From NCBI RefSeq assembly GCF_029714405.1, contig NZ_CP121650.1:2423001-2487000 (forward strand): 64,000 bases of DNA. Direction: 5' to 3'. This stretch comes from Bradyrhizobium sp. CB82. GTDB taxonomy: Bacteria > Pseudomonadota > Alphaproteobacteria > Rhizobiales > Xanthobacteraceae. A model generated the notes under the pieces. The model had not been told where the DNA came from, searched no databases, and was given only the letters and a program-made list of their open reading frames with translations. Below, one piece after another: positions 1 through 64,000 of the stretch. Every line of letters begins with the position of its first letter. The stretch's first letter is position 1. The translations under genes were made by a program, and so were the position numbers.

Positions 1-2
1 AG

Positions 3-107
3 GACGTGTATCATGTCGTGGCGACCATAGGACCTTTCGCCTTGTCCTGTATCGCGACCAAAGAGCGCATACCTTACAATCCCGCAGCGCTCCCGATGGG
101 AGCCTAG
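3..107 (+). CDS. 3' end of an open frame entering from outside the window
   Basis: An open frame runs in from the left edge and ends at a TAG at 105-107, giving about 34 residues that end PYNPAALPMGA. No start codon or ribosome site can be judged because the 5' part is missing. I do not recognise the family. It is followed by SRAP-gene debris on the other strand, so it may be the tail of a real gene or part of the same eroded tract. Confidence 0.3.
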   Translation, partial: DVYHVVATIGPFALSCIATKERIPYNPAALPMGA

Positions 108-132
108 GATCTGTTCTACGCGAGGACACGTC

Positions 133-262
133 CTTCGCTTCATCCAGACGTCGCGCGCATCCAGACGTCGCGCTCCTCGTCGGTCGTCAGGATCACCAGC
201 ATGGCCTTCGGCTGGATCGGCTCGACCACGGCATTCGGCGTGGTCGTCAGGAAGCCATAGGC
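133..262 (-). pseudogene. SRAP (YedK/HMCES-like) peptidase gene fragment
   Basis: Read on the minus strand, this stretch encodes LTTTPNAVVEPIQPKAM and then [12 protein letters not shown]. This is the C-terminal part of SOS response-associated peptidases (SRAP), which form a protective crosslink to abasic sites in single-stranded DNA. A 15-bp direct duplication (ATCCAGACGTCGCGC, twice on the plus strand) shifts the frame and brings an early stop. The catalytic N-terminal Cys region is absent. A second relic of the same family lies at 1000-1300, so the locus has been duplicated or rearranged and then decayed. Confidence 0.7.
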
Positions 263-310
263 TAAAGTTGCAATTTTCCCGTTTTCCGACGATGCCTGGC
301 GTACTCGGAC

Positions 311-511
311 CTAGATCGTCCCCTTCTTGATAGCTCGCAAGCTACGGACGTAATACCCTTGTCGCTGAACGGCTGACCTTATCTCGTCGCTGACTTTGGA
401 AACGCTTCTTCTGCTCTTTCGCCACTTATGCCTAGAGCTGAGAGTAGGTATCGCAGAGCCTTTGCTTAAGACGAGCAAGTCGCGCTTATCATTGCGATAG
501 ACATCAAACAT
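311..511 (-). CDS. small basic hypothetical protein, 66 aa
   Basis: A 66-residue Lys/Arg-rich protein beginning [16 protein letters not shown] strong ribosome site (GGGGGGAG) lies about 7-12 bases before the ATG, which supports it as a real gene. It resembles a short hypothetical family common in Bradyrhizobium, as far as I can recall it. There is no membrane segment, signal peptide or recognisable motif. The function is unknown. Confidence 0.5.
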
Positions 512-793
512 CTTTCACTCCCCCCGCAAAATCATAGTGAAGCAATTATCAAATAGTTTTCCGTCTTGACCGATCAGCTTAGTATCTGGGATGTCTCCCC
601 GGCTTGTAAATGTGCAACGCTCGTCACTTTCTTCTTCACCGTGTTCCGGGTCAGGAACGCGCTGAAGCAAGCCCCAGCGCATTAGCATCATCTCCGGCTG
701 AAGTGTTGCGGATTACTGGCGCTGGATAGTTGGGAGGATGCCGGGCATCGGCTGCAAGTTGCCGACGAAGCGCCACGCGGAAGAGCGCGACCG

Positions 794-940
794 CTAATTG
801 AGCTTCCGGCGAAGGTTCTTGACGATCCCTCGAAGGTCTGCGGCGTACTGTTCGATGATCCGGCGAACCTCTTCTCGTCGCGATGGCTTGGGTGGCGACT
901 TGTCCTCTCCCGGGTGATGTGGTTCTTCGCCCAGCTTCAT
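794..940 (-). CDS. small hypothetical protein, 48 aa
   Basis: A 48-residue frame with a charged, Pro-rich start (MKLGEEPHHPGEDKSPPKPS) followed by a predicted helix containing REEVRRIIEQYAADLR and ending NLRRKLN. The amphipathic C-terminal helix and basic end look like a small conserved Bradyrhizobium hypothetical family. The upstream sequence has only a weak purine-rich ribosome site (GGGG). No function can be assigned. Confidence 0.5.
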   Translation of the reverse strand: MKLGEEPHHPGEDKSPPKPSRREEVRRIIEQYAADLRGIVKNLRRKLN

Positions 941-999
941 GCCCCGACAAGTCACCCGACAAAAGTCGAGCACGTTGATCTAAATCAAAGAGCGACGAC

Positions 1000-1300
<301 letters not shown>

Positions 1301-1452
1301 CGCCGATGATCCCCGACACGAAGTGCGGCCTTCCCGCGATGGCTTGCGTCTCAGCGATGCAGAAGGCCAGGCGTACTTCAGGATGCCAGTAACCCGCATC
1401 GGTCCCAGTGCATTCTCCCTATTTTGGTCACCTTTTGATCGCGATGTGAGTA

Positions 1453-1498
1453 GTCAATATTGCCCGCAGCTAAGAGCCAATATTGCTCGCAGCTAAGG
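1453..1498 (+). repeat. 23-bp tandem direct repeat, two copies
   Basis: Units 1453-1475 and 1476-1498 (GYCAATATTGCYCGCAGCTAAGR) differ at only a few positions, and a third partial copy (GCCAAT) follows. The repeat lies directly before the proline-rich protein gene. It could be slippage or a tandem binding site; the sequence alone does not decide. Confidence 0.7.
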
Positions 1499-1531
1499 GC
1501 CAATGATTTCAACAGCGAAGCGGATTGCAGA

Positions 1532-2323
1532 ATGCGATTGAAAAGCGCTGCATTATTTGCCGTTGGGTTGTTGTTTGTCAGTTTTTGGCTGCATGGCGGC
1601 GCTCGATGTCAAACTTCACTGGCCCCGCCGCCCCCGGTGACCGACCAAGGTTCGCCACCAGCGGCTACGTGCCACTGGGGCGGTCTCAATGTGTGCAGCA
1701 ACCCGGCGACAGGCAAAGGTTCGTCGCCTCCGCCGACAATGGCGCCAGAAGTTCCGATGTATCCGCCGCCCGTGATCCTTGCCTCGCCGCCATCGGCGGC
1801 CGCCAAAGGTTCGTCGCCATCGGCCACCAAAAACGTTTTTCCACCAAAGGCGACCGACGAAGTTCCAGCGCGAACGGCGACCGCCAAAAGTTCGCCGCCA
1901 CCGGCCACCAAAAACGTTTCTCCGCCAATGGCGACCGACGACGTTCCAGCGCGAACAGCGACCGCCAAAGGTTCGTCACGATCCGCAGCCGCCAAGAACT
2001 CGCCACCGCCTGCCAATGACAAACACGCGCCGGCACCGGCCATCGACAACATTTTACCCACGCCGGGCATCTACAATATTTTGCCCAACCCGCGCATCGG
2101 CAAGCCGTCTCCGTCACAGGAGCCCGGTCCCGATGGCTTTACCGTAGGTATCGACGACGGCGAGGAGACAGGCCAGCCGCCGCCCATAAGGCCTCGCCCA
2201 AAACAGTCCAAGGTCAGGCAAAAGCCCGATATTGCCGAGGGACCATCGGCGATACAGTCGCTGGGCGATCAAGCAGAAATTGAGAAACTGAAGCCCAATC
2301 TCACGATTTGCCGAGGCTGCTAA
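1532..2323 (+). CDS. secreted proline/alanine-rich repeat protein
   Basis: The likely start is the ATG at 1532, because it places a basic N-terminus and a hydrophobic stretch (LKSAALFAVGLLFVSFWLHG) exactly where a signal peptide should be; an in-frame ATG at 1460 would bury it. The mature part, about 240 residues, is rich in Pro, Ala, Ser and Thr. It contains two near-identical 27-residue units with the motif ATDEVPARTATAK, encoded by an 81-bp DNA repeat. The C-terminus is acidic then basic and ends with ICRGC. No enzymatic domain is visible, so it may be a surface or periplasmic low-complexity protein. Several other frames stay open across the repeats, but the signal peptide favours this one. 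It is convergent with the MOSC gene. Confidence 0.5.
   Translation: MRLKSAALFAVGLLFVSFWLHGGARCQTSLAPPPPVTDQGSPPAATCHWGGLNVCSNPATGKGSSPPPTMAPEVPMYPPPVILASPPSAAAKGSSPSATKNVFPPKATDEVPARTATAKSSPPPATKNVSPPMATDDVPARTATAKGSSRSAAAKNSPPPANDKHAPAPAIDNILPTPGIYNILPNPRIGKPSPSQEPGPDGFTVGIDDGEETGQPPPIRPRPKQSKVRQKPDIAEGPSAIQSLGDQAEIEKLKPNLTICRGC
1824..1985 (+). repeat. 81-bp in-frame tandem repeat, two copies
   Basis: Copies at 1824-1904 and 1905-1985 begin CCACCAAAAACGTTT and share most positions. The length is a multiple of three, so copy-number change would keep the proline-rich protein in frame. Confidence 0.7.
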
Positions 2324-2579
2324 AGGGTAAGGTGCTGCCGCAGAGCACGCCATGTGGGCGCGCCGCCGCCGTTAGCGATGACGGACACCCAGTCCGATGT
2401 CGCGCCGCCGCCTCAGCAGCTTCCACTCGCGACCGAAGATGACCTCCGGCAGGGGGAGGCCGAGCATCGCCGCCATCGCAGCATCATCTCGCGCTCGCAT
2501 TTCTCGCGGGCAGGTGGTCGATGGGTATTGGTTTGGGCTCGTATGGCAAGGATCTATCTCACCAGAAAGGCAACTACGG

Positions 2580-3092
2580 TCATACACTCCGAACGGGGTC
2601 GCCGACCCTGACAAGGCCGCCCTGCAAGATCTTGCAGTACAGCCCACCGCGATTGATCAAGTGTCTGGAGATCGTCTTGCCGGTGATCTTCTCGACATGC
2701 CCACACGGCTCCACAAGCTCGGTCCCTTCCAACATTGTTTCGCCGAGCCAGAAGCGACGGCCCACCAGATGGTTTAGCGGCACGCCCTCGACTGTCACGT
2801 TGCGCCGGTGCTCCTCTGGGCCGAGCTCGATCCCAAGCTCGTGCCTGAGTGCGATCAACGTCTCGAACTCGAACAAGGTGATCTGGTCGCCCTCCTTGCG
2901 CAGGGGCGAATAAAACCCTTCCTTCATCAAGTAGCGATCGCCCTCAATGCCTTTGCCGGCGATCAAAGTGACCTCCGACACGGCGCGCATTGGCAGAAAC
3001 GCGCGCGAAGTTACGTGGATGAAGCGGATCACGCCGGTCCATCCGAGTTTGACAGATGTCTGCGCCCGTCCGTGGGTGGTCTTGTCCAGCAT
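2580..3092 (-). CDS. MOSC domain-containing protein
   Basis: A 170-residue protein with the MOSC fold signature seen in proteins that handle molybdenum cofactor sulfur. It shows GKGIEGDRY near residue 47, an ITLFEFE strand, RRNVTVEGVPLNHLVGRRF, then GTELVEPCGHVEK with the conserved Cys that can carry sulfur. The ATG at 3092 is preceded by AGGGGA at good spacing. The length is normal for stand-alone MOSC proteins. No molybdoenzyme gene is visible nearby, so the partner is unknown. Related proteins sequester sulfur or detoxify N-hydroxylated compounds; which applies here cannot be seen. Confidence 0.85.
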   Translation of the reverse strand: MLDKTTHGRAQTSVKLGWTGVIRFIHVTSRAFLPMRAVSEVTLIAGKGIEGDRYLMKEGFYSPLRKEGDQITLFEFETLIALRHELGIELGPEEHRRNVTVEGVPLNHLVGRRFWLGETMLEGTELVEPCGHVEKITGKTISRHLINRGGLYCKILQGGLVRVGDPVRSV

Positions 3093-3265
3093 CGCACGTC
3101 CCCTGAGAATAGTAGCCTACGCCCGGTCGCCACCAGTGCGGGAGAAAATAGGTAAGTAACTCTTCTGGGTTAGTGGCGAACCCGATCCGGTCGCCTATGT
3201 GCTGCGGGTCAGGGGGCGAACTTATGGTCTCTCTTTGCCGCCTGCCAATCGCCCTAGGCACGCGC

Positions 3266-3295
3266 AAAAAAGACCGCCCGGAAGGCGGTCTTTTT
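3266..3295. terminator. bidirectional rho-independent terminator
   Basis: A 7-bp stem GACCGCC / GGCGGTC with a 5-base loop is flanked by an A-run on the left and TTTTT on the right, so it can act in both directions. It lies upstream of the MOSC gene and separates it from whatever is transcribed to the right. Confidence 0.8.
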
Positions 3296-3476
3296 AGTGC
3301 AATGCGCCGAGCCAAAATAGATCGGGATCAAACGTGCACGGCCCGGCGTGATCACAAGGTAACCATCATCCAACGGAAGCTGCCTCACAAATATAGTTGC
3401 AGTTCTGAAATGAAGAGTGCGCTTTGCTGGTGCGCACGTGACGAGCGGCCTTTGCTTGTCCGGGGCCCAAAAAAGG

Positions 3477-3506
3477 ACGGCTCCAGTTGTGGGACTGGAG
3501 CCGTCA
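3477..3506 (-). terminator. hairpin with T-tract on the minus strand
   Basis: A perfect 12-bp stem (GACGGCTCCAGT / ACTGGAGCCGTC) with a 6-base loop is followed, on the minus strand, by CCTTTTTT. It would stop leftward transcription. The nearest leftward gene is the broken ligase about 430 bp away. No gene is visible in the 3300-3740 interval other than this hairpin. Confidence 0.55.
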
Positions 3507-3744
3507 CCTTCCTAATCAGCGCTTCCGACATTGGGGGGCTTGCGGCTCGGAAGAGCGCCTTCATTCTGCGCTGCGCTTTTCTATCTCGTCAACGCTCGGC
3601 CTCAAGGCAAAAAGTCAGACGATTGCGCTGTCATCGTTGGCCGTCAAACACCGGGCTATTACTTGTCGTGTCAATCTGCGAGACTTTAACTCAGACAGCA
3701 CAAACAACGGGCTCGTGAAAACAATGCCCGAAGGGAGGTTCGCA

Positions 3745-3909
3745 GTGGAGAAGGTGCGACGCTTACGCGCGATGGGCTCGCTGTGTCGTCAACAGGCCGC
3801 GTATAACAGCATGAATAAGTGGAGGCTCCTCGCCGAAGCAGAATACTGGGAGCACCTCGCTCACCTTGAGCTGTCGTCCTACTTCCAAGAATGTAATTCG
3901 GTTAGATAA
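3745..3909 (+). CDS. small hypothetical protein, 54 aa
   Basis: I chose the GTG at 3745 because GGGAGG lies six bases before it; an in-frame ATG at 3724 has no such site and would include that ribosome site in the coding part. The product is helical and charged, with RRLRAMGSLCRQQAAY, NKWRLLAEAEYWEHLAHLEL and a C-terminal FQECNSVR. It looks like a short conserved Bradyrhizobium family of unknown role. It converges with the ligase pseudogene. Confidence 0.6.
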   Translation: MEKVRRLRAMGSLCRQQAAYNSMNKWRLLAEAEYWEHLAHLELSSYFQECNSVR

Positions 3910-3937
3910 AGCGAGACAGTGCGGCCTGCCTCGGGGT

Positions 3938-4524
3938 TTACAGCTCCCGCTCCATCGCCGGATGCTGCCGCTTCTTGACCCTGACCCAGTGCTTCTGCCG
4001 GCCGCCGGGGTACGGTCGATCGCGATGTTTCGAGATAAAGCCCTCAAGCCCCATGCGGCACGCAGCGCGGAAGAGATCGGGACCGATCTCTCCCCGCTCG
4101 AACGGCGCCACCGCGATGCCATCCGGGCGCCGCGCTAGAAGCCCCTCTAACCTGATCTTGCGCAGGTGCAAGGGCAGAGAGCGCAGATCGTCGCCGCCCA
4201 TCGCGAGAATGTCTAAGGCGTAGAGCTGCACCTCGTGATCGTGCTTGCGCGAGTGCAGCGCGTCAAAATCGGAGACGCCATCGACGACGCCGAGCACGAC
4301 CGCTTCGCCGTCGAGCACGAAGTGCTTCTGGCGGACCTTACGCGCGGCCTCGACGATCCAGGGATAGCGGCTGGTCCAATTGCAGTCACCGCGCGTGATC
4401 AGGCGCACGCGGTCGCCATCGCGCTCCAGGCAGAGGCGATACCCATCGTATTTTACTTCGTGAAGCCGGGTCCGCTCGGGACCGCCGCGCCTTTGCTAGG
4501 CATGCAAAACTCGAATGAAAACAT
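3938..4524 (-). pseudogene. ATP-dependent DNA ligase (LigD-type) with frameshift
   Basis: Two minus-strand frames together encode an ATP-dependent DNA ligase adenylation domain. The first part begins at an ATG at 4522-4524 and reads to PSGPGFT. A missing base near 4455-4463 throws it into a stop (TAA), and the other frame continues with KYDGYRLCLERDGDRVR, which carries the adenylated Lys of motif I (KxDG). Later parts are intact: FVLDGEAVVLGV (motif III), GLEGFISKHRDRPY (motif IV) and HWVRVK (motif V). The C-terminus ends HPAMEREL. The reading break falls just before the catalytic Lys, so no active enzyme can be made without frameshifting. This family joins breaks with Ku in bacterial end joining. 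Confidence 0.8.
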
Positions 4525-4699
4525 CGGAAAACTAGGCGCGCACGATAGAGATTGCCCTAGTTCCGTCTTTGGAAAATCCAGCAACCTTTCAGCATCGAGC
4601 CGAATTGTCATTTGTCGCCGTGCGGTTCGTGGCAACTATCGGTGATGAGATCGCAAAGTTGCGCTCCCGCCCGAAGCACAGAAGGGAAAGGAGAGCGCC

Positions 4700-4891
4700 A
4701 TGAGACGACGCTCGCAGCCCCATTCATTCGACGAGAAGTTGAGCGCCGAGAAAGCGCGTCTCGAAGCAGTATTTGAAAATGTAGAACCCGGACCCCAGCG
4801 CGATCTGCTGGAACGCAAACTCCGTCAGATCGAAACTGCCTCCAACATAAATGAATGGCTGACATCACCGGGCTTGCAGCCACCCAAGTAG
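4700..4891 (+). CDS. small hypothetical protein, 63 aa
   Basis: A 63-residue protein starting MRRRSQPHSFDEKLSAEKAR, with a predicted amphipathic helix (LEAVFENVEPGPQRDLLERK) and the ending NEWLTSPGLQPPK. GGAAAGGAGAG before the ATG is a strong ribosome site. The helix-rich, charged make-up and size match a common short Bradyrhizobium family. It has no signal peptide or membrane segment, and its function is unknown. Confidence 0.65.
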   Translation: MRRRSQPHSFDEKLSAEKARLEAVFENVEPGPQRDLLERKLRQIETASNINEWLTSPGLQPPK

Positions 4892-4960
4892 ATGCTGGTT
4901 GCGTTTTGGGGGGAACGCAGCGAGCATCGTTGCTCAGCTTGCAGCTCGCTGCGACCGCAC

Positions 4961-5326
4961 TCACGGCGCCGGAATGCCGCGGTAATAGTCGTCGACCGAC
5001 CTGGCCACCGAAGGGTCCGACCAATTCCAGCTACTCTCATTCCTGTATTTTGGCGCACCGCTTAGCTGCTTATCGGTCATGCCGGTGACGTAGCCGCCGA
5101 GGTTGGTGTCGTACTTGAGTGATTGCCATGGCAGCGGGTAATGGTCGTCGCCAATGCCAAGGAAACCGCCGAAGCCTAGCACCGCGTAAGCGACCTTGCC
5201 GCTGACCTTGTCGATCATGACCCGTTCGACCGAACCAATGCGCTCCTTGTCAGCGCCATAGACGGCCGTACCTTCGACCTTGTCGCTGCCGATCAAACTT
5301 CCTGTTTCGCGCTTTTCATAAGCCAT
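4961..5326 (-). CDS. PRC-barrel domain protein
   Basis: A 121-residue protein with the PRC-barrel pattern: LIGSDKVEGTAVYG, then ERIGSVERVMIDKVSGKVAYAVLGFGGFLGIGDDHYPLPW. This small beta-barrel fold is shared by photosynthetic reaction-centre H subunits and the RNA-processing protein RimM; stand-alone versions are common in rhizobia and often linked to stress. AAAGGAGG lies seven bases before the ATG, so the start is secure. The C-terminal tail (about residues 90-121) is polar and likely disordered. It is a single-gene unit next to the IS256 element. The role is inferred only from the fold. Confidence 0.85.
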   Translation of the reverse strand: MAYEKRETGSLIGSDKVEGTAVYGADKERIGSVERVMIDKVSGKVAYAVLGFGGFLGIGDDHYPLPWQSLKYDTNLGGYVTGMTDKQLSGAPKYRNESSWNWSDPSVARSVDDYYRGIPAP

Positions 5327-5596
5327 GCGAAGTCCTCCTTTGATGGGAAGGTCAACCCCTGGCTCATTCGCTCGTTCCTCAGTATGCCGCCATCAGTTCG
5401 GCACGTCGTTAAACTGCCCTCGTCATAACCGGCTTCCGCGATAGTGCGCCAAGCCCCAGATCCGCGACTATTCAACATCGTTCGGGCATCGGTCCACATT
5501 CGTGCGTGGAGGCATCGCTACGATTTGCATTGAGGGGCTTTCTCAGATCGATCAGCATCTCCGTCCGTTTGACTAAAAGGAACATGTTGCGCGAAC

Positions 5597-7025
5597 GGGG
5601 ATGTCCCGATCGCTGTTGAACTACGTCGGGCCGACGTTGCCGGAATGAATGTTACGCGGCCCTCGTGACGTGGGCAACGGGGTTGATCGTCATGCGATTG
5701 TGGCGAGCTTGAAGGGCCGCACGCAAAACCGACAATTGCTTATGCGCCTTCAATCGTCGGAAGCCCTTGTTGGCCTCGATCATGCCGGCCGCGACCCATC
5801 GCAAGGCCATGCCGGCATCCCGCCAGCGTTTGACGTTGCGCGTGACGCGGCGAATGGTGCCCATCATGTTCTCGGCGATGTTGGTACAAGCGAGCGATCG
5901 ACGAAGCTCCTTCGGCAGCTTCAACCGGACGACAGTCAGGATTTCGTCGAGGCCTTCGAGGATGCTGGCCGCTACGCCGGGCCATTGCTGGTCGAGTCGA
6001 CGCGCGAGATTGCGGATCAATTTTTCAGCCTTGTCGGCGTCATCGAGCTCCCAGGCCTGGCGCAGCACCCGACGGGTGGCCGCATGATGCTCTTTCGGCA
6101 GGCGTTCCATGATGTTGCGCGCCTTGTGGATCTGGCAGCGCTGGATCGCAGCGGCCGAACCGAAGGTGCGGCGGATCGCCTTCGACAACGCCTTCGCGCC
6201 GTCGGCGATGAACAGTCTTGGCACCGTCGGGTCGAGCCCGCGCGAGACCAGGTTGTCCAGCAGGGCCTGAACCGTTGCGGCGTTCTCGGTCGCCCCTTCC
6301 ACCAGCGCCAGCGGATGCTTGTTGCCTTCGCCGTCAACCCCGATCGCGGCCACCAGCACGAGATCGTCGCCGAGATGCAGCCCGTCGATTTGGACCACCA
6401 GAAGGTCGAGCGCGGACAGATCGGCAGCCATGAAGTCGGCCAGCCGCGCCGCCGACAGCGCTACGAACCTCCGCGAGGCCGCCGACTTCGAAACCCCCGA
6501 TCCGGGCGGTGCCGGCACGTCACCCTCGGGCAGCCGGACAGCGCGGCCGAACCGGCGCGTCGACACATTGATCAGCATCAGGTTCATCGCCCAGCGACCG
6601 AGCCAGTCCTCCTCCGCCGCCGTTTCCCAGCTCGGGATCGTGACCTCGCGGCCGTCCACGCCCCGGACCCGCGGGCGCTCGACCTCGATCTTGCCGCCGT
6701 GGAAGCCGATCCGTCCCCGCGTTCGGCCCCAACGGTGCGCCCGCCGCGCCGCGTCGCGACCGTGGCGCGGCCCGCAGGCCGCCGTGACATCCGCCTCCAT
6801 CATCGTGCCGAGCGCCTCGATCCCTGCCGCAAGGCAGAACCGATCGAAGCTCGCCCGCACTTCTGCAAACGCTTCGTCCACAGCCCCGGTCGCCGGCCAA
6901 CCAGCCGGTGTGATATCTCTCGTCATGGCGTTGCTCTCCTTTGTGGAATCAGCACCCCGAGCCTACCGGCTCAAGGTGGGCAACGCCGACCTCTTCAGAA
7001 ATTCAACAGAACCCGGGACATCCCC
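5597..7025 (-). mobile_element. complete IS256-family insertion sequence, 1429 bp
   Basis: The ends are imperfect inverted repeats. The left end begins GGGGATGTCCCG, then four unlike bases, then CTGTTGAA; the right end read inward gives GGGGATGTCCCG, four bases, CTGTTGAA (20 of 24 matches). Both sides carry the same 8 bp, GCGCGAAC, at 5589-5596 and 7026-7033, as expected for the 8-9 bp target duplication of this family. One transposase gene fills the element on the minus strand. Clean ends and an exact duplication suggest a recent insertion. It landed directly upstream of a Crp/Fnr gene. Confidence 0.95.
5652..6926 (-). CDS. IS256 family transposase
   Basis: A 424-residue Mutator-type transposase. 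The RNase H-like core carries the acidic residues of the DDE triad: LDLLVVQIDGLHLGDD, LFIADGAKALSKAIRR and, after the RCQIHKARN motif, the region CTNIAENMMGTIRRVTRNVKRW with the final Glu. The N-terminal part (residues 1-110) includes the GRTRGRIGFHGGKIEVERPR segment typical of these enzymes. Length and motifs are complete and there is no frameshift, so the element may be active. The gene starts 99 bases inside the right end. A long plus-strand frame over the same bases is a shadow. Confidence 0.95.
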   Translation of the reverse strand: MTRDITPAGWPATGAVDEAFAEVRASFDRFCLAAGIEALGTMMEADVTAACGPRHGRDAARRAHRWGRTRGRIGFHGGKIEVERPRVRGVDGREVTIPSWETAAEEDWLGRWAMNLMLINVSTRRFGRAVRLPEGDVPAPPGSGVSKSAASRRFVALSAARLADFMAADLSALDLLVVQIDGLHLGDDLVLVAAIGVDGEGNKHPLALVEGATENAATVQALLDNLVSRGLDPTVPRLFIADGAKALSKAIRRTFGSAAAIQRCQIHKARNIMERLPKEHHAATRRVLRQAWELDDADKAEKLIRNLARRLDQQWPGVAASILEGLDEILTVVRLKLPKELRRSLACTNIAENMMGTIRRVTRNVKRWRDAGMALRWVAAGMIEANKGFRRLKAHKQLSVLRAALQARHNRMTINPVAHVTRAA

Positions 7026-7083
7026 GCGCGAACGGGTGTTCAGGGTTCGGTGTTATGTGTGTTTCGGCGAGGTGGCATCGACC

Positions 7084-7794
7084 ATGGCCCTCCCAACCAG
7101 CTCTGGGAATAGGCTTTTGGCGGCATTGCCTCCTGCGGACTTCGACTTGCTCGCGCCGCACCTTCAAAAAATGTCCTTCGGGTTCGATGCCGTATTGGTG
7201 CGGACCGGAGATGAATTCAAACAGGTCTATTTTCCCATGAGCGGAGCCATTGCCTTTCTAGTTGAAATGCTGGATGGACACATTGTGGCTTCCACGCTCA
7301 TGGGGTCCGAAGGAGCAGTCGGCGTACTCTCGGTTCTAAGTCCCTCACAGTCGCCTGTGACTGCAAGGGCTTATGCCGCTGGAAGTGCATTTCAGATACC
7401 CGTTTCACAATTGCAGTTGGCGTTTGACCGAAGCGCCGCGGTCAAGCGCATTCTGCGACTTCATCTCCGCACACAACTCCTCCAACTTCAAAATGTGGCG
7501 GCTTGCAACGCAGTGCATCCCGTCGAATGCCGAATGGCGCGATGGCTGCTCGAACTGCACGATCGCGTCGGGGGTGAGACAATTCAACTAACGCAGGACG
7601 CGCTTGCGCAGTTACTCGGAGTGAGACGGACGACGGTGACGCTGACGATGAGCAGGCTTCGTGCAGCCGGCGCTATCAAGGCGGACCGTCGCGGTATGCT
7701 GGAGATCAAGCGAACAGGACTGGAGAGCGTTGCCTGCGAATGCTACACCGTAATGCGACGCAGGATAGATCGCATGTATGGTGAGGAGCTTTAG
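7084..7794 (+). CDS. Crp/Fnr family transcriptional regulator
   Basis: A 236-residue regulator. An N-terminal cyclic-nucleotide-binding-like barrel runs from about residue 10 to 125 (LAALPPADFDLLAPHLQKM to GSAFQIPVSQL). A dimerisation helix follows, and then a winged helix with QDALAQLLGVRRTTVTLTMS near residue 178. No Cys cluster for an iron-sulfur centre is seen in the N-terminus, so it is unlike Fnr itself; the ligand is unknown. I chose ATG 7084 because AGGTGG lies eight bases upstream. The IS256 element ends 58 bases before this start and has probably displaced the native promoter. If the element is removed, the frame extends 21 codons upstream to an ATG at 5584. Confidence 0.85.
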   Translation: MALPTSSGNRLLAALPPADFDLLAPHLQKMSFGFDAVLVRTGDEFKQVYFPMSGAIAFLVEMLDGHIVASTLMGSEGAVGVLSVLSPSQSPVTARAYAAGSAFQIPVSQLQLAFDRSAAVKRILRLHLRTQLLQLQNVAACNAVHPVECRMARWLLELHDRVGGETIQLTQDALAQLLGVRRTTVTLTMSRLRAAGAIKADRRGMLEIKRTGLESVACECYTVMRRRIDRMYGEEL

Positions 7795-7821
7795 ACAAAG
7801 CCGCTCTTGGTGAGCGGACCG

Positions 7822-8031
7822 TCACGGGTGCTCGGTGTTCAAACGCGAGATGCCCTTCAGGTTTCCCCCATCGATAAGGTCACGCTCTACGTGTTTGGCT
7901 TGTTCTCTCGTCAGGTTGGCGGCCAAATCAGTCCCAATCAGTGCTGGGCCTTTCCGTTCCCGATCGTAAACCATCCACCCTTTGCCCCCTTCCCGAACTA
8001 AGAACCGAGTTTGAGACTTCCCGTTGTTCAT
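7822..8031 (-). CDS. small hypothetical protein, 69 aa
   Basis: The start is the ATG at 8031 (MNNGKSQTRFLVREGGKGW), preceded by CGGGAG at about ten bases. A longer in-frame start upstream has no support. The protein contains WMVYDRERKGPALIG and a helical tail LTREQAKHVERDLIDGG. This is a familiar short Bradyrhizobium hypothetical family with no assigned role. It converges with the Crp gene. Confidence 0.6.
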   Translation of the reverse strand: MNNGKSQTRFLVREGGKGWMVYDRERKGPALIGTDLAANLTREQAKHVERDLIDGGNLKGISRLNTEHP

Positions 8032-8183
8032 TTTTATGGCTCCCGACAGCGCCCCAATTCTTCGGCAACGCTGCCAGTCTGCGCGGTGGACCGCCATATC
8101 ACATACTAATTTTCACCGGGAAAAACATGCAAGTTGCGAAAGCATCGAGCAACTGGGTAAGCTGCACGGGTAGCCGAGTAACC

Positions 8184-8573
8184 TCAAGCTGCTGAGGTTA
8201 TTAGGCCCGGGGCTCGCGCACACAGCTCGGCGACGTTAGCTGTGACTTTCTCAATCTCATATGGTTTCTCCCATCGCTGCACGTGCCGGAAGCGGTGAGG
8301 AATGCTCTCTTCGCCATAGCCGGTCGTAAAGATGAACGGCTTTCCCATGCGCATGCATTCGTCCGCTATGGGATAGGCGGAATGTCCACGCAGATTGATG
8401 TCGATTACGGCTACATCAAAGCCGTCGAGTTCGACAGACATCGCGTCGGAGAACTCGGTAATCGGTCCGATCACATGGACGCCGAGCAGTCGAAGAGCCT
8501 TTGCTAGATCATCTCCAAGGAGGTACTCGTCCTCAATGATCAGAACGCGGCAGGGCTCGCTGTGGTGGGTCAT
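8184..8573 (-). CDS. single-domain response regulator (receiver protein)
   Basis: About 129 residues forming one receiver domain. The acidic pair is in VLIIEDEYLLGDDL, the phospho-acceptor Asp is in FDVAVIDINLRG, the switch Thr is in PFIFTTGYG, and the conserved Lys is in WEKPYE. There is no DNA-binding output domain, so it acts by protein contact or as a phosphate sink. I prefer the ATG at 8573 (AGAGGTGG about seven bases upstream), but a GTG at 8582 with GGGAG upstream is possible. No histidine kinase is adjacent. Similar stand-alone receivers in rhizobia work with HWE/HisKA2 kinases in stress signalling; whether this one does is inference. Confidence 0.85.
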   Translation of the reverse strand: MTHHSEPCRVLIIEDEYLLGDDLAKALRLLGVHVIGPITEFSDAMSVELDGFDVAVIDINLRGHSAYPIADECMRMGKPFIFTTGYGEESIPHRFRHVQRWEKPYEIEKVTANVAELCARAPGLITSAA

Positions 8574-8655
8574 CGGTTCCACCTCTCGTTCTCCCTGCTA
8601 CGTCAAAGCGCGAAGCAACGAAAGCGTTCCTTGACCTGGTTCCAAGTTCCTCGAT

Positions 8656-10224
8656 CTACATCCCCTGCAGCTTCGTCACAAATACGTTCAGCGAGCCGCC
8701 GGCTTCTGCGATGATGCGGAGCGTCTTGGAATCGAAGGCGATGTCGGAGAGCGTCAGGCTGTCGATGTTGGCCTCGACGCGCAGGCCATCCTCGGTCTTC
8801 TGATAGTCGGCGATCGCGGCCGCGATCTTGTCGCGCGCATTGGCGGCGATCGGCTTCAGGTCGAGCGTCGCCTTCTGCATCAGCGCCTGCTGGAGCTGCG
8901 GCACCACCGCGCGCGCCGCGGCCCCGAGCAGCCCGAACGCGGCCTCGGATTCCACCGCGAGTTGGATGTCGGCGAGCCGCAGCGTCTGCTGCGCCTGGTC
9001 GAGCATCGGCCGCCCCCAGATGTGCACGGTTGCTTCGGCGCCGAGGCCGAACCAGCTCTTCTTCTCCTTGGCGCGCACCAGGAGCGAGATCAGCAGCCGA
9101 TCGCCTGAGGGGATCACGTTGACGTTTCTGACGGTGACGTCGACCGGACCCGAGCCGTCTTCCGGATAGGTATGGCCGACCATTTGGGCTTCGATGAGCT
9201 TGTTGATCTCGGTGAAGGGCACGTCGATGGGCACGCCGATGTTCACGCCCGTGCCGGTCGGCGGCACGATCGAGATCTTGTCGGGGAACGGGCATTCGGG
9301 CTTGGTCTGGGTCGTGGTGACGCGGGTCTCGGCCTCGATGCCGAGCAGCAGCGTCACGGCCTGCGCATCGACGCGCGGCTGTGCCGCGATCGCGCGGATC
9401 GGCTTCATCTCCAGCCAGAGCGGCGGCAATGCGGCCGAAGATCCCGAACCTTGCAGCGACATCGAGCGGCAGGCCTTGATCCACTGCGCTTTCGCATTCT
9501 CGCGCAGGCTCGGATCGTTGCGGATGCGTTCAGCGACCACATTGAGCTGATCGCCGACGGTCTTGTCGATCAGCGGTTTGACCTGCGCCGGCACGTTGAC
9601 CTTGGCGCCGGCGATCGAGAGGTTGGTGTCGCCGAGATTGACCTGCGCGCCGAGATTGGGCTCGAGGTGCCAGTTGGCGGCGAGCTTCGGGCGCGAGGTG
9701 ACGACCACGTTGCCATTGATCTCGGCGCTGGCATTCAGGTTCTTGATGTTGACGGCGCCGATCTGCTTGGCGGCGTTGTTGCCGAGCACGCTACCGAGCG
9801 CCTCGCCGAGCGCGCCGGTCGCTTTCGAGGACAGCGATCCCGTGACGTTGAGCTTGCCGGTGAGAGGTGTCGACAGCGTCAGCACGTCCTTGTCGCCGCT
9901 CGCGGCAATCGGCCCGCGCGAGGCGGTCCAGCCGATCTCGCCGTTCTGCAGGATCTGCGAGATCGGATTGTCGGCCTTGCCGGTGAGATTGCGCACCGTG
10001 CTCTTGTCGGCGGCTTCGCGGATCGCGGACAGCGCGATCGCAACCGGCGCCACCACGATCGAGCTTTTCGAGACCGGTGGCAGCGGCGGCAACTGCGCGA
10101 CTGCGGGCGCGGTCTCTGCGCCGCGCGGCGACAGCCAGTCCATGGCCTTCAGGCTCACGAAAAACGACACCGCGATCACCGCGATCGCGATCAGGATAGT
10201 CTTCAAGTTCAACGTCAGACGCAT
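8656..10224 (-). CDS. DUF4403 family protein, membrane-anchored
   Basis: A 522-residue protein with an N-terminal transmembrane anchor (ILIAIAVIAVSFFVSLKAM, residues 10-28), a Pro/Ala linker, and a long beta-rich periplasmic part that fits DUF4403: KSSIVVAPVAIALSAIREA at the start, repeated domains with NINIG and VPAQVKPLIDKTVGDQLN, and a C-terminal SLTLSDIAFDSKTLRIIAEA. Related lipid-transfer-like beta folds suggest envelope lipid handling, but no function is proven. The start is ATG 10224. It is a single-gene unit on the minus strand. Confidence 0.8.
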   Translation of the reverse strand: MRLTLNLKTILIAIAVIAVSFFVSLKAMDWLSPRGAETAPAVAQLPPLPPVSKSSIVVAPVAIALSAIREAADKSTVRNLTGKADNPISQILQNGEIGWTASRGPIAASGDKDVLTLSTPLTGKLNVTGSLSSKATGALGEALGSVLGNNAAKQIGAVNIKNLNASAEINGNVVVTSRPKLAANWHLEPNLGAQVNLGDTNLSIAGAKVNVPAQVKPLIDKTVGDQLNVVAERIRNDPSLRENAKAQWIKACRSMSLQGSGSSAALPPLWLEMKPIRAIAAQPRVDAQAVTLLLGIEAETRVTTTQTKPECPFPDKISIVPPTGTGVNIGVPIDVPFTEINKLIEAQMVGHTYPEDGSGPVDVTVRNVNVIPSGDRLLISLLVRAKEKKSWFGLGAEATVHIWGRPMLDQAQQTLRLADIQLAVESEAAFGLLGAAARAVVPQLQQALMQKATLDLKPIAANARDKIAAAIADYQKTEDGLRVEANIDSLTLSDIAFDSKTLRIIAEAGGSLNVFVTKLQGM

Positions 10225-10337
10225 CGATCCCCCGAACCGGCCCCGATCGGAGAGTCTATAGGGCAGGTGAGGGGTGCGCTAGAGCGCAGCGATGGGGTGG
10301 AATTGGGGCGGCGCGCCGCGCGCGGATATGTGATGGA

Positions 10338-10703
10338 TCAAGGATAACCCGAGCCGGGCGTCTCCACCTCGACGACATCGATCCGCGCCGACGATTTCCC
10401 TTGTCTCAGCTCCTCCGGCGATGTCGCCGCGCTGATGCAGAACAGCGTTCTGCGGCCAGCGTCGCCGAGCGCGCATGCAATGCCGCGGCGTCCGGGAACG
10501 TTGATGCGCTGCCGCTCGCGTCCATCGCGATCGATGCGGATGAGGGCGTCTTCACCTGCACGCGCAACCGCATGGGTGCCAATGCCGCGCGCGTCCGGGA
10601 ACAGCACCACGCCAGGGCGGTGGCTGGCGGCGGAGTCATCGGCGACGAGAGTGCCCTGAAGCTCGGAGCTGCGATCGCGATATCCAAGAACAGTCTTTTT
10701 CAT
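10338..10703 (-). pseudogene. deletion fusion: dienelactone hydrolase start joined to SMP-30 end
   Basis: The first 42 residues (MKKTVLGYRDRSSELQG to GVVLFPDARGIG) match the N-terminus of dienelactone hydrolase family proteins. From about position 10577 the frame continues as THAVARAGEDALIRIDRDG, RRGIACALGDAGRRTLFC and ends ARIDVVEVETPGSGYP, the C-terminus of SMP-30/gluconolactonase-type beta propellers. The hydrolase catalytic triad and most of the propeller are missing, so an internal deletion seems to have joined two neighbouring genes in frame. A good ribosome site (AAGGA) precedes the ATG at 10703, so a 121-residue chimera may still be made. I expect no enzymatic activity. Confidence 0.75.
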
Positions 10704-10757
10704 GTTGACGTCCTTCGCCGGGCGAGCTGACCATACAGGTTGCACCAAGGCAACGTT

Positions 10758-10785
10758 TGTTCGTACATGGATCGACGTACGAACA
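10758..10785. promoter_or_regulatory. inverted repeat operator between divergent genes
   Basis: Arms TGTTCGTAC (10758-10766) and GTACGAACA (10777-10785) are exact inverted copies, 19 bases centre to centre (about two helical turns). They lie between the chimeric gene and the lyase gene, 17 bases before the lyase ATG, well placed to control either. The regulator is unknown; no matching regulator gene is next to it. Confidence 0.55.
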
Positions 10786-10801
10786 CATCAAGGGAAACGC
10801 C

Positions 10802-12157
10802 ATGGCGAGCACCGTCTTCGATTCGGCCCTGTTCCGCGACATGTTTGGCACCGCGGAGATGCGCGCGGTGTTTTCGGACGAGGCTCTGGTCGGTCGCTAT
10901 CTGGAAACCGAGGCTGCGCTCGCCCGCGCGCAAGGCCGCGCCGGCGTCGTGCCGAAGGAGGCCGCGGCTGCGATCGATGCCGCCTCCCGCGGCATCAAGC
11001 TCGACTTCGACAAGCTCCGCCACGAGACCGAGATCGTCGGCTATCCGATCCTGCCGCTGGTCCATCAGCTCTCCGAGGCCGCCGGCGATGCCGGACGTTA
11101 CGTCCATTGGGGCGCGACCACCCAGGACATCATGGACACCGCCAACGTGCTCCAGATCCGCGCGGCGCTCGACATCGTTGCGCGCGACCTGAACGAGCTG
11201 CGCACGATCCTCGCCGACCTCGCGCGCAAGCATCGCGATACGCCGATGGCTGGCCGCACCCATCTCCAGCAGGCCCTGCCGGTGACCTTCGGCTACAAGG
11301 CCGCGATCTGGCTGTCCTCGATCGACCGCCACATCGAGCGCGTCGACCAGGCGCGGCCGCGCATCCTGCTCGGCGAGTTCTCGGGCGCTGCTGGCACGCT
11401 TGCCTCGGTTGGCGATGGCGGCCTCGAGATGCAGCGTCTCTTTTGTGAAGAGCTGGGCCTCAACCAGCCGCCCATCACCTGGCACGTGGCGCGCGACGGC
11501 ATCGCTGAAGCGGTGACGCTGCTCGGTCTCATCACCGGGACGCTCGGCAAGATCGCCACCGACGTGATGTTGATGTGTGCGACCGAGTTCGGCGAGCTCT
11601 CCGAGCCTTTCGTGCATGGCCGCGGCGCTTCCTCCACCATGCCGCAGAAGCGCAACCCGATCTCCAGCGAGCTGATGCTCGCCGCCGCCAAGGCCGTTCG
11701 GCAGCACGTCGCGACCATGCTCGACGGCATGATCCACGATTTCGAGCGCGCGACAGGTCCCTGGCATCTCGAATGGGTATCGCTGCCGGAGAGTTTTCTG
11801 CTCACGGCGTCCTCGCTTGCCAACGCGAAATTCATGCTGGCTGGCCTCGTCGTGCATGAAGACCGCATGCGCGAAAATCTCGGCCTGACGCACGGCCTCA
11901 TCGTCGCCGAAGCCGTGATGATGGCCGCGGCGCCAGAACTCGGCCGGCAACACGCGCATGACGTCGTCTACGATGCCTGCCGCAAGGCGATCGAAGGCGG
12001 CGGCGATCTCGCCGACATCCTGTCCGGCGTTCCCGCGATCGTGGCCGCGCTCGGCGGCGTCGATGCCATCCGGCGGCACTGCGACCCTGCGAACTATCTC
12101 GGCCTATCCGGCCAGATGGTCGACCGCGTGCTCGGCCTTTCGCCTAAAGCGCGATGA
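10802..12157 (+). CDS. fumarase/aspartase superfamily lyase (PcaB/PurB-like)
   Basis: A 451-residue enzyme of the adenylosuccinate lyase / 3-carboxy-cis,cis-muconate cycloisomerase branch. The superfamily signature SSTMPQKRNPISSE is near residue 280, HWGATTQDIMDT near 101 provides a catalytic His region, and GRTHLQQALPVTFG near 152 the second. The match of the region to PcaB-type proteins and the neighbouring relic of a dienelactone hydrolase suggest an aromatic degradation (beta-ketoadipate) link, but PurB-like activity on another substrate cannot be excluded. The ATG at 10802 has AGGGAAA upstream. The stop codon and last codons are supplied by an inserted genomic repeat, so the native C-terminus may have been altered slightly. 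Confidence 0.85.
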   Translation: MASTVFDSALFRDMFGTAEMRAVFSDEALVGRYLETEAALARAQGRAGVVPKEAAAAIDAASRGIKLDFDKLRHETEIVGYPILPLVHQLSEAAGDAGRYVHWGATTQDIMDTANVLQIRAALDIVARDLNELRTILADLARKHRDTPMAGRTHLQQALPVTFGYKAAIWLSSIDRHIERVDQARPRILLGEFSGAAGTLASVGDGGLEMQRLFCEELGLNQPPITWHVARDGIAEAVTLLGLITGTLGKIATDVMLMCATEFGELSEPFVHGRGASSTMPQKRNPISSELMLAAAKAVRQHVATMLDGMIHDFERATGPWHLEWVSLPESFLLTASSLANAKFMLAGLVVHEDRMRENLGLTHGLIVAEAVMMAAAPELGRQHAHDVVYDACRKAIEGGGDLADILSGVPAIVAALGGVDAIRRHCDPANYLGLSGQMVDRVLGLSPKAR

Positions 12158-12275
12158 GATCAGGATGAATCGTCATCGCGCTTTAGGTTGTTGTTTGCGC
12201 ATGATCTCCGCGCAAACGCGTTCCGCGTTTGTCGCGAGGGAAGGCCGCTTCGCACTTTTCCGGATCATGCTTTAA
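12145..12275. repeat. genus-type intergenic repeat (AAAGCGCGATGA family)
   Basis: It starts with arms TAAAGCGCGATGA (12145-12157) and TCATCGCGCTTTA (12173-12185), then a tail ending CACTTTTCCGGATCATGCTT. I recognise this as a dispersed Bradyrhizobium-type element. Its left end overlaps the lyase stop codon, and the hairpin may serve as that gene's terminator. Confidence 0.75.
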
Positions 12276-12300
12276 GGCAGGGTGACCCGCGGATTCCGTC

Positions 12301-12345
12301 CTCATCCTGAGGAGCTCGCCGAAGGCGAACGTCTCGAAGGATGGG
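12301..12345. repeat. REP-like repeat, family B (CTCATCCTGAGGAG)
   Basis: CTCATCCTGAGGAGC, a short hairpin (GCCGAAGGC) and GTCTCGAAGGATG. Copies of the same family appear at 12640-12680 (split by an IS), 14291, 17183 and 39081 in this window. Confidence 0.8.
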
Positions 12346-12349
12346 GGAC

Positions 12350-12634
12350 TGGCGCTCCGCCAGCTCTTGGAGCTCGGCAAGATCACCGCGCATGAATGCT
12401 TCCTTCTTGGCTCGGCTCCATTTTTTGAGCTTCCGTTCGCATTCGATCGCGTCGGTTATCCGATCGAACCACTGCTAGAAGACGAGCGTCACGGGCCTGC
12501 GCGAGGACGTGTATCCGCCGAACGTGCCGGCATTGTGTTGCGCGGATCCTGAGCTCAAGCTCGGTTCGCGTCGTTCCAATGTAGTAGCTACCATCGGCAC
12601 ATTTGAGAATGTAGAGATACGCACCCTCTGTCAT
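12350..12634 (-). pseudogene. GIY-YIG nuclease family protein, frameshifted and interrupted by a stop
   Basis: It begins MTEGAYLYILKCADGSYYIG, the GIY-YIG motif of small UvrC/Intron-type endonuclease-like proteins. After TRTELELRI the frame breaks. The second frame continues HNAGTFGGYTSSRRPVTLVF, then an in-frame TAG, then QWFDRITDAIECERKLKKWS and AKKEAFMRGDLAELQELAER. At least one frameshift and one nonsense change are present, so no full product forms. The 3' end runs into a family-B repeat. These roughly 100-residue proteins are common in rhizobia and have unclear roles. Confidence 0.8.
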
Positions 12635-12680
12635 CGTGCCCGCCCCATCCTTCGAGACGACCGCTTCGCGGTCTCCTCAG

Positions 12681-14217
12681 AGGCTGTGAATCTTTTTGAC
12701 TGCTCGCAAGCGGTATAGCCGAAAGCTGGTGCTGTGTGATTCTCTTGCGGTGATGGATTCGCAGGAGGGATGATGGCCGCTGATGAATTGTTTGGGGATC
12801 TGCCGGAGCAGGCAAAGCCGCAAGCCGGTGCGGCGCCGCTCGCAGCGCCGCGACTTCGTGAGCCCCAACGCGATCAAATCGAGTTGCGAGCAGTGGATAT
12901 CGAGAGCCTGATCGGGGAAGACCATCCGGTGCGCCTGATCTGGTCCTATGTCGAGGAACTCGACCTGAGTGAGCTGGAGAACCGGATCAAAGCGCGGGGC
13001 GATCGGCCCGGTCACCCCGCGACATCGCCGCGGCTTTTGCTGGCGCTGTGGCTCTATGCCACCAGCGAGGGCGTCGGCAGCGCGCGCGCGTTGGAGCGGC
13101 TTTGCGAGAGCCATGACGCCTATCGTTGGCTGTGTGGCGGGGTGTCGGTGAACCATCACACGCTGGCGGACTTCCGGGTCGGTTGCGCCGACCTGCTCGA
13201 CCGGCTGCTTTGCGAGCATTTGGCGGTGCTGGCGAAGGTCGGCCTCGTCAATCTGGAAACGCTGGCGCAGGACGGTGTTCGGGTCCGGGCCAGCGCCGGG
13301 GCCGCTTCGTTCCGGCGGGAGGCGACGCTCGATCGGCACCTGGCCTTGGCTGAGGCGGTGGTGGAAGACCTCAAACGCGAGGTTGACGCTCGTTCGGATG
13401 CTAGCAATCAGCGCATGAAGGCCGCCAAGGAGCGCGCCGCGCGTGAGCGCAGAGCGCGCGTCAAAGCGGCGCAGACGGCGCTCGCCGAAATCAAGCAGCA
13501 GCGCAAGGAGCGCGAAGAAAAGCGCGGCAACGGCAAGAAGCCGAAAGAGCCGCGGGCCTCCACGACGGACGCCGACGCACGGGTCATGAAGATGGCCGAC
13601 GGCGGCTTCCGCCCCGCCTACAACGTGCAGGTGACGAGTGCCGCCGGCCAGCCGATCGTCGTTGACATCAAGGTCTGCAACACCGGGTCCGACCGCGGCC
13701 TGATGCGGCCCATGCTGGAGCGGCAGCGCGCGCGTCCTGGCGGGTTGCCCAAGGACCATCTCGTCGATGGCGGCTTTGGCAGTGCCGAGGACATCGAGTG
13801 GGCGCACGCCGAGGGCATCGATATCTTTTGCCCGCCCACTCAATCCAAGCACGGCACCGATCCCCATCTACCGCGACGCGGCGACGGCCCGGGGGTGTTG
13901 GCCTGGCGTGCGCGCATGGCGAGCGAAGAGGGCAAGGCCCGATACAAGCCCCGGTCGATTTGCGAGTGCATACATGCCCGCTGGCGCAACTGGGACCTGC
14001 GCCAATTGACCGTGCGCGGCCTCGAAAAGGTCCGCGCCGTCGTGCTCTGGTACGCCCTCGCCAACAACATCCTGCAAGGCAACCGCCTCGCTAGCGCATA
14101 GAGGAGCGTTCATCGACATCCCCCAACCTCGCCACAGCCGCCCAGCCCACGCGTTGCCACGACGAGGAACTGCCACATCCTTCGATGACCACGCAAAACG
14201 AGAAAGATTGGCAAGCT
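12681..14217 (+). mobile_element. IS1182-like insertion sequence, about 1537 bp
   Basis: Imperfect ends: left AGGCTGTGAATCTTT, right read inward AGCTTGCCAATCTTT. CTCAG flanks both sides (12676-12680 and 14218-14222). Joining the flanks restores a continuous family-B repeat (CTTCGCGGTCTCCTCAG + GATGAGG), which is independent support for the borders. The transposase is intact. Confidence 0.8.
12770..14101 (+). CDS. IS1182 family transposase
   Basis: A 443-residue transposase of the IS1182/IS5-like DDE group. The N-terminal domain has DHPVRLIWSYVEELDLS and PRLLLALWLYATSEGVGSAR, followed by LCGGVSVNHHTLADFRV. The catalytic Asp regions are LAQDGVRVRASAG and KDHLVDGGFGSAEDIEWA, and the C-terminal Glu region is near VRGLEKVRAVVLWYALANN. 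A charged coiled segment rich in Lys, Arg and Glu (residues 205-265) lies between them. An ATG pair at 12770/12773 follows GGAGGG. The frame is complete, so the element could be mobile. Confidence 0.92.
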   Translation: MMAADELFGDLPEQAKPQAGAAPLAAPRLREPQRDQIELRAVDIESLIGEDHPVRLIWSYVEELDLSELENRIKARGDRPGHPATSPRLLLALWLYATSEGVGSARALERLCESHDAYRWLCGGVSVNHHTLADFRVGCADLLDRLLCEHLAVLAKVGLVNLETLAQDGVRVRASAGAASFRREATLDRHLALAEAVVEDLKREVDARSDASNQRMKAAKERAARERRARVKAAQTALAEIKQQRKEREEKRGNGKKPKEPRASTTDADARVMKMADGGFRPAYNVQVTSAAGQPIVVDIKVCNTGSDRGLMRPMLERQRARPGGLPKDHLVDGGFGSAEDIEWAHAEGIDIFCPPTQSKHGTDPHLPRRGDGPGVLAWRARMASEEGKARYKPRSICECIHARWRNWDLRQLTVRGLEKVRAVVLWYALANNILQGNRLASA

Positions 14218-14290
14218 CTCAGGATGAGGCTAACTAGCATCTGTGCACTTGTACAAGCACTGCGTGTGCTCTGCGGCCCCGGATTTCGCC

Positions 14291-14334
14291 CTCATCCTGA
14301 GGAGCCCGCCGAAGGCGGGCGTCTCGAAGGATGG
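14291..14334. repeat. REP-like repeat, family B
   Basis: CTCATCCTGAGGAGCCCGCC, GAA, GGCGGGC, GTCTCGAAGGATGG. It is nearly identical to the copy at 12301, with a compensated hairpin stem. The rest of 14223-14407 holds nothing else I can support. Confidence 0.8.
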
Positions 14335-14407
14335 CCATATTCTCCGGCGCTAAGCGGGAACGGCCCCGGTGGGTTGCTGGGCCGTTTGCGTTACAATGTC
14401 GCGTTGC

Positions 14408-15127
14408 TTACCGCGTTGCGCTGCCGAGGTCGGCACGGCGGTCGGTCATCGGAAGCACGACGACCTTGGTGCCGACGTTGACGCGGGAGTAGAGGTCGGT
14501 GACGTCCTCATTGGTCAGGCGGATGCAGCCGGAGGAGACGTGCTTACCGATCGTCTCGGGGGCGTTGGTGCCGTGGATGCGGTAGACGGTGCCGCCAAGA
14601 TACATGGCGCGGGCCCCTAACGGGTTGCCGGGGCCGCCGGCCATGTGGCGCGGCAGGTACGGCTGGCGGGCAATCATCTCCGGCGGCGGGGTCCAGTCCG
14701 GCCACTCGGCCTTCTTGCTCACCGATTGGACACCGGACCAGGTGAAGCCGTCGCGGCCGACGCCGATGCCGTAGCGCACGGCCTGGCCGTTACCGAGCAC
14801 ATAGTAGAGATACGTGTTCGGCGTATCGATGATGATGGTCCCCGGCGCCTCGCGCGTCGCGTAAGCGACGACCTGGCGCCGGAAGCGGGCGGGCATCTCG
14901 ACGCTGTCCTGATCCTCCGACGGTGCGGTCTGGTAGGACGGCGCCGGCTGGTAGGGCTGATAGGGTTGCAGGGGCTGCGGCGCGACGAAGCCGGGCGGCG
15001 GCGCAAAGAAGGGGAAGAGCTGCACGGGCGCGGCATGCGCCGGACCGGCAAATGCGATCGCGGCGATCGCAACTGCGCCGCAGCCAACGGCGCGCGAATA
15101 CGTCCTGAACGTGTCCAGATTGAACAT
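14408..15127 (-). CDS. L,D-transpeptidase (YkuD/ErfK family)
   Basis: A 239-residue secreted enzyme. A signal peptide (residues 1-32, ending FAGPAHA) is followed by a Pro/Gln-rich linker and a YkuD catalytic domain from about residue 95. The active-site motif HGTNAPETIGKHVSSGCIRL carries the catalytic His and Cys (SxGCxR). These enzymes make 3-3 crosslinks in peptidoglycan or tether outer-membrane proteins, which is a major crosslink type in Rhizobiales. Length and motif are complete. It is a single-gene unit divergent from the glycosyltransferase, with 263 bp between the two start codons. Confidence 0.92.
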   Translation of the reverse strand: MFNLDTFRTYSRAVGCGAVAIAAIAFAGPAHAAPVQLFPFFAPPPGFVAPQPLQPYQPYQPAPSYQTAPSEDQDSVEMPARFRRQVVAYATREAPGTIIIDTPNTYLYYVLGNGQAVRYGIGVGRDGFTWSGVQSVSKKAEWPDWTPPPEMIARQPYLPRHMAGGPGNPLGARAMYLGGTVYRIHGTNAPETIGKHVSSGCIRLTNEDVTDLYSRVNVGTKVVVLPMTDRRADLGSATR

Positions 15128-15390
15128 TTATCGCCCCTGTTTGATCGGTGTTTTTGACCGCTACCGGTGCTCCGTTGCCTAAACTCGTAACGGCGAAAAG
15201 TTTCGAGACGTTTGCGCGGGCGAGCCAAAACGGTTTCGTCGCGGCAAGGATTGTTTCATGACAGTTTCGTGGCTTCCACGAGCCTCAAGGCGAACAAAAC
15301 ACTCTGTCGACAGTTCTGTGACGTCACACGCCTGAAATATCCATGGTTGATGGTCGAAAGCCGAGAATCATCAAACTCTCGGGATTTTCC

Positions 15391-16444
15391 CATGCGGGTA
15401 TTAATTGCGACTGACGCCTGGCATCCGCAGGTTAACGGTGTGGTGCGGACGCTGACCTCGCTTGCCGCCGCCGCCAAGGCGCTCGACGTCGAGGTCGAAT
15501 TCCTGACGCCGGACGGCTTTCCATCGTTGCCGCTGCCGACCTACCCGGGCCTGCGCATCGCGCTGCCAAGCGGACGCGAGATCGCCCGGCGGATCGAAGC
15601 GGCGGCTCCGGAAGCGCTGCACATCGCGACAGAAGGTCCGATCGGCTGGGCGGCGCGCGCCTACTGCCGCCGTCGCGGGCTCGCCTTCACCACCTCCTAC
15701 ACCACGCGCTTTCCGGAATATGTCTCGGTGCGATCAGGCATTCCGGCGAGCGTCGGCTACGCCGTGCTGCGGCACTTCCACGATGCCGCCGCCATGACGA
15801 TGGTGGCGACGCCGTCGCTGCGACAGGAGCTCTCCGAGCGCGGCTTCAAGCGGCTCGGCTTCTGGACCCGCGGCGTCGACACCACGCTGTTTCATCCCGA
15901 CGATCCTGCCAAGCTCGACCTGCCGCGGCCGATCTTCATGGCGATGGGCCGCGTGGCCGTGGAGAAGAATCTCGACGCGTTCCTCTCGCTCGATCTGCCC
16001 GGCACGAAGGTCGTGGTCGGCGATGGGCCGCAGAAGCCGCAGCTGATGCGCAAATATCCCGATGCGGTCTTCCTCGGCGAGAAAAAGGGCGCCGACCTCA
16101 CCTCGCATCTCGCGGCCGCCGACGTCTTCGTGTTCCCGAGCCTCACCGACACCTTTGGCGTGGTGCAACTCGAGGCGCTGGCCTGTGGCACGCCAGTCGC
16201 TGCGTTTCCGGTGACGGGTCCGAAGGACGTCATCGCCGACCATCCGATCGGCGCGATCGACGACGATTTGCGCGCCGCGTGCCTGCGCGCGCTCTCCATG
16301 TCGCGCGAGACCTGCCGCAACTTCGCTCTGGCGCGCTCCTGGGAAAACAGCGCGCGTCAGTTCGTCGGAAACCTCACCTCACTCCAGCCCAGCCGCATCC
16401 TGCGTCCGACGCCCGTCATGGCGCGGCGGCCGGTGCGCGGCTGA
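15391..16444 (+). CDS. GT4 family glycosyltransferase
   Basis: A 351-residue GT-B enzyme. The start is placed at ATG 15391 (MRVLIATDAWHPQVNGVVRT), which matches the usual N-terminus of this group; the upstream open frame looks non-coding. The C-terminal donor-binding half shows FVFPSLTDTFGVVQLEALACG, the E-x7-E signature of retaining GT4 enzymes. The sequence type resembles transferases that make glycolipids or add mannose or glucuronic acid to diacylglycerol. Because a phospholipid N-methyltransferase follows 34 bases later, a membrane-lipid acceptor is a reasonable inference. The substrate is not visible from sequence. Confidence 0.85.
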
Positions 16445-16478
16445 CCATGAACATTCTGAACCAAACGGGACTTTGCTA

Positions 16479-17168
16479 ATGGCCAAGATCATGAAGTTTG
16501 AAGAGTCGCAGCAGCTCGACCTCGACCGCGGCACGGTCGAGCAGGCCTATGACCGGTGGGCGCCGGTCTATGACCTCGTGTTCGGCGGCGTGTTCGCCAA
16601 GGGCCGGCAGGCCGCGATATCAGCGACCAACAAGCTCGGCGGCCGCGTGCTCGAGGTCGGCGTCGGTACCGGCATCTCGCTGCCGATGTATGCGCCGAAC
16701 GTGCGTATCTTCGGCACCGACATTTCGGAGGCGATGCTCGACAAGGCGCGCCGCCGCGTCAGCGAGCTCAAGTTGAAGAACGTCGAGGGCCTCGCGGTGA
16801 TGGACGCCGAGAAGCTCGAATTTCCCGACGATTCCTTCGACGTCGTGATGGCGCAATATGTCGTCACCGCCGTGCCCAATCCGGAAGTCGCGCTGGACGA
16901 GTTCGCGCGCGTGCTGCGTCCCGGCGGCGAATTGATCATCCTGACCCGCGTCAGTGCGGACGACGGTATGCGCCGCTTCATCGAGCAGAAGCTCCAGCCG
17001 GTGGTACGTCACCTCGGCTTCCGCACCGCCGAGTTCGCCTGGTCGCGCTACGCCAAGTGGCTCGCGAGTGCGCATGGCATGGAGCTCGCCGAGCGCCGCC
17101 TGATTCCGCCGCTCGGCCATTTCTCGCTGGTCCGCTTCCGTAAAGTTCAGGTCGCCAAGGCGGCCTGA
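16479..17168 (+). CDS. phospholipid N-methyltransferase, PmtA/Rhodobacter type
   Basis: A 229-residue class I SAM-dependent methyltransferase. The SAM-binding loop is VLEVGVGTGISLPMYA near residue 56, followed by IFGTDISEAMLDKARRR, and FDVVMAQYVVTAVPNPE as motif II. The N-terminal helix region (QAYDRWAPVYDLVFGGVFAKGR) resembles Rhodobacter PmtA, which methylates phosphatidylethanolamine toward phosphatidylcholine. Bradyrhizobium is known to carry several such enzymes (PmtA and PmtX types) with different step specificity; which one this is cannot be told. It probably shares a transcript with the glycosyltransferase. The ATG at 16479 has only a weak ribosome site. Confidence 0.8.
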   Translation: MAKIMKFEESQQLDLDRGTVEQAYDRWAPVYDLVFGGVFAKGRQAAISATNKLGGRVLEVGVGTGISLPMYAPNVRIFGTDISEAMLDKARRRVSELKLKNVEGLAVMDAEKLEFPDDSFDVVMAQYVVTAVPNPEVALDEFARVLRPGGELIILTRVSADDGMRRFIEQKLQPVVRHLGFRTAEFAWSRYAKWLASAHGMELAERRLIPPLGHFSLVRFRKVQVAKAA

Positions 17169-17182
17169 ATGTGTGTTGTTGC

Positions 17183-17294
17183 CCCTCATGGTGAGGAGGC
17201 GCGTCAGCGCCGTCTCGAACCATTGAGGCCCGGCTGTCGCCAGGCGGGCCTCGCCCCTCGAGACGCTTGCTTCGCAAGCTCCTCGGGGTGAGGG
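17183..17294. repeat. REP-like repeat, family B, two opposed units
   Basis: CCCCTCATGGTGAGGAGGCG at the left and CTCCTCGGGGTGAGGGG at the right, with GTCTCGAACCATTGAGG and CCCTCGAGACGCTTG between. It fills the gap after the methyltransferase gene and can fold into a long hairpin that may end its transcript. Confidence 0.7.
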
Positions 17295-17410
17295 GATAGA
17301 GTAACCGTGCGTCACCGCGTCGCGCACATCGTCATATGACAAATTGATGATGTCACACGCCCTACATCGAATCCCTGTATCTCCTGACCCGAAGCCTCTT
17401 GGGGGAAAGA

Positions 17411-18070
17411 ATGATCAAAGAGTTTCTTGAGCAGCTGCGCATCCAGCGCTGGGACGACCACCGCTACTATCACCACAGCCGCATCAATCAGAGCCTGCAC
17501 TTCGTCAGCGCGCTGAGCTTCCTGCTCGCCTATGTCTGGCTGTTCATCGACCCCGTGGTCTCGGGACTGGTCGGCTGGCTGGTCTCGATGACCTCGCGCC
17601 AGGCCGGTCACTTCTTCTTCGAGCCGAAGGGCTACGACCACATCAACCAGGCGACCCACGAGCACAAGGAAGAGATCAAGGTCGGCTACAACCTTCAGCG
17701 CAAGGTCGTGCTGATGACGATCTGGGCGCTGTCGCCGCTGGTGCTGGTCCTCGATCCGACGCTGTTCGGCCTGTTCAAGCCGTTCGCGAGCGCAACCGAT
17801 TTCATGCGGCAGGTCGCAAAGATCTGGCTCGCGGTCGGCGCCGGTGGCTTGTTGTTCCGCACCGTGCACCTGTTCTTCATCCGCGACATCGAGACCGGCC
17901 TCGTCTGGATGACCAAGATCCTGACAGACCCGTTCCACGACCTGATGCTCTACCGCAAGGCGCCGCTCGCGCTCATGCGCGGCGAGCTGATGGACCCGGG
18001 CTTGCATCTGATTCCCGAGCACACGCTGGGCTTCATCCCCGAGCACACGCTCGAAGAGCAGCACGCCTGA
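17411..18070 (+). CDS. membrane protein, possibly Mpo1/DUF962-like
   Basis: A 219-residue protein with several membrane segments (FVSALSFLLAYVWLFIDPVV; a second around VVLMTIWALSPLVLVLDPTL; a third around IWLAVGAGGLLFRTVHLFFI). The His-rich N-terminus (DDHRYYHHSRINQSLHF) and the motif SRQAGHFFFEP recall Mpo1-like proteins, iron-dependent dioxygenases of 2-hydroxy fatty acids. The match is distant and rests on motif spacing only. I use ATG 17411, which has GGGGGAAAG upstream. The C-terminus carries a short direct repeat (PEHTLGFIPEHTL). It sits among lipid enzymes, which fits a role in membrane lipids. Confidence 0.6.
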   Translation: MIKEFLEQLRIQRWDDHRYYHHSRINQSLHFVSALSFLLAYVWLFIDPVVSGLVGWLVSMTSRQAGHFFFEPKGYDHINQATHEHKEEIKVGYNLQRKVVLMTIWALSPLVLVLDPTLFGLFKPFASATDFMRQVAKIWLAVGAGGLLFRTVHLFFIRDIETGLVWMTKILTDPFHDLMLYRKAPLALMRGELMDPGLHLIPEHTLGFIPEHTLEEQHA

Positions 18071-18160
18071 GCGCGCAGCTCTCGCCCAATACTCCGATGT
18101 CCAAAGGTTACGTCATGCCCGGGCTCGTCCCGGGCATCCACGTGTTGAGTGCTTCTTTGC

Positions 18161-18306
18161 CTCTCCCCGCGTGCGGGGAGAGGCCGGATCGCATCGCAGA
18201 TGCGATCCGGGTGAGGGGGAGTCTCCGCGGGTCTCTCTCCTACCGTCCCCGTGGAGACTCCCCCTCACCCCAACCCTCTCCCCGCAAGCGGGGAGAGGGG
18301 GAGGAG
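18161..18306. repeat. intergenic palindromic repeat, family A (CTCTCCCCGC)
   Basis: Two palindromes, CTCTCCCCGC-GT-GCGGGGAGAG on the left and CTCTCCCCGC-AA-GCGGGGAGAG on the right, enclose GGTGAGGGGGAGTCTCCGCG. The same family occurs at 21550 and 29912. It fills the gap between the convergent genes at 18070 and 18346. Confidence 0.8.
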
Positions 18307-18345
18307 AGGCCGCGTCCCGGGAGGATTATGATGGAAGGTGAAGCC

Positions 18346-20010
18346 TCAGCGCCCGAAGCGCCTGGCCAGCATCTCTTTCAGGATCCGCCGCTTGATGCGC
18401 TTGTTGGTGAGGCCGGCATCGTGCCACCAGAAGCCGTCGGCCTTCATCTTCTCCGCGGCGTGGACGAAGCGTTCGGCGACCTCGGTGAAATCGGCATCGG
18501 TGTAATTGAGGCTGAAGATCAGCCGTCCGGTGCCGACCCAGCTCAAGGCGAGGCCCTCGGCGCGCAGGTAGTATTGCAGCATCCAATTGTAGCGCGACGG
18601 CTGTGTGTACGTCACCGTCCAGATCGAGGACAGGTTGGCAACCCGCACCGGCAGATCGGCATCGGTCAGCATCTGGTTGAGCTTTTGCGCGCGGCCGTTC
18701 CAGGTCGCATCCAACCCGTCATAGATTGCACGGAAGTTGGGGCTCGACAGCCGGCTCAGGAACTCGTCCATCGCCGTCATGACGTAGGGATGCGAGTTGA
18801 AGGTGCCGCGGGCGAAGCAGACGTCGGCGGGACGATCGTCGCGGAAGCGGCGCATCAGGTCCTTGCGGCCGCAGACCACGCCGACGGGGAGGCCGCCGGC
18901 GAGGCTCTTGCCGTAGGTCACCATGTCGGCGCGGACGCCAAAATATTCCTGGGCGCCGCCGGCGGCGAGACGGAAGCCGACGAAGACCTCGTCGAAGATC
19001 AGGACGATGCCGCGTTCGGTGCAGACCTCGCGCAGCTTCTTCAGCCAGTCGGTGTAAGCGTCGCGGTCGAAATTGCCGCCGCGCGAGCTATCGACCAGCG
19101 AGGAATCGCCCGGCGCGTTCGCGTTCGGATGCAGCGCCTGGAGCGGATTGACCAGCACGCAGGCGATGTCGCGTCGCGTGCGCAGCACGTGCAGCGTCTT
19201 CTCCGACATCTCGGCGAGCGTGTAGGTCTCGTGCGCGGCAGTCGGGTTGCCGACGCCGGGCTGCACGTCGCCCCACCAGCCGTGATAGGCGCCGGCGAAC
19301 CGCACCAGATGCGTACGCTTGGTGTGGTAGCGCGCGAGGCGCACCGCCTGCATCACGGCTTCGGTGCCGGACATGTGGAAGGAGACTTCGTCGAGGCCCG
19401 AGATCCGGCAGAGCCGCGCCACGTTCTCGGCGATCACGGGATGGTAGGGACCAAGCACAGGACCGAGCGCATGGGCGCGCTTTTCGCCTTCCCCGATGCA
19501 CTCCTTGTAGAAGTCGTTGCCAAAGATGTTGACGCCGTAGGATCCCGTGAGGTCGTAGGAGACGTTGCCGTCGAGATCGGTGACGGTGACGCCACTGGAC
19601 GACTGCATGAAGCTCGAGGTGCCCAGGTTCTCGCGCACCAGGCGCGAGAACTGGAACGGCACCCGGTAGCTTTCGGTGAATTGCAGGTCGGAGATTCTCT
19701 CTGCCGCCTCCTTGGTCAGCGCGCGCCCCTTGGCGTAGCGCTGGGCGTAGAGGTCAGCGAGACGGAAGAAGCCGTCATGACGCTGCGCCGCGACGTTGGC
19801 GGGCGCGCCGTCACAGGCGAAATAGTCGTCGCCCTCGAACTCGTAGAACGGGATCAGCCGCGCCACCCGGCGCGACATCTTGGAGTGCCCGGAGAGCGAG
19901 CGGTGCTTTGCGCGGGACAGCTCGATCCGCGCCTTCAGCTTCGGGAAGGCGGCGGCAGCGGACGCTGCGGCGGCCACGGACAATGAGAGAATCGGGAGTG
20001 TCGTTTCCAT
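18346..20010 (-). CDS. class III PLP-dependent aminotransferase with N-terminal extension
   Basis: A 554-residue protein of the glutamate-1-semialdehyde aminomutase / class III aminotransferase type. The PLP Lys is in MVTYGKSLAGGLPVG, the cofactor Asp in IVLIFDEVFVGFRLA, and the phosphate-binding loop in SFHMSGTEAVMQAVRLARY. It is over 100 residues longer than simple aminotransferases: an Ala-rich hydrophobic N-terminus (LPILSLSVAAAASAAAAFPK) suggests a membrane anchor, and residues 45-120 form an extra domain. It is divergent from the phosphatidylserine decarboxylase gene with only 35 bp between starts. The amino acceptor is unknown; a lipid headgroup or precursor is an inference from the neighbours. 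Confidence 0.8.
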   Translation of the reverse strand: METTLPILSLSVAAAASAAAAFPKLKARIELSRAKHRSLSGHSKMSRRVARLIPFYEFEGDDYFACDGAPANVAAQRHDGFFRLADLYAQRYAKGRALTKEAAERISDLQFTESYRVPFQFSRLVRENLGTSSFMQSSSGVTVTDLDGNVSYDLTGSYGVNIFGNDFYKECIGEGEKRAHALGPVLGPYHPVIAENVARLCRISGLDEVSFHMSGTEAVMQAVRLARYHTKRTHLVRFAGAYHGWWGDVQPGVGNPTAAHETYTLAEMSEKTLHVLRTRRDIACVLVNPLQALHPNANAPGDSSLVDSSRGGNFDRDAYTDWLKKLREVCTERGIVLIFDEVFVGFRLAAGGAQEYFGVRADMVTYGKSLAGGLPVGVVCGRKDLMRRFRDDRPADVCFARGTFNSHPYVMTAMDEFLSRLSSPNFRAIYDGLDATWNGRAQKLNQMLTDADLPVRVANLSSIWTVTYTQPSRYNWMLQYYLRAEGLALSWVGTGRLIFSLNYTDADFTEVAERFVHAAEKMKADGFWWHDAGLTNKRIKRRILKEMLARRFGR

Positions 20011-20045
20011 GACAACAAGCGCTAACCGGACCTGCTGACAGATTC

Positions 20046-20909
20046 ATGACAGTCAAAGCCCTCATCGCCTCTTTCACCCAGCAGGAAGACCTCAATTTCC
20101 TGCTGACAAACCGCATCCCCCGCGCGGCACTGACTCGCTTCATGGGCTGGTTCTCCAAGATCGAGAACCCGCTGGTGCGGGACGGCTCGATCGCGCTGTG
20201 GAAGCTGTTCTCCGACCTCGATCTGTCGGAGGCGCGCAAGACCCATTTCAGGAGCCTGCACGACTGCTTCACGCGGGAGCTCAAGCCGGGCCTGCGACCT
20301 TACGATCCGGATCCCGCGATCGTCGCCAGTCCCTCGGACGGCATCGTCGGTGCGCACGGCAAGATCGCCGACACCGAGCTGTTCCAGGTCAAGGGCGCGC
20401 CCTATTCGCTGCTCGATCTCCTCGGCGATCCCGCGCTGGTCGAGCAGCATCGCAACGGCTCTTTCGTCACGCTGCGGCTGACCTCGAGCATGTATCACCG
20501 CTTCCATGCGCCTTATGACGCGCATGTCGAACGCGTCACACTGATCCATGGCGACGTCTGGAACGTCAACCCGATCGCGCTGAAGCGGGTCGAGCGCCTG
20601 TTCTGCAAGAACGAGCGCGCGGTGATCCGTACGCATTTGTCGACCGGCGAGGCGGTGACGCTGGTGCCGGTGGCGGCCATCCTGGTTGCGAGCATCCGGC
20701 TGCACTTCCTCGACATGGTGCTGAATGCGCAGACCAGGGGGCCGGTCAACTTCCCCTGCGACGTCAACGTGACGAAAGGCGAGGAGCTCGGCTGGTTCGA
20801 ACACGGCTCGACCATCATCATCCTCGCGCCCGGCGATTTCGCGTTCTGCGACGGGATCGCCGAGGGCGCGCGCATCCGCGCGGGGCAGGCGCTATTGCGC
20901 CGGAAGTAG
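20046..20909 (+). CDS. psd: phosphatidylserine decarboxylase, LGST-type proenzyme
   Basis: A 287-residue proenzyme. It has the long-form layout: helical N-terminus (IPRAALTRFMGWFSKIENP), FRSLHDCFTRELKPGLRP, VASPSDGIVGAHG, TLRLTSSMYHRFHAPYD with the conserved His residues, and near the end the self-cleavage site in WFEHGSTIIIL, where cleavage before Ser makes the pyruvoyl group. It turns phosphatidylserine into phosphatidylethanolamine at the membrane. Rhizobia usually carry a short Psd next to pssA; no pssA is here, so this is probably a second enzyme with a separate job. The start codon has no clear ribosome site, and 35 bp separate it from the divergent aminotransferase. Confidence 0.85.
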   Translation: MTVKALIASFTQQEDLNFLLTNRIPRAALTRFMGWFSKIENPLVRDGSIALWKLFSDLDLSEARKTHFRSLHDCFTRELKPGLRPYDPDPAIVASPSDGIVGAHGKIADTELFQVKGAPYSLLDLLGDPALVEQHRNGSFVTLRLTSSMYHRFHAPYDAHVERVTLIHGDVWNVNPIALKRVERLFCKNERAVIRTHLSTGEAVTLVPVAAILVASIRLHFLDMVLNAQTRGPVNFPCDVNVTKGEELGWFEHGSTIIILAPGDFAFCDGIAEGARIRAGQALLRRK

Positions 20910-20981
20910 TCTTCATTCCGCCGTGTCGGCGACCTATATCGTCCGCGGGGACGATTCTTTCGACACGGCGGGTAACGAGTT

Positions 20982-21545
20982 ATGGCGCGGGCGCCGGTTC
21001 TGGCGGCAGGGGGAATTGTGCTGCGGCGTGACGCGCCGCTGATCGCCGTGGTGCGCCAGCGCAAGCGCAATGAATGGGTGCTGCCCAAGGGCAAGCTCGA
21101 CGATGGCGAGACGCCGCGGGAGGCCGCGCATCGCGAGGTGCTGGAGGAGACCGGCCACGACGTCGCCATCCACGAATTTCTGGGCACGCTCGCCTATCCA
21201 TCCGGCGGCCGTTCCAAGGTCGTGCATTTCTGGCGCATGGAAGCGGACGGCGACCCGGTCCGCAAGCTGATGAACGACATCAAGGCGGTCGACTGGCTGC
21301 CGCTCGAGGATGCGGTCGCGCGGCTGTCGCGCGAATATGAGCGCGCGTTCCTGATGCAGGTCGGCCCGATCGCTCTCGCCGCCGCCGGCGTCGAGCCGAC
21401 TGGAGTGGAAGCCATGCCGCCCCTTGCCATGGACGACGTCGACGCCGCGATGCAGACGCTGACGCCTGCGGAGGCGGCCTCGGTCGAGGAGCTGCGCCAC
21501 GGCCTGCTGCAGAAAGTGAAAGCCTGGCTCCGCGGCGAGGCGTGA
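20982..21545 (+). CDS. Nudix hydrolase
   Basis: A 187-residue protein with a complete Nudix box, GKLDDGETPREAAHREVLEE followed by TGHD (Gx5Ex7REUxEExGU), starting near residue 37. The N-terminus (VLAAGGIVLRRDAPLIAVVR) and the Trp/Pro region before the box (NEWVLPKGKLDDGE) resemble diadenosine or inositol polyphosphate hydrolases of the DIPP/MutT type. A C-terminal extension after residue 145 is Ala/Glu-rich and helical. It follows psd by 72 bases and may be co-transcribed. The substrate is not predictable from the sequence. Confidence 0.9.
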   Translation: MARAPVLAAGGIVLRRDAPLIAVVRQRKRNEWVLPKGKLDDGETPREAAHREVLEETGHDVAIHEFLGTLAYPSGGRSKVVHFWRMEADGDPVRKLMNDIKAVDWLPLEDAVARLSREYERAFLMQVGPIALAAAGVEPTGVEAMPPLAMDDVDAAMQTLTPAEAASVEELRHGLLQKVKAWLRGEA

Positions 21546-21549
21546 GCTC

Positions 21550-21711
21550 TCCTCACCTCGCCCCGCTTGCGGGGAGAGGTTGGATTGCATTGAAGATGCA
21601 ATCCGGGCGAGGGGAGTCTCCGCGAGACTGTCTCTCATGAAGCAGCCCTTACCCCAGCCCTCTCAGCGCGAGCGAAGCTCGTCGCGGCCCCGCAATAACG
21701 GGGCGAGGGAG
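21550..21711. repeat. intergenic palindromic repeat, family A
   Basis: CCTCGCCCCGCTTGCGGGGAGAGG at the left, a middle with GGCGAGGGGAGTCTCCGCG, and CGCGGCCCCGCAATAACGGGGCGAGGG-type sequence at the right. It lies between the convergent Nudix and FecR genes. Confidence 0.75.
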
Positions 21712-21740
21712 TGCAGCGCCCCTTGCAGCGGCACCTCACT

Positions 21741-22793
21741 CTACCTCCGCTCCTTTTTCTCCTTCGGAGCAGGCACTGGCTTGCGCGGAGCGGGTCGCGT
21801 CGCGCCCGGCAGCAGCTGCTGCAGTCCGGGTTGCCGCTGCAAACCGCCTTGCTGTGGCTGGACGGCGGGCGGGGTGGGTTGACTCTGCTGGCCGCGGCGT
21901 GGTGACTGCGGCGCGGGCGTTGCGCCTTGCTGTGGCATCGTGCCTGGCTGCGACGACGGAGCCTGTCCGCTGCGCGGTGCTGGCGGATGAGTCGCGCCGC
22001 CGGGCGATGTCTGTCCGGCGCGCGGCGCGCCCTGTTGCTGGCCTTGCCCGGGGCGCGGCGTGCCCGGCTGCACGGTGCCGCCTTGTCCTTGGCGCTGCGG
22101 TTGCTGCGTGCCTGGTTGCTGCGTGCCTGGTTGCTGCGTGCCTGGGCGGTTCGGCGCACCTGGTTGCTGCTGCTGCCCCGGACGATTGTTCTGTCCGGGC
22201 TGACCATTCGGCCGCTGCGGCTGTTGGCCGGGCTGACCATTCGGCCGCGGCTGTTGCTGCTGCGGTTGAGCCGGCTGGACCGGCCGCGGAATGCGCGGGG
22301 GCGCGGTCGGATTGGCCCTGCGGAATTCGCGCTGCTCGGTGACGATCTGCCGGCCGGTGGTCTGCGCCTGATGCACCTGGCTCACGAAGACGCGGTCGCG
22401 CGCGATCTGCTGCGGCGCGATCGTGATCGGCACCGCGGCAAAGCGCGCCCCGCCGGTGCCGGGTCGGATCGCAAAGCCGCTTGCGCCTTGCGTCAGCGCG
22501 CCGAGCCGCGCGCCGCTGGTGCGGTCGTTGACCTCGATGTGGCCGACCCTGCCGTCGGCGTCGGGATAGAGCTTGATGTTGACGTTGTTGGCGGCGGCCG
22601 CCGCCGTCGCATTTGCCGGCACGTCGATGACGCCGGTGGTACCGCGGATGCCGAGCGTCGCTGTCGGAGTCGTGATCTTCATGTCGCCGGTCTTGGCCAC
22701 CGCCGCGGCGACGAACACAACCGTGCCCTTGCCGACGTCGAAGATCGCGGAGTTCTGCTTGCTGCCGTCCTCGTAGACGTAGTTGTCGATCAT
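21741..22793 (-). CDS. FecR domain protein, N-terminally truncated, Gln/Pro-rich tail
   Basis: The first 110 residues are the second half of a FecR domain: YVYEDGSKQNSAIFDVGKGT, VAKTGDMKITTPTATLGIRG and VIDV. Family members normally begin with a signal peptide and about 80 further residues; here the frame before the ATG at 22793 starts only at SLLVL and then meets the neighbouring gene 51 bases away. There is no ribosome site before the ATG. The remaining 200 residues are a low-complexity Pro/Gln/Gly tail with a tandem repeat (PGTQQ, three times). Without a signal peptide it cannot be exported normally, so it is likely a relic created by a deletion. Confidence 0.65.
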   Translation of the reverse strand: MIDNYVYEDGSKQNSAIFDVGKGTVVFVAAAVAKTGDMKITTPTATLGIRGTTGVIDVPANATAAAAANNVNIKLYPDADGRVGHIEVNDRTSGARLGALTQGASGFAIRPGTGGARFAAVPITIAPQQIARDRVFVSQVHQAQTTGRQIVTEQREFRRANPTAPPRIPRPVQPAQPQQQQPRPNGQPGQQPQRPNGQPGQNNRPGQQQQPGAPNRPGTQQPGTQQPGTQQPQRQGQGGTVQPGTPRPGQGQQQGAPRAGQTSPGGATHPPAPRSGQAPSSQPGTMPQQGATPAPQSPRRGQQSQPTPPAVQPQQGGLQRQPGLQQLLPGATRPAPRKPVPAPKEKKERR

Positions 22794-22843
22794 AAGAACA
22801 AGAAGGCTTGCCAGCGGGCGCGGTGAGTAACCGCGTCGTCGTG

Positions 22844-23614
22844 TCAGCCCACGCGCTTCCAGGTCTGGCCGCCGCAGAACAGGCCGCCGAAGGCGCAGCC
22901 CTGCACGCGCAGCAGGTTCGGGCCCTTCATCGCGATCCTGGAGTCGTAGTTGCGCCCGGAGTCGGGATCGTGGATGCGGCCGCTCCACTGGGCGCCATCG
23001 GGCCTCATGTTGATCAGGATCTTCTCGTTGGTCTTCTCGGCATAGCCGCAGAGATTGGCGCCGCATTGTTCGACGCGCACATTGCCCTTGTTCTCCTCGG
23101 TCGCCCACAGGCCGAGCGGCGTGGTCGGAGCCGCGGCGGGCGCAGCCGCGACAGGCGCCGGCGCGGTCGCGACCGGTGCGGCAACGGGTGCCGGCGGTGC
23201 AACGGGCGCCACCTGTGGCGCGATGTTGGCATCGATGGCCGCGGTGGTGGTCGGTGAGGCAACTGTCGTGGACGGCGCAGTCACGACGGGCGCGGCAGGC
23301 GTGGTCGCCTGGACCTGGGGCTGCGGCGCCGGTTGTTGTGCAGCGTTTGCCGGCGGCGCGGTGGTCGTCGTGCTCGGCGTGACGTCGTCATCGTCCTTGG
23401 AGCCAAAACCGTTGAGGTTGACGTTGTTCAGCCTGATCGGCTTGTTCGACAGCCCGGGCGCCACGATGGTGACGCAGTCCAGCGACGCGCAATTCCGCGG
23501 GGCCTGGATATGGATGCGCTGCCCTTCGATCTCGAAGGAGATCGCGTTGCCGGCATGGGCAACGGCAGTCGAAGCGAGCAAGAGCGCGGTAGCGGCGGCA
23601 GAAAGCCTGGTCAT
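22844..23614 (-). CDS. DUF2147 family secreted protein
   Basis: A 256-residue protein. A signal peptide (MTRLSAAATALLLASTAVAHA) is followed by a small domain with two Cys residues (QAPRNCASLDCVTIVAPG), a long Thr/Ala/Pro/Val linker (about residues 75-175), and a C-terminal DUF2147 domain: LGLWATEENKGNVRVEQCG, LCGYAEKTNEKILINMRPDG and the ending GGLFCGGQTWKRVG. The start at 23614 is fixed by the signal peptide. DUF2147 proteins are periplasmic and linked to envelope stress in some species, but their activity is unknown. It was probably once followed by a full FecR gene (see previous entry). Confidence 0.85.
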   Translation of the reverse strand: MTRLSAAATALLLASTAVAHAGNAISFEIEGQRIHIQAPRNCASLDCVTIVAPGLSNKPIRLNNVNLNGFGSKDDDDVTPSTTTTAPPANAAQQPAPQPQVQATTPAAPVVTAPSTTVASPTTTAAIDANIAPQVAPVAPPAPVAAPVATAPAPVAAAPAAAPTTPLGLWATEENKGNVRVEQCGANLCGYAEKTNEKILINMRPDGAQWSGRIHDPDSGRNYDSRIAMKGPNLLRVQGCAFGGLFCGGQTWKRVG

Positions 23615-23828
23615 GGCAGCCTCCCAAATGCAGCGTGGAAACGGTGTGGACGGATGGTCGGTCGTCCGTCGAATGTGGTTCGACCCTACGCGCAGCTCCG
23701 CCGTGGCTTCCGTGACGGAAGTCACAGGCGTCGGCGCTGTCGGGGGGCGGCCACGACGAATTGCAAATGGATGGTGAACGCGCAGTTGGGCGAGCCGCAG
23801 AACGGCACGGTGAACCTCGCGGGAGTGC

Positions 23829-23975
23829 ATGCGCTGCATGCTGTCGGCTGGCGCCTCGGCCACACCATTCGTCGGAAGAACGAACGCTTATCCCGATCCC
23901 GACAATCCCGGCATGATGTGCCGCGATTTCAAGATCGGCGGCATCACGGGATCGGAGTGCTCGAACTACGACTGA
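23829..23975 (+). CDS. short frame, possible remnant of a secreted Cys-containing protein
   Basis: An ATG at 23829 with GGGAG four bases upstream opens 48 codons ending in [20 protein letters not shown] and then SNYD. The C-terminal part looks like real protein (Cys, Gly, Asp spacing), while the first 15 residues do not form a full signal peptide. It may be the surviving 3' end of a small exported protein. The rest of 23640-24135 shows no other gene. Confidence 0.3.
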
Positions 23976-24135
23976 ACTTGACGGCAAGGCCGCGCGACGA
24001 ATCCACCGGCCGGGCCGCATCGGTGTGGCGGAATGCTCCATGAAGTCTCAAAGCACGCCGCGCCTGGCTCGGCGCGCCATGACCCACGCGCTCGAAATCG
24101 CGCGAGTCCCGCCAGCCGTCGTCGATGTCTGGAAA

Positions 24136-24219
24136 CTAGATCACACCAAGAACGATAGCGCCGACAAAAGCCATTGCGAGGTACGCGGTAACAACGCTCA
24201 GTCTGCCGACGAACGTCAT
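24136..24219 (-). CDS. 27-residue single-membrane-segment peptide
   Basis: An ATG at 24219 with AGAGGGAG at about eight bases encodes a peptide starting MTFVGRLSVVTAYLAMAFVG and ending in Val-Ile. Nearly the whole length is one hydrophobic helix after Arg6. Good ribosome spacing and a clean membrane helix argue for a real small protein. It lies upstream of, and divergent from, the extensin-like gene. Such peptides often modulate membrane complexes; the partner is unknown. Confidence 0.5.
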   Translation of the reverse strand: MTFVGRLSVVTAYLAMAFVGAIVLGVI

Positions 24220-24408
24220 AGGGCTGCTCCCTCTGTTTGCGCGTCTTTGCGCGCAACTGACAAAGTTAACAGCGAATCTGTCAGCGAAAAAGTCAGCCTT
24301 GCTGTCGCTCGGCCGCCGCGCCCGCCACCGCGGGTCGCCCGCATGGTTAAAGAAACGTAAAATCAACGCGTTGAAGAGTCCTTAAATAAATTCACCGAAC
24401 CTGCGTGC

Positions 24409-25629
24409 ATGACGCGCGGAGTTCGTTTGTATCTCGTCGGCTCCATCGTCCTTGTTTCGCTAGCGGGTTGCGGACGCGGCTTCTTCCAGGCCGAGCGCGA
24501 ACCGTGGCGGGCCGAGGCTGAAGCCGCCTGCCTGAAATCCGGCGCGGTGAAAGAGAGCGCCGAGATCGTTCGCATCGATCCGATCTCAGGCCCCGGCGCC
24601 TGCGGCGCCGAATTTCCGCTGAAGGTAGCCGCCATCGGCGAAGCCTCCAGCAGCTTTGGCTTTGCCGATGAGGAGCTGCGCCCGCCGGCGAGCATCGGCA
24701 ACCAGCCGCGCTGGCCGGGAACCCAGCCGGGCTATCCGCAAGGCCAGAGCTATCCGAACCAAGCCTATCCGAACGCTTCGAGCTATCCGCAGCACCAAAG
24801 CCAGCCGTCCGGCTATGGCGCGGCCTCAGGCCCGATCTCGCTCAGCGCGCCCGGCGTCGCACCGCCGCAGGAGGACGAGATCGACCTGCCGCCAGAGGGC
24901 ACCGATGCGGCGGGAGCGGCGCGCTACATGAACGCGCCGAGTTATCCAGCAAGGCCAAATTCCTCCTCGCAATCGCAGCCATCTTATTCACAGCGCCCCG
25001 AGCAGCAGCCCTTGCCGCGGCTTGGTCCTGCGCAGGGCAGTTCCGTCGGCTCCGTGGGCCCGGTCGCGGTGAAGCCGACCGCGACGCTGGCCTGCCCGAT
25101 CGTCTCCGAGCTCGACCGCTGGTTCGCCGACACGGTACAACCCTCGGCGATGCGCTGGTTCGGCCAGCGCGTGGTCGAGATCAAGCAGATCTCCGCCTAT
25201 TCCTGCCGCGGCATGAACGGCAATCCGCACGCCCATATTTCCGAGCACGCCTTCGGCAATGCGCTCGACATCGCCGCCTTCACGCTCGCAGATGGCCGCC
25301 GCATCTCGGTGAAGGACGGCTGGCGCGGGCTGCCGGAGGAGCAGGGTTTTCTGCGCGATGTGCAGTCAGGCGCCTGTGCGCATTTCACCACGGTGCTCGC
25401 GCCTGGCTCCAACGTCTATCACTACGATCATATCCACGTCGATTTGATGCGCCGCGCCAGCCGCCGCCTTATCTGCCAGCCGGCCGCGGTCTCCGGCGAC
25501 GAGGTCGCCGCTCGCGCGCAGCAGCGCAATCCTTACGCCAACTCCCGCGACCCGTACGTGACCGGCTCGCTCGGTCGCAAGAGCAAGCGCGCGAAAGTCA
25601 ACGAGGAAGACGAGTTCGAGGACGAGTAG
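24409..25629 (+). CDS. extensin-like C-domain lipoprotein
   Basis: A 406-residue protein. The N-terminus has a lipoprotein signal (YLVGSIVLVSLAGCG, lipobox LAGC at residue 21). A long Ser/Pro/Gln/Tyr-rich linker (residues 100-215) leads to the extensin-like C-terminal domain: TLACPIVSELDRWFADTVQP, SYSCRGMNGNPHAHISEHAF, GNALDIAAF and YHYDHIHVDLM, the His/Asp pattern shared with metal-dependent peptidoglycan peptidases. It is likely an outer-membrane-anchored cell-wall protein. The last residues are charged (EEDEFEDE). Many alphaproteobacteria carry this family; substrate and activity are not proven. Confidence 0.88.
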   Translation: MTRGVRLYLVGSIVLVSLAGCGRGFFQAEREPWRAEAEAACLKSGAVKESAEIVRIDPISGPGACGAEFPLKVAAIGEASSSFGFADEELRPPASIGNQPRWPGTQPGYPQGQSYPNQAYPNASSYPQHQSQPSGYGAASGPISLSAPGVAPPQEDEIDLPPEGTDAAGAARYMNAPSYPARPNSSSQSQPSYSQRPEQQPLPRLGPAQGSSVGSVGPVAVKPTATLACPIVSELDRWFADTVQPSAMRWFGQRVVEIKQISAYSCRGMNGNPHAHISEHAFGNALDIAAFTLADGRRISVKDGWRGLPEEQGFLRDVQSGACAHFTTVLAPGSNVYHYDHIHVDLMRRASRRLICQPAAVSGDEVAARAQQRNPYANSRDPYVTGSLGRKSKRAKVNEEDEFEDE

Positions 25630-25657
25630 GTGGCATGGTGGGCGGACGATGGTTCCG

Positions 25658-25852
25658 TCAGTTTGGCGCGCCGCGACCGATTTCGTACTGCGTGTCTGTC
25701 CCGCCGACATGAGCCGGATCAGTCTCGTCGGCGACATCGCAATCCGCTTGTGGACCTTCAGCACTCGCACCGGCGATCAGGAGCTGTTTGCGCATTTCAG
25801 CGAGGCGGGCGCGGCAATATTCGCGGTAGAGCAGATCGAATATGGCGGGCAT
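25658..25852 (-). CDS. small hypothetical protein, 64 aa
   Basis: The start is ATG 25852 with GGGGGTG a few bases upstream. The N-terminal helix (MPAIFDLLYREYCRARLAEM) is amphipathic, and the C-terminal half is acidic and likely flexible. It resembles short Bradyrhizobium hypothetical proteins starting with the same helix. It converges with the extensin-like gene and ends 28 bases from it. Confidence 0.55.
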   Translation of the reverse strand: MPAIFDLLYREYCRARLAEMRKQLLIAGASAEGPQADCDVADETDPAHVGGTDTQYEIGRGAPN

Positions 25853-26115
25853 GATCACCCCCGTCGTTTGACTATCACTGGCTGAAGATATTCCCACCAC
25901 GAATTGACCGGTTGACCGACCCGTTGGACAGCTGCGCCGATATGGCGCGTTCACAGGCTGCGCCAATTCCAAACCTCCAAGGAGCGATCAGTTGATTTGT
26001 CGGTGCAAAGGAGCAGAGCCGACGATCCCTAAGATAACAGCTCTCTGTTTCAGGACGACTTCGTTGGACAACTCAGGAGAGCACCGCGCGACTGAAAAAT
26101 CCAACTACAGCGCGA

Positions 26116-26145
26116 AATGACTCATCTCCGACTGCATGAGTCATT
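26116..26145. promoter_or_regulatory. perfect 10-bp inverted repeat in a gene-poor stretch
   Basis: Arms AATGACTCAT and ATGAGTCATT are exact complements around a 10-base spacer, 20 bases centre to centre. There is no T-run, so it fits an operator better than a terminator. It lies 212 bases before the first small membrane peptide gene. Apart from this, 25853-26357 shows nothing I can name. Confidence 0.5.
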
Positions 26146-26357
26146 GGATGCAATCCGACATGCGGCAAATGCACCGAATCAATTTGCGGCACGTTGAAGC
26201 TCGCACCACACGGTGCGCGCGATCAACCAGCAGCGCATGAGGTGATGCTGAGCGTCCTCAGATTGAAAATGCAGTTCAGTTGCAGGGTGTCGGCTACTTC
26301 ATAGTCTCCGTCGAGCCGACCATTTAAGCTTTGGACAGAACCGCTCGGGAGGCAACG

Positions 26358-26447
26358 ATGACACCCGATTGGCTTACCGTCCCTGCGACGATCGTCTGCA
26401 TTTTTATGCTGACCATTATCGTCTTGATTGCCGTTGGCGCTTGGTAG
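26358..26447 (+). CDS. 29-residue membrane peptide, tandem copy 1
   Basis: ATG 26358 follows CGCTCGGGAGGCAACG (strong GGGAGG site). The product starts MTPDWLTVPATIVCIF and ends LTIIVLIAVGAW. Residues 7-29 form one membrane helix ending in Trp. A paralogous gene follows 133 bases later with the same ribosome-site context and the same C-terminus. Conserved protein with diverged silent positions argues for coding. Confidence 0.65.
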   Translation: MTPDWLTVPATIVCIFMLTIIVLIAVGAW

Positions 26448-26490
26448 GCGGGCAGATCAAGATTGTTTTCAATCCGCTCGGGAGACAACA

Positions 26491-26577
26491 ATGAACACGC
26501 CCGAATGCTATACCGTGGCGGTCGCTTGCGCCTCGTGCCTGACCATTGTCGTCTTGATCGCGGTCGGGGCCTGGTAA
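26491..26577 (+). CDS. 28-residue membrane peptide, tandem copy 2
   Basis: ATG 26491 follows CGCTCGGGAGACAACA. The product starts MNTPECYTVAVACASC and ends LTIVVLIAVGAW, eleven of twelve residues identical to copy 1. Most of the differences in the last 12 codons are at third positions, a sign of selection on the protein. It has three Cys residues in the N-terminal half, against one in copy 1. One membrane helix is predicted. The function is unknown. Confidence 0.65.
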   Translation: MNTPECYTVAVACASCLTIVVLIAVGAW

Positions 26578-26657
26578 GCGGTGGACGCGCGCGGCACCCG
26601 TCCATCCGGACGGGTCGATGAGTTCGGCAACAGCCCCACGAGCCTGCACACCTCGGA

Positions 26658-27170
26658 TCAGAACGCGTCGATCATCGGAAAACGGGGCTCGCCGGTGACG
26701 CAGTCCCAATGGTATATCGCCAAGCCGACGTCGCCGGTCCAAAGCGAATAGCGTCCGCGGTCAACGACGACCTTGGCGCCGCGATATTGGACAATGGCCG
26801 TCATGGCGAATTGGCGTGCGCGGTCGAGCCAGACCGGGATCGTTTGTGCGCCGGTAAAGCTTGAGGAATGCGTAGCCGTTGCCGCCGGTGCCGTGGCACA
26901 GGTTTGAACCCTTGGTCAGCGGTCCGGCGGCCCAGGTGAAGCGGCCGCCATCCAAGAGAAGCTCGTCAAAGTCAGAGGTCGCGAACGGCGCGTCAGCAAA
27001 GGGTCGTCACCATGCCCGGTGCGCCGTGGCAGTGCTGACACAAGGTCGGCGGCGTCTCGCGCTTGCTTTTCGCACCCCAGGTTGTTCCTACTTCGGAGCG
27101 CCACGCATTCGCCGCCAGACTTGCGGACAGCCAACTCGCTCCAGGAGTCGCGCACAAGCGCGCGATGGCG
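26658..27170 (-). pseudogene. LanC-like protein gene relic, multiple frameshifts
   Basis: Pieces in different minus-strand frames line up with the C-terminal half of lanthionine synthetase C-like proteins: HCHGAPGMVTTL, GGRFTWAAGPLTKGSNLCHG then TGGNGYAFLKLYRRT, and, after a frameshift near 26860, WLDRARQFAMTAI, GRYSLWTGDVGLAIYHWD and FPMIDAF before the stop at 26658-26660. The zinc-site motifs CHG are still readable. At least two frame breaks and the loss of the N-terminal half make it non-functional. LanC-like proteins add thiols to dehydrated peptides or proteins. Confidence 0.75.
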
Positions 27171-27181
27171 ACCGAGGCTGA

Positions 27182-27541
27182 TCATGATCTGGGTTTTGCG
27201 GCATGCGTTGATGGCGGTGGGACCAGCCCCATGCAGCGCTGCACCTCGCCCGGCACGTTGTAGTCGCGCATGACGGGGCGGCTGTCGCGCACGCCGCACG
27301 CTTCCCGCTGCACCACGAACATCCAGAGCGCGTGGCCGGCCTCCATCACCAGGGCGCGTCGTGCTTGCCGAATTGATGTTGGCGCGTCCGAGGCCGGATG
27401 GGTGGTGTCGAAGTCGCGCAGCTTCGCGAGCGCTTGTTCCAGCGCGCGTCCCATTCGTCCGAATGCAGAGGCCTGCTCCTGGACGATCTCATAGTTGAGA
27501 ACGTCGACCGGTGTGCGGTGAAGGCGAAGATCGCGGGACAT
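27182..27541 (-). CDS. DUF6665-like small protein
   Basis: A 119-residue helical protein: VDVLNYEIVQEQASAFGRMG, RALEQALAKLRDFD, then a helix ALVMEAGHALWMFVVQREAC and RPVMRDYNVPGEVQRCMG. This order fits the DUF6665 family of Rhizobiales, as I remember it. No ribosome site is clear before ATG 27541. It lies directly upstream of the LanC relic on the same strand and may have been its operon partner. The last 15 residues may be altered by the decay next door. Function unknown. Confidence 0.5.
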   Translation of the reverse strand: MSRDLRLHRTPVDVLNYEIVQEQASAFGRMGRALEQALAKLRDFDTTHPASDAPTSIRQARRALVMEAGHALWMFVVQREACGVRDSRPVMRDYNVPGEVQRCMGLVPPPSTHAAKPRS

Positions 27542-27717
27542 GGCTTATGTATAGCGTCACGGGGGCCACACGTGCAACGAGGCGGCTCTGACCCGCTCCG
27601 TCATTCCGCGGAGATAGTCTGGATTGCTTTACATCAAGGGCGGGTCGGCCCTCGGCCGGTGCTCAACTCGCAATGACGTGGTTGGAGATGCCCTGCGCTA
27701 CGGCGCGCGCCGCCGCC

Positions 27718-28353
27718 TCACTTCCCCCGGTAGGCCGCCAGAAACATCCGCGTCGCGCTGTCGACCACCTCGGTCATGCGCTCTTCCGATGGCGCCGGCG
27801 CGGCCTGGAAGACGAAGGGCAGGAACAGCGAGGCCTTGCACAATTCCATGAACTGGGAGGCGGCAAGATCGCAGTCGTCGATCGCAAGATCACCGGAGGC
27901 AACATGAGCCTTCAGATAATCCGCGAGCCGGTTGATGGTCTTGTCCAGAACGCGCCCATAGTAGCGGCGGCCGACATCGGGCATGCGCTCGGCGATCGCC
28001 ATCACGGTGCGGATCGCCGATCCCCCGCCGGGTCGGCAGAGCAAATGGATGTAAGCCTGGCCGAACTCCTTCAGCGTGGTCTCGGCATCGCGCGCGGGGT
28101 CGAAGTTGAACACAACCTGGCCGTGCTGGAGCGCCTCCTGCTCGAGAATGGCTTCGAACAGCGCGCATTTGTCGGCGAAGTAGACGTAGAGCGTGCCCTT
28201 GGAGACGGCGGCCGCGCGCGCGATCTCGCCCATGCTGGCGCCGTCGAAGCCGAGGTCCATGAACACCTTGCGGGCGCCATCGAGGATCTGGCGACGCTTG
28301 GAGCTGTCGTCTTCCGAGACGATGGCGACGCTGTCGTGAACGGCTTCAACCAT
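27718..28353 (-). CDS. TetR/AcrR family repressor
   Basis: A 211-residue regulator. The N-terminal helix-turn-helix is canonical: RRQILDGARKVFMDLGFDGA, SMGEIARAAAVSKGTLYVYF, followed by ADKCALFEAIL. The C-terminal ligand domain (residues 85-211) is of the TetR_C type seen in efflux-pump regulators. It is divergent from the emrA-like gene, and the strong palindrome at 28439-28461 lies between them, so it very likely represses the pump and itself until a substrate binds. The start at ATG 28353 fits the family length. Confidence 0.92.
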   Translation of the reverse strand: MVEAVHDSVAIVSEDDSSKRRQILDGARKVFMDLGFDGASMGEIARAAAVSKGTLYVYFADKCALFEAILEQEALQHGQVVFNFDPARDAETTLKEFGQAYIHLLCRPGGGSAIRTVMAIAERMPDVGRRYYGRVLDKTINRLADYLKAHVASGDLAIDDCDLAASQFMELCKASLFLPFVFQAAPAPSEERMTEVVDSATRMFLAAYRGK

Positions 28354-28438
28354 TGATTCAGGGTTTCCCGGGGTTTTTGGCGCCGGAAACCCAAAGAAAG
28401 GATTGGTGTCGCTAGGGTCCCAGCGGGGAATAATCTAT

Positions 28439-28461
28439 ATTGACCGAACGGTTCGGTCAAT
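28439..28461. promoter_or_regulatory. TetR-type operator, 11-bp arms
   Basis: ATTGACCGAAC, one central G, GTTCGGTCAAT: perfect arms. It is 86 bases from the repressor start and 76 from the pump gene start. It overlaps a TTGACC that could be a -35 element. The shape is classical for TetR-family binding. Confidence 0.85.
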
Positions 28462-28536
28462 GATATTCGTGGTTTTGGCGAAGGAGAGGGGCCGCGTCGC
28501 GGCCCGCCCGATCGCGTGTTTTGTGGGGAGGCCTTT

Positions 28537-29862
28537 ATGGCCGTATCGAGAGACCAGGCCGCGCGCGTCCTTCGCCAGGATTCCCTGGACCAAGCGCCGG
28601 CTCAGGGCGAAGCCGCGAGCGACAATCCGGCGGCACTGGCTGAGCAGTTGCGGACCGTCGCCGAAGAGGGCAAGCGCCGCACGGCCGAAACACCGGAGAA
28701 GCCGGCAATCGAGAAGCCCGCCCCAGGCACGCCGGCAAGTGTCGCGCCAGCAGCAGCATTCGCCCAGCCGAAATCCGGCAGGCGCAAATTCGTCCTGATG
28801 GGCGTCGGCCTTCTGCTTGCGCTCGCGGCTGCGAGCTATGCCGGCTACTACACGCTGATCGGCCGTTTCTACGTCTCGACCGACGACGCCTATGTGCGCG
28901 CCAACAACACCATGCTGGGAGCACGCGTTGCCGGCCACATCTCGTCGATCCTGCCCGGCGACAACACGCTGGTGCATGCCGGCGACGTTGTCTTCCGCAT
29001 CGACGACGGCGACTACAAGATCGCAGTCGACGCCGCCGCGACCAAGATCGCGACCCAGCAGGCCACCATCGATCGCATCGGCCGCCAGGTCGCAGCCCTC
29101 GACAGCCAGGTCGCGCAGGCCAAGGCGCAGCTCGTCTCCGCCGAAGCGGCCCTCAAGCGCGCCGATCTCGACTATGAGCGCCAGCAGGCGCTGAGCAGCA
29201 AGGGCTTTGCCTCGCGCGCCACGTTCGAAACCTCGGAAGCCGGACGCGACCAGGGCGCTGCCGCGGTCAAGGCCGCGCAGGCCGCCTACGACGTCGCAGT
29301 CAGCAATGTCGACGTTGCCAAGGCACAGCAGGCCGAGGCGCAGGCGCAGCTTGCGGAGTTGAAGACCACGCTTGCGAAAGCCGAGCGCGACCTCAACTTC
29401 ACCGCGGTGCGCGCACCGGTCGACGGCACCTTCTCCAACCGCCTCGTCAACACCGGCGACTTCGTCGCGGTCGGCCAGCGGCTCGGCAACATCGTGCCGC
29501 TCGACAAGGTCTATATCGACGCCAATTTCAAGGAAACCCAGCTCAAGCGCATCCGTCCCGGCCAGCCGGTGACGATCAAGGTCGATGCCTACGGCTTCCG
29601 CAAGTTCTCCGGCATAGTCGACAGCATCTCGCCGGCCGCCGGCTCGGTGTTCACCTTGCTGCCGCCCGACAATGCCACCGGCAATTTCACCAAGATCGTG
29701 CAGCGCCTGCCGGTCCGTATCCGCGTGCCGAAATCGGTCGCAAGGCAGAACCTGCTCCGCGCCGGCATGTCGGTCTACGCAACGGTGGACACCAACAAGG
29801 GCGCGGCCGACGCCGACAGCGAAGTCGATCTCGACGATCCCACGATGATCCATCCGCAGTAG
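28537..29862 (+). CDS. HlyD/EmrA-type membrane fusion protein
   Basis: A 441-residue periplasmic adaptor. A cytoplasmic Ala/Glu/Pro-rich tail (residues 1-85) precedes one membrane helix (FVLMGVGLLLALAAASYAGY). The lipoyl-like motif halves are VSTDDAYVRANNTMLGARVA and LNFTAVRAPVDGTFSNRLV, with a long coiled hairpin between (residues 165-290). The ending matches EmrA-type proteins that pair with DHA2 transporters. ATG 28537 has GGGGAGG before it. It forms an operon with the transporter at 30055 and is controlled by the divergent TetR gene. Confidence 0.92.
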   Translation: MAVSRDQAARVLRQDSLDQAPAQGEAASDNPAALAEQLRTVAEEGKRRTAETPEKPAIEKPAPGTPASVAPAAAFAQPKSGRRKFVLMGVGLLLALAAASYAGYYTLIGRFYVSTDDAYVRANNTMLGARVAGHISSILPGDNTLVHAGDVVFRIDDGDYKIAVDAAATKIATQQATIDRIGRQVAALDSQVAQAKAQLVSAEAALKRADLDYERQQALSSKGFASRATFETSEAGRDQGAAAVKAAQAAYDVAVSNVDVAKAQQAEAQAQLAELKTTLAKAERDLNFTAVRAPVDGTFSNRLVNTGDFVAVGQRLGNIVPLDKVYIDANFKETQLKRIRPGQPVTIKVDAYGFRKFSGIVDSISPAAGSVFTLLPPDNATGNFTKIVQRLPVRIRVPKSVARQNLLRAGMSVYATVDTNKGAADADSEVDLDDPTMIHPQ

Positions 29863-29911
29863 GTCGCGGTGATATGAGACTCGATGCACTCTTGCCCCAA
29901 GCGCAGGTGCG

Positions 29912-30032
29912 CTCCCTCCCCCGCCTGTGGGGGAGGGTTGGGGAGAGGGTGCCTCCGCAACGGGACAATCTCCAAGCGGAGAGAGCCCTCACCCGGCGCT
30001 TCGCGCCGACCTCTCCCGCAAGCGGGAGAGGT
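29912..30032. repeat. intergenic palindromic repeat, family A, inside an operon
   Basis: CTCCCTCCCCCGCCTGTGGG then GGAGGGTTGGGGAGAGGGTG at the left, and CTCTCCCGCAAGCGGGAGAG at the right. It separates the two pump genes and supplies the leader of the second. The hairpins may stabilise or attenuate the transcript. Confidence 0.8.
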
Positions 30033-30054
30033 GAACCGGGCCAGAGCTGACACC

Positions 30055-31638
30055 ATGGCGAACGCCACGACTGCCAATCCCGCCATGATGGCGAACCCTG
30101 CTTCGGAGCGCATCGAGCCGAAGCGGCTGTTCGCTTTCATCATCATGGTGTTCGGGATGTTCATGTCGATCCTGGACATCCAGATCGTCTCGGCCTCGCT
30201 GTCCGAGATCCAGGCAGGCCTGTCGGCGAGCCAGAGCGAAGTCTCCTGGGTGCAGACCGCCTATCTGATCGCCGAAGTGATCGCGATCCCGCTGTCGGGA
30301 TTCTTGTCGCGCGCGCTTGGCACGAGGCTGCTGTTTGCGATCTCGGCGGCCGGCTTCACGCTCTCGAGCCTGCTCTGCGGCTTCGCCTCCTCGATCGAGG
30401 AGATGATTTTATGGCGCGCGCTCCAGGGATTTTTGGGCGCCGGCATGATCCCGACGGTGTTCGCCTCCGCCTACACCGTGTTTCCGCGCACGAAGTTCCA
30501 CATCGTCGGCCCCATCATCGGTCTCGTCGCGACGCTGGCGCCGACCGTGGGTCCGACCGTCGGCGGCTACATCACCGACATCATGTCCTGGCACTGGTTG
30601 TTTTTCATCAACGTCGTGCCCGGCATCGGCATCACGCTGGGCGTACTGGCGCTGGTCGATTTCGACCAGCCGCATCTCGAGTTGCTGGATCGCTTCGACT
30701 GGTGGGGGCTGCTCTTCATGGCCGGCTTCCTCGGCTCGCTGGAATATGTGCTCGAGGAAGGACCGCAATATGAGTGGCTCCAGGATACGTCCGTCGCCAT
30801 CTTCGCCTGGGTCTGCGCCATCTCGGCGATCGCCTTCTTCTGGCGCGTGTTCACCGCCGCTGAACCGATCGTCAACCTGCGCACATTCAGCAACCGCAAT
30901 TTTGCGGTCGGCTGCGTGCTCCAGTTCTGCATCGGCATCGGGCTCTACGGCCTGACCTATATCTATCCGCGCTATCTCGCCGAAGTGCGCGGCTACAGCG
31001 CGCTGATGATCGGCGAGACCATGTTCGTTTCGGGCGCCACCATGTTCATGGTCGCGCCGCTGGTCGGCCGTTTGATGCTGAAGTTCGACATGCGCTTCAT
31101 GATCGCGTTCGGGCTGATCGTGTTCGCGATCGGCTCCTACCAGATGACCTGGATCACCCGCGACTTCGATTTCTACGAGCTGCTGCTGCCGCAGATCCTG
31201 CGCGGCATCGGCATGATGTTCGCGATGGTGCCGACCAACAACATCGCGCTCGGCACGCTGCCCCCGGACCGGGTCAAGAACGCCTCCGGCCTGTTCAACC
31301 TGATGCGCAATCTCGGCGGCGCCGTCGGCCTCGCCGTGATCAACACCGTGCTCAACAATCGCACCGATCTGCACATTACGCGTCTGCAGGAGCGCGTGAC
31401 CTGGGGCAACGCGACGGCGACCGAAACGCTCAACACCTTCATGCAGAAGTTCCAGGGCCTGGGCGATGCCACGCTGATGGCGATGAAGCAGCTCACCCAG
31501 ATCGTGCACCGCCAGGCCGTCGTGATGGGCTATGGCGACGCCTTCTTCATGCTGACGCTGTTCTATCTCGGCCTGAGCCTCCTGGTGACGCTGCTGAACA
31601 AGCCAGCGTCCCTCGCGGGCGGCGGTGACGCGCATTAG
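30055..31638 (+). CDS. DHA2 family MFS drug exporter (EmrB-like)
   Basis: A 527-residue transporter with 14 predicted membrane helices. Helix 1 starts LFAFIIMVFGMFMSILDIQI with the DHA2 motif LDxxIV-like segment; QTAYLIAEVIAIPLSGFLSR is motif A region, and FLGAGMIPTVFASAYTVFPR and PTVGPTVGGYITD are motif C-like. It exports drugs or other amphiphiles by proton exchange and works with the HlyD protein upstream and an outer-membrane channel. ATG 30055 lies just after the family-A repeat; its ribosome site is weak (CCAGAGC), so expression may depend on the repeat structure. The C-terminal stop overlaps the following truncated ABC frame. Confidence 0.92.
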   Translation: MANATTANPAMMANPASERIEPKRLFAFIIMVFGMFMSILDIQIVSASLSEIQAGLSASQSEVSWVQTAYLIAEVIAIPLSGFLSRALGTRLLFAISAAGFTLSSLLCGFASSIEEMILWRALQGFLGAGMIPTVFASAYTVFPRTKFHIVGPIIGLVATLAPTVGPTVGGYITDIMSWHWLFFINVVPGIGITLGVLALVDFDQPHLELLDRFDWWGLLFMAGFLGSLEYVLEEGPQYEWLQDTSVAIFAWVCAISAIAFFWRVFTAAEPIVNLRTFSNRNFAVGCVLQFCIGIGLYGLTYIYPRYLAEVRGYSALMIGETMFVSGATMFMVAPLVGRLMLKFDMRFMIAFGLIVFAIGSYQMTWITRDFDFYELLLPQILRGIGMMFAMVPTNNIALGTLPPDRVKNASGLFNLMRNLGGAVGLAVINTVLNNRTDLHITRLQERVTWGNATATETLNTFMQKFQGLGDATLMAMKQLTQIVHRQAVVMGYGDAFFMLTLFYLGLSLLVTLLNKPASLAGGGDAH

Positions 31639-31656
31639 CCAAATCACACGCACGGT

Positions 31657-31740
31657 GTCATCGCCCGCGAAGGCCAGCGATCCAGTAGAGACGTCAGTCG
31701 TATGCGGAGAGGCCGCGGTGTACTGGATGCCCGGTCAAGC
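31657..31740. repeat. repeat family F (TACTGGAT palindromic type)
   Basis: GTCATCGCCCGCGAAGGCCA at the left and GCGGTGTACTGGATGCCCGG at the right. Related copies lie at 49222 and 51843. Its right end joins directly to the truncated ABC gene, so the deletion probably occurred at this repeat. Confidence 0.6.
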
Positions 31741-32836
31741 GCGCCTCGCCCGGGTCATCAACCGCTGGCGCGTGCGCGTGCGGCGGACATGGCTGCGCTA
31801 CAACTACACGGCCATGGCGCAGTTTTCGCTGCTGCTGTGCCTGCGTGCCTCCGTGATCGGCGGCTCGGTGCTGTTGTGGATGTCCGGGCACGCCTCGCCC
31901 GGTGACGTGACCTATGTGCTGACGAGCTACTACGTGATCCACGCCTATTTGCGCGACGTCGGCATGCACATCAACAACCTCCAGCGCTCCGTCAACGACA
32001 TGGACGAACTGGTGGCGATCCATGACGAGCCGATCGGGATTGCCGATGCCGCTGATGCGCGACTGATCGCGATCGAGCGCGGCGAGATCGTGTTCGACGA
32101 CGTCACCTTCCATTACGGCGGCCATCGCATGCCGCTCTATGACGGGCTGTCGCTGACGATCCGCGCCGGTGAACGGGTCGGTCTGGTCGGCCGCTCCGGC
32201 TCCGGCAAGACCACCTTCGTCAAGCTGGTGCAGCGGCTTTACGACGTCACCGGCGGCCGCGTGCTGATCGACGGGCAGGACGTTGCGAAAGCGACGCAGC
32301 AATCGCTGCGCAGCCAGATCGCGATCGTGCAGCAGGAGCCGATCCTGTTCCACCGGTCGCTCGCCGAGAACATCGCCTACGGCCGGCCTGGCGCCAGCCT
32401 GGAGGCGATCGAGCAGGCCGCGCGTCTTGCGAACGCGCACGACTTCATCCTGCGCCTGCCCAAGGGCTACGGCACCCTGGTCGGCGAGCGCGGTGTGAAA
32501 CTGTCGGGTGGCGAGAGGCAGCGCGTCGCGCTGGCGCGCGCCTTCCTGGCGGATGCGCCGGTGCTGATCCTGGACGAGGCGACCTCGAGCCTGGATTCTG
32601 AATCGGAGGCTTTGATCCAGCAGGCGATGGAGCGGCTGATGAAGGGCCGCACCTCGATCGTGATCGCGCACCGCCTGTCGACGGTGAAGAGCCTCGATCG
32701 CATCCTGGTGTTCGACCGCGGCGAGATCGTCGAGCAGGGCACCCACAAGGCGCTGACGGCGCGGCCAGGCGGCCTTTATCGCGGCCTGTTCGAACGTCAG
32801 GTGATCGAGTTCGGACCGAGTGCAGCGGTGGGATGA
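31727..32836 (+). pseudogene. ABC exporter gene lacking its 5' half
   Basis: The frame holds the end of the membrane domain (RASVIGGSVLLWMSGHASPG, YVLTSYYVIHAYLRDVGMHI) and a complete nucleotide-binding domain: Walker A GLVGRSGSGKTTFVK, Q-loop IVQQEP, signature VKLSGGERQRVALA, Walker B VLILDEATSSLDSES and the H-loop IVIAHRLS. Full-length half-transporters are near 600 residues; here about 200 residues with the first membrane helices are missing, replaced by family-F repeat sequence. The protein could fold as an ATPase but not as a transporter. No ribosome site is visible at any start. Confidence 0.75.
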
Positions 32837-32897
32837 GGAGGTGGCGCGTGGCTGACGGAGCCTGTCCGGAAGGCACGCCGCCGGAAATGGAAATGAC

Positions 32898-33022
32898 ATG
32901 AGAGACCTGACACCTGACACGCGGCTCCATTGTAAGCCACATCCTGTCCATGGCGCCCCCGATCGTGGTCGGCATGATCACGATCATGATCTGCCAGCTC
33001 GTCGATCTTTATTTCGTCTCCG
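32898..33022 (+). pseudogene. MATE efflux protein N-terminal relic
   Basis: It starts MRDLT, then a 7-bp tandem duplication (ACCTGAC twice) shifts the frame. The shifted frame reads RGSIVSHILSMAPPIVVGM and then ITIMICQLVDLYFVSG, the first helix of MATE-type multidrug exporters. After that the homology ends abruptly. Removing seven bases restores the reading frame but not the lost rest of the gene. The 33023-33182 interval shows nothing further I can support. Confidence 0.7.
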
Positions 33023-33182
33023 GACGGGGCAAACGCCGGAGGTTGCTCCAATGCAGGTCGGACCTCAGCCGGCGGCACCTTCCGCGCGCGCAGCGGCGGC
33101 GGAATAGGTAGATGCGCTTGTCCCTCGCCCGCCCTGTCCATGGCCGCGGGCAGACGAGGGACGGACGACCATGGCGCTCGCG

Positions 33183-33920
33183 CTAGCGAAAACTGTTCCA
33201 GACGAGACCGACACCCGATAGGAACAACAGGCCGAGCACGACGTCGCCAAAATGCTTGTCGCTAAGGGCGTGATAGATGCGCGCGCCGCACCAGGCGCCG
33301 ACCAGCGTGCCCGGAAACGCAATCAGCGCGAGCCAGATCACCTGCGTCGCGACCAGGCCTGACGCCGTCTGCAACGCCAGCGCGGCGGCCAGCACCGTGA
33401 AATTGAAGAGCTGGAAGATGCCGCGCCGCTCATGCTTGTTCCAGCCGCGGATGTTGGCCCATAGGATCGGCAACGGTCCTGACAATCCGGCGAGGCCACC
33501 CAAAATGCCGCCGGCGAAACCGATCGCGCCATCGGCGATCCGGCCGCCGAACTTGAGGGCGAGCGGCCGCTGGTTGAGGTAGAGCGCGGTCGGAAAGATC
33601 AGCAACAACACGCCGATGCTGAGCTTGAACACCTTTGGATCGGCCTGGGCGACCATCATGGTCCCCAGCGGCACGCCGGCAAGCCCGCCGATCAGGAACG
33701 GCCAGACCAGCGACAGGTCGAAGCTCTTCCACATCGACGGCAGCGTCGAGACTTGCGCGACGACCGAGCAGATCAGCACCAGCGGCACTGCGAGCGACGG
33801 CGGCAGCACGTAGAGCCAGATGCCAAGCGCCATCAGCGCGGTGCCGAAGCCGGCCAGCCCCGAGACGAAGCCGCCGGCCAATGCGCCGAAAAGCAACAGC
33901 GCGTAGTTGAGCGTATCCAC
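33183..33920 (-). CDS. TSUP (TauE/SafE) family permease
   Basis: A 245-residue membrane protein with about eight helices and the TSUP pattern: ALAGGFVSGLAGFGTALMAL at the N-terminus and, as the inverted repeat half, DGAIGFAGGILGGLAGLSGP. Family members export sulfite, sulfoacetate or related anions, or take up such compounds. ATG 33920 is the only start that gives a whole first helix. Neighbours give no hint of the substrate. Confidence 0.9.
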   Translation of the reverse strand: MDTLNYALLLFGALAGGFVSGLAGFGTALMALGIWLYVLPPSLAVPLVLICSVVAQVSTLPSMWKSFDLSLVWPFLIGGLAGVPLGTMMVAQADPKVFKLSIGVLLLIFPTALYLNQRPLALKFGGRIADGAIGFAGGILGGLAGLSGPLPILWANIRGWNKHERRGIFQLFNFTVLAAALALQTASGLVATQVIWLALIAFPGTLVGAWCGARIYHALSDKHFGDVVLGLLFLSGVGLVWNSFR

Positions 33921-33950
33921 ACCAATGTCCTTGTTGTAATCGGCGGTGTA

Positions 33951-35327
33951 CTAGACGATCTGCCGGGCGTCGACCTGTCTGTGCAGCGCGCCTACCAGAA
34001 TTTGCAACGCCTGGCCGAGCTCGGCGCGATTACGCGCCGCGCCAAGCGATAGTCGCGCCGCATGCGGCGGATGATCGCCGACCACGAAGGCGTCGCTGGC
34101 GATAACCGCAAGCCCGTTGCGCAGCAGTTGCGCTGTAACCTCCGTCCGGCTCCGCCCCTCCGGCAGGCGGAGCCAGAGGTGATGCGCAGCAGGTTTGGCC
34201 AGGAACTGAAAGCCTTTCAGCGCGCGCTGTGCGAGCTGCTGACGGCCGATCGCCTCGTTGCGGATCGCGGTGATGATGCGATCCGCAACACCGGTCTCGA
34301 GCCAATGGGTGACGAGCGCAACCATCAGGGGCGCGGGCATCTGCACTGTCGCCTGAAGATAGCTACGCATCCGTTGCTGCGCGGCAGCGTCTGATGTCAC
34401 CAGATAGGCCACGCGCAATGCCGGCGCGATGCATTTGGACAGCGTGGTCGCAAGATAGGTCCGTTCTGGAATGAGGTTGGCGATCGGCGAGGCCGAACGG
34501 TCCAGCAGACCATAGGCATCGTCCTCGATCAGCGTCGTGTCGGCGTCAAGGATGATCTTCGCAATTGCGCTTCGCCGCTCAGTCGAAAGCGTCGCGGTGG
34601 TCGGATTGTGCAGCGTCGGAATGAGATAGACGGCCTTCGGCCTGTGCTCGCGGCACGCCCTGGCCAGTGCGTCAGGAAGGATGCCGCCTTCATCCATCGC
34701 GACGCCGATGAGCTTGACGCCGAGCCGCGCGGCGACCGCTCTGATGCCGGGGAAGGTGAGGGCTTCCGTCAACACGACGTCGCCCGGCCCGGCGAGATAG
34801 GCGATGAGGTTGAACAGGATCGTCTGCGTGCCGGGAAAGACCACGAGCCGGTCGGCGCGGACATCGGGAACGCGCGTCCGCATCCACTTCGCGACGACAT
34901 CGAGCTCGTGCGGGCTGCCGCCAGGCGGCTGGTAGTTGAGATAGGCGGTCAGCCCGGATTGCTGGCGGATCGCCTCGAGACCGGCAAGGATGCGTTCATC
35001 GAGCTGCGCCTCCAGCGGATGCGGCGGCACGTTCATCGACAGATCAATCGTGACCGGGTGCGGCAGGTCGATAGTGCGGCGCGCGCTCGTCTGCGACACG
35101 AACGAGCCCTGTCCGACCCGTGCTTCCAAAATCCCGCGCCGCCGTGCCTCGGTATAGGCACGCGTCACCGTGGTGAGATCGAGGCGAAGTGCTTTCGCCA
35201 GCGCGCGCTGCGTCGGCAGTTGCTGGCCGCGCACCAGCCTCCCTGCGGCGATGTCGGCCTCCATGGCGTCGACGATGCGCTGATAGCGCGGGCCGCTGAG
35301 CTCGGCGATTGTAGGGACCCAATCCAT
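33951..35327 (-). CDS. MocR/PdxR-type GntR regulator with aminotransferase domain
   Basis: A 458-residue fusion. Residues 10-80 are a GntR winged helix (GPRYQRIVDAMEADIAAGRL, LPTQRALAKALRLDLTTVTR). After a linker, residues 110-458 form a fold-type I aminotransferase-like domain with PGTQTILFNLIAYLAGPGD, PTLHNPTTATL, TTLIEDDAYG and the PLP Lys in TYLATTLSKCIAPALRVAY. MocR regulators sense PLP or its adducts. ATG 35327 gives the proper N-terminus. It is divergent from the DUF983 gene with direct repeats in the gap. A transport target such as the TSUP gene downstream on the same strand is also possible. Confidence 0.88.
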   Translation of the reverse strand: MDWVPTIAELSGPRYQRIVDAMEADIAAGRLVRGQQLPTQRALAKALRLDLTTVTRAYTEARRRGILEARVGQGSFVSQTSARRTIDLPHPVTIDLSMNVPPHPLEAQLDERILAGLEAIRQQSGLTAYLNYQPPGGSPHELDVVAKWMRTRVPDVRADRLVVFPGTQTILFNLIAYLAGPGDVVLTEALTFPGIRAVAARLGVKLIGVAMDEGGILPDALARACREHRPKAVYLIPTLHNPTTATLSTERRSAIAKIILDADTTLIEDDAYGLLDRSASPIANLIPERTYLATTLSKCIAPALRVAYLVTSDAAAQQRMRSYLQATVQMPAPLMVALVTHWLETGVADRIITAIRNEAIGRQQLAQRALKGFQFLAKPAAHHLWLRLPEGRSRTEVTAQLLRNGLAVIASDAFVVGDHPPHAARLSLGAARNRAELGQALQILVGALHRQVDARQIV

Positions 35328-35351
35328 GCAAATTTGACCATTTTCTTTGAA

Positions 35352-35381
35352 TGTATGGATGCAAGATATTATTGTATGGAT
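35352..35381. promoter_or_regulatory. direct repeats TGTATGGAT, likely MocR sites
   Basis: TGTATGGAT at 35352-35360 and again at 35373-35381, 21 bases apart. A near copy (TGCATGGAT, minus strand) covers the MocR start codon at 35321-35330. MocR proteins typically bind direct repeats two turns apart next to their own gene, which matches. Confidence 0.65.
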
Positions 35382-35405
35382 CGTTGGAAAGAAAGAGGTG
35401 TGGTC

Positions 35406-35846
35406 ATGGCGACCGGTTCGGTCTCTCTGGCGAAGGCGATGTGGCGGGGCTTTCGCGGCAGGTGTCCGCATTGCGGCGAGGGCCACGTGTTCAAGCGCTT
35501 CCTGAAAATCGCCGACAGCTGCGATGTCTGTGGCGAAGAGCTGTTTCACCATCGCGCCGATGATTTGCCCGCCTATCTCGTCATCGTCGTGGTCGGCCAT
35601 CTCGTGGTGCCGGCGATCCTCGCGATCGAGACGGCTTATGCACCGCCAGTCTGGCTGCAATTGGCAGTGTGGCTGCCGGTGACGCTGTTTGCTTCGCTCG
35701 CTTTGTTGCAGCCGACCAAGGGCGCCATCGTCGGACTGCAATGGCAAATCGGCATGCACGGCTTTGAGGAAGCCAAGCGGCGGCGCGAAGCCGGTCGGCT
35801 CGCGCCTGTGCTCGTGAAGGCCAAACCCACACCGCGAGCTGCCTGA
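35406..35846 (+). CDS. DUF983 membrane protein
   Basis: A 146-residue protein with an N-terminal zinc-ribbon-like segment (FRGRCPHCGEGHVFKRFLKI, SCDVCGEELFHHRADDLPAY) and two membrane helices (LVIVVVGHLVVPAILAIETA and LQLAVWLPVTLFASLALLQP). This is the DUF983 layout; the family is often linked to heme-copper oxidase biogenesis regions, but its role is unproven. ATG 35406 has AAAGAGG upstream. It is probably controlled with or by the divergent MocR gene. Confidence 0.88.
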   Translation: MATGSVSLAKAMWRGFRGRCPHCGEGHVFKRFLKIADSCDVCGEELFHHRADDLPAYLVIVVVGHLVVPAILAIETAYAPPVWLQLAVWLPVTLFASLALLQPTKGAIVGLQWQIGMHGFEEAKRRREAGRLAPVLVKAKPTPRAA

Positions 35847-35924
35847 GCATTCGTCGCGACGTTTACATCGCCTGGCCGGCCGCTACACTCCATCGTACCA
35901 AACAAAAAAACGATGGAAACGCCG

Positions 35925-36641
35925 ATGACCGCACGCTCGCCCAAAACCTTCCTGCTTTGTCATGGCGCCTGGTCCGGCGGGTGGGCCTGGAGGAAGATGC
36001 ATCCGCTGATGGTGCAGGCCGGCCATCGCCTGGTGACGCCGACCTACACGGGCCTCGGTGAGCGGTCGCATCTCGCGAATCATTCGATCGACCTGGAGAC
36101 GCATATCCAGGACATCGTCAACGTCATCAAGTTCGACGACCTCAGCGACATCGTGCTGCTCGGCCACAGCTATGGCGGCATGGTCGCGACCGGCGTCGCC
36201 GATCGCGCGCGCGATCGCGTGTCGCAACTGATCTATCTCGACGCCTTCGTGCCGCGCGATGGCCAGTCGCTGTTCGATCTCAACGACGCCGGGCGCGAGT
36301 CGATGCGCAAGTCAGCAAGCTCCGGCGATGGTTACCGCATTCCGCCCAACCCACCGCCGCCGGATACGCCGCAAGCCGATCTCGACTGGCTCAACGCGCG
36401 CCGCATTAACATGCCGCTCAAATGTTTCGAGACGCGCTTGAGGCTCGAACACGGCGAGCCCGCGATGCCGCGCAGCTACATCTATTGCACACGCATTCCG
36501 CCTGGCGACGTGTTCGGGCAGTTCGCCAAGCGCACGAAGAACGAGGAGGGCTGGCGCTATTTCGAGCTCGACGCGAGCCACGCGCCGAACGTCACAGCGC
36601 CGGAGGCGTTGATGGGTGTGTTGAACGAAATCGTCGGCTAG
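35925..36641 (+). CDS. alpha/beta hydrolase fold protein
   Basis: About 238 residues. FLLCHGAWSGGWAW is the oxyanion-hole strand, VLLGHSYGGMVATG the nucleophile elbow with Ser, LIYLDAFVPRDGQS holds the acid region, and ELDASHAPNVTAPEAL gives the catalytic His. The set resembles salicylate esterase or hydroxynitrile lyase-like hydrolases. I chose ATG 35925 (GGAAAC a few bases upstream); ATG 35913 is the alternative. The substrate cannot be inferred. A family-D repeat follows and could act as terminator. Confidence 0.85.
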   Translation: MTARSPKTFLLCHGAWSGGWAWRKMHPLMVQAGHRLVTPTYTGLGERSHLANHSIDLETHIQDIVNVIKFDDLSDIVLLGHSYGGMVATGVADRARDRVSQLIYLDAFVPRDGQSLFDLNDAGRESMRKSASSGDGYRIPPNPPPPDTPQADLDWLNARRINMPLKCFETRLRLEHGEPAMPRSYIYCTRIPPGDVFGQFAKRTKNEEGWRYFELDASHAPNVTAPEALMGVLNEIVG

Positions 36642-36648
36642 TGCCTCC

Positions 36649-36748
36649 GTCATTCCGGGGCTCGCGAAGCGAGAGCCCGGAGTCCATTCCTCCACCAGCT
36701 CAGCCGCCCATGGATTCCGGGTTCGTGCTGCGCACGCCCCGGAATGAC
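36649..36748. repeat. repeat family D (GTCATTCCGGGG)
   Basis: GTCATTCCGGGGCTCGCGAA at the left and CGCACGCCCCGGAATGAC at the right form long complementary ends around CCCGGAGTCCATTCC and GGATTCCGGGTTCG. A related copy is at 54291. Confidence 0.8.
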
Positions 36749-36807
36749 GACCATCGAAATTGGTGAGGGGCCCGGCACGTTAGCGCCAGGCCCCTCGTTG
36801 CAAGATA

Positions 36808-37236
36808 TCAGCCGGCCTGTAAGCCGGGTTCTGTAGGGCACCGCCAGCTTGCGCAAGCGATACGTGACGGCCATTCCTCTGGGGCCATGTTTGCACATGG
36901 CCTCGAGCAACCTACCCGGACGGCGGGCCTGACATCGCCCCGCGGCGTTATCGCTTTCGCGAACAGCCCGCTCAAGCCGTCCCTATTCGGTTTTGCTCCC
37001 GGTGGGGTTTGCCATGCCGGCTCCGTTGCCGGAACCGCGGTGCGCTCTTACCGCACCTTTTCACCCTTGCCTCGCCTGAGCCCCGAAGGGCGACGGCGGG
37101 GCGGTTCGTTCTCTGTGGCACTTTCCCTGGGGTCGCCCCCGCCGGACGTTATCCGGCACCGCATGTCAAGGGAGCCCGGACTTTCCTCCCCGGCGGCCTT
37201 TCGACACTTGCCGGAGCGGCCGTCCGGCCGACTGAC
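36808..37236 (-). ncRNA. rnpB: RNase P RNA, bacterial class A
   Basis: The minus strand carries the conserved RNase P core: the 5' part with GGAGGAAAGTCCGGGCTCC, the P4-forming ACAGAGAACGAACCGCC region, GGTAAGAGCGCACCG, and the 3' end with CAGAACCCGGCTTACAGGCC, which pairs back to the start. About 429 nt long, the usual alphaproteobacterial size. It is the catalytic RNA that trims tRNA 5' leaders. On the minus strand a TTGACG lies about 30 bases before the mature 5' end and may be the -35 element. The ends are given to within a few bases. Confidence 0.95.
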
Positions 37237-37383
37237 GGTGTACGCAATGGGCATTTATGACGGTTTCGTCAAGGCGATATCGTTCCGCACGACATGCAAA
37301 ATAATTTATCCTGAAGATGTCGTTTGATGTTTGCCCCGTTCGACCGGATGTCGGCGATCCAGCCGAGCAACAGGAGTGAAGCG

Positions 37384-37737
37384 ATGCAGTATCTGCTGAT
37401 GATCTACCAGAACGAGGTCGAGTACGCGAAGAACGACGCTGCAACCAGCCAGAAGATGATGGCCGAATATCAGACCTTCACGCAAGGCATCATCCAGAGC
37501 GGCAACTTCAAGGCCGGCGACCGGTTGCAGCCGACCACGACCGCGACGACCGTGCGCGTGCGCGACGGCAAGACGCTGACGACCGACGGCCCGTTTGCGG
37601 AGACGCGCGAGCAGCTCGGCGGCTACTATCTCGTCGAGGCCAAGGATCTCGATGCGGCGATCGCGATCGCGGCGCGGATCCCCGGCGCGCGCACCGGCTC
37701 GATCGAGGTGCGTCCGATCTGGGTGTATGACAAGTGA
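37384..37737 (+). CDS. YCII/DGPF domain protein
   Basis: A 117-residue protein beginning MQYLLMIYQNEVEYAK. It carries the DGPF motif in TDGPFAETREQLGGYYLVEA, and the YCII core AIAIAARIPGARTGSIEVRP. ATG 37384 follows AGGAGTG. DGPF proteins are the standard partner of ECF42 sigma factors, one of which starts 21 bases downstream. The biochemical role of the family is unknown; a small-molecule or stress function is suspected. Confidence 0.92.
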   Translation: MQYLLMIYQNEVEYAKNDAATSQKMMAEYQTFTQGIIQSGNFKAGDRLQPTTTATTVRVRDGKTLTTDGPFAETREQLGGYYLVEAKDLDAAIAIAARIPGARTGSIEVRPIWVYDK

Positions 37738-37758
37738 CGGCGTAGTGCGTATCGGCGC

Positions 37759-38991
37759 ATGACCCCTTCCAAGATCGAAACCATTTTCCGCGACGAGGCG
37801 GGGCGGGCGCTGGCCACGCTGATCCGCCTCGTCGGTGATTTCGATCTCGCCGAGGACGCGCTCCAGGACGCCTTTGCAGTCGCACTGGAGCGCTGGTCTG
37901 CGCGCGAGTTGCCCGATAATCCGCGCGCCTGGCTCGTCAATGTCGGACGCAACAAGGCGATCGATCGCATCCGCCGCCGGGCGGCATTTCGCGGCAAGCA
38001 GCAGGCGCTCGTGCATGAGCTCGCGCTGAATGCGCAAGCGCCCGACGAGCCAGCGTCGATGCTCGACGACGATATGCTGCGGCTGATCTTCACCTGCTGT
38101 CATCCCGCGTTCGCGCCCGAAGTCCAGGTCGCGCTGACGCTGCGCACGGTATGCGGGCTCACCACGGCGCAGGTCGCGCGCGCCTTTCTGGTCAGCGAGG
38201 AGGCAATGGGACAGCGGCTCGTCCGTGCCAAGCAGAAGATCAGGCTCGCCGGCATTCCCTACGAGGTACCGGAGCGCGACGCGCTGGAGCTGCGTCTCAA
38301 CGGTGTGCTCGCCGTGATCTACCTCGTCTTCACCGAAGGCTATGTTGCGACGTCGGGCGCGGACCTGATGCGGCCGGATCTTGCGGTCGAGGCGATCCGG
38401 CTCGGCCGATTGCTCGACTGCCTGATGCCTGATCGTGCTGGTATCAAGGGCCTGCTGTCGCTGATGCTGCTGCACGATGCGCGCCGCGCCGGGCGCGAGA
38501 CGTCCGCCGGCGACATCGTGCTGCTGGAGGATCAGGACCGTACGCTGTGGGACCGTGCGCAGATCGAGGAAGGCTTGCGTCTGGTCGACGATGCGCTGCG
38601 CGTGCCAGGCCGACCGCAGCCCTACGCCGTGCAGGCAGCGATTGCCGCGCTCCACGCGCGGGCGCCGAGTTATGCGGAGACTGACTGGCCGCAAATCGCC
38701 GGACTCTACGAAGTGCTGCTACGGATCAACCCGTCTCCAGTGATCGAGTTAAACCATGCGGCAGCCGTGTCGATGGTCGACGGCCCGGCACGTGCGCTCG
38801 ACCTCGTCGGCGCGATTGCAGCGCGCGGCGGGCTCGACGGCTATGAGCTGCTGCCTGCGGTGCGCGCGGATTTGCTGCGAAGGCTGGGCCGGAAGCAAGA
38901 GGCGCGCGAGGCATATGTCGCGGCGACGGCGGCGACGCAGCTCGAGCCGCTGCGGAGGCTGTATGCGCGACGGATGAGGGAACTCGCGTAG
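37759..38991 (+). CDS. ECF42-type RNA polymerase sigma factor
   Basis: A 410-residue sigma factor. Region 2 is at residues 5-75 (ALATLIRLVGDFDLAEDALQ, NPRAWLVNVGRNKAIDRIRR), region 4 at 110-170 (LRTVCGLTTAQVARAFLVSE). Residues 185-410 form the long C-terminal helical domain (DUF6596/TPR-like) that marks ECF42 and replaces a separate anti-sigma factor: GVLAVIYLVFTEGYVATSG, VELNHAAAV-like segment and LLRRLGRKQEAREAYVAA. It is co-transcribed with the DGPF gene, which is usually its target. The length is normal. Confidence 0.92.
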   Translation: MTPSKIETIFRDEAGRALATLIRLVGDFDLAEDALQDAFAVALERWSARELPDNPRAWLVNVGRNKAIDRIRRRAAFRGKQQALVHELALNAQAPDEPASMLDDDMLRLIFTCCHPAFAPEVQVALTLRTVCGLTTAQVARAFLVSEEAMGQRLVRAKQKIRLAGIPYEVPERDALELRLNGVLAVIYLVFTEGYVATSGADLMRPDLAVEAIRLGRLLDCLMPDRAGIKGLLSLMLLHDARRAGRETSAGDIVLLEDQDRTLWDRAQIEEGLRLVDDALRVPGRPQPYAVQAAIAALHARAPSYAETDWPQIAGLYEVLLRINPSPVIELNHAAAVSMVDGPARALDLVGAIAARGGLDGYELLPAVRADLLRRLGRKQEAREAYVAATAATQLEPLRRLYARRMRELA

Positions 38992-39002
38992 TCGCCACAC
39001 TT

Positions 39003-39183
39003 CGTCATTTGCGAGGAGCTCGCGACAAAATTGCGGAGCAATTTTGCGCTGAAGCGGGAAAGCAATCCAGACTGTCAGTTCCTCATCCTGAGGAGCGCGG
39101 AACGCGCGTCTCGAAGGATGAAGGCCCGGCTCTCGGCCTCGCCCTTCGAGACGCCACGCAAGCGCGGCTCCTCATGGCGAGGG
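39003..39183. repeat. repeat pair: family E half-unit and family B unit
   Basis: 39003-39090 begins GTCATTTGCGAGGAGCTCGC and holds AAGCAATCCAGACTGTCAG (family E, left half). 39081-39183 is a family-B unit (CTCATCCTGAGGAGCGCGG to CTCCTCATGGCGAGGG). It fills the gap between the convergent sigma factor and amidase genes. Confidence 0.7.
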
Positions 39184-39195
39184 TCTACCTCGCCG

Positions 39196-40059
39196 TCACT
39201 TCGATGCGATGGTCGTACCTTCGGCCGGCAAACTCGCCAGCAGTGCCTGCAAGGTCGATAGTGTCGAGTGATCGGCGACGCCGTCCAGCCGCGCCGGGCG
39301 GAAATGGCGCTGGAAGGCGGTGACGACCTCCATCGTCGTCGCATCGTACTTGCCGGTGAGCGGAACGCCGTAGCCGTATTTCGCAAGCGCCTGCTGCAGG
39401 CTCAGCACCTCGTCGCTGATGGTGCCGAGCATCACGCTCTCGCCGCGCACGATCGGCGCCGGCGTCACCCAGTGACCGACTCCGGAATTGGCCAGCGAAT
39501 GCCACGGGAATTTCTCGCCGGGATCCTTCTTGCGTGCTGGCGCCACATCCGAATGGCCGAGCACCCGGTGCGGGGCCACCTTGCGGCGAAGCATGATGCC
39601 GCGGCAGAGCGCGATCACGGCGGCAATCTGACGCAGCGGGAACTCCGGATAGCCCCAGTCATGACCGCGATTGACGATCTCAATGCCGATCGAGCAGGAG
39701 TTGACGTCGTCCTCGCCCGCCCATGACGAGACACCGGCGTGCCAGGCGCGCTTGCTCTCCGGCACGCATTGCACGATGCGGCCGTCCTCCAGCACGACGT
39801 AGTGAGCCGAGACCTCGGTGCCCGCCGTGCAGAGCCGCGCCAGCGCACCCTCGACATCGGGCATGCCGGTGTAGTGCAACAGGATCATGTCCGGCAGGCG
39901 GCCCTTGTTGCGCTCGCCGTAGTTCGGAGAGGGGATGATGTCGGAGACGATGGAGGAATCGGGGTCGAACGTCCGCATGCTCGCCGCGGCCTTGGGAACC
40001 GGGAGTACGCGTTGACGCTTCGAATCAGATCCCGGTGACGCGGACGAACCAGACGACAT
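39196..40059 (-). CDS. N-acetylmuramoyl-L-alanine amidase with peptidoglycan-binding domain
   Basis: A 287-residue enzyme of the AmiD/Amidase_2 type. The catalytic domain (residues 45-200) shows DMILLHYTGMPDVEGAL with the first zinc His, VSAHYVVLEDGRIVQCVPE, RAWHAGVSSWAGEDDVNS, and RVLGHSDVAPARKKDPGEKF with the second His and the Lys/Asp. Residues 215-287 are a PG_binding_1 domain (SLQQALAKYGYGVPLTGKYD). It cuts the amide between MurNAc and the stem peptide, probably for recycling. ATG 40059 lacks a good ribosome site; ATG 39978 (MRTFDPDSSIV) is an alternative start. No clear signal peptide. Confidence 0.88.
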   Translation of the reverse strand: MSSGSSASPGSDSKRQRVLPVPKAAASMRTFDPDSSIVSDIIPSPNYGERNKGRLPDMILLHYTGMPDVEGALARLCTAGTEVSAHYVVLEDGRIVQCVPESKRAWHAGVSSWAGEDDVNSCSIGIEIVNRGHDWGYPEFPLRQIAAVIALCRGIMLRRKVAPHRVLGHSDVAPARKKDPGEKFPWHSLANSGVGHWVTPAPIVRGESVMLGTISDEVLSLQQALAKYGYGVPLTGKYDATTMEVVTAFQRHFRPARLDGVADHSTLSTLQALLASLPAEGTTIASK

Positions 40060-40490
40060 TATTGAGGCTCAATCGGACGAGAGCGGCGGGCTCTTCAAGC
40101 CCTTCACTTTACTATTCCTTTACCCTTGCGGCCGCGCAATCGCCGGTGTCGGTTAACGGGCGCATTTTGCGGCAGGTGTGTGGATGACGCATCACCACGA
40201 ATATTACCTTTTTGACTTGTAATCGAACCATCAACGCTTTCTTAACGCTAAGGGCCGTTACTGAGAGGTGAAGAGCCGCCCCGCGTCCGGAGGCGGCCAA
40301 CGCGTTTTTTGCTCGAAATCCCATGGCTGCCCGACAAATTCCATGCGGAAAACAGGGTCTGCAGCCTGGGACCGCCGGGCTGGGCGAACGCGCCGTACAG
40401 GGGTCGAGCCGTGGAACCGCCGCGAAGCGGAACAGACGTGATGGGCGGGTTACCCGTCGTTCTCGCCCGCGCGCCGAGCGAGCCGGGCAC
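40060..40490. other. leader region of the dcw cluster, no mraZ
   Basis: 431 bases without a supported gene. It contains GTTAACGG near 40150 and TTCTTAACGCTAAGGGCC near 40240, a TTGACTTG near 40210 that could be a -35 element, and a long open but unconvincing frame leading into rsmH. I looked for mraZ, the usual first gene of the cluster, on the plus strand and found no match. Confidence 0.5.
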
Positions 40491-41480
40491 ATGAGCCCGG
40501 CTGACCACATTCCCGTTCTCGGCCGCGAGGCGATCGAGCATCTCGCGCCGCGCGAGCGCGGCGTCTATGTCGATGCGACCTTCGGTGGCGGCGGCTACAG
40601 CCGCGCCATCCTGGATGTGCCGGGAACCCGTGTCGTCGGCATCGACCGCGATCGCACGGCGATCGCCGGTGGCTTTGATCTGGTCGACCGGTCTGGCGGG
40701 CGCCTGACGCTCGTCGAAGACCGCTTCTCGAACCTCGCCGAGGTCTGCGCCGCGCAAGGCGTTGGCGCTGTCGACGGCGTCGTCATGGACGTCGGCGTCT
40801 CCTCGATGCAGCTCGACCAGGCCGGCCGCGGCTTCTCGTTCCGGCTCGACGGCCCGCTCGACATGCGGATGGGCCAGGCGGGGCCGACAGCCGCGGACGT
40901 GGTCGCAAAGGCATCCGAAAGCGACCTTGCGGACATCATCTATCTCTTCGGCGAGGAGCGGCATTCGCGCAAGGTCGCGCGCGCCATCGTCATGGCACGT
41001 CAGGAAGCGCCGATCACGACCACGCGCGCGCTCGCCGATCTCGTTGGAAGGGTCGTACGCTCGAAGCCCGGCGACATCCATCCGGCGACGCGGACGTTCC
41101 AGGGCCTGCGCATCTTCGTCAATGAAGAGCTCGAAGAGCTGGAGACCGCTCTCGCGGCTGCCGAACGCGTGCTGAGGCCCGGCGGTCGGCTGGTCGTGGT
41201 GTCCTTCCATTCGCTGGAAGACCGCATCGTCAAGAATTTCCTCAGCGAGCGCGCCAAGACCGGCGGCGGCTCGCGGCATCTGCCGGAGGTCGCGCAGCTG
41301 CCGCCGAGCTTCCGGCTTCTGACGCGGCGTCCCGTCGTCGCGGGCGAGGCGGAAATCGCGCATAATCCGCGCGCGCGTTCCGCGAAGCTGCGCGCCGCCG
41401 AGCGGACCGCGGCTGCCGCGCATGCCGAGGGCGAGTCATCGTCCTGGCCGCGCCTTTCCGACGTCATGAGGGGTGGCTAG
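40491..41480 (+). CDS. rsmH: 16S rRNA m4C1402 methyltransferase RsmH (MraW)
   Basis: A 329-residue SAM-dependent methyltransferase of 16S rRNA C1402. The start at ATG 40491 ([20 protein letters not shown]) matches the family; an upstream in-frame ATG would add 56 unlikely residues. Motifs: [16 protein letters not shown] (SAM loop), [47 protein letters not shown] and [14 protein letters not shown]. First gene of the cluster in this organism. The ftsL ATG comes three bases after its stop. Confidence 0.96.
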
Positions 41481-41483
41481 CGC

Positions 41484-41876
41484 ATGCGCATCATCCACCT
41501 CCTCGTCATCGGCGCGCTGATCTTCGCCGCGGCCTATGTCTACCGGATCAAGATGGAGTCCACCGCCCGCACCGAGCGGGTGCTGCGGCTGCATGCCGAC
41601 ATCCGCGAGCAGCGCGATGCCATCGCCGCGCTGCGCTCCGAATGGGCCAAGCTCGATGCGCCGCTGCGGCTGCAAGGACTTGCCGAGCGGCATCTGTCGC
41701 TCAAGCCCGTCAACGGCACGCAATACGACCAGCTGAAGAACTTGCCGGATCGTCCGCCGCGGCTCGTCAAGCCGGGCGAGCCCGATCCGATCGGCGCCAT
41801 GATCAACACCATTGAAGCGGCGACCGATGCCGACACGGTCACGGGTTCGGTGCCGCAGCCGGAGGACAAGCAATGA
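41484..41876 (+). CDS. ftsL: cell division protein FtsL
   Basis: A 130-residue bitopic protein: membrane helix LLVIGALIFAAAYVYRI (residues 5-22), then a coiled coil (TARTERVLRLHADIREQRDA, residues 27-60) and LAERHLSLKPVNGTQYDQL, the typical FtsL ending, followed by a Pro/Asp-rich tail. It bridges FtsQ and FtsW-FtsI in the divisome. Identification rests on position and topology because the family is poorly conserved. Its stop overlaps the ftsI start by 4 bp (ATGA). Confidence 0.9.
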   Translation: MRIIHLLVIGALIFAAAYVYRIKMESTARTERVLRLHADIREQRDAIAALRSEWAKLDAPLRLQGLAERHLSLKPVNGTQYDQLKNLPDRPPRLVKPGEPDPIGAMINTIEAATDADTVTGSVPQPEDKQ

Positions 41877-43636
41877 GCGCTGCCGCTCCGGGCAAACCCG
41901 CAAAGCCTTCGGAACGGTCAAGTGAGCCTTGGCGTCAGCGGCTGGTCCGCAGCCTGCTCTACGGGCGCAACGTCGATCGCGCAGCCAAGGCGCGCGCGCG
42001 CGTCGGCCTTGCGATCCTGGCGTTTTCGGTCGTCTATGTGCTCATCGGCGGCCGTCTCGTGATGTTCGCCATCGGTGCCGACGTCCACAGCGCCCGCCGC
42101 GGCGGGGCGCAGGACGTGGTTGCGACCGCGCGGCCCGACATCGTCGATCGCAACGGCGAGATTCTCGCCACCGACGTCAAGGCGCCGAGCCTGTTCGGGG
42201 AGCCGCGCCGCATCATCGACAAGGACGAGGCGATCGAACTCCTGACTGCCACCGTGCCTGACCTCGACGAGGCCGAGGTGCGCGAGCGCCTGTCCTCGCG
42301 AAAGGGTTTCGTCTGGCTGAAGCGGGAGATCACGCCGAAGCAACAGCAGGAGATCCACAAGCTCGGCATTCCCGGCATCGGCTTCCTGCGCGAGAACAAG
42401 CGCGTCTATCCGACCGGCAACGAGGTCGCCCACCTCATCGGTCTCGTCAACATCGACAACCAGGGCATCGCCGGCATGGAGAAGTGGCTCGACAACAACG
42501 GGCTCGCCGACCTCCACCGTGCGGGCTTTGCCACTGACCGCCTGCAAAAGCCGATCGAGCTGTCGGTCGACTTGCGCGTCGAGCATGCGCTGCGCGACGA
42601 GCTGCTCAAGGCGAAGGAGAAGTTCCACGCCAAGGCCGCCTCCGGCCTCGTCACCAACGTCAATACCGGCGAGATCGTGGCGATGGTGTCGGTGCCGGAT
42701 TTCGACCCGAACAATCCCAAGGAAGCCCACGACCCCGATCGCATCAACCGCCTGACCACAGGCGTCTACGAGATGGGCTCGACCTTCAAGGCCTTCACGC
42801 TCGCGATGGCGCTCGACACCGGCAAATATGATCTCAACTCGATGTGGGACGCGCGAGGGGCGCTGCACTACGGCAAGTTCGCGATCCATGACGATGAGCC
42901 GAAGGGCCGTTTCCTTTCCATGAAGGAGGTCTTTACCTTCTCGTCCAACGTCGGCGCGGCACGCATCGCGCTGTCGCAAGGTGTGGAGGCGCACAAGGCG
43001 TTCCTGCGCAAGATGGGTCAGCTCGAGCGGCTGCGCACCGAGCTGCCGGAGAGTGCCTCGCCCATCCTGCCGCGGCGCTGGAGCGAGTTGAACACCATCA
43101 CCATCGCATTTGGCCACGGCATGGCGGTCGCTCCGTTGCAGGCCGTAATGGGCGTCAGCGCCCTTGCGAACGGTGGCCTGCTGATTCCCCCGACCTTCCT
43201 CAAACGTTCCGAGGAGGAAGCGCGGGCCATCGCCAAGCGCGTGATCAAGCCGGAGACCTCTGAAAAGATGCGTTTCCTGATGCGGCTGAACGCGGAAGTC
43301 GGAACTGCACGCAAGGCCGATGTGAAAGGCTACTATATCGGCGGCAAGACCGGTACCGCGGAGAAGGTCGTCAATGGCCGTTATGCCAAGAAGAGGGTGC
43401 TGACCGCCTTTACCGCGATCCTTCCGGCGGACAAGCCGAAGTATCAGCTCCTGATCATGCTCGATGAGCCGCAGCCGCTCAAGGAAACCTACGGGTTCAT
43501 CACGTCGGGCTGGAACGCCGTTCCGACTGCGGGCAACGTCATCGCCCGTATCGCACCGCTGCTCGGAATCGAGCCCCGTTTCGACCTGCCGCCGTCCGAC
43601 CGCCTTATTCTTGCAGCATCCAGGACAACCCAGTAA
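41873..43636 (+). CDS. ftsI: septal transpeptidase FtsI (PBP3)
   Basis: A 587-residue class B penicillin-binding protein. One membrane anchor ([20 protein letters not shown], near residues 45-65), an N-terminal pedestal starting [20 protein letters not shown], then the transpeptidase domain with SxxK in [16 protein letters not shown], SxN in [13 protein letters not shown] and KTG in [14 protein letters not shown]. It crosslinks septal peptidoglycan with FtsW as partner polymerase. Motifs and length are complete. Translationally coupled to ftsL. Confidence 0.96.
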
Positions 43637-43692
43637 GCCGTACCCAGGCTGCCCCGAGTCGGCCCCGGACCCCGCTACTCGACTGGAAGGCC

Positions 43693-45165
43693 ATGAAACT
43701 GCGCGACCTCTTAGGTCAGGATTGTCTGGGCAATGATGCCGCAATCGAGCCCGCTGTCGCGGCGCTGGATGTGACCGGGCTTGCGCTCGACAGCCGCGTG
43801 GTCAAGCCAGGCGATTTCTTCTTCGCGCTTGCGGGCAGCAAGACCGACGGCGCGCGCTTCATCGATGCTGCCGTTGCCGCGGGCGCGGTGGCGGTCGCCG
43901 GCGACCACGCACCGGCCGGCTGCAAGGCGCCGTTCATCGTGGTCTCCAATCCACGCCGCGCGCTGGCGCTGGCGGCGGCAAAATTCTTTCCCGCCCAGCC
44001 TGCGACCATCGCGGCGGTGACCGGCACCAGCGGCAAGACGTCGGTCGCGGCCTTCACGCGGCAGATCTGGGAGCGGCTCGGCCACGTCTCTGCGAGCATC
44101 GGGACCATCGGTCTCGTCTCGCCGAAACGTACCGTCTATGGGTCGCTGACGACGCCAGATCCGATCGAACTGCACCGGCAGCTCGATGAGATCGCGCGTG
44201 ATGGCGTCACGCATCTTGCGTTCGAAGCGTCCTCGCACGGGCTCGATCAATACCGCCTCGACGGCGTGCGCGTCGCGGCGGGCGGCTTCACCAATCTCTC
44301 GCGCGACCACATGGATTATCACCCCTCAGTCGCGCACTATCTTGCAGCGAAGCTGCGGTTGTTCCGCGATCTGGTTCCGCCGGGTGGCGCGGCCGTGATC
44401 TCCGCCGATCATGATTGCTCGGCCGAGGCGATCGAAGCCGCGACATCGCGCGGCTTGCGCGTGATGGCGGTCGGCCGCAACGGCGACGGGGCAGGCGAGG
44501 GCGTCCGTCTCGTCGATGCCAAGGTCGAAGGCTTTTCGCAAGCGCTCGCAATCGAGCATCGCGGCAAGGCGTACTCGATCAGGCTGCCGCTGGTCGGCGC
44601 TTTCCAGATCGAAAACGCGCTGGTCGCCGCTGGCCTTGCGATCGGCACCGGCAGCGATGCGGCGAATGTGTTTGCGAGCCTCGAACATCTCGAAGGCGCC
44701 AAGGGTCGGCTCGAGCTCGTCGGCGAGCGCAACGGCGCGCCGATCTTCGTCGACTACGCCCACAAGCCGGATGCATTGGTCAAGGCACTTCAGGCGCTGC
44801 GGCCTTATGCGAAGCGCAAGCTGATCGTCGTGTTCGGCGCCGGCGGCGATCGCGATGCCGGCAAGCGGCCGATCATGGGCGCGATCGCGGCCGACAATGC
44901 CGACGGCGTCATCATCACGGACGACAATCCGCGCAGCGAAAAGCCGGAAGCCATTCGCGCCGCGATCCTCGCAGCTGCAAAGGGCGCGAAGGAGATCGGT
45001 GATCGCGCCGCTGCGATCCGCGCAGCGATCGAGGAGCTCGAGCCGGGCGATGCGCTGCTGATCGCCGGCAAGGGCCACGAGACCGGGCAGATCATCGGCG
45101 GCGATGTGCTGCCGTTCAGCGATCACGAAGCGGTCGCCGCCGCATTAGCGACGAGGGTTGCATGA
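43693..45165 (+). CDS. murE: UDP-MurNAc-L-Ala-D-Glu:meso-DAP ligase MurE
   Basis: A 490-residue Mur ligase. ATP loop VTGTSGKTSVAAFTRQ near residue 110, the carbamylated-Lys region and FEASSHGLDQYRLDGV, NLSRDHMDYHPS, and the C-terminal DNPRSEKPEAIRAA with the Asp-Asn-Pro-Arg motif that selects meso-diaminopimelate. It adds the third residue of the stem peptide in the cytoplasm. Overlaps murF by 4 bp (ATGA). Confidence 0.96.
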   Translation: MKLRDLLGQDCLGNDAAIEPAVAALDVTGLALDSRVVKPGDFFFALAGSKTDGARFIDAAVAAGAVAVAGDHAPAGCKAPFIVVSNPRRALALAAAKFFPAQPATIAAVTGTSGKTSVAAFTRQIWERLGHVSASIGTIGLVSPKRTVYGSLTTPDPIELHRQLDEIARDGVTHLAFEASSHGLDQYRLDGVRVAAGGFTNLSRDHMDYHPSVAHYLAAKLRLFRDLVPPGGAAVISADHDCSAEAIEAATSRGLRVMAVGRNGDGAGEGVRLVDAKVEGFSQALAIEHRGKAYSIRLPLVGAFQIENALVAAGLAIGTGSDAANVFASLEHLEGAKGRLELVGERNGAPIFVDYAHKPDALVKALQALRPYAKRKLIVVFGAGGDRDAGKRPIMGAIAADNADGVIITDDNPRSEKPEAIRAAILAAAKGAKEIGDRAAAIRAAIEELEPGDALLIAGKGHETGQIIGGDVLPFSDHEAVAAALATRVA

Positions 45166-46541
45166 GCGCGCCATTGTGGACGGTTGCCGAGGTGGCGCGT
45201 GCGTTGGGGATCGCAGGATCCTTCCCCGACACGGCCATCGATTTCGTCACCCAGGACAGCCGACTGGTGAAGCCGGGCAGCCTGTTCGTCGCGCTGAGCG
45301 GCACGCCGAGCGGCGGCTTCATCTCGGCCTTCGCCAGCGCGCGCGACGGCTGGGAATTTGCCGACAAGGCCGAAGCCTCGGGCGCGGTCGCGATGATCGT
45401 GCCGCACGAGATCGCGGGCATCCGCATCCCGCAGCTCGTCGTCAAGGACACGCTGATCGACGGCCTCTGGGGCCTCGCGCGTACCGCCCGCGCCCGCTTT
45501 GCGGGGCCGGTCATCGGGCTCACGGGCAGCGCCGGCAAGACCAGCACCAAGGAATATCTCGCGGCCTATCCGAACGCCTATGCGAGCCCGTCCAGCTTCA
45601 ACAATTTCTGGGGCGTGCCGCTGACGCTGTGCAATGCGGGGCCTGATGCCAGCCTCTGGGTCGTCGAGATGGGCATGAACCAGAGCGGCGAGATCGCGCG
45701 GCTGAGCGGGCTGACACGGCCGACGGTGGCGCTGGTCGTCAACGTGCAGCCGGTGCATCTGGAAAAGCTCGGCTCGCTCGAAGCGATCCGGCGCGAGAAG
45801 GTCTCGATTGCATTGGGCCTGCCGAACGACGGCGTGCTGGTGCTGCCGGCCGATATCGCCGCACCCGAATGGCGTGGCAAGGTCATCCGCTTCGGCGACG
45901 CCGCCGAGGTGCGCGAGGTCGGGTATACGCCACAGGGCGAAAGCTGGCAGGTGAGGGCGCTGGTCGGCGGCAAGGAGATCGACTTCAGTCTCACGCCCGG
46001 CGCGCCGCACCGCGTCCACAATGCGCTGGCCGCGCTGGCGTCGATTCATGCAGCCGATCTCGATGCGGCTGCGTTCGCGGCAAGGCTCGATGGCGTCGGC
46101 ATCATGACCGGCCGCGGCGTCGAGCAGACCGTCGGCGGCGTCACCGTGATCGACGACAGCTTCAACGGCAATCCGGCCAGCATGGCCGCGGCTCTGGAAA
46201 GCCTCAAGGCGCGCCACATGACCGGCGGTCGCCGCATCGCCGTGATCGGCGACATGCTCGAGCTCGGAACTGACGCGCCGTCCTATCACGTCAGCCTTGC
46301 AAAACATCTCGACGGCATCGACGGCGTCTACTGCGTCGGTCCCTTGATGCATCATCTCTACCAGAAGCTGCCGCCGGCCAAGGGCCTTGGCTGGCATGAC
46401 GACCCCGTCACGTTGGCCCCGCGAGATGTTGCGGATCTGCTGAAGGCAGGCGATGTCGTGGTTGTCAAGGGCAGCAAGAAGATGTTCTGGGTCAACAAGT
46501 TTGTGCCGGGGCTAGTGGCCGCCTTGCAGGCAAAGGCGTAA
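45162..46541 (+). CDS. murF: UDP-MurNAc-tripeptide:D-Ala-D-Ala ligase MurF
   Basis: A 459-residue Mur ligase. GLTGSAGKTSTKEYLAA (ATP loop), SSFNNFWGVPLTLCNAGP, VVEMGMNQSGEIARLSGL and VVNVQPVHLEKLGSLEAI are diagnostic, and VIDDSFNGNPASMAAALE lies in the C-terminal domain. It attaches D-Ala-D-Ala to complete the UDP-MurNAc pentapeptide. Start overlaps murE. A 144-base gap with no visible gene follows before mraY. Confidence 0.96.
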   Translation: MSAPLWTVAEVARALGIAGSFPDTAIDFVTQDSRLVKPGSLFVALSGTPSGGFISAFASARDGWEFADKAEASGAVAMIVPHEIAGIRIPQLVVKDTLIDGLWGLARTARARFAGPVIGLTGSAGKTSTKEYLAAYPNAYASPSSFNNFWGVPLTLCNAGPDASLWVVEMGMNQSGEIARLSGLTRPTVALVVNVQPVHLEKLGSLEAIRREKVSIALGLPNDGVLVLPADIAAPEWRGKVIRFGDAAEVREVGYTPQGESWQVRALVGGKEIDFSLTPGAPHRVHNALAALASIHAADLDAAAFAARLDGVGIMTGRGVEQTVGGVTVIDDSFNGNPASMAAALESLKARHMTGGRRIAVIGDMLELGTDAPSYHVSLAKHLDGIDGVYCVGPLMHHLYQKLPPAKGLGWHDDPVTLAPRDVADLLKAGDVVVVKGSKKMFWVNKFVPGLVAALQAKA

Positions 46542-46685
46542 ACTGGTTAAGCGCCGTGTCTGATCCCACCATCCCCGGCCGTCCGGTTTTTGAGGGGCGC
46601 CCGACCACATCATGAGGGCCGGCGAATGCGCCAAAAGCGCTTTCCGGCAGGGCCGCACGCGAAGAGGCGGTATAGGACTGTCTGA

Positions 46686-47789
46686 ATGTTTTACTGGCTG
46701 ATCGAGCTGTCCAACACGTTTCCAAGTTTTGGTGCGTTTCGCACCCTGCTGAACGTCTTCCGCTACATCACGTTCCGCACCGGCGGTGCCGTCGTCACCG
46801 GCGCGCTGTTCGTGTTCCTGTTCGGGCCGTGGATCATCGATCATTTGCGCATCCGCCAGGGCAAGGGCCAGCCGATCCGGGTCGATGGCCCGCAATCGCA
46901 TCTAGCCAAGAAAGGCACGCCCACCATGGGCGGGCTGATGATCCTGTCCGGCCTCACGGTCGGCACGGTGCTGTGGGCCAACCCGCTCAATCCCTATGTC
47001 TGGATTGTGCTCGCGGTGACGCTCGGCTTCGGCTTCGTCGGCTTCTATGACGATTACCTGAAGGTGACCAAGCAGACGACGAGCGGGTTCGGCGGCAAGC
47101 TCCGCCTGCTGATCGAGGCGATCATCGCGCTGGTCGCCTGCTACGCGCTGGTGCGGCTCAACCGCGATCCCTCCTCCACCGCGCTGGCGATTCCCTTCTT
47201 CAAGGACGTCGTGCTGCACTTCGGCTGGTTCTTCGTGATCTTCGGCGCCTTCGTCATCGTCGGCGCCGGCAACGCAGTGAACCTCACTGACGGCCTCGAT
47301 GGCCTCGCCATCGTGCCGGTGATGATCGCGACCGCGAGCTTCGCCATGATCGCCTATCTCGCCGGTAACGCCGTGTTCGCCGACTACCTTCAGATCAAAT
47401 ATGTCGCGGGCACCGGCGAGCTCGCGGTGCTCTGCGGCGCGCTATTGGGTGCGGGGCTCGGCTTCCTCTGGTTCAACGCGCCGCCGGCCTCCATCTTCAT
47501 GGGCGACACCGGCTCGCTTGCCCTCGGCGGCATGCTCGGCTCGATCGCCGTTGCGGTGAAGCACGAGATCGTGCTCGCCGTGATCGGCGGCCTGTTCGTC
47601 CTCGAGGCCGTCTCGGTGATCGTGCAGGTCGTCTCGTTCAAGCTGACCGGAAAACGCATCTTCAAGATGGCGCCGATCCATCACCACTTCGAGCAGCTCG
47701 GCTGGACTGAGCCGCAGATCGTGATCCGCTTCTGGATCATCTCGGTGATGCTGGCGCTGGCCGGCCTCTCCACGCTGAAGCTGCGGTGA
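46686..47789 (+). CDS. mraY: phospho-MurNAc-pentapeptide transferase MraY
   Basis: A 367-residue membrane enzyme with ten helices. Catalytic and substrate motifs: [34 protein letters not shown] (Asp-Asp pair), [16 protein letters not shown], the Mg-binding Asp in [18 protein letters not shown], and [20 protein letters not shown], the His-rich loop. It moves phospho-MurNAc-pentapeptide to undecaprenyl phosphate, giving lipid I at the inner membrane. Length is normal. murD follows after seven bases. Confidence 0.97.
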
Positions 47790-47796
47790 TCGATCG

Positions 47797-49197
47797 ATGA
47801 TCCCGGTCACGTCCTTTGCCGGCAAGACGGTCGCGGTCTTCGGCCTCGGCGGCTCGGGTCTTGCAAGCTGCCACGCGCTGAAAGCCGGTGGCGCCGAGGT
47901 GATCGCCGGCGACGACAGCGCCGACAATCTCGCCAAGGCCGCGCAGGAAGGTTTCATCACCGCCGATCTGCGCAGTGTCCCGTGGGCGAATTTTTCGGCG
48001 CTGGTGCTCGCGCCCGGCGTGCCGCTCACCCATCCTGCGCCGCACTGGAGCGTGCTGAAAGCGCGCGAGGCCGGCGTCGAGGTGATCGGCGACATCGAGC
48101 TGTTCTGCCGCGAGCGGCGGCGCCACGCGCCGAACGCGCCGTTCGTCGCCATCACCGGCACCAACGGCAAGTCGACCACCACGGCGCTGATCGCGCATCT
48201 CACCAAGGTGGCCGGCTACGACACCCAGATGGGCGGCAATATCGGCACCGCGATCCTGTCGCTGGGGCCGCCGCGCATGGGCCGCGTCCATGTTGTCGAG
48301 ATGTCGTCCTACCAGATCGACCTCACGCCGTCGCTCGATCCCTCCGCCGGCATTTTGCTCAATGTCAGCGAGGACCACATCGATCGCCACGGCACCATCC
48401 AGCACTATGCCGAGGTGAAGGAGCGTCTCGTCGCCGGCGTGCAAGCAAACGGCACCTCCATCGTCGGCGTCGACGACGGCTGGTGCCGCGACATCGCCGA
48501 CCGGCTCGACCGCGCCGGCAAGAATGTGGTGCGCATCTCCGTCAGGAATCCGCTAGCCTCCGGAATCTATGTCGAGCACGGCACGGTTCTGCGCGCCTCG
48601 GGCGGCGCGCGCAGCGAGGTCGCAAGGCTCGGCGGCATCGGCTCGCTGCGCGGCCTGCACAATGCGCAGAACGCCGCCTGCGCCTCCGCCGCCGCGCTCT
48701 CCATGGGCATCAGCCTCGATGTCTTGCAGAACGGCCTGCGCAGCTTCCCGGGCCTTGCGCATCGCATGGAGCAGGTCGGGCGTCGCGGCAACGTGCTGTT
48801 CGTCAACGACTCCAAGGGCACCAACGCGGATGCCGCCGCGCACGCGCTGTCGTCCTTTGCCGACATCTTCTGGATCGCCGGCGGCAAGCCGAAGATGGGC
48901 GGCATCACCAGCCTCACGGGCTTCTTCCCGCGCATCCGAAAGGCCTATCTGATCGGCGAGGCCGCGCAGGAGTTTTCCGGCACGCTTGGCAGCCAGGTGC
49001 CGCACGAGATCAGCCAGACGCTGGACGTTGCGGTCGAGCACGCGGCGCGCGACGCCGAAGCCTCAGGCCTCAACGAGGCCGTCGTGCTGCTCTCGCCCGC
49101 CTGCGCCTCGTTCGACCAGTACCGCAATTTCGAGATCCGCGGCGCGAAGTTCCGCGAGCTGGTCCAGGCGCTGCCCGGCGTGAAAGCGGTGGTGTAG
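47797..49197 (+). CDS. murD: UDP-MurNAc-L-Ala:D-Glu ligase MurD
   Basis: A 466-residue Mur ligase. Rossmann start [23 protein letters not shown] loop [50 protein letters not shown] and the C-terminal [20 protein letters not shown] then [17 protein letters not shown]. It adds D-Glu, the second stem residue. Spacing to mraY shows shared transcription. A family-F repeat follows the stop. Confidence 0.97.
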
Positions 49198-49221
49198 GGC
49201 ACGTCGGCTCTACAATCTCCG

Positions 49222-49328
49222 CTGTCGTCGCCCGGCTTGACCGGGCGACCCAGTACTCCAGAGGCGGCCGTGATTGAACCGAGAGGCCGCGGCGTACTGG
49301 ATGCCCCGGTCAAGCCGTGGCATGACAG
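49222..49328. repeat. repeat family F between murD and ftsW
   Basis: GTCGTCGCCCGGCTTGACCG at the left and CCCCGGTCAAGCCGTGGCAT at the right pair with each other; CCAGTACTCCAGAGGCGGCC and GGCCGCGGCGTACTGGATG pair inside. This makes one long hairpin in the middle of an essential operon. Confidence 0.8.
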
Positions 49329-49438
49329 TGTGTTTGTGGCATCGGCGGAGTTCATCCACAAACATCCGCAATTCCTTAACCCCCCGGTAACCAACCTCGG
49401 CGACCAATGGGCTGATCTCTGTCCGAAAGTCGGCCGCC

Positions 49439-50590
49439 ATGCTCTCCCGTGAAGAACGCACCCCCTTTTCCGAGTGGTGGTGGACCGTCGACAAGCCGCT
49501 GCTCGGCGTCATCCTGGCGCTGATGCTGACCGGGGTAATCCTGTCGCTGGCAGCGAGCCCGCCGGTTGCGACCCGCATCGGGCTCGATCCCTTCCACTTC
49601 TTCAGCCGGCACGTAATGTTCTTGGCTCCGTCCTTCGTCGTCCTGATCGGCGTGTCGTTTCTGTCGCCGCGCGCGATCCGGCGGAGCGCGCTGATCATCT
49701 TCGCGATTAGCATCATCCTGATCGTGGTGACGCTCGCCGTCGGTCCCGAGGTGAAGGGCTCGCGGCGCTGGATCACGCTGCTCGGCGTCAACATCCAGGC
49801 CTCCGAGGCCGCAAAACCGTCCTTCGTCGTCATCGCCGCCTGGCTGTTCGCGGAATCGACCAAGCGGCCGGAAATGCCGGCGACTTCGATGGCGCTGGTG
49901 CTGCTGTTGATGCTGGTCTCGCTCCTCGTCATGGAGCCCGATTTCGGCCAGACCATGCTGATCCTGATGGTGTGGGGCGCGCTGTTCTTCATCGCGGGCA
50001 TGCGCATGATCTGGGTGTTCGGGCTCGCGGGCGCCGCCTCCGCCGGCCTGTTCAGCGCCTATCTCTTCGTTCCCCACGTCGCCGGGCGCATCAAGCGGTT
50101 CATGAATCCGGCTTCCGGCGATACCTTCCAGGTCGATACCGCGATGGAAGCCTTCTACAACGGCGGCTGGTTCGGCTTAGGGCCGGGCGAGGGCATTGCC
50201 AAGCGCAGCCTGCCGGACAGCCACACCGACTTCGTGTTCGCGGTCGCCGCCGAGGAGTTCGGCATCATCCTGTGCCTTGCGATGCTGGCGCTGTTCGCCT
50301 TCATCGTCATCCGCACGCTGTCGCGCGCCTATGCCAATGAGGACATGTTCTCGCGCTTCGCGGCCTCCGGCCTTGCCATCCTGTTCGGTGTGCAGGCCGC
50401 GATCAACATGTCTGTCAATCTGCAACTGATCCCTGCCAAGGGCATGACGCTGCCGTTCATCTCTTACGGCGGCTCCTCGATCGTGACGCTCGCCTATGGT
50501 GTCGGCATGATGTTGGCGCTGACGCGGTTGCGGCCGCGCACCGAGGTCGAGTCGATCGGCCACGCCGAGGCGATGCGCAGCTACGCGTGA
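49439..50590 (+). CDS. ftsW: septal peptidoglycan polymerase FtsW
   Basis: A 383-residue SEDS protein with about ten membrane helices. KGSRRWITLLGVNIQASEAA and KPSFVVIAAWL are the conserved SEDS segment, followed by LVMEPDFGQTMLI, and near the end PAKGMTLPFISYGGSSIVTL. GLGPGEGIAKRSLPDSHTDF then VFAVAAEEFG is the large extracellular loop with the catalytic Asp. It polymerises septal glycan strands with FtsI. ATG 49439 gives a short cytoplasmic N-terminus (LSREERTPFSEWWWTVDKP) typical of the group. Confidence 0.96.
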   Translation: MLSREERTPFSEWWWTVDKPLLGVILALMLTGVILSLAASPPVATRIGLDPFHFFSRHVMFLAPSFVVLIGVSFLSPRAIRRSALIIFAISIILIVVTLAVGPEVKGSRRWITLLGVNIQASEAAKPSFVVIAAWLFAESTKRPEMPATSMALVLLLMLVSLLVMEPDFGQTMLILMVWGALFFIAGMRMIWVFGLAGAASAGLFSAYLFVPHVAGRIKRFMNPASGDTFQVDTAMEAFYNGGWFGLGPGEGIAKRSLPDSHTDFVFAVAAEEFGIILCLAMLALFAFIVIRTLSRAYANEDMFSRFAASGLAILFGVQAAINMSVNLQLIPAKGMTLPFISYGGSSIVTLAYGVGMMLALTRLRPRTEVESIGHAEAMRSYA

Positions 50591-50593
50591 ACC

Positions 50594-50677
50594 GTCATTG
50601 CGAGGAGCGAAGCGACGAAGCAATCCAGACTGCCTACGCGGTGACAGTCTGGATTGCTTCGCTTCGCTCGCAATGAC
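50594..50677. repeat. repeat family E between ftsW and murG
   Basis: GTCATTGCGAGGAGCGAAGC then AAGCAATCCAGACTG, a short loop with GCGGTGA, and CAGTCTGGATTGCTTCGCTT then CGCTCGCAATGAC. It is a near-perfect hairpin of about 35 bp per arm. Confidence 0.85.
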
Positions 50678-50704
50678 GGGTGAGACCCTGTAAAATCATC
50701 CGTC

Positions 50705-51805
50705 ATGGACACCTCCCCCCTGATTCTTCTCGCCGCGGGCGGCACCGGCGGCCATCTGTTCCCGGCCGAAGCGCTCGGCGTCGAATTGGTCCGGCGCGGG
50801 TTTCGCGTGCGCCTCGTCACGGACGCGCGAGCGCTTCGTTACAGCGGGCTGTTCAGCAAGGACATGATTGACGTCGTGGCCAGCGAGACCGCGCGCGGCC
50901 GCAATCCGCTGCAGCTTGCCCATGCCGGCCTCACGCTCGCTGCCGGCACGCTGTCGGCCTTCAATCTGATGCGCCGGTCGAAGCCCGTCGCAGTGGTTGG
51001 CTTCGGAGGCTATCCGACGCTGCCACCATTGATCGCAGCCAGGCTCGCCGGCGTGCCAGGCATCATCCACGATGCCAACGCGGTGCTCGGCCGCGCCAAC
51101 CGTTTCCTTGCGCGCCACGTTCGCGCCATCGCGACGTCCCTGCCGGGCGTGCTCGACCGTGATCCTGCATTGGCGCCGAAGACCACGACCGTTGGCACGC
51201 CGATGCGTCCGGCGATTCTCGCAGCTGCCGCGGTGAAATACATGCGGCCGGAGCCGAATGGGCCACTCCGCCTGCTCGTCGTCGGCGGCAGCCAGGGCGC
51301 GCGCATCATGGCCGACATCGTGCCGGGTGCGATCGAGCGGCTCGAGCCGAACCTGTGGAGCCGGCTGATCCTCACCCAGCAGGTCCGCGAAGAGGACATG
51401 ACGCGGGTGCGGGCGGTCTACGACAAGCTCAAGATCAACGCCGAGCTCGCGCCGTTCTTCACCGATCTGCCGGCGCGGCTTGCCTCCAATCATCTCGTCG
51501 TGTCGCGCTCCGGCGCCGGCACGGTCGCCGAGCTCGCCGCAATCGGGCGGCCCTCGATCCTGGTACCGCTGCCCGGGTCGATCGACCAGGACCAGTTCGC
51601 CAATGCCGGCGTGCTCGCCCGGGTCAACGGCGGCTTGCGCATTCCCCAGACCGAGTTCACCTCCGATCGGCTGGCCGCCGAAATCTCCGCTTTCGCCGTT
51701 GAGCCCGCGCGCCTCGCCGCCATGGCCGAGGCTGCCCGCGGCGCCGGCCGGCTCGACGCCGCCGAGCGGCTGGCCGATCTCGTGGTCAAAGTCGCCGGAC
51801 TCTGA
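50705..51805 (+). CDS. murG: lipid II synthase MurG
   Basis: A 366-residue GT28 enzyme. N-terminal glycine loop LLAAGGTGGHLFPAEALGVE, VVGFGGYPTLPPLIAA, the acceptor-side IIHDANAVLGRANRFLA and C-terminal LLVVGGSQGARIMADIVP, VVSRSGAGTVAELAAIGRP and PLPGSIDQDQFANA. It adds GlcNAc to lipid I. The usual HEQN motif is HDAN here, so the Glu is replaced by Asp and the Gln by Ala; the rest is canonical. Start at ATG 50705 after a repeat. Confidence 0.96.
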   Translation: MDTSPLILLAAGGTGGHLFPAEALGVELVRRGFRVRLVTDARALRYSGLFSKDMIDVVASETARGRNPLQLAHAGLTLAAGTLSAFNLMRRSKPVAVVGFGGYPTLPPLIAARLAGVPGIIHDANAVLGRANRFLARHVRAIATSLPGVLDRDPALAPKTTTVGTPMRPAILAAAAVKYMRPEPNGPLRLLVVGGSQGARIMADIVPGAIERLEPNLWSRLILTQQVREEDMTRVRAVYDKLKINAELAPFFTDLPARLASNHLVVSRSGAGTVAELAAIGRPSILVPLPGSIDQDQFANAGVLARVNGGLRIPQTEFTSDRLAAEISAFAVEPARLAAMAEAARGAGRLDAAERLADLVVKVAGL

Positions 51806-51842
51806 CGCCTGTTCTGCCTCGGAATGACCAAAAATGCCCCTT

Positions 51843-51941
51843 GTCATGCCCCGCGAAAGCGGGGCATCCAGTATCCGGCGCCGCTGATTTGAATCTCGGG
51901 CGGCGCGGAGTACTGGATCGTCCGCATTCGCGGACGATGAC
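51843..51941. repeat. repeat family F between murG and murC
   Basis: GTCATGCCCCGCGAAAGCGG then GGCATCCAGTATCCGGCGCC at the left, and GCGGAGTACTGGATCGTCCG with CATTCGCGGACGATGAC at the right. It ends 14 bases before the murC ATG, so the murC ribosome site (GAGGAACCCAC) lies right beside it. Confidence 0.75.
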
Positions 51942-51955
51942 CCTGAGGAACCCAC

Positions 51956-53359
51956 ATGAGACTGCCGCGCGGGATCGGAGCCATCCACTTCGTCGGGATC
52001 GGCGGTATCGGTATGAGCGGCATTGCCGAGGTGCTGGTCAATCTCGGCTACACCGTGCAGGGCTCGGACGCCTCCGACAATTACAATCTCGAGCGGCTGC
52101 GCAAGAAGGGCGCAAAGGTCTCGGTTGGCCACAAGGCCGAGAACGTCGACGGCGCCGACGTCGTCGTGGTCTCCTCCGCGATCAAGCGTGACAATCCGGA
52201 ATTGATGGCGGCGCGCGCCCAGCGCATTCCGGTGGTGCGCCGTGCCGAGATGTTGGCCGAATTGATGCGGCTGAAGAGCTGCGTCGCGATTGCCGGCACC
52301 CATGGCAAGACCACGACGACCACGATGGTCGCAACATTGCTCGACGCCGGCGGTCTCGATCCGACCGTGATCAACGGCGGCATCATCAACGCCTATGGCT
52401 CGAATGCGCGGTTAGGTGCCGGCGACTGGATGGTGGTGGAAGCGGACGAGAGCGACGGCACCTTCTTGAAGCTGCCGACGGATGTCGCTGTTGTCACCAA
52501 TGTCGATCCCGAGCATCTCGATCACTTCAAGACGTTCGAAGCCGTGCAGGATGCGTTCCGCCATTTCGTCGAGAACCTGCCGTTCTACGGCTTTGCCGTG
52601 ATGTGCATCGATCATCCGACCGTGCAGAGTCTGATCGGCAAGGTCGAGGACCGCCGCATCATCACCTATGGCGAGAACCCGCAGGCCGACGCGCGGCTCG
52701 TCGACCTCACGCCGATGGGCGGTGGATCGAAATTCAAGATCGCGATCCGCGATCGCAAGAGCGGTGCCGTGCATGAGATCGCGGATCTCATGCTGCCGAT
52801 GCCGGGACGTCACAACGCCTCCAACGCGACCGCCGCGATCGCGGTGGCGCATGAGCTCGGCGTCTCCGACGATGCGATCCGCAAGGCGATGGCCAACTTC
52901 GGCGGCGTGAAGCGCCGCTTCACCAAGACGGGCGAGTGGAACGGCATCACCGTGATCGACGATTACGGACACCATCCCGTCGAGATTTCCGCGGTGCTGA
53001 AGGCGGCGCGCGAATCCACCAATGGGAAGATCCTCGCCGTGGTGCAGCCGCACCGCTTCACCCGCCTGCAATCGCTGTTCGAGGAATTCTGCACCTGCTT
53101 CAACGATGCGGACGCGGTTGTTGTCGCCGAGGTCTATCCCGCAGGTGAGACGCCGATCGAAGGCATCGACCGCGATCATTTCGTCGCCGGCCTGCGCGCC
53201 CACGGCCATCGCCAGGTGATCCCGCTGCCGGCATCCTCGGATCTCGCGAGCATCGTCAAGGGCGTGGCGAAGTCAGGCGATCTGGTCGTGTGCCTGGGCG
53301 CCGGCAACATCACACAATGGGCGTATGCGCTGCCCAATGAGCTGAAGGCGCTGGGGTGA
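51956..53359 (+). CDS. murC: UDP-MurNAc:L-Ala ligase MurC
   Basis: A 467-residue Mur ligase. [20 protein letters not shown] at the N-terminus binds UDP-MurNAc; [20 protein letters not shown] is the ATP loop; [40 protein letters not shown] and the C-terminal [20 protein letters not shown] and [16 protein letters not shown] are typical. It adds L-Ala, the first stem residue. Its stop overlaps a GTG of the next frame; murB proper begins eight bases further on. Confidence 0.97.
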
Positions 53360-53367
53360 GCAATCGC

Positions 53368-54285
53368 ATGAGCTTCCCCGACATCACGCCCGAACTCAAA
53401 GCCGCGATGCCTGACCTGCGAGGGCGGCTGCTGGCGAACCAGTCGCTGGCCGAGCTCACCTGGTTTCGCGTCGGCGGTCCGGCGCAGGTGTTGTTCACGC
53501 CGGCCGATGAGGACGATCTCGCTTATTTCCTCGCGCGTGTTTCAACAGACATTCCGGTCTACGTCGTCGGCGTCGGCTCAAATCTCATCGTGCGCGATGG
53601 CGGCATGTCCGGCGTCGTGATCCGTCTTGCGCCGCGCGCCTTTGGCGATGCGAGCGCGAGCGACGACATCGTCACCGCGGGGGCTGCCGCGCTCGACAAG
53701 CGCGTTGCGGAAGTGGCGGCGAGCGCCTGTGTCGGCGGGCTCGAATTTCTCTTCGGCATTCCCGGCACGATCGGCGGCGCGCTGCGCATGAATGCAGGCG
53801 CCAATGGCGGCGAGACCAAGGACGTGTTGATCGAGGCGACCGGCGTCGGTCGCGACGGGAAGAAGCACATCTTCTCCAATGCCGACATGAAGTTCGTCTA
53901 TCGCAGCAGCGGCGTTGATCCCTCGATCATCTTCACTTCCGCGCGCTTTCGCGGCGTCATCAAGGACGTGGAGGCGATTCGCGCCCGCATGGCGGAGGTG
54001 CAAAACCATCGCGAGACCGCGCAGCCGATCCGCGAAAAAACCGGCGGCTCGACCTTCAAGAATCCGCCCGGCCACTCCGCCTGGAAGCTGATCGACGCCG
54101 CCGGCTGCCGCGGCCTGCGCGTCGGCGGCGCGCAGGTGTCGGAGATGCACTGCAATTTCCTGATCAACACGGGCGATGCGACCGGCCACGACATCGAGAC
54201 GCTGGGCGAGACCGTGCGCGAACGCGTGAAGGCAAACTCGGGAATCGAGCTACACTGGGAAATCAAAAGGATCGGGGTTCCCTGA
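53368..54285 (+). CDS. murB: UDP-N-acetylenolpyruvoylglucosamine reductase MurB
   Basis: A 305-residue FAD enzyme (type I). [60 protein letters not shown] and AGANGGET bind [18 protein letters not shown] holds the Tyr/Arg/Ser pair; the catalytic Ser is in [19 protein letters not shown] and the Glu region is near the C-terminus ([14 protein letters not shown]). It reduces enolpyruvyl-UDP-GlcNAc with NADPH. I prefer ATG 53368; a GTG at 53356 overlaps the murC stop. Confidence 0.96.
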
Positions 54286-54290
54286 TCGCC

Positions 54291-54387
54291 GTCATTCCGG
54301 CGGCGCGAAGCGCAACTATGGTGCGCAGTTGCGCACCTGAGAATCTCGCGATTCCGGGTTCGATGCTACGCATCGCCCCGGAATGAC
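54291..54387. repeat. repeat family D between murB and ddl
   Basis: GTCATTCCGGCGGCGCGAAG at the left and CATCGCCCCGGAATGAC at the right, with GCGCAGTTGCGC and GCGATTCCGGGTTCGATGC inside. The gap between the two genes consists almost wholly of this element. Confidence 0.75.
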
Positions 54388-54408
54388 AGAAGCAAGGTGA
54401 CTGAACAC

Positions 54409-55395
54409 ATGCGCATCACCATTCTCTTCGGCGGCTCCAACAGGGAGCGTCTGGTCTCGGTCGCAAGTGCGCAGGCCCTGCATCAGGCATTGCCCGAAGC
54501 CGATCTCTGGTTCTGGGATGTCCAGGACAAGGTGCATGTCGTCCAGTCGAAGCAGCTCGCCGAACACGCCCGTCCCTTCGAGGACGAATTCAATCCGGGC
54601 ACGCGCGGCGTTCCGCTCGAGCAGGCGCTCGACCGGGCCAAGGCCGAGGATCGCGTGCTGGTGCTCGCGCTACATGGCGGCCGCGCCGAGAACGGCGAAT
54701 TGCAGGTGATGTGCGAAACGCGCGCCGTGCCCTTCACCGGATCGGGCTCGGCATCCTCGCATCTCGCCTTCGACAAGATCGCCGCCAAGCAATTTGCCGC
54801 GCTCGGCGGCGTGACGCCGCCGAGCGGCATCGCGCTGGAAGACATAGACGAGGCTTTTGCCGAATACGGCAGGCTGATCGCAAAGCCGGCGCGCGATGGT
54901 TCGAGCTACGGCCTGATCTTCGTCAACGCCAAGCAGGATCTCGTCGCTGTCCGCAACGCTGCGAAGCATGAAGAGTACGTGATCGAGCCCTACATCGCCG
55001 GGATCGAGGCGACCTGCGGCGTGCTGGAGCGGCCGGACGGCTCGATGATGTCGCTGCCGCCGATCGAGATCATCCCGGGCGAGGGCAATTTCGACTATGC
55101 GGCAAAGTACCTGCTCTCGTCGACCCAGGAGATCTGCCCCGGCCGCTTTTCGCCCGAGGTTACCGCGGCGCTGAAGGACCAGGCGATGCGGGCGCATCGG
55201 GCGATGTCCTGCACCGGCTATTCCCGTTCGGACTTCATCGTGTCGGACAAGGGCCTGGTCTATCTCGAGACCAACACGCTGCCGGGCCTCACCAAATCCT
55301 CGCTCTATCCCAAGGCGCTGAAGGCGCAAGGAATCGAGTTCGTCGACTTCCTGCGTGATCTGATCGAACTCGCCGAGCGGCGCGTGCGGAAATAA
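54409..55395 (+). CDS. ddl: divergent D-alanine-D-alanine ligase family protein
   Basis: A 328-residue ATP-grasp protein in the ddl position. ITILFGGSNRERLVSVASAQ is the first conserved block (Glu kept), and VPFTGSGSASSHLAFDKIAA, IAKPARDGSSYGLIFV, YVIEPYIAGIEATCGVLE and RSDFIVSDKGLVYLETNTLP with PGLTKSSLYPKALKAQGIEF follow the family. The block usually written HGxxGEDGxxQ is HGGRAENGELQ here, with Glu-Asn for Glu-Asp. I chose ATG 54409 with AAGGTGA nine bases upstream; a GTG at 54397 is less likely. It should make the D-Ala-D-Ala used by MurF, but another substrate is possible. Confidence 0.85.
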   Translation: MRITILFGGSNRERLVSVASAQALHQALPEADLWFWDVQDKVHVVQSKQLAEHARPFEDEFNPGTRGVPLEQALDRAKAEDRVLVLALHGGRAENGELQVMCETRAVPFTGSGSASSHLAFDKIAAKQFAALGGVTPPSGIALEDIDEAFAEYGRLIAKPARDGSSYGLIFVNAKQDLVAVRNAAKHEEYVIEPYIAGIEATCGVLERPDGSMMSLPPIEIIPGEGNFDYAAKYLLSSTQEICPGRFSPEVTAALKDQAMRAHRAMSCTGYSRSDFIVSDKGLVYLETNTLPGLTKSSLYPKALKAQGIEFVDFLRDLIELAERRVRK

Positions 55396-55741
55396 TTAGG
55401 TTTGGTTAACGGCAGGCCGGGCGAAACGGCCCGTTTTGGAACCCAAAATCGGTAAAATGCCGGACATTGCGGCATAAATACCTCACAAAACGCGGCAAAA
55501 AGCTCCGGCCGTTAACGAATTTTACCTTTTGTTTACCAGGAAGTCCGAAGGTTAACGCTGGCGGCGCATATGGCGTTTTCGCTGCCGGCGCGTGGGCTGT
55601 CGCGGGTGTTCCCGTAGCAAGCCAACGCTTTGAAGGGGAGAGGCTTCTTCTGCTGAAGACCACCCGGCCGGCAGGTCCGAGACGTCATGGGCGCCAGACC
55701 CCGCGAAATTTCCGCGGGCTAACTGTTGACGAGCTCGTGCA
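55396..55741. other. ftsQ leader region with GTTAAC motifs
   Basis: 346 bases between ddl and ftsQ with no convincing gene. It is A/T-richer than its surroundings and has GGTTAACGGC (55413), CCGTTAACGAATTTTACC (55509) and AGGTTAACGC (55549). TTAA followed after seven bases by TACC resembles a degenerate CtrA site; CtrA controls ftsQA in Caulobacter. A promoter for ftsQAZ inside this region is likely. Confidence 0.45.
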
Positions 55742-56791
55742 ATGGATGGTGCAGGCAGCCTCACTCGGTCGGTACGGCGATCGCTGAGGCCCCAAGCTGA
55801 CCTGAAGGCGGCCGCTATCGGAGCGGTCGTGCTTCTGCGCGAGTGGATCGAACAGAGGCGCCACGACAGGCTTCAGGCAAAACGGGAAGAAAAGCTCCTG
55901 GACAAGCGCGCCCGCGCCAAGGCCAATTTCAAGGCCGTTCCCGACCGCGAGCCGACACCGCGCATCGTCGCACTGGTCGAACGCTTCCTGCCGCGCCGGG
56001 TGGGCATCTGCCTGACCGTCATCCTGCTTGCCGGCGCTACCGGCCTCGGCATCGTCAAGGGCGGCCATCTCCAGGATTTCATCACCGCGGTCAGCGATGT
56101 CCGCAATGCGCTGGCCAATTCTGCCGGCTTCCGCATCACGTCCGTCGTCATCAACGGCCGCAAGCAGCTCAGCCAGGACGAGATCCTCGCCGTCGGCGGC
56201 GTCAGCGGCCGCTCCTCGCTGCTGTTCCTCGATGCCGACGGCCTGCGCGACAAGCTCAAGGCCAATCCGTGGATCGCGGACGCGACCGTGCTGAAGCTCT
56301 ACCCGGGCCAGCTCCAGATCGACATCACCGAGCGCAAGGCGTTTGCGCTTTGGCAGGAAGCGGGCCGGCTCTCCGTGATTGCCGACGACGGCGCCGTACT
56401 CGAGCCTTACGTTTCGCGCGGTTTCCTGACGCTGCCGCTCGTGGTCGGCAAGGGCGCCGCCACCCAGGCGCGCGATTTCCTCGCGCTGCTCGCGCGCTAT
56501 CCGCAGGTGCAGTCGGTGACCAAGGCGGCGATCTTCATCGGCGAGCGCCGCTGGAATCTGCGGTTGAAGGACGGCCTCGATGTGCGGCTTCCAGAGCAGG
56601 ACGTCGGCAACGCGCTTGCCGCCCTGTCCAAGCTCGACAAGGAGGAGAAGCTGTTCTCCAAGGACATCGTCGCCGTCGACATGCGTCTGCCCGATCGTCT
56701 CGTGGTGCAGCTCTCCGACGACGCCGCGAAGGCGCGCGAAGAGCTGTTCAAGGACAAGAAATCCAAGAAGAAGGCCGGTGACTCCGCATGA
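55742..56791 (+). CDS. ftsQ: cell division protein FtsQ
   Basis: A 349-residue bitopic protein. A basic cytoplasmic part (residues 1-85, with ERRHDRLQ-like and KLLDKRARAKANFK segments) precedes one membrane helix (VGICLTVILLAGATGLGIVK). The POTRA domain begins FRITSVVINGRKQLSQDEIL and runs to NPWIADATVLKLYPGQLQID; the FtsQ beta domain follows (ITERKAFALWQEAGRLSVIA). The Lys-rich tail (DKKSKKKAGD) is extra. It links FtsK to FtsL/FtsW. Overlaps ftsA by 4 bp. Confidence 0.95.
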   Translation: MDGAGSLTRSVRRSLRPQADLKAAAIGAVVLLREWIEQRRHDRLQAKREEKLLDKRARAKANFKAVPDREPTPRIVALVERFLPRRVGICLTVILLAGATGLGIVKGGHLQDFITAVSDVRNALANSAGFRITSVVINGRKQLSQDEILAVGGVSGRSSLLFLDADGLRDKLKANPWIADATVLKLYPGQLQIDITERKAFALWQEAGRLSVIADDGAVLEPYVSRGFLTLPLVVGKGAATQARDFLALLARYPQVQSVTKAAIFIGERRWNLRLKDGLDVRLPEQDVGNALAALSKLDKEEKLFSKDIVAVDMRLPDRLVVQLSDDAAKAREELFKDKKSKKKAGDSA

Positions 56792-58107
56792 CCGGTCTCG
56801 ATCGCACCCAGACGCCGAAGACCCGCCCGATGCCGCACAAGCGCGCCGGGCTCGTCGCCTGTCTCGACATCGGCACCAGCAAGATCGCCTGCATGATCGC
56901 GCGGCTGAAGCCGTCCGCGCCGAGCGAGGCCCTGCGCGGCCGCACCCATGCGGTGGAATTGACCGGCTACAGCCAGATCCAGGCGCGCGGCATGAAGGCA
57001 GGTTCGGTGATCGATCTCGGCGAATGCGAGCAGGCGGTGCGTCAGGCCGTGGGGCTTGCGGAGAAGATGGCCAAGGTGCGAGTCGAATCCGTGCTGCTGT
57101 CGGTCTCCGGCGGCCGGCTCGCCGGGCACATGGTCGAGGCCGCCGCCGACATCCGCGGCGGCGCGGTCACGCCGGCCGACGTCAGTCGCGTCACCTCCAC
57201 CGGCATGCGCCATGCCACCGGCGAGGGCCGCACTGTGTTGCATGCGCTCCCCGTCGGCTACACGCTCGACGGCGTCAAGGGCATCCGCGATGCCCGCGGC
57301 ATGGTCGCGCGCCAATTCGGCGTCGACATGAACGTCGTGACCTGCGACGCCGCCGTGGCTCGCAACCTGATGCTTGCAGTGGAACGCTGCCACATCAACG
57401 TCGAAGCCATGGCGGCGAGCCCCTATGTTGCCGGCCTCTCCGTGCTGACCGACGACGAGGCCGATCTTGGCGCCGCCGTCGTCGAGATGGGCGCGGGCAC
57501 CACGACCATCGCCGTCTATTCCGGCGGCCGCTTCGTGCATGCGGCCGGCTTTGCGGTCGGCGGCCATCATATCACGATGGACCTGGCGCGCGGACTGTCG
57601 GCGACCATCGCCGATGCCGAACGGATCAAGACGCTCTACGGCACGGTCATCACCGGCGGATCGGACTCGCGCGAGCTGATGTCGGTGCCGACCGCCGGCG
57701 ACGAGCAGGATCTGCCGCAGATCGTCTCCCGCGCCACCATTGCCAACATCGTCAAGCACCGGGCCGAAGAAATCTTCGAGATGGTTCGCGACAAGCTGAA
57801 GGAATCGCCCTTCGCGGCCGAGCCGAATGGCCGCATCGTTCTCAGCGGCGGCGCCTCGCAGCTCACCGGGCTCGTCGAACTCGGCACGCAAATTCTCGGC
57901 CGTCCCGTGCGGATCGGCCGACCGCTCGGCTTCGGCCGGCTGCCCAATGAGGCGAAGAACGCCGCCTTCGCGGTGCCCGCCGGGCTCCTGGTCTACCCGC
58001 AATATGTTCATCTTGAACATGTCGAACCGCGGCATACGCGGCAGATCAAGACAGGGACCGGCGGCTATTTCGGAAAGGTCGGACGATGGCTTCGCGAGGG
58101 CTTCTGA
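56788..58107 (+). CDS. ftsA: divisome actin FtsA
   Basis: A 439-residue actin-like ATPase that tethers FtsZ to the membrane. GLVACLDIGTSKIACMIARL is phosphate loop 1, the 1C domain contains the SVSGGRLAGHMVEAAADIRG region, phosphate loop 2 is AAVVEMGAGTTTIAVYSGG, and IVLSGGASQLTGLVELG is the adenosine motif. The last residues (YFGKVGRWLREGF) form the amphipathic membrane helix. Coupled to ftsQ by an ATGA overlap; 87 bases precede ftsZ. Confidence 0.96.
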   Translation: MTGLDRTQTPKTRPMPHKRAGLVACLDIGTSKIACMIARLKPSAPSEALRGRTHAVELTGYSQIQARGMKAGSVIDLGECEQAVRQAVGLAEKMAKVRVESVLLSVSGGRLAGHMVEAAADIRGGAVTPADVSRVTSTGMRHATGEGRTVLHALPVGYTLDGVKGIRDARGMVARQFGVDMNVVTCDAAVARNLMLAVERCHINVEAMAASPYVAGLSVLTDDEADLGAAVVEMGAGTTTIAVYSGGRFVHAAGFAVGGHHITMDLARGLSATIADAERIKTLYGTVITGGSDSRELMSVPTAGDEQDLPQIVSRATIANIVKHRAEEIFEMVRDKLKESPFAAEPNGRIVLSGGASQLTGLVELGTQILGRPVRIGRPLGFGRLPNEAKNAAFAVPAGLLVYPQYVHLEHVEPRHTRQIKTGTGGYFGKVGRWLREGF

Positions 58108-58194
58108 TGACTCGTTTCCACGTTCCCGGATTTTCACCAACTCCCGCGGCCGCCGGCCGGGGCGAACCCACGCGCGCGTGATCGAGAGGCAACC

Positions 58195-59982
58195 ATGACC
58201 ATCAGTATCAACGTTCCTGATATTCACGAATTGAAGCCGCGGATCACCGTGTTCGGCGTCGGCGGCGCCGGCGGCAACGCCGTCAACAACATGATCACGG
58301 CGGGCCTTCAGGGCGTCGACTTCGTGGTCGCCAACACCGACGCGCAGGCGCTGACGATGTCGAAGGCGCAGCGCATCGTGCAGATGGGCACGCAGGTCAC
58401 GCAGGGCCTCGGCGCCGGCTCGCAGCCGAACGTCGGTGCGGCGGCCGCGGAAGAGGTGATCGATGAGCTTCGCGACCATCTCTCGGGCGCCAACATGGTG
58501 TTCGTCACCGCCGGCATGGGCGGCGGCACCGGCACGGGAGCCGCTCCGGTGATCGCCAAGACCGCGCGCGACATGGGCATCCTCACCGTCGGCGTGGTGA
58601 CCAAACCTTTCCACTTCGAAGGCGGCCGCCGCATGCGCACGGCGGAAGCGGGCATCAACGAGCTGCACAAGGTCGTCGATACTCTCCTGATCATCCCGAA
58701 CCAGAACCTGTTCCGGGTCGCCAACGAGAAGACCACCTTCGCCGACGCCTTCGCGATGGCCGACCAGGTGCTCTATTCGGGCGTTGCCTGCATCACCGAC
58801 CTGATGGTGAAGGAAGGCCTGATCAACCTCGACTTCGCCGACGTCCGCGCCGTGATGCGTGAGATGGGCAAGGCGATGATGGGCACGGGCGAAGCCTCCG
58901 GCGACAAGCGCGCGCTGACTGCGGCGGAAGCGGCGATCGCCAATCCGCTGATCGACGACAGCTCGATGAAGGGTGCCAAGGGCCTCCTGATCTCGATCAC
59001 CGGCGGCAAGGACCTCACCCTGTTCGAGGTCGACGAAGCTGCGACCCGCATCCGCGAGGAGGTCGACCAGGACGCCAACATCATCGTCGGCGCCACCTTC
59101 GACGAAGCCCTCGACGGCCTGATCCGCGTCTCCGTCGTCGCCACCGGCATCGAGCAGGCGGCGATCGCCCGCAACAGCCAGGCCTCGAGCGCACCGGCCG
59201 TCACCGTTGCCGCCCCGCAGGCTCCGGCTGCCGCGGCCGAAACCCGGCTCGCCGATCTCACCGCGCGGCTGCGCGCGGACAATCAGCGGCTCGCCGAGCG
59301 CGCCCAGAAGCTGGAAGCGCAGGTCCCGCCGGCCGCGGCCGCGCCGGTCGCTGCCGCCCCCATGGCGCCGCGTCCCAATGTCGAGCGCGCCGCGCTGGCT
59401 GCGATTGCTGCCGCGGTGGCGCCCGAAGTGCCCCATGCCCCGGCGCCCCAGACCTATGGCGATGTCACCGTGCGCCCGATCGCGCAGAAGCCATCGCTGT
59501 TCCCCGAGCCGGAAGCCGCACCCGTCGCGATGCACGAGCCGATGACGCCCGAGACCTTCATCCCGCCGCAGGCTGAGCGTCCGCCGCTGCGGGCGCCGCG
59601 GATGCCGCGCCTCGAGGACCTGCCGATGCCGGCCCAGGCCGAGATTCGCCAGGGCCGCGAGACCGAGGACGAGCCGACCCAGAAGACCCGCCTGTCGCTG
59701 TTGCAGCGCCTTGCCAATGTTGGCCTCGGCCGTCGCGACGAGGAGAGCGAGCCGCCGGTCACTGCCCGCACCGCGGGTCCCACGATGCCGCCACTGCCCG
59801 ACCGCAAGCCGCAGCGCAGCGTGGCTCAGCAGATCGCGGCCAGCGAGCCGGTATCGGAGTATGCTCGTCGGCCCGCGCCGCAAGGTTTGGACGTCCATGG
59901 CCGCCCGGCACCTGTTGCACCGGCGCCACAGGGAGACGACCATCTTGATATTCCGGCCTTCCTGCGCCGGCAGGCAACCTGA
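58195..59982 (+). CDS. ftsZ: tubulin-like division GTPase FtsZ, long form
   Basis: A 595-residue FtsZ. GTPase core at residues 10-320: [20 protein letters not shown], the tubulin loop [38 protein letters not shown] and [20 protein letters not shown] (T7 region earlier). After residue 325 comes a 250-residue Ala/Pro-rich, partly coiled linker, long compared with about 60 in E. coli but usual in Rhizobiales. The C-terminal peptide [12 protein letters not shown] binds FtsA. A strong terminator follows, so the dcw transcript ends here. Confidence 0.97.
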
Positions 59983-60007
59983 GGATTGTTACAATCGAGG
60001 CGAGGAA

Positions 60008-60040
60008 AAAGGTCCCGGCGAAATGTTCGCCGGGACCTTT
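60008..60040 (+). terminator. rho-independent terminator after ftsZ
   Basis: Perfect 15-bp stem AAAGGTCCCGGCGAA / TTCGCCGGGACCTTT with a 3-base loop (ATG), 26 bases after the ftsZ stop. The leading A-run and following GGTTTT make it usable for the plus strand. Confidence 0.92.
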
Positions 60041-60342
60041 GGTTTTGGTGCGCAGAATCCCCGGTTGCGGGAATAACTGACTGTTTTTAAATGATTAATT
60101 ATGTATTCCGTGGTCGGATAAAGTTGCCGAAACCGGCTCCAAACGTGGCGCAAATTGGTTCACGCCACGCCTGAATGCGGCAGAGTTGGGGTAACAATCG
60201 GTAAAAAAGCGTGAGTTGGTTTGTTTGGGGCAGTGACTATGGTTTGCGCGTGACTTGGGGATACGGAGATTCGAGCTGGTGCCTCGGACGGCCAGTTCGG
60301 TCGAGTATAAGTCGCAGTGGGTCGTAGGGTGGGCAGTTCCCG
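60041..60342. other. lpxC upstream region
   Basis: 302 bases with no gene. A local A/T-rich segment (TGTTTTTAAATGATTAATTA near 60082) is the likely promoter area of lpxC. I see no other structure. Confidence 0.4.
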
Positions 60343-61305
60343 ATGAGATTTAGCCGGCAAACAACGCTCCGCGCGCAGGCCACCGTGGTTGGCGTAGGCG
60401 TACATTCCGGTCTTCCTGTCACGCTGACCTTGGGGCCTGCACCTGTCGACGCAGGCTTGGCTTTTGTCCGCACCGGCCTCGAAGGCTGCGACCGCGAAGT
60501 GCAGGCTACCGCCGAGCAGGTCATCGCAACCGATTTCGCGACCGTTCTTGGCGATCGCGACGGCGCATTGGTGTCGACGGCCGAGCACGTGCTTGCTGCA
60601 CTGCGTGGCATGGGTGTGGACAACGCCACTATCGAGATCGACGGTCCGGAAGTTCCGATCATGGACGGCAGCGCGGCGGCGTTCGTCGCGGCGATCGACC
60701 AGGCCGGTATCGTCAGCCAGCCGGCGCAGCGCCGGTTCATCCAGATTTTGAAGCCGGTCTCGGTTGCCATCGGCGATTCCTTTGGCGAGCTGCGGCCTTA
60801 CGCGGGCGGCTTCCGCGCCGAGGTCGAGATCAATTTCGCCAATCCCGTGATCGGCCGGCAGGCCTATACGTTCGAGCTCAGCCCGGAGCGGTTCCGTCGC
60901 GAGATCGCGCGGGCCCGCACCTTCGGTCTGATGTGCGATCAGGCGCGTCTCTGGAGCGCGGGCTTCGCGCGCGGCGCCTCGTTCGAGAACACGGTCGTGT
61001 TCGACGAGGAGCGGCTGCTGAATTCTGAAGGCCTGCGCTACGCCGACGAATGCGTGCGCCATAAGGTTCTGGACGTGGTGGGGGACCTGGCGCTGGCCGG
61101 CCTGCCGCTGCTCGGCGCCTATCGCTCGGTCCGCGGCGGCCACAAGCTCAACCATGCCGTCCTGACTGCGCTCCTCGCCGATCGGACCGCCTGGCGGGTG
61201 GTCGAAGGTGAGGCGGCTCGCCGCACCACGCGTCCCGTGGTCGAGGTCGGCAGCGGTATCGTGGGTGGCCGGATTGCCGCCGCCTACGGGCCGGACGTGT
61301 CCTGA
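60343..61305 (+). CDS. lpxC: UDP-3-O-acyl-GlcNAc deacetylase LpxC
   Basis: A 320-residue zinc enzyme, the committed step of lipid A synthesis. QTTLRAQATVVGVGVHSGLP at the N-terminus, VSTAEHVLAALRGMGVDN with the first zinc His, PIMDGSAAAFVAAIDQAG, and ECVRHKVLDVVGDLALAG with the second His and the Asp; the general-base His is in RGGHKLNHAVL. Length is normal. It has its own promoter after the ftsZ terminator. The level of LpxC is often set by proteolysis through its C-terminus (here AAYGPDVS). Confidence 0.97.
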   Translation: MRFSRQTTLRAQATVVGVGVHSGLPVTLTLGPAPVDAGLAFVRTGLEGCDREVQATAEQVIATDFATVLGDRDGALVSTAEHVLAALRGMGVDNATIEIDGPEVPIMDGSAAAFVAAIDQAGIVSQPAQRRFIQILKPVSVAIGDSFGELRPYAGGFRAEVEINFANPVIGRQAYTFELSPERFRREIARARTFGLMCDQARLWSAGFARGASFENTVVFDEERLLNSEGLRYADECVRHKVLDVVGDLALAGLPLLGAYRSVRGGHKLNHAVLTALLADRTAWRVVEGEAARRTTRPVVEVGSGIVGGRIAAAYGPDVS

Positions 61306-61548
61306 AGGGCCGCTTCCGGCCGCTTTGGCCCGGCCGAGCATTTCCTGGTAACCATGATCGACTAGCTTCAGTGCACGTCGCCTTAATCCGGGCGAAATGC
61401 CTGCCTATCCGGGACGTTAACGATCGTTTTGGGTTATATCGGCTTGGGTCGCATGGCAGGGCGCCGAAGCTTGTACGGCAGGTTTCGCGGCCATGGCAGG
61501 GTCATGGCGTGGCGGGCAGCGCATCACAGGGCGTCAGGTCTTAAATTC

Positions 61549-62448
61549 ATGTCAGCACAGCGTATGACGCGCGAATCACTCACGGCTTCGCTCGCGCCCT
61601 CGGCGCGACGGTTGCTGCAGGCCGCCGCGTTTCTCGCGCTCGCGCTGCCGCTCGGAGGCTGCGGCACGGGCGAGCTGTGGGACAAGTTCACCGCCAAGGA
61701 CGACACCTTCGTCGAGGAGCCGGCCGACAAGCTCTACAATGAGGGCCTGTACCTCATGAACGAGAAAAAAGACATCAAGGCGGCGAACAAGAAGTTCGAG
61801 GAGGTCGACCGGCAGCACCCCTATTCGGACCTCGCCCGGAAGTCGCTTCTGATGTCGGCCTACGCGTCCTACCAGGCCGGCGACTACGACGGCTGCATCG
61901 GCTCTGCAAGCCGTTACGTCACCCTGCATCCCGGCAGCCCGGACGCGGCCTACGCGCAATATCTGATCGCGGCCTCCCATTACGACCAGATTCCCGACAT
62001 CAGCCGCGACCAGACCCGCACCGAGAAGGCGATCGCCTCGCTCGAAGAGGTGGTGCGCAAATATCCGAACTCCGAATATGCGACCAGCGCCAAGGCCAAG
62101 ATCGAGGGCGCGCGCGACCAGCTCGCCGGCAAGGAGATGTCCATCGGCCGCTATTACGCGCAGAAGCGCGACTTCACGGCCGCGATCAACCGCTACAAAA
62201 CGGTGGTCACACAGTACCAGACCACGCGCCATGTCGAGGAGGCGCTCTACCGCCTGACCGAGGCCTATATGGCGATCGGCATCGTCGGCGAGGCGCAGAC
62301 CGCGGCTGCCGTGCTCGGGCACAATTTTCCTGACAGCCGCTGGTACAAGGACGCCTATAATCTTGTAAAATCCGGCGGTCTCGAGCCGAGCGAGAATCAG
62401 GGGTCCTGGATCAGCCGGACCTTCAAGAAGATGGGCCTCGGCGGCTAG
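61549..62448 (+). CDS. bamD: outer membrane assembly lipoprotein BamD
   Basis: A 299-residue lipoprotein. I chose ATG 61549 because it gives a signal with basic start, hydrophobic core LLQAAAFLALALPLGGCG and lipobox LGGC; an in-frame ATG at 61429 would hide it. TPR repeats follow: KLYNEGLYLMNEKKDIKAAN, YASYQAGDYDGCIGSASRYV, AQYLIAASHYDQIPDISRDQ with the BamD motif, and YYAQKRDFTAAINRYKTVV. It holds the Bam complex that inserts outer-membrane beta barrels. The 61306-61548 gap shows no gene. Confidence 0.93.
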   Translation: MSAQRMTRESLTASLAPSARRLLQAAAFLALALPLGGCGTGELWDKFTAKDDTFVEEPADKLYNEGLYLMNEKKDIKAANKKFEEVDRQHPYSDLARKSLLMSAYASYQAGDYDGCIGSASRYVTLHPGSPDAAYAQYLIAASHYDQIPDISRDQTRTEKAIASLEEVVRKYPNSEYATSAKAKIEGARDQLAGKEMSIGRYYAQKRDFTAAINRYKTVVTQYQTTRHVEEALYRLTEAYMAIGIVGEAQTAAAVLGHNFPDSRWYKDAYNLVKSGGLEPSENQGSWISRTFKKMGLGG

Positions 62449-62464
62449 GAAATTTTGGGGTTCC

Positions 62465-64000
62465 ATGCTGGCGCGTCTGTCGATCCGTGACATCGTCCTG
62501 ATCGAACGGCTCGATATCGAATTCGCGACCGGCCTTGCGGTTTTGACCGGCGAGACCGGCGCGGGAAAATCCATCCTGCTCGATGCCTTTGCGCTGGCGC
62601 TCGGCGGCCGCGGCGATGCCGGCCTCGTGCGCCACGGCGCGGAGCAGGGGCAGGTCACGGCCGTGTTCGACGTGCCGACGGCCCATCCCGCGACCAAGAT
62701 TCTCGCCGAGAACGGGCTCGAGGACGCCAGTTTTGCAGATTCCTGCGAGATGATCCTGCGTCGCGTGCAGTTCGCCGACGGCCGCACCCGTGCCTTCATC
62801 AACGACCAGTCGATCAGCGTGCAGACGCTCAAGGCGGTCGGCGCTGCGCTGGTCGAGATCCATGGCCAGCATGACGAGCGCGCGCTGGTCGATGCCTCCA
62901 CCCATCGCCGCCTGCTCGATGCCTTCGCCGGCCTCGAGAACGACGTCACCGCCGTCGAAGCGCTGTGGGATGCGCGCCGCACCGCCAACACCGCGCTCGA
63001 GGAGCATCGCGCCGGCATGGAGCGCGCGGCGCGCGAGGCAGATTATCTGCGCCATGCCTCGGACGAACTGAAGCAGCTTGCGCCCAAGGACGGGGAGGAG
63101 ACTTCGCTCGCCTCCCGCCGTACCACCATGATGCAGGGCGAGAAGATCGCCTCCGACCTGCGAGAGGCGCAGGAAATCGTCGGCGGTCACAATTCGCCGG
63201 TCGCGGCTCTTTCGGCGGCGGTGCGAAGGCTGGAGCGCCGTGGCGTCAATTCGCCGGCGCTGGTCGAGCCCGCGGTGAAGGCGATCGACGCCGCGATCAA
63301 TTCGTTGGAGGAGGCCGACCAGCATCTTTCCGCGGCGCTCGCCGCAACCGATTTCGACCCCTTGGAGCTCGAGCGCATCGAGGAGCGGCTGTTCGCGCTG
63401 CGCGCCGCCTCGCGCAAATACTCGACGCCGGTCGATGGCCTGGCAGCGCTTGCCGCGAAATACGCGGCCGATGTCAGGCTGATCGACGCCGGCGCCGAAC
63501 AGTTGAAGAAGCTCGAGCAGGCCGCGATCGAGGCCGATGCGCGCTATGCTGCTGCTGCCAAGAAGCTCTCGGCTGCACGCCAGAAATCGGCAGACAAGCT
63601 CAACAAGGCCGTCAACGCCGAACTCGCCCCGCTCAAGCTCGAACGCGCGAAATTCATGACCCAGGTCGAGACGGATGAGCGTGCGCCGGGACCGCAGGGA
63701 TTCGACCGCGTCGAGTTCTGGGTGCAGACCAATCCGGGCACCAAGCCGGGGCCGATGATGAAGGTCGCCTCCGGCGGCGAGTTGTCGCGCTTCTTGCTGG
63801 CGCTGAAGGTCGTGCTGTCCGACCGCGGCTCGGCGCCGACCCTGGTGTTCGACGAAATCGACACCGGTGTCGGCGGCGCGGTGGCCGATGCCATCGGCGC
63901 GCGGCTCGCGCGGCTTGCCGGCCAGGTGCAGGTGATGGCCGTGACCCACGCCCCGCAGGTCGCCGCCCGCGCCGACCTGCATCTGCTGATTTCCAAGGAT
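62465..64000 (+). CDS. recN: DNA repair ATPase RecN, 3' end beyond the window
   Basis: 512 codons from ATG 62465 to the window edge with no stop. SMC-like layout: Walker A in VLTGETGAGKSILLDAFALA near residue 30, ALVEIHGQHDERALVDAST near 135, a coiled coil (residues 155-370), then signature VASGGELSRFLLALKVVLSD and Walker B TLVFDEIDTGVGGAVADAIG, followed by MAVTHAPQVAARADLHLLI. It binds broken DNA ends and aids recombination. About 40-50 residues are missing at the end. It starts 16 bases after bamD, so the two are likely co-transcribed; a LexA box is not visible in that gap. Confidence 0.95.
   Translation, partial: MLARLSIRDIVLIERLDIEFATGLAVLTGETGAGKSILLDAFALALGGRGDAGLVRHGAEQGQVTAVFDVPTAHPATKILAENGLEDASFADSCEMILRRVQFADGRTRAFINDQSISVQTLKAVGAALVEIHGQHDERALVDASTHRRLLDAFAGLENDVTAVEALWDARRTANTALEEHRAGMERAAREADYLRHASDELKQLAPKDGEETSLASRRTTMMQGEKIASDLREAQEIVGGHNSPVAALSAAVRRLERRGVNSPALVEPAVKAIDAAINSLEEADQHLSAALAATDFDPLELERIEERLFALRAASRKYSTPVDGLAALAAKYAADVRLIDAGAEQLKKLEQAAIEADARYAAAAKKLSAARQKSADKLNKAVNAELAPLKLERAKFMTQVETDERAPGPQGFDRVEFWVQTNPGTKPGPMMKVASGGELSRFLLALKVVLSDRGSAPTLVFDEIDTGVGGAVADAIGARLARLAGQVQVMAVTHAPQVAARADLHLLISKD

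What the first reader, a model, noticed from the sequence alone, without database searches (positions are those of the whole stretch)
15391..20909. Possible undescribed membrane-lipid pathway locus
A GT4 glycosyltransferase, a PmtA-type N-methyltransferase, an Mpo1-like membrane protein, a membrane-anchored class III aminotransferase and an LGST-type phosphatidylserine decarboxylase lie within 5.5 kb. No pssA is present, so the decarboxylase is probably a second copy. An aminotransferase with an extra N-terminal domain next to a decarboxylase is not part of standard phosphatidylcholine synthesis. Together they could build or remodel an aminolipid or glycolipid headgroup. The enzyme classes are seen; the shared pathway is inference.
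Basis: partly seen in the sequence, partly recalled or inferred. Interest (0 to 1): 0.72.

Follow-up and report, generated by a model that had tools for sequence, protein, structure and literature searches.

The report
Conserved uncharacterised membrane-lipid gene cassette
Five neighbouring genes in this soil bacterium form a gene set that other bacteria also keep together, and they probably make an apparently undescribed amine-carrying membrane lipid, possibly for times when phosphate is scarce.

Summary
Five intact genes fill 15392-20909: GT4 glycosyltransferase, PmtA-like methyltransferase, Mpo1-like membrane protein, class III aminotransferase (opposite strand) and phosphatidylserine decarboxylase (PSD). 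Order and strands are kept in 77 of 80 named loci, nearly all Bradyrhizobium (the other 3 end at contig edges), and in 23 of 26 loci from other genera of the family, none of which holds any of six window flank genes (16 of the 26 are at least 17 kb long). The core is aminotransferase, Mpo1-like protein and PSD; it recurs elsewhere in Pseudomonadota with other gene orders. Aminotransferase and Mpo1-like genes occur together; each mismatch sits at a cut contig. The PSD is a second, divergent copy. The GT4 is 59% identical to a GT4 beside a PlcP-like gene in this genome, and 12 of 26 family loci outside the genus hold a PlcP-like gene: a hint of phosphate-stress remodelling. I conclude that this is a real, apparently undescribed lipid cassette; substrate and product are not shown.

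The parts
15392..16444 (+). GT4 glycosyltransferase, 350 aa; paralogue of the GT4 that follows a PlcP-like phosphoesterase elsewhere in the genome
   Evidence: 59% identity over 331 aa to the L237 GT4; present in 23 of 26 family loci outside the genus
16479..17168 (+). PmtA-like phospholipid N-methyltransferase, about 229 aa
   Evidence: best PDB match 8ys9; not found in L175, in the three L193/L194/L197 loci or in the six one-strand loci
17411..18070 (+). Mpo1-like (DUF962-like) membrane protein, 219 aa, with near-invariant H17, H21, H22, N26, H30, H67, E71, D173
   Evidence: hydrophobic segments and helices
18346..20010 (-). class III PLP aminotransferase, 554 aa, with a hydrophobic N-terminal helix (probable membrane anchor) and helical region; catalytic domain from about residue 133; predicted PLP lysine K368
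20011..20045 (.). 35-bp divergent intergenic region; a conserved element overlaps the PSD start codon and matches the PhoB-box consensus at 13 of 14 positions on the minus strand (20035-20052)
   Evidence: equally readable as a core promoter element
20046..20909 (+). phosphatidylserine decarboxylase, second copy, 287 aa; GST motif (G254-S255-T256) and D98, H151, H154 near-invariant

Best explanation
This is a dedicated lipid-modifying cassette. Its fixed core is a probably membrane-anchored PLP aminotransferase, an Mpo1-like membrane protein taken to be an oxygenase, and a dedicated PSD-type pyruvoyl decarboxylase; a lipid glycosyltransferase and an N-methyltransferase are lineage-dependent accessories. 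Proposed order: the Mpo1-like enzyme oxidises a membrane lipid to give a carbonyl; the aminotransferase turns that carbonyl into an amine on the lipid (or swaps the two); the PSD decarboxylates an amino-acid headgroup to an amine; PmtA methylates the amine where present; GT4 adds a sugar to the same or a companion lipid. The product would be an amine-bearing, perhaps glycosylated, membrane lipid used in envelope remodelling, likely connected with phosphate stress. Shown: the unit, its core, the co-occurrence, the second PSD, the GT4 kinship and the neighbourhood. Inferred: substrate, order of steps, product, regulation.
For: Linkage: identical order and strands in 77 of 80 named loci and 23 of 26 family loci outside the genus, with 0 of 26 holding any of six window flank genes. 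Core complete in 46 of 47 diverse loci (L169 is cut at a contig end, and L183, a 4.4-kb contig, was left out of the 47). Co-occurrence: aminotransferase in 33 and Mpo1-like in 32 of 149 family genomes; 25 and 25 of 398 phylum genomes with 24 shared; G264, G652 and G777 are the mismatches, each at a cut contig. At least two PSDs in 25 of 26 cassette genomes searched. GT4 59% identical to the GT4 next to a PlcP-like gene; plcP-agt pairs make glycolipids under phosphate shortage (PMC4796936, section 13). PlcP-like gene in 12 of 26 family loci outside the genus and in L193. PhoU-like genes in 7 and UDP-glucose dehydrogenase-like genes in 4 of 47 loci; PhoD confirmed in the 2 loci checked. Aminotransferase has a hydrophobic N-terminal helix and is closest to the MycA AMT domain.
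Against: No enzymatic, expression or lipid data. In the window's own genome the PlcP-like gene is about 0.85 Mb away, and 14 of 26 family loci outside the genus show none in the stretch fetched (some stretches are short); of 21 whole genomes searched, 8 have it elsewhere and one 17 kb away. The PhoB-box-like element scores 11-13 of 14 in the genus and 8-12 outside it. GT4 is missing from 8 of 47 loci and PmtA from 11, so neither is essential to the core. The Mpo1-like match is below Pfam's cut-off in the window protein and its model matched no solved fold. The hydropathy test was positive for the window aminotransferase only; the six relatives listed were negative, but their sequences began at the match and lack the true N-terminus. 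The closest solved relative of the aminotransferase is a synthetase (AMT) domain, not a headgroup enzyme. On the Sphingomonas plasmid, lptF/lptG and an acyl carrier protein gene lie 5-11 kb away, which fits the rivals.
Confidence: 0.5

Rival explanations
1. The core modifies acyl chains rather than headgroups: the Mpo1-like enzyme shortens or oxidises a 2-hydroxy- or keto-acyl chain and the aminotransferase makes a long-chain amine or beta-amino fatty acid, which is then placed in a lipid whose phosphoethanolamine part comes from the PSD.
For: Closest solved relatives of the aminotransferase are the MycA AMT domain of a hybrid polyketide/peptide synthetase, with which it shares a GTFN(S/T)HP stretch that the two glutamate-1-semialdehyde aminomutases shown lack, then beta-transaminases. 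Pfam names Mpo1 a 2-hydroxy-palmitic acid dioxygenase. On the Sphingomonas plasmid an acyl carrier protein gene lies about 11 kb away.
Against: A PSD as strict core member points to headgroup chemistry. I recognised no acyl carrier, thioesterase or ketosynthase in the nine neighbour clusters I inspected; the other clusters were not annotated.
Confidence: 0.2
2. The genes are a stress-regulated duplicate of phosphatidylcholine synthesis (PSD plus PmtA), with the aminotransferase and Mpo1-like protein as passengers.
For: PSD and PmtA are consecutive steps of a known route; Bradyrhizobium diazoefficiens has several Pmts with different preferences (PMC8590670, passages).
Against: PmtA is the dispensable part: the core without PmtA is kept in L175, L193, L194, L197 and the six one-strand loci, whereas aminotransferase, Mpo1-like and PSD are not separated except on cut contigs. 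No pssA is in the cassette.
Confidence: 0.08
3. The aminotransferase runs the other way: PE made by the PSD is deaminated to a phosphatidyl aldehyde, which is oxidised or glycosylated, as a way to remodel or dismantle PE when phosphate is short.
For: Aminotransferase and PSD share a short divergent promoter region in the window and most related loci; PlcP-like and PhoU-like neighbours, PhoD in the two loci checked.
Against: No direct evidence on direction; a PlcP-type enzyme, where present, already starts glycolipid synthesis from phospholipids (PMC4796936, section 13).
Confidence: 0.12
4. The cassette decorates a cell-envelope glycan or lipopolysaccharide with an amine-bearing group, and the lipid enzymes only supply the donor.
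For: GT4 enzymes often build envelope glycans; several weak NCBIfam GT4 hits are polysaccharide enzymes. On the Sphingomonas plasmid lptF and lptG (LPS export) lie 5-7 kb from the aminotransferase.
Against: The window GT4 is a close paralogue of a GT4 paired with a PlcP-like gene; I recognised no polysaccharide assembly gene in the nine neighbour clusters inspected.
Confidence: 0.1

Closest known systems
PlcP-Agt glycolipid remodelling under phosphate limitation
   Same: A GT4 of close kin (59% to the GT4 beside the PlcP-like gene in this genome); PlcP-like and PhoU-like neighbours in part of the relatives, PhoD in the two loci checked.
   Different: The section on plcP gene contexts in PMC4796936 (section 13, read) names no aminotransferase or PSD; the words aminotransferase and phosphatidylserine (decarboxylase) do not occur in the main texts of PMC4796936 and PMC9239053 (Mpo1 was not a search word there). 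In the window's genome PlcP is not adjacent.
PssA-Psd-PmtA route to phosphatidylethanolamine and phosphatidylcholine
   Same: PSD and a PmtA-like methyltransferase.
   Different: No pssA here; this PSD has no significant BLASTP match to the pssA-linked PSD (best E 0.27); aminotransferase and Mpo1-like protein are core.
MycA AMT domain (mycosubtilin synthase aminotransferase)
   Same: Best solved match by sequence (E 3.7e-46) and fold (E 3.7e-27).
   Different: Free-standing, probably membrane-anchored, about 27% identical, no synthetase recognised nearby.
Glutamate-1-semialdehyde 2,1-aminomutase (HemL), a common annotation
   Same: Same class III fold; databases name many relatives so.
   Different: 173 bits against a 527-bit cut-off; lacks the GTLSGNP stretch seen in the two aminomutases shown and carries an N-terminal hydrophobic helix.
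Mpo1/DUF962 fatty-acid dioxygenase family
   Same: PF06127 signal and conserved His/Asn/Glu pattern.
   Different: Window protein is below the Pfam cut-off and has a further conserved C-terminal half.

Membership tests
Phosphatidylserine decarboxylase (PF02666 / TIGR00163) | score above curated cut-off | tested here: met
   183.8 bits vs 22; 163.6 vs 111.75
Phosphatidylserine decarboxylase (PF02666 / TIGR00163) | GST self-cleavage site and catalytic Asp/His kept | tested here: met
   G254 S255 T256, D98, H151, H154 near-invariant in 127 sequences; which of them are catalytic is recalled
Phosphatidylserine decarboxylase (PF02666 / TIGR00163) | acts on phosphatidylserine | not testable with these tools
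   -
PmtA phospholipid N-methyltransferase (NF045882) | score above that model's cut-off | tested here: not met
   153.4 bits vs 390; best PDB hit is another PE N-methyltransferase
PmtA phospholipid N-methyltransferase (NF045882) | methylates PE | not testable with these tools
   -
Mpo1-like (PF06127) | score above curated cut-off | tested here: inconclusive
   window 20.1 and L194 20.5 bits vs 24 (not met); relative L205 24.7 (met)
Mpo1-like (PF06127) | iron-dependent lipid oxidation | not testable with these tools
   -
Glutamate-1-semialdehyde aminomutase (TIGR00713) | score above curated cut-off | tested here: not met
   173.2 vs 527.3 bits
Class III aminotransferase (PF00202) | domain score and PLP lysine | tested here: met
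   115.7 vs 30.5 bits; K368 invariant and aligned with a lysine of 6kfm; that this lysine binds PLP is recalled
MycA-type AMT domain | part of a polyketide/peptide synthetase | tested here: not met
   free-standing 554-aa protein
MycA-type AMT domain | acts on a carrier-bound acyl chain | not testable with these tools
   -
PlcP-Agt remodelling system | GT4 paired with PlcP | tested here: not met
   in the window's genome the PlcP-like gene is about 0.85 Mb away with its own GT4; near the cassette in 12 of 26 family loci outside the genus
PlcP-Agt remodelling system | PhoB control | tested here: inconclusive
   13/14 box-like element overlapping the PSD start, 8-12 of 14 outside the genus
Standard PssA-Psd-PmtA phosphatidylcholine route | PSD of the pssA-linked kind with pssA nearby | tested here: not met

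The most novel reading that the evidence does not exclude
A widespread, patchily distributed cassette in Pseudomonadota makes a class of membrane aminolipid not yet described, by oxidation, transamination and decarboxylation of a lipid-borne group. One concrete form: phosphatidylglycerol (or a glycolipid) is oxidatively cleaved or oxidised by the Mpo1-like enzyme and aminated in the membrane by the aminotransferase, giving amine lipids by a route that does not need CDP-diacylglycerol or pssA.
Probability: 0.3. Interest if true: 0.88.

Novelty: new variant of a known kind. Interest (0 to 1): 0.7.

Why it matters
Thousands of database proteins resemble this aminotransferase (7,999 scored in each of two capped searches, though those counts may include other class III enzymes), and the source names shown among the 120 listed of each are general ('glutamate-1-semialdehyde 2,1-aminomutase' or 'class III-fold enzyme'). 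If the cassette makes a membrane lipid, annotations of soybean symbionts, sphingomonads and several other Pseudomonadota miss a lipid pathway, and how these bacteria adjust their envelope becomes testable with three gene deletions and one lipidome comparison.

Tried and rejected
PhoB box: the 13/14 match at 20035-20052 looked strong and the published consensus is the same (PMC8528852, passage), but one half lies on the PSD start codon and the other half decays outside the genus to a pattern that could be a promoter element of a leaderless gene (my reading). With up to 3 mismatches the window holds no more such sites than shuffles (3 found, 3.00 expected). Kept as a lead only.

N-terminal half of the roughly 900-aa GT4 proteins: I read PHP-phosphoesterase-like motifs (recalled), but Pfam up to E 0.1 (three proteins) and the PDB up to E 10 (one protein) gave no support, so I do not claim it.

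Other neighbours: apparent ABC-transporter-type and shadow-frame clusters were set aside; of the clusters only nine were inspected and ten neighbour proteins scanned with Pfam. Two were not used as main evidence: a protein with the lysylphosphatidylglycerol-synthase membrane region (cluster in 13 of 47 loci, one member scanned) and an MFS transporter in L194.

Second Mpo1-like gene in G843: no GT4, PmtA or PSD match and only a 24% class III match nearby, read as an orphan paralogue.

Literature: searches for the gene combination returned no paper (0 papers each); some searches listed other work, not this combination in the titles and abstracts shown. The library holds open-licence papers only, so 'undescribed' means not found there. 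PMC6445935 (Caulobacter glycolipids) was seen in passages only and does not mention an aminotransferase or phosphatidylserine.

Own slips: I listed genome G149 by confusing it with locus L149; it is left out (21 of 22 used). Those 21 are not all 26 family genomes outside the genus: G139, G219, G236, G248 and G265 were not given to that call, and their loci show no PlcP-like gene. In one search one query frame was wrong; it was redone.
Full report
What is there. Positions 15392-20909 hold five intact genes: a GT4 glycosyltransferase (15392-16444, +), a PmtA-like N-methyltransferase (16479-17168, +), an Mpo1-like membrane protein (17411-18070, +), a class III aminotransferase (18346-20010, -) and a PSD (20046-20909, +). 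The aminotransferase and PSD are divergent with 35 bp between their starts. The window is G000:C1:2423001-2487000 of a 10.1-Mb genome.

Is the PSD a second copy? Yes. The genome has two PSDs. The other, at about C1:4078 kb, is directly followed by a CDP-alcohol phosphatidyltransferase of the pssA kind and shows no significant BLASTP similarity to the window PSD (best E 0.27). I searched 26 of the 52 cassette genomes known: 25 have at least two PSD matches, one of them (G625) only by a partial 22-bit match; the exception, G652, is a fragmented assembly whose single PSD is on another contig than its aminotransferase.

Are the genes kept together? One scan of named genome contigs returned 548 relatives of the aminotransferase, of which the best 80 were kept. 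With 32 loci taken from unnamed family genomes they were searched with the five proteins and six flank proteins (counted again). In the 80 named loci, 77 have all five in the same order and strands; the three others (L066, L110, L113) end at contig edges. In 26 loci from other genera of the family, 23 have all five in the same arrangement, two lack GT4 (L151, L165) and one is cut (L169), while none of the six flank genes was found in any of the 26; 10 of the 26 are shorter than 17 kb, so the absence is informative mainly for the other 16. In the own genus the flanks are mostly kept (YkuD-type gene 76 of 80, NUDIX 80 of 80).

How far does it reach? The aminotransferase was found in 33 of 149 family genomes (12 of 47 genera), 3 of 289 class genomes including the window's own and 25 of 398 phylum genomes (10 of 212 genera). 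In a sample of 121 order genomes only the three own-genus genomes had a full-length match; 33 others passed the E limit with partial class III matches of 27-40% identity. Seventeen further loci, including a Sphingomonas parapaucimobilis plasmid, show what is essential. Two have the window's arrangement (in L196 the GT4 match covers 85 residues only). Four have PmtA, Mpo1-like, aminotransferase and PSD without GT4. One has only the core. Three have the core plus a distant GT4 (30-34% identical) in the other orientation. Six have all genes on one strand in another order, with the GT4 homology at the C-terminal end of a protein of 893-958 aa in the three checked. One (L183) is a 4.4-kb contig with the aminotransferase alone. 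Over 47 diverse loci (L183 left out) the aminotransferase and PSD are in 47, Mpo1-like in 46 (L169 is cut), GT4 in 39 and PmtA in 36.

Co-occurrence. Using a seven-sequence Mpo1-like profile, samples of the same size gave 32 of 149 in the family, all among the 33 with the aminotransferase; the missing one is G264, where the aminotransferase match ends at the contig end. In the phylum sample 25 of 398 matched, 24 of them also having the aminotransferase. G777 (Mpo1-like only) carries PSD, Mpo1-like and GT4 pieces on a contig that ends there; G652 (aminotransferase only) has it on a 4.4-kb contig. That the missing partners were lost in assembly is inference. These genomes are related, so the numbers are not independent trials, but the pattern spans more than one class.

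The glycosyltransferase and phosphate. The window GT4 is 59% identical over 331 residues to a GT4 immediately downstream of a calcineurin-type phosphoesterase elsewhere in the same genome (L237). That phosphoesterase is 69% identical to the one beside the cassette in L159. I call it PlcP-like by kinship and context; the NCBIfam hits are to LpxH-type models below their cut-offs, and no characterised PlcP sequence was compared. PlcP-Agt pairs make mono-glucosyl- and glucuronosyl-diacylglycerol in phosphate-starved bacteria (PMC4796936, section 13 read; PMC8528852, passages read). A PlcP-like gene is in the fetched stretch of 12 of 26 family loci outside the genus and of L193. Of 21 of these 26 genomes searched whole (22 handles were given; G149 was my mistake; five were not given), each has one or two copies; in 12 it lies within 4.3 kb of the aminotransferase, in one 17 kb away, in 8 elsewhere (distances). 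It is found on either side and in both orientations. In L149 it lies about 0.1 kb upstream of the likely start of the cassette GT4. PhoU-like genes occur in 7 of 47 loci (Pfam-confirmed in L159), PhoD phosphatase genes in L149 and L159, UDP-glucose dehydrogenase-like genes in 4 of 47 loci (confirmed in L197 and L205). L193 also has a diglucosyl-diacylglycerol-synthase-like enzyme (68.6 bits, below the 500-bit cut-off). This supports a link with phosphate-stress lipid remodelling, but in Bradyrhizobium itself the neighbourhood is different.

The aminotransferase. Databases name many relatives glutamate-1-semialdehyde aminomutase, but the window protein scores far below that model. By sequence and predicted fold (mean pLDDT 81.4) its nearest solved relative is the aminotransferase domain of mycosubtilin synthase, followed by beta-transaminases. 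It shares with the former a GTFN(S/T)HP stretch where the two aminomutases shown have GTLSGNP. K368 aligns with the lysine of that domain. It has a hydrophobic N-terminal stretch (residues 4-23) and about 100 further residues before the catalytic domain with a strongly conserved beginning. The same hydropathy test found no such stretch in six relatives, whose sequences had been cut at the match start; the membrane anchor is therefore probable, not shown.

The Mpo1-like protein. Weak Pfam match (20.1 bits against 24), and of two relatives scanned one passes the cut-off. H17, H21, H22, N26, H30, H67, E71 and D173 are near-invariant in 126 sequences, consistent with a metal site; that is inference. 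No solved fold matched.

Mechanism. The strict pairing of a PLP aminotransferase, a pyruvoyl amino-acid decarboxylase and a membrane oxygenase-like protein suggests building or exchanging an amine on a lipid. A pyruvoyl decarboxylase needs an alpha-amino acid substrate (established chemistry, recalled). The simplest order is oxidation to a carbonyl, transamination, decarboxylation, then methylation or glycosylation. The reverse use of the aminotransferase on PE, and an acyl-chain amine, remain possible. None of this is shown.

Novelty. Component enzymes belong to known families; the combination was not found in the searched open-licence library. Hence a new variant of a known kind (bacterial lipid-modification gene set), with a fair chance that the product is a new lipid class.

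Noticed in passing
12770-14101: Transposase-like gene (443 aa; label mine, not scanned) between a lyase-type gene (label mine) and an L,D-transpeptidase gene; an ORF of the same length and same visible start is at L237:2568-3899 in the same genome. In L060 the two neighbours are about 0.2 kb apart, so the insertion looks recent.
   Followed up: partly
L087 (JAUEPE010000024.1): Record titled Frankia sp. RB7 carries a locus 89% identical to the Bradyrhizobium aminotransferase with the whole cassette; probably a mislabelled or contaminated assembly.
   Followed up: no
L272 (G000:C1:1990378-1991013): A second Pmt-like gene in the same genome, 55% identical to the cassette one, has one in-frame TGA in the match.
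   Followed up: no
G886, G212, G265: Mpo1-like gene split in two frames (G886) or with one in-frame stop (G212, G265); pseudogenes or assembly errors.
   Followed up: no
L274 (G843:C1:3838000-3854000): Second Mpo1-like gene, 53% identical, with no GT4, PmtA or PSD match nearby and only a distant class III aminotransferase (24%) next to it.
   Followed up: yes
L198, L200, L201, L203, L204, L205: GT4 homology in the one-strand loci; in the three checked (L200, L203, L205) it is the C-terminal part of an 893-958-aa protein whose N-terminal half matches nothing in Pfam (E up to 0.1); one (L205) was also searched in the PDB without a match.
   Followed up: partly
L206 (NZ_CP155753.1): On the Sphingomonas plasmid the cassette lies within about 12 kb of lptF/lptG, a class I/II aminotransferase, an acyl carrier protein and an NAD(P)H-binding protein gene, the last three possibly a sphingolipid set.
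   Followed up: no
20011-20045: The element before the PSD start is nearly unchanged across the Bradyrhizobium loci while the adjacent bases vary; its role is unknown.
   Followed up: partly
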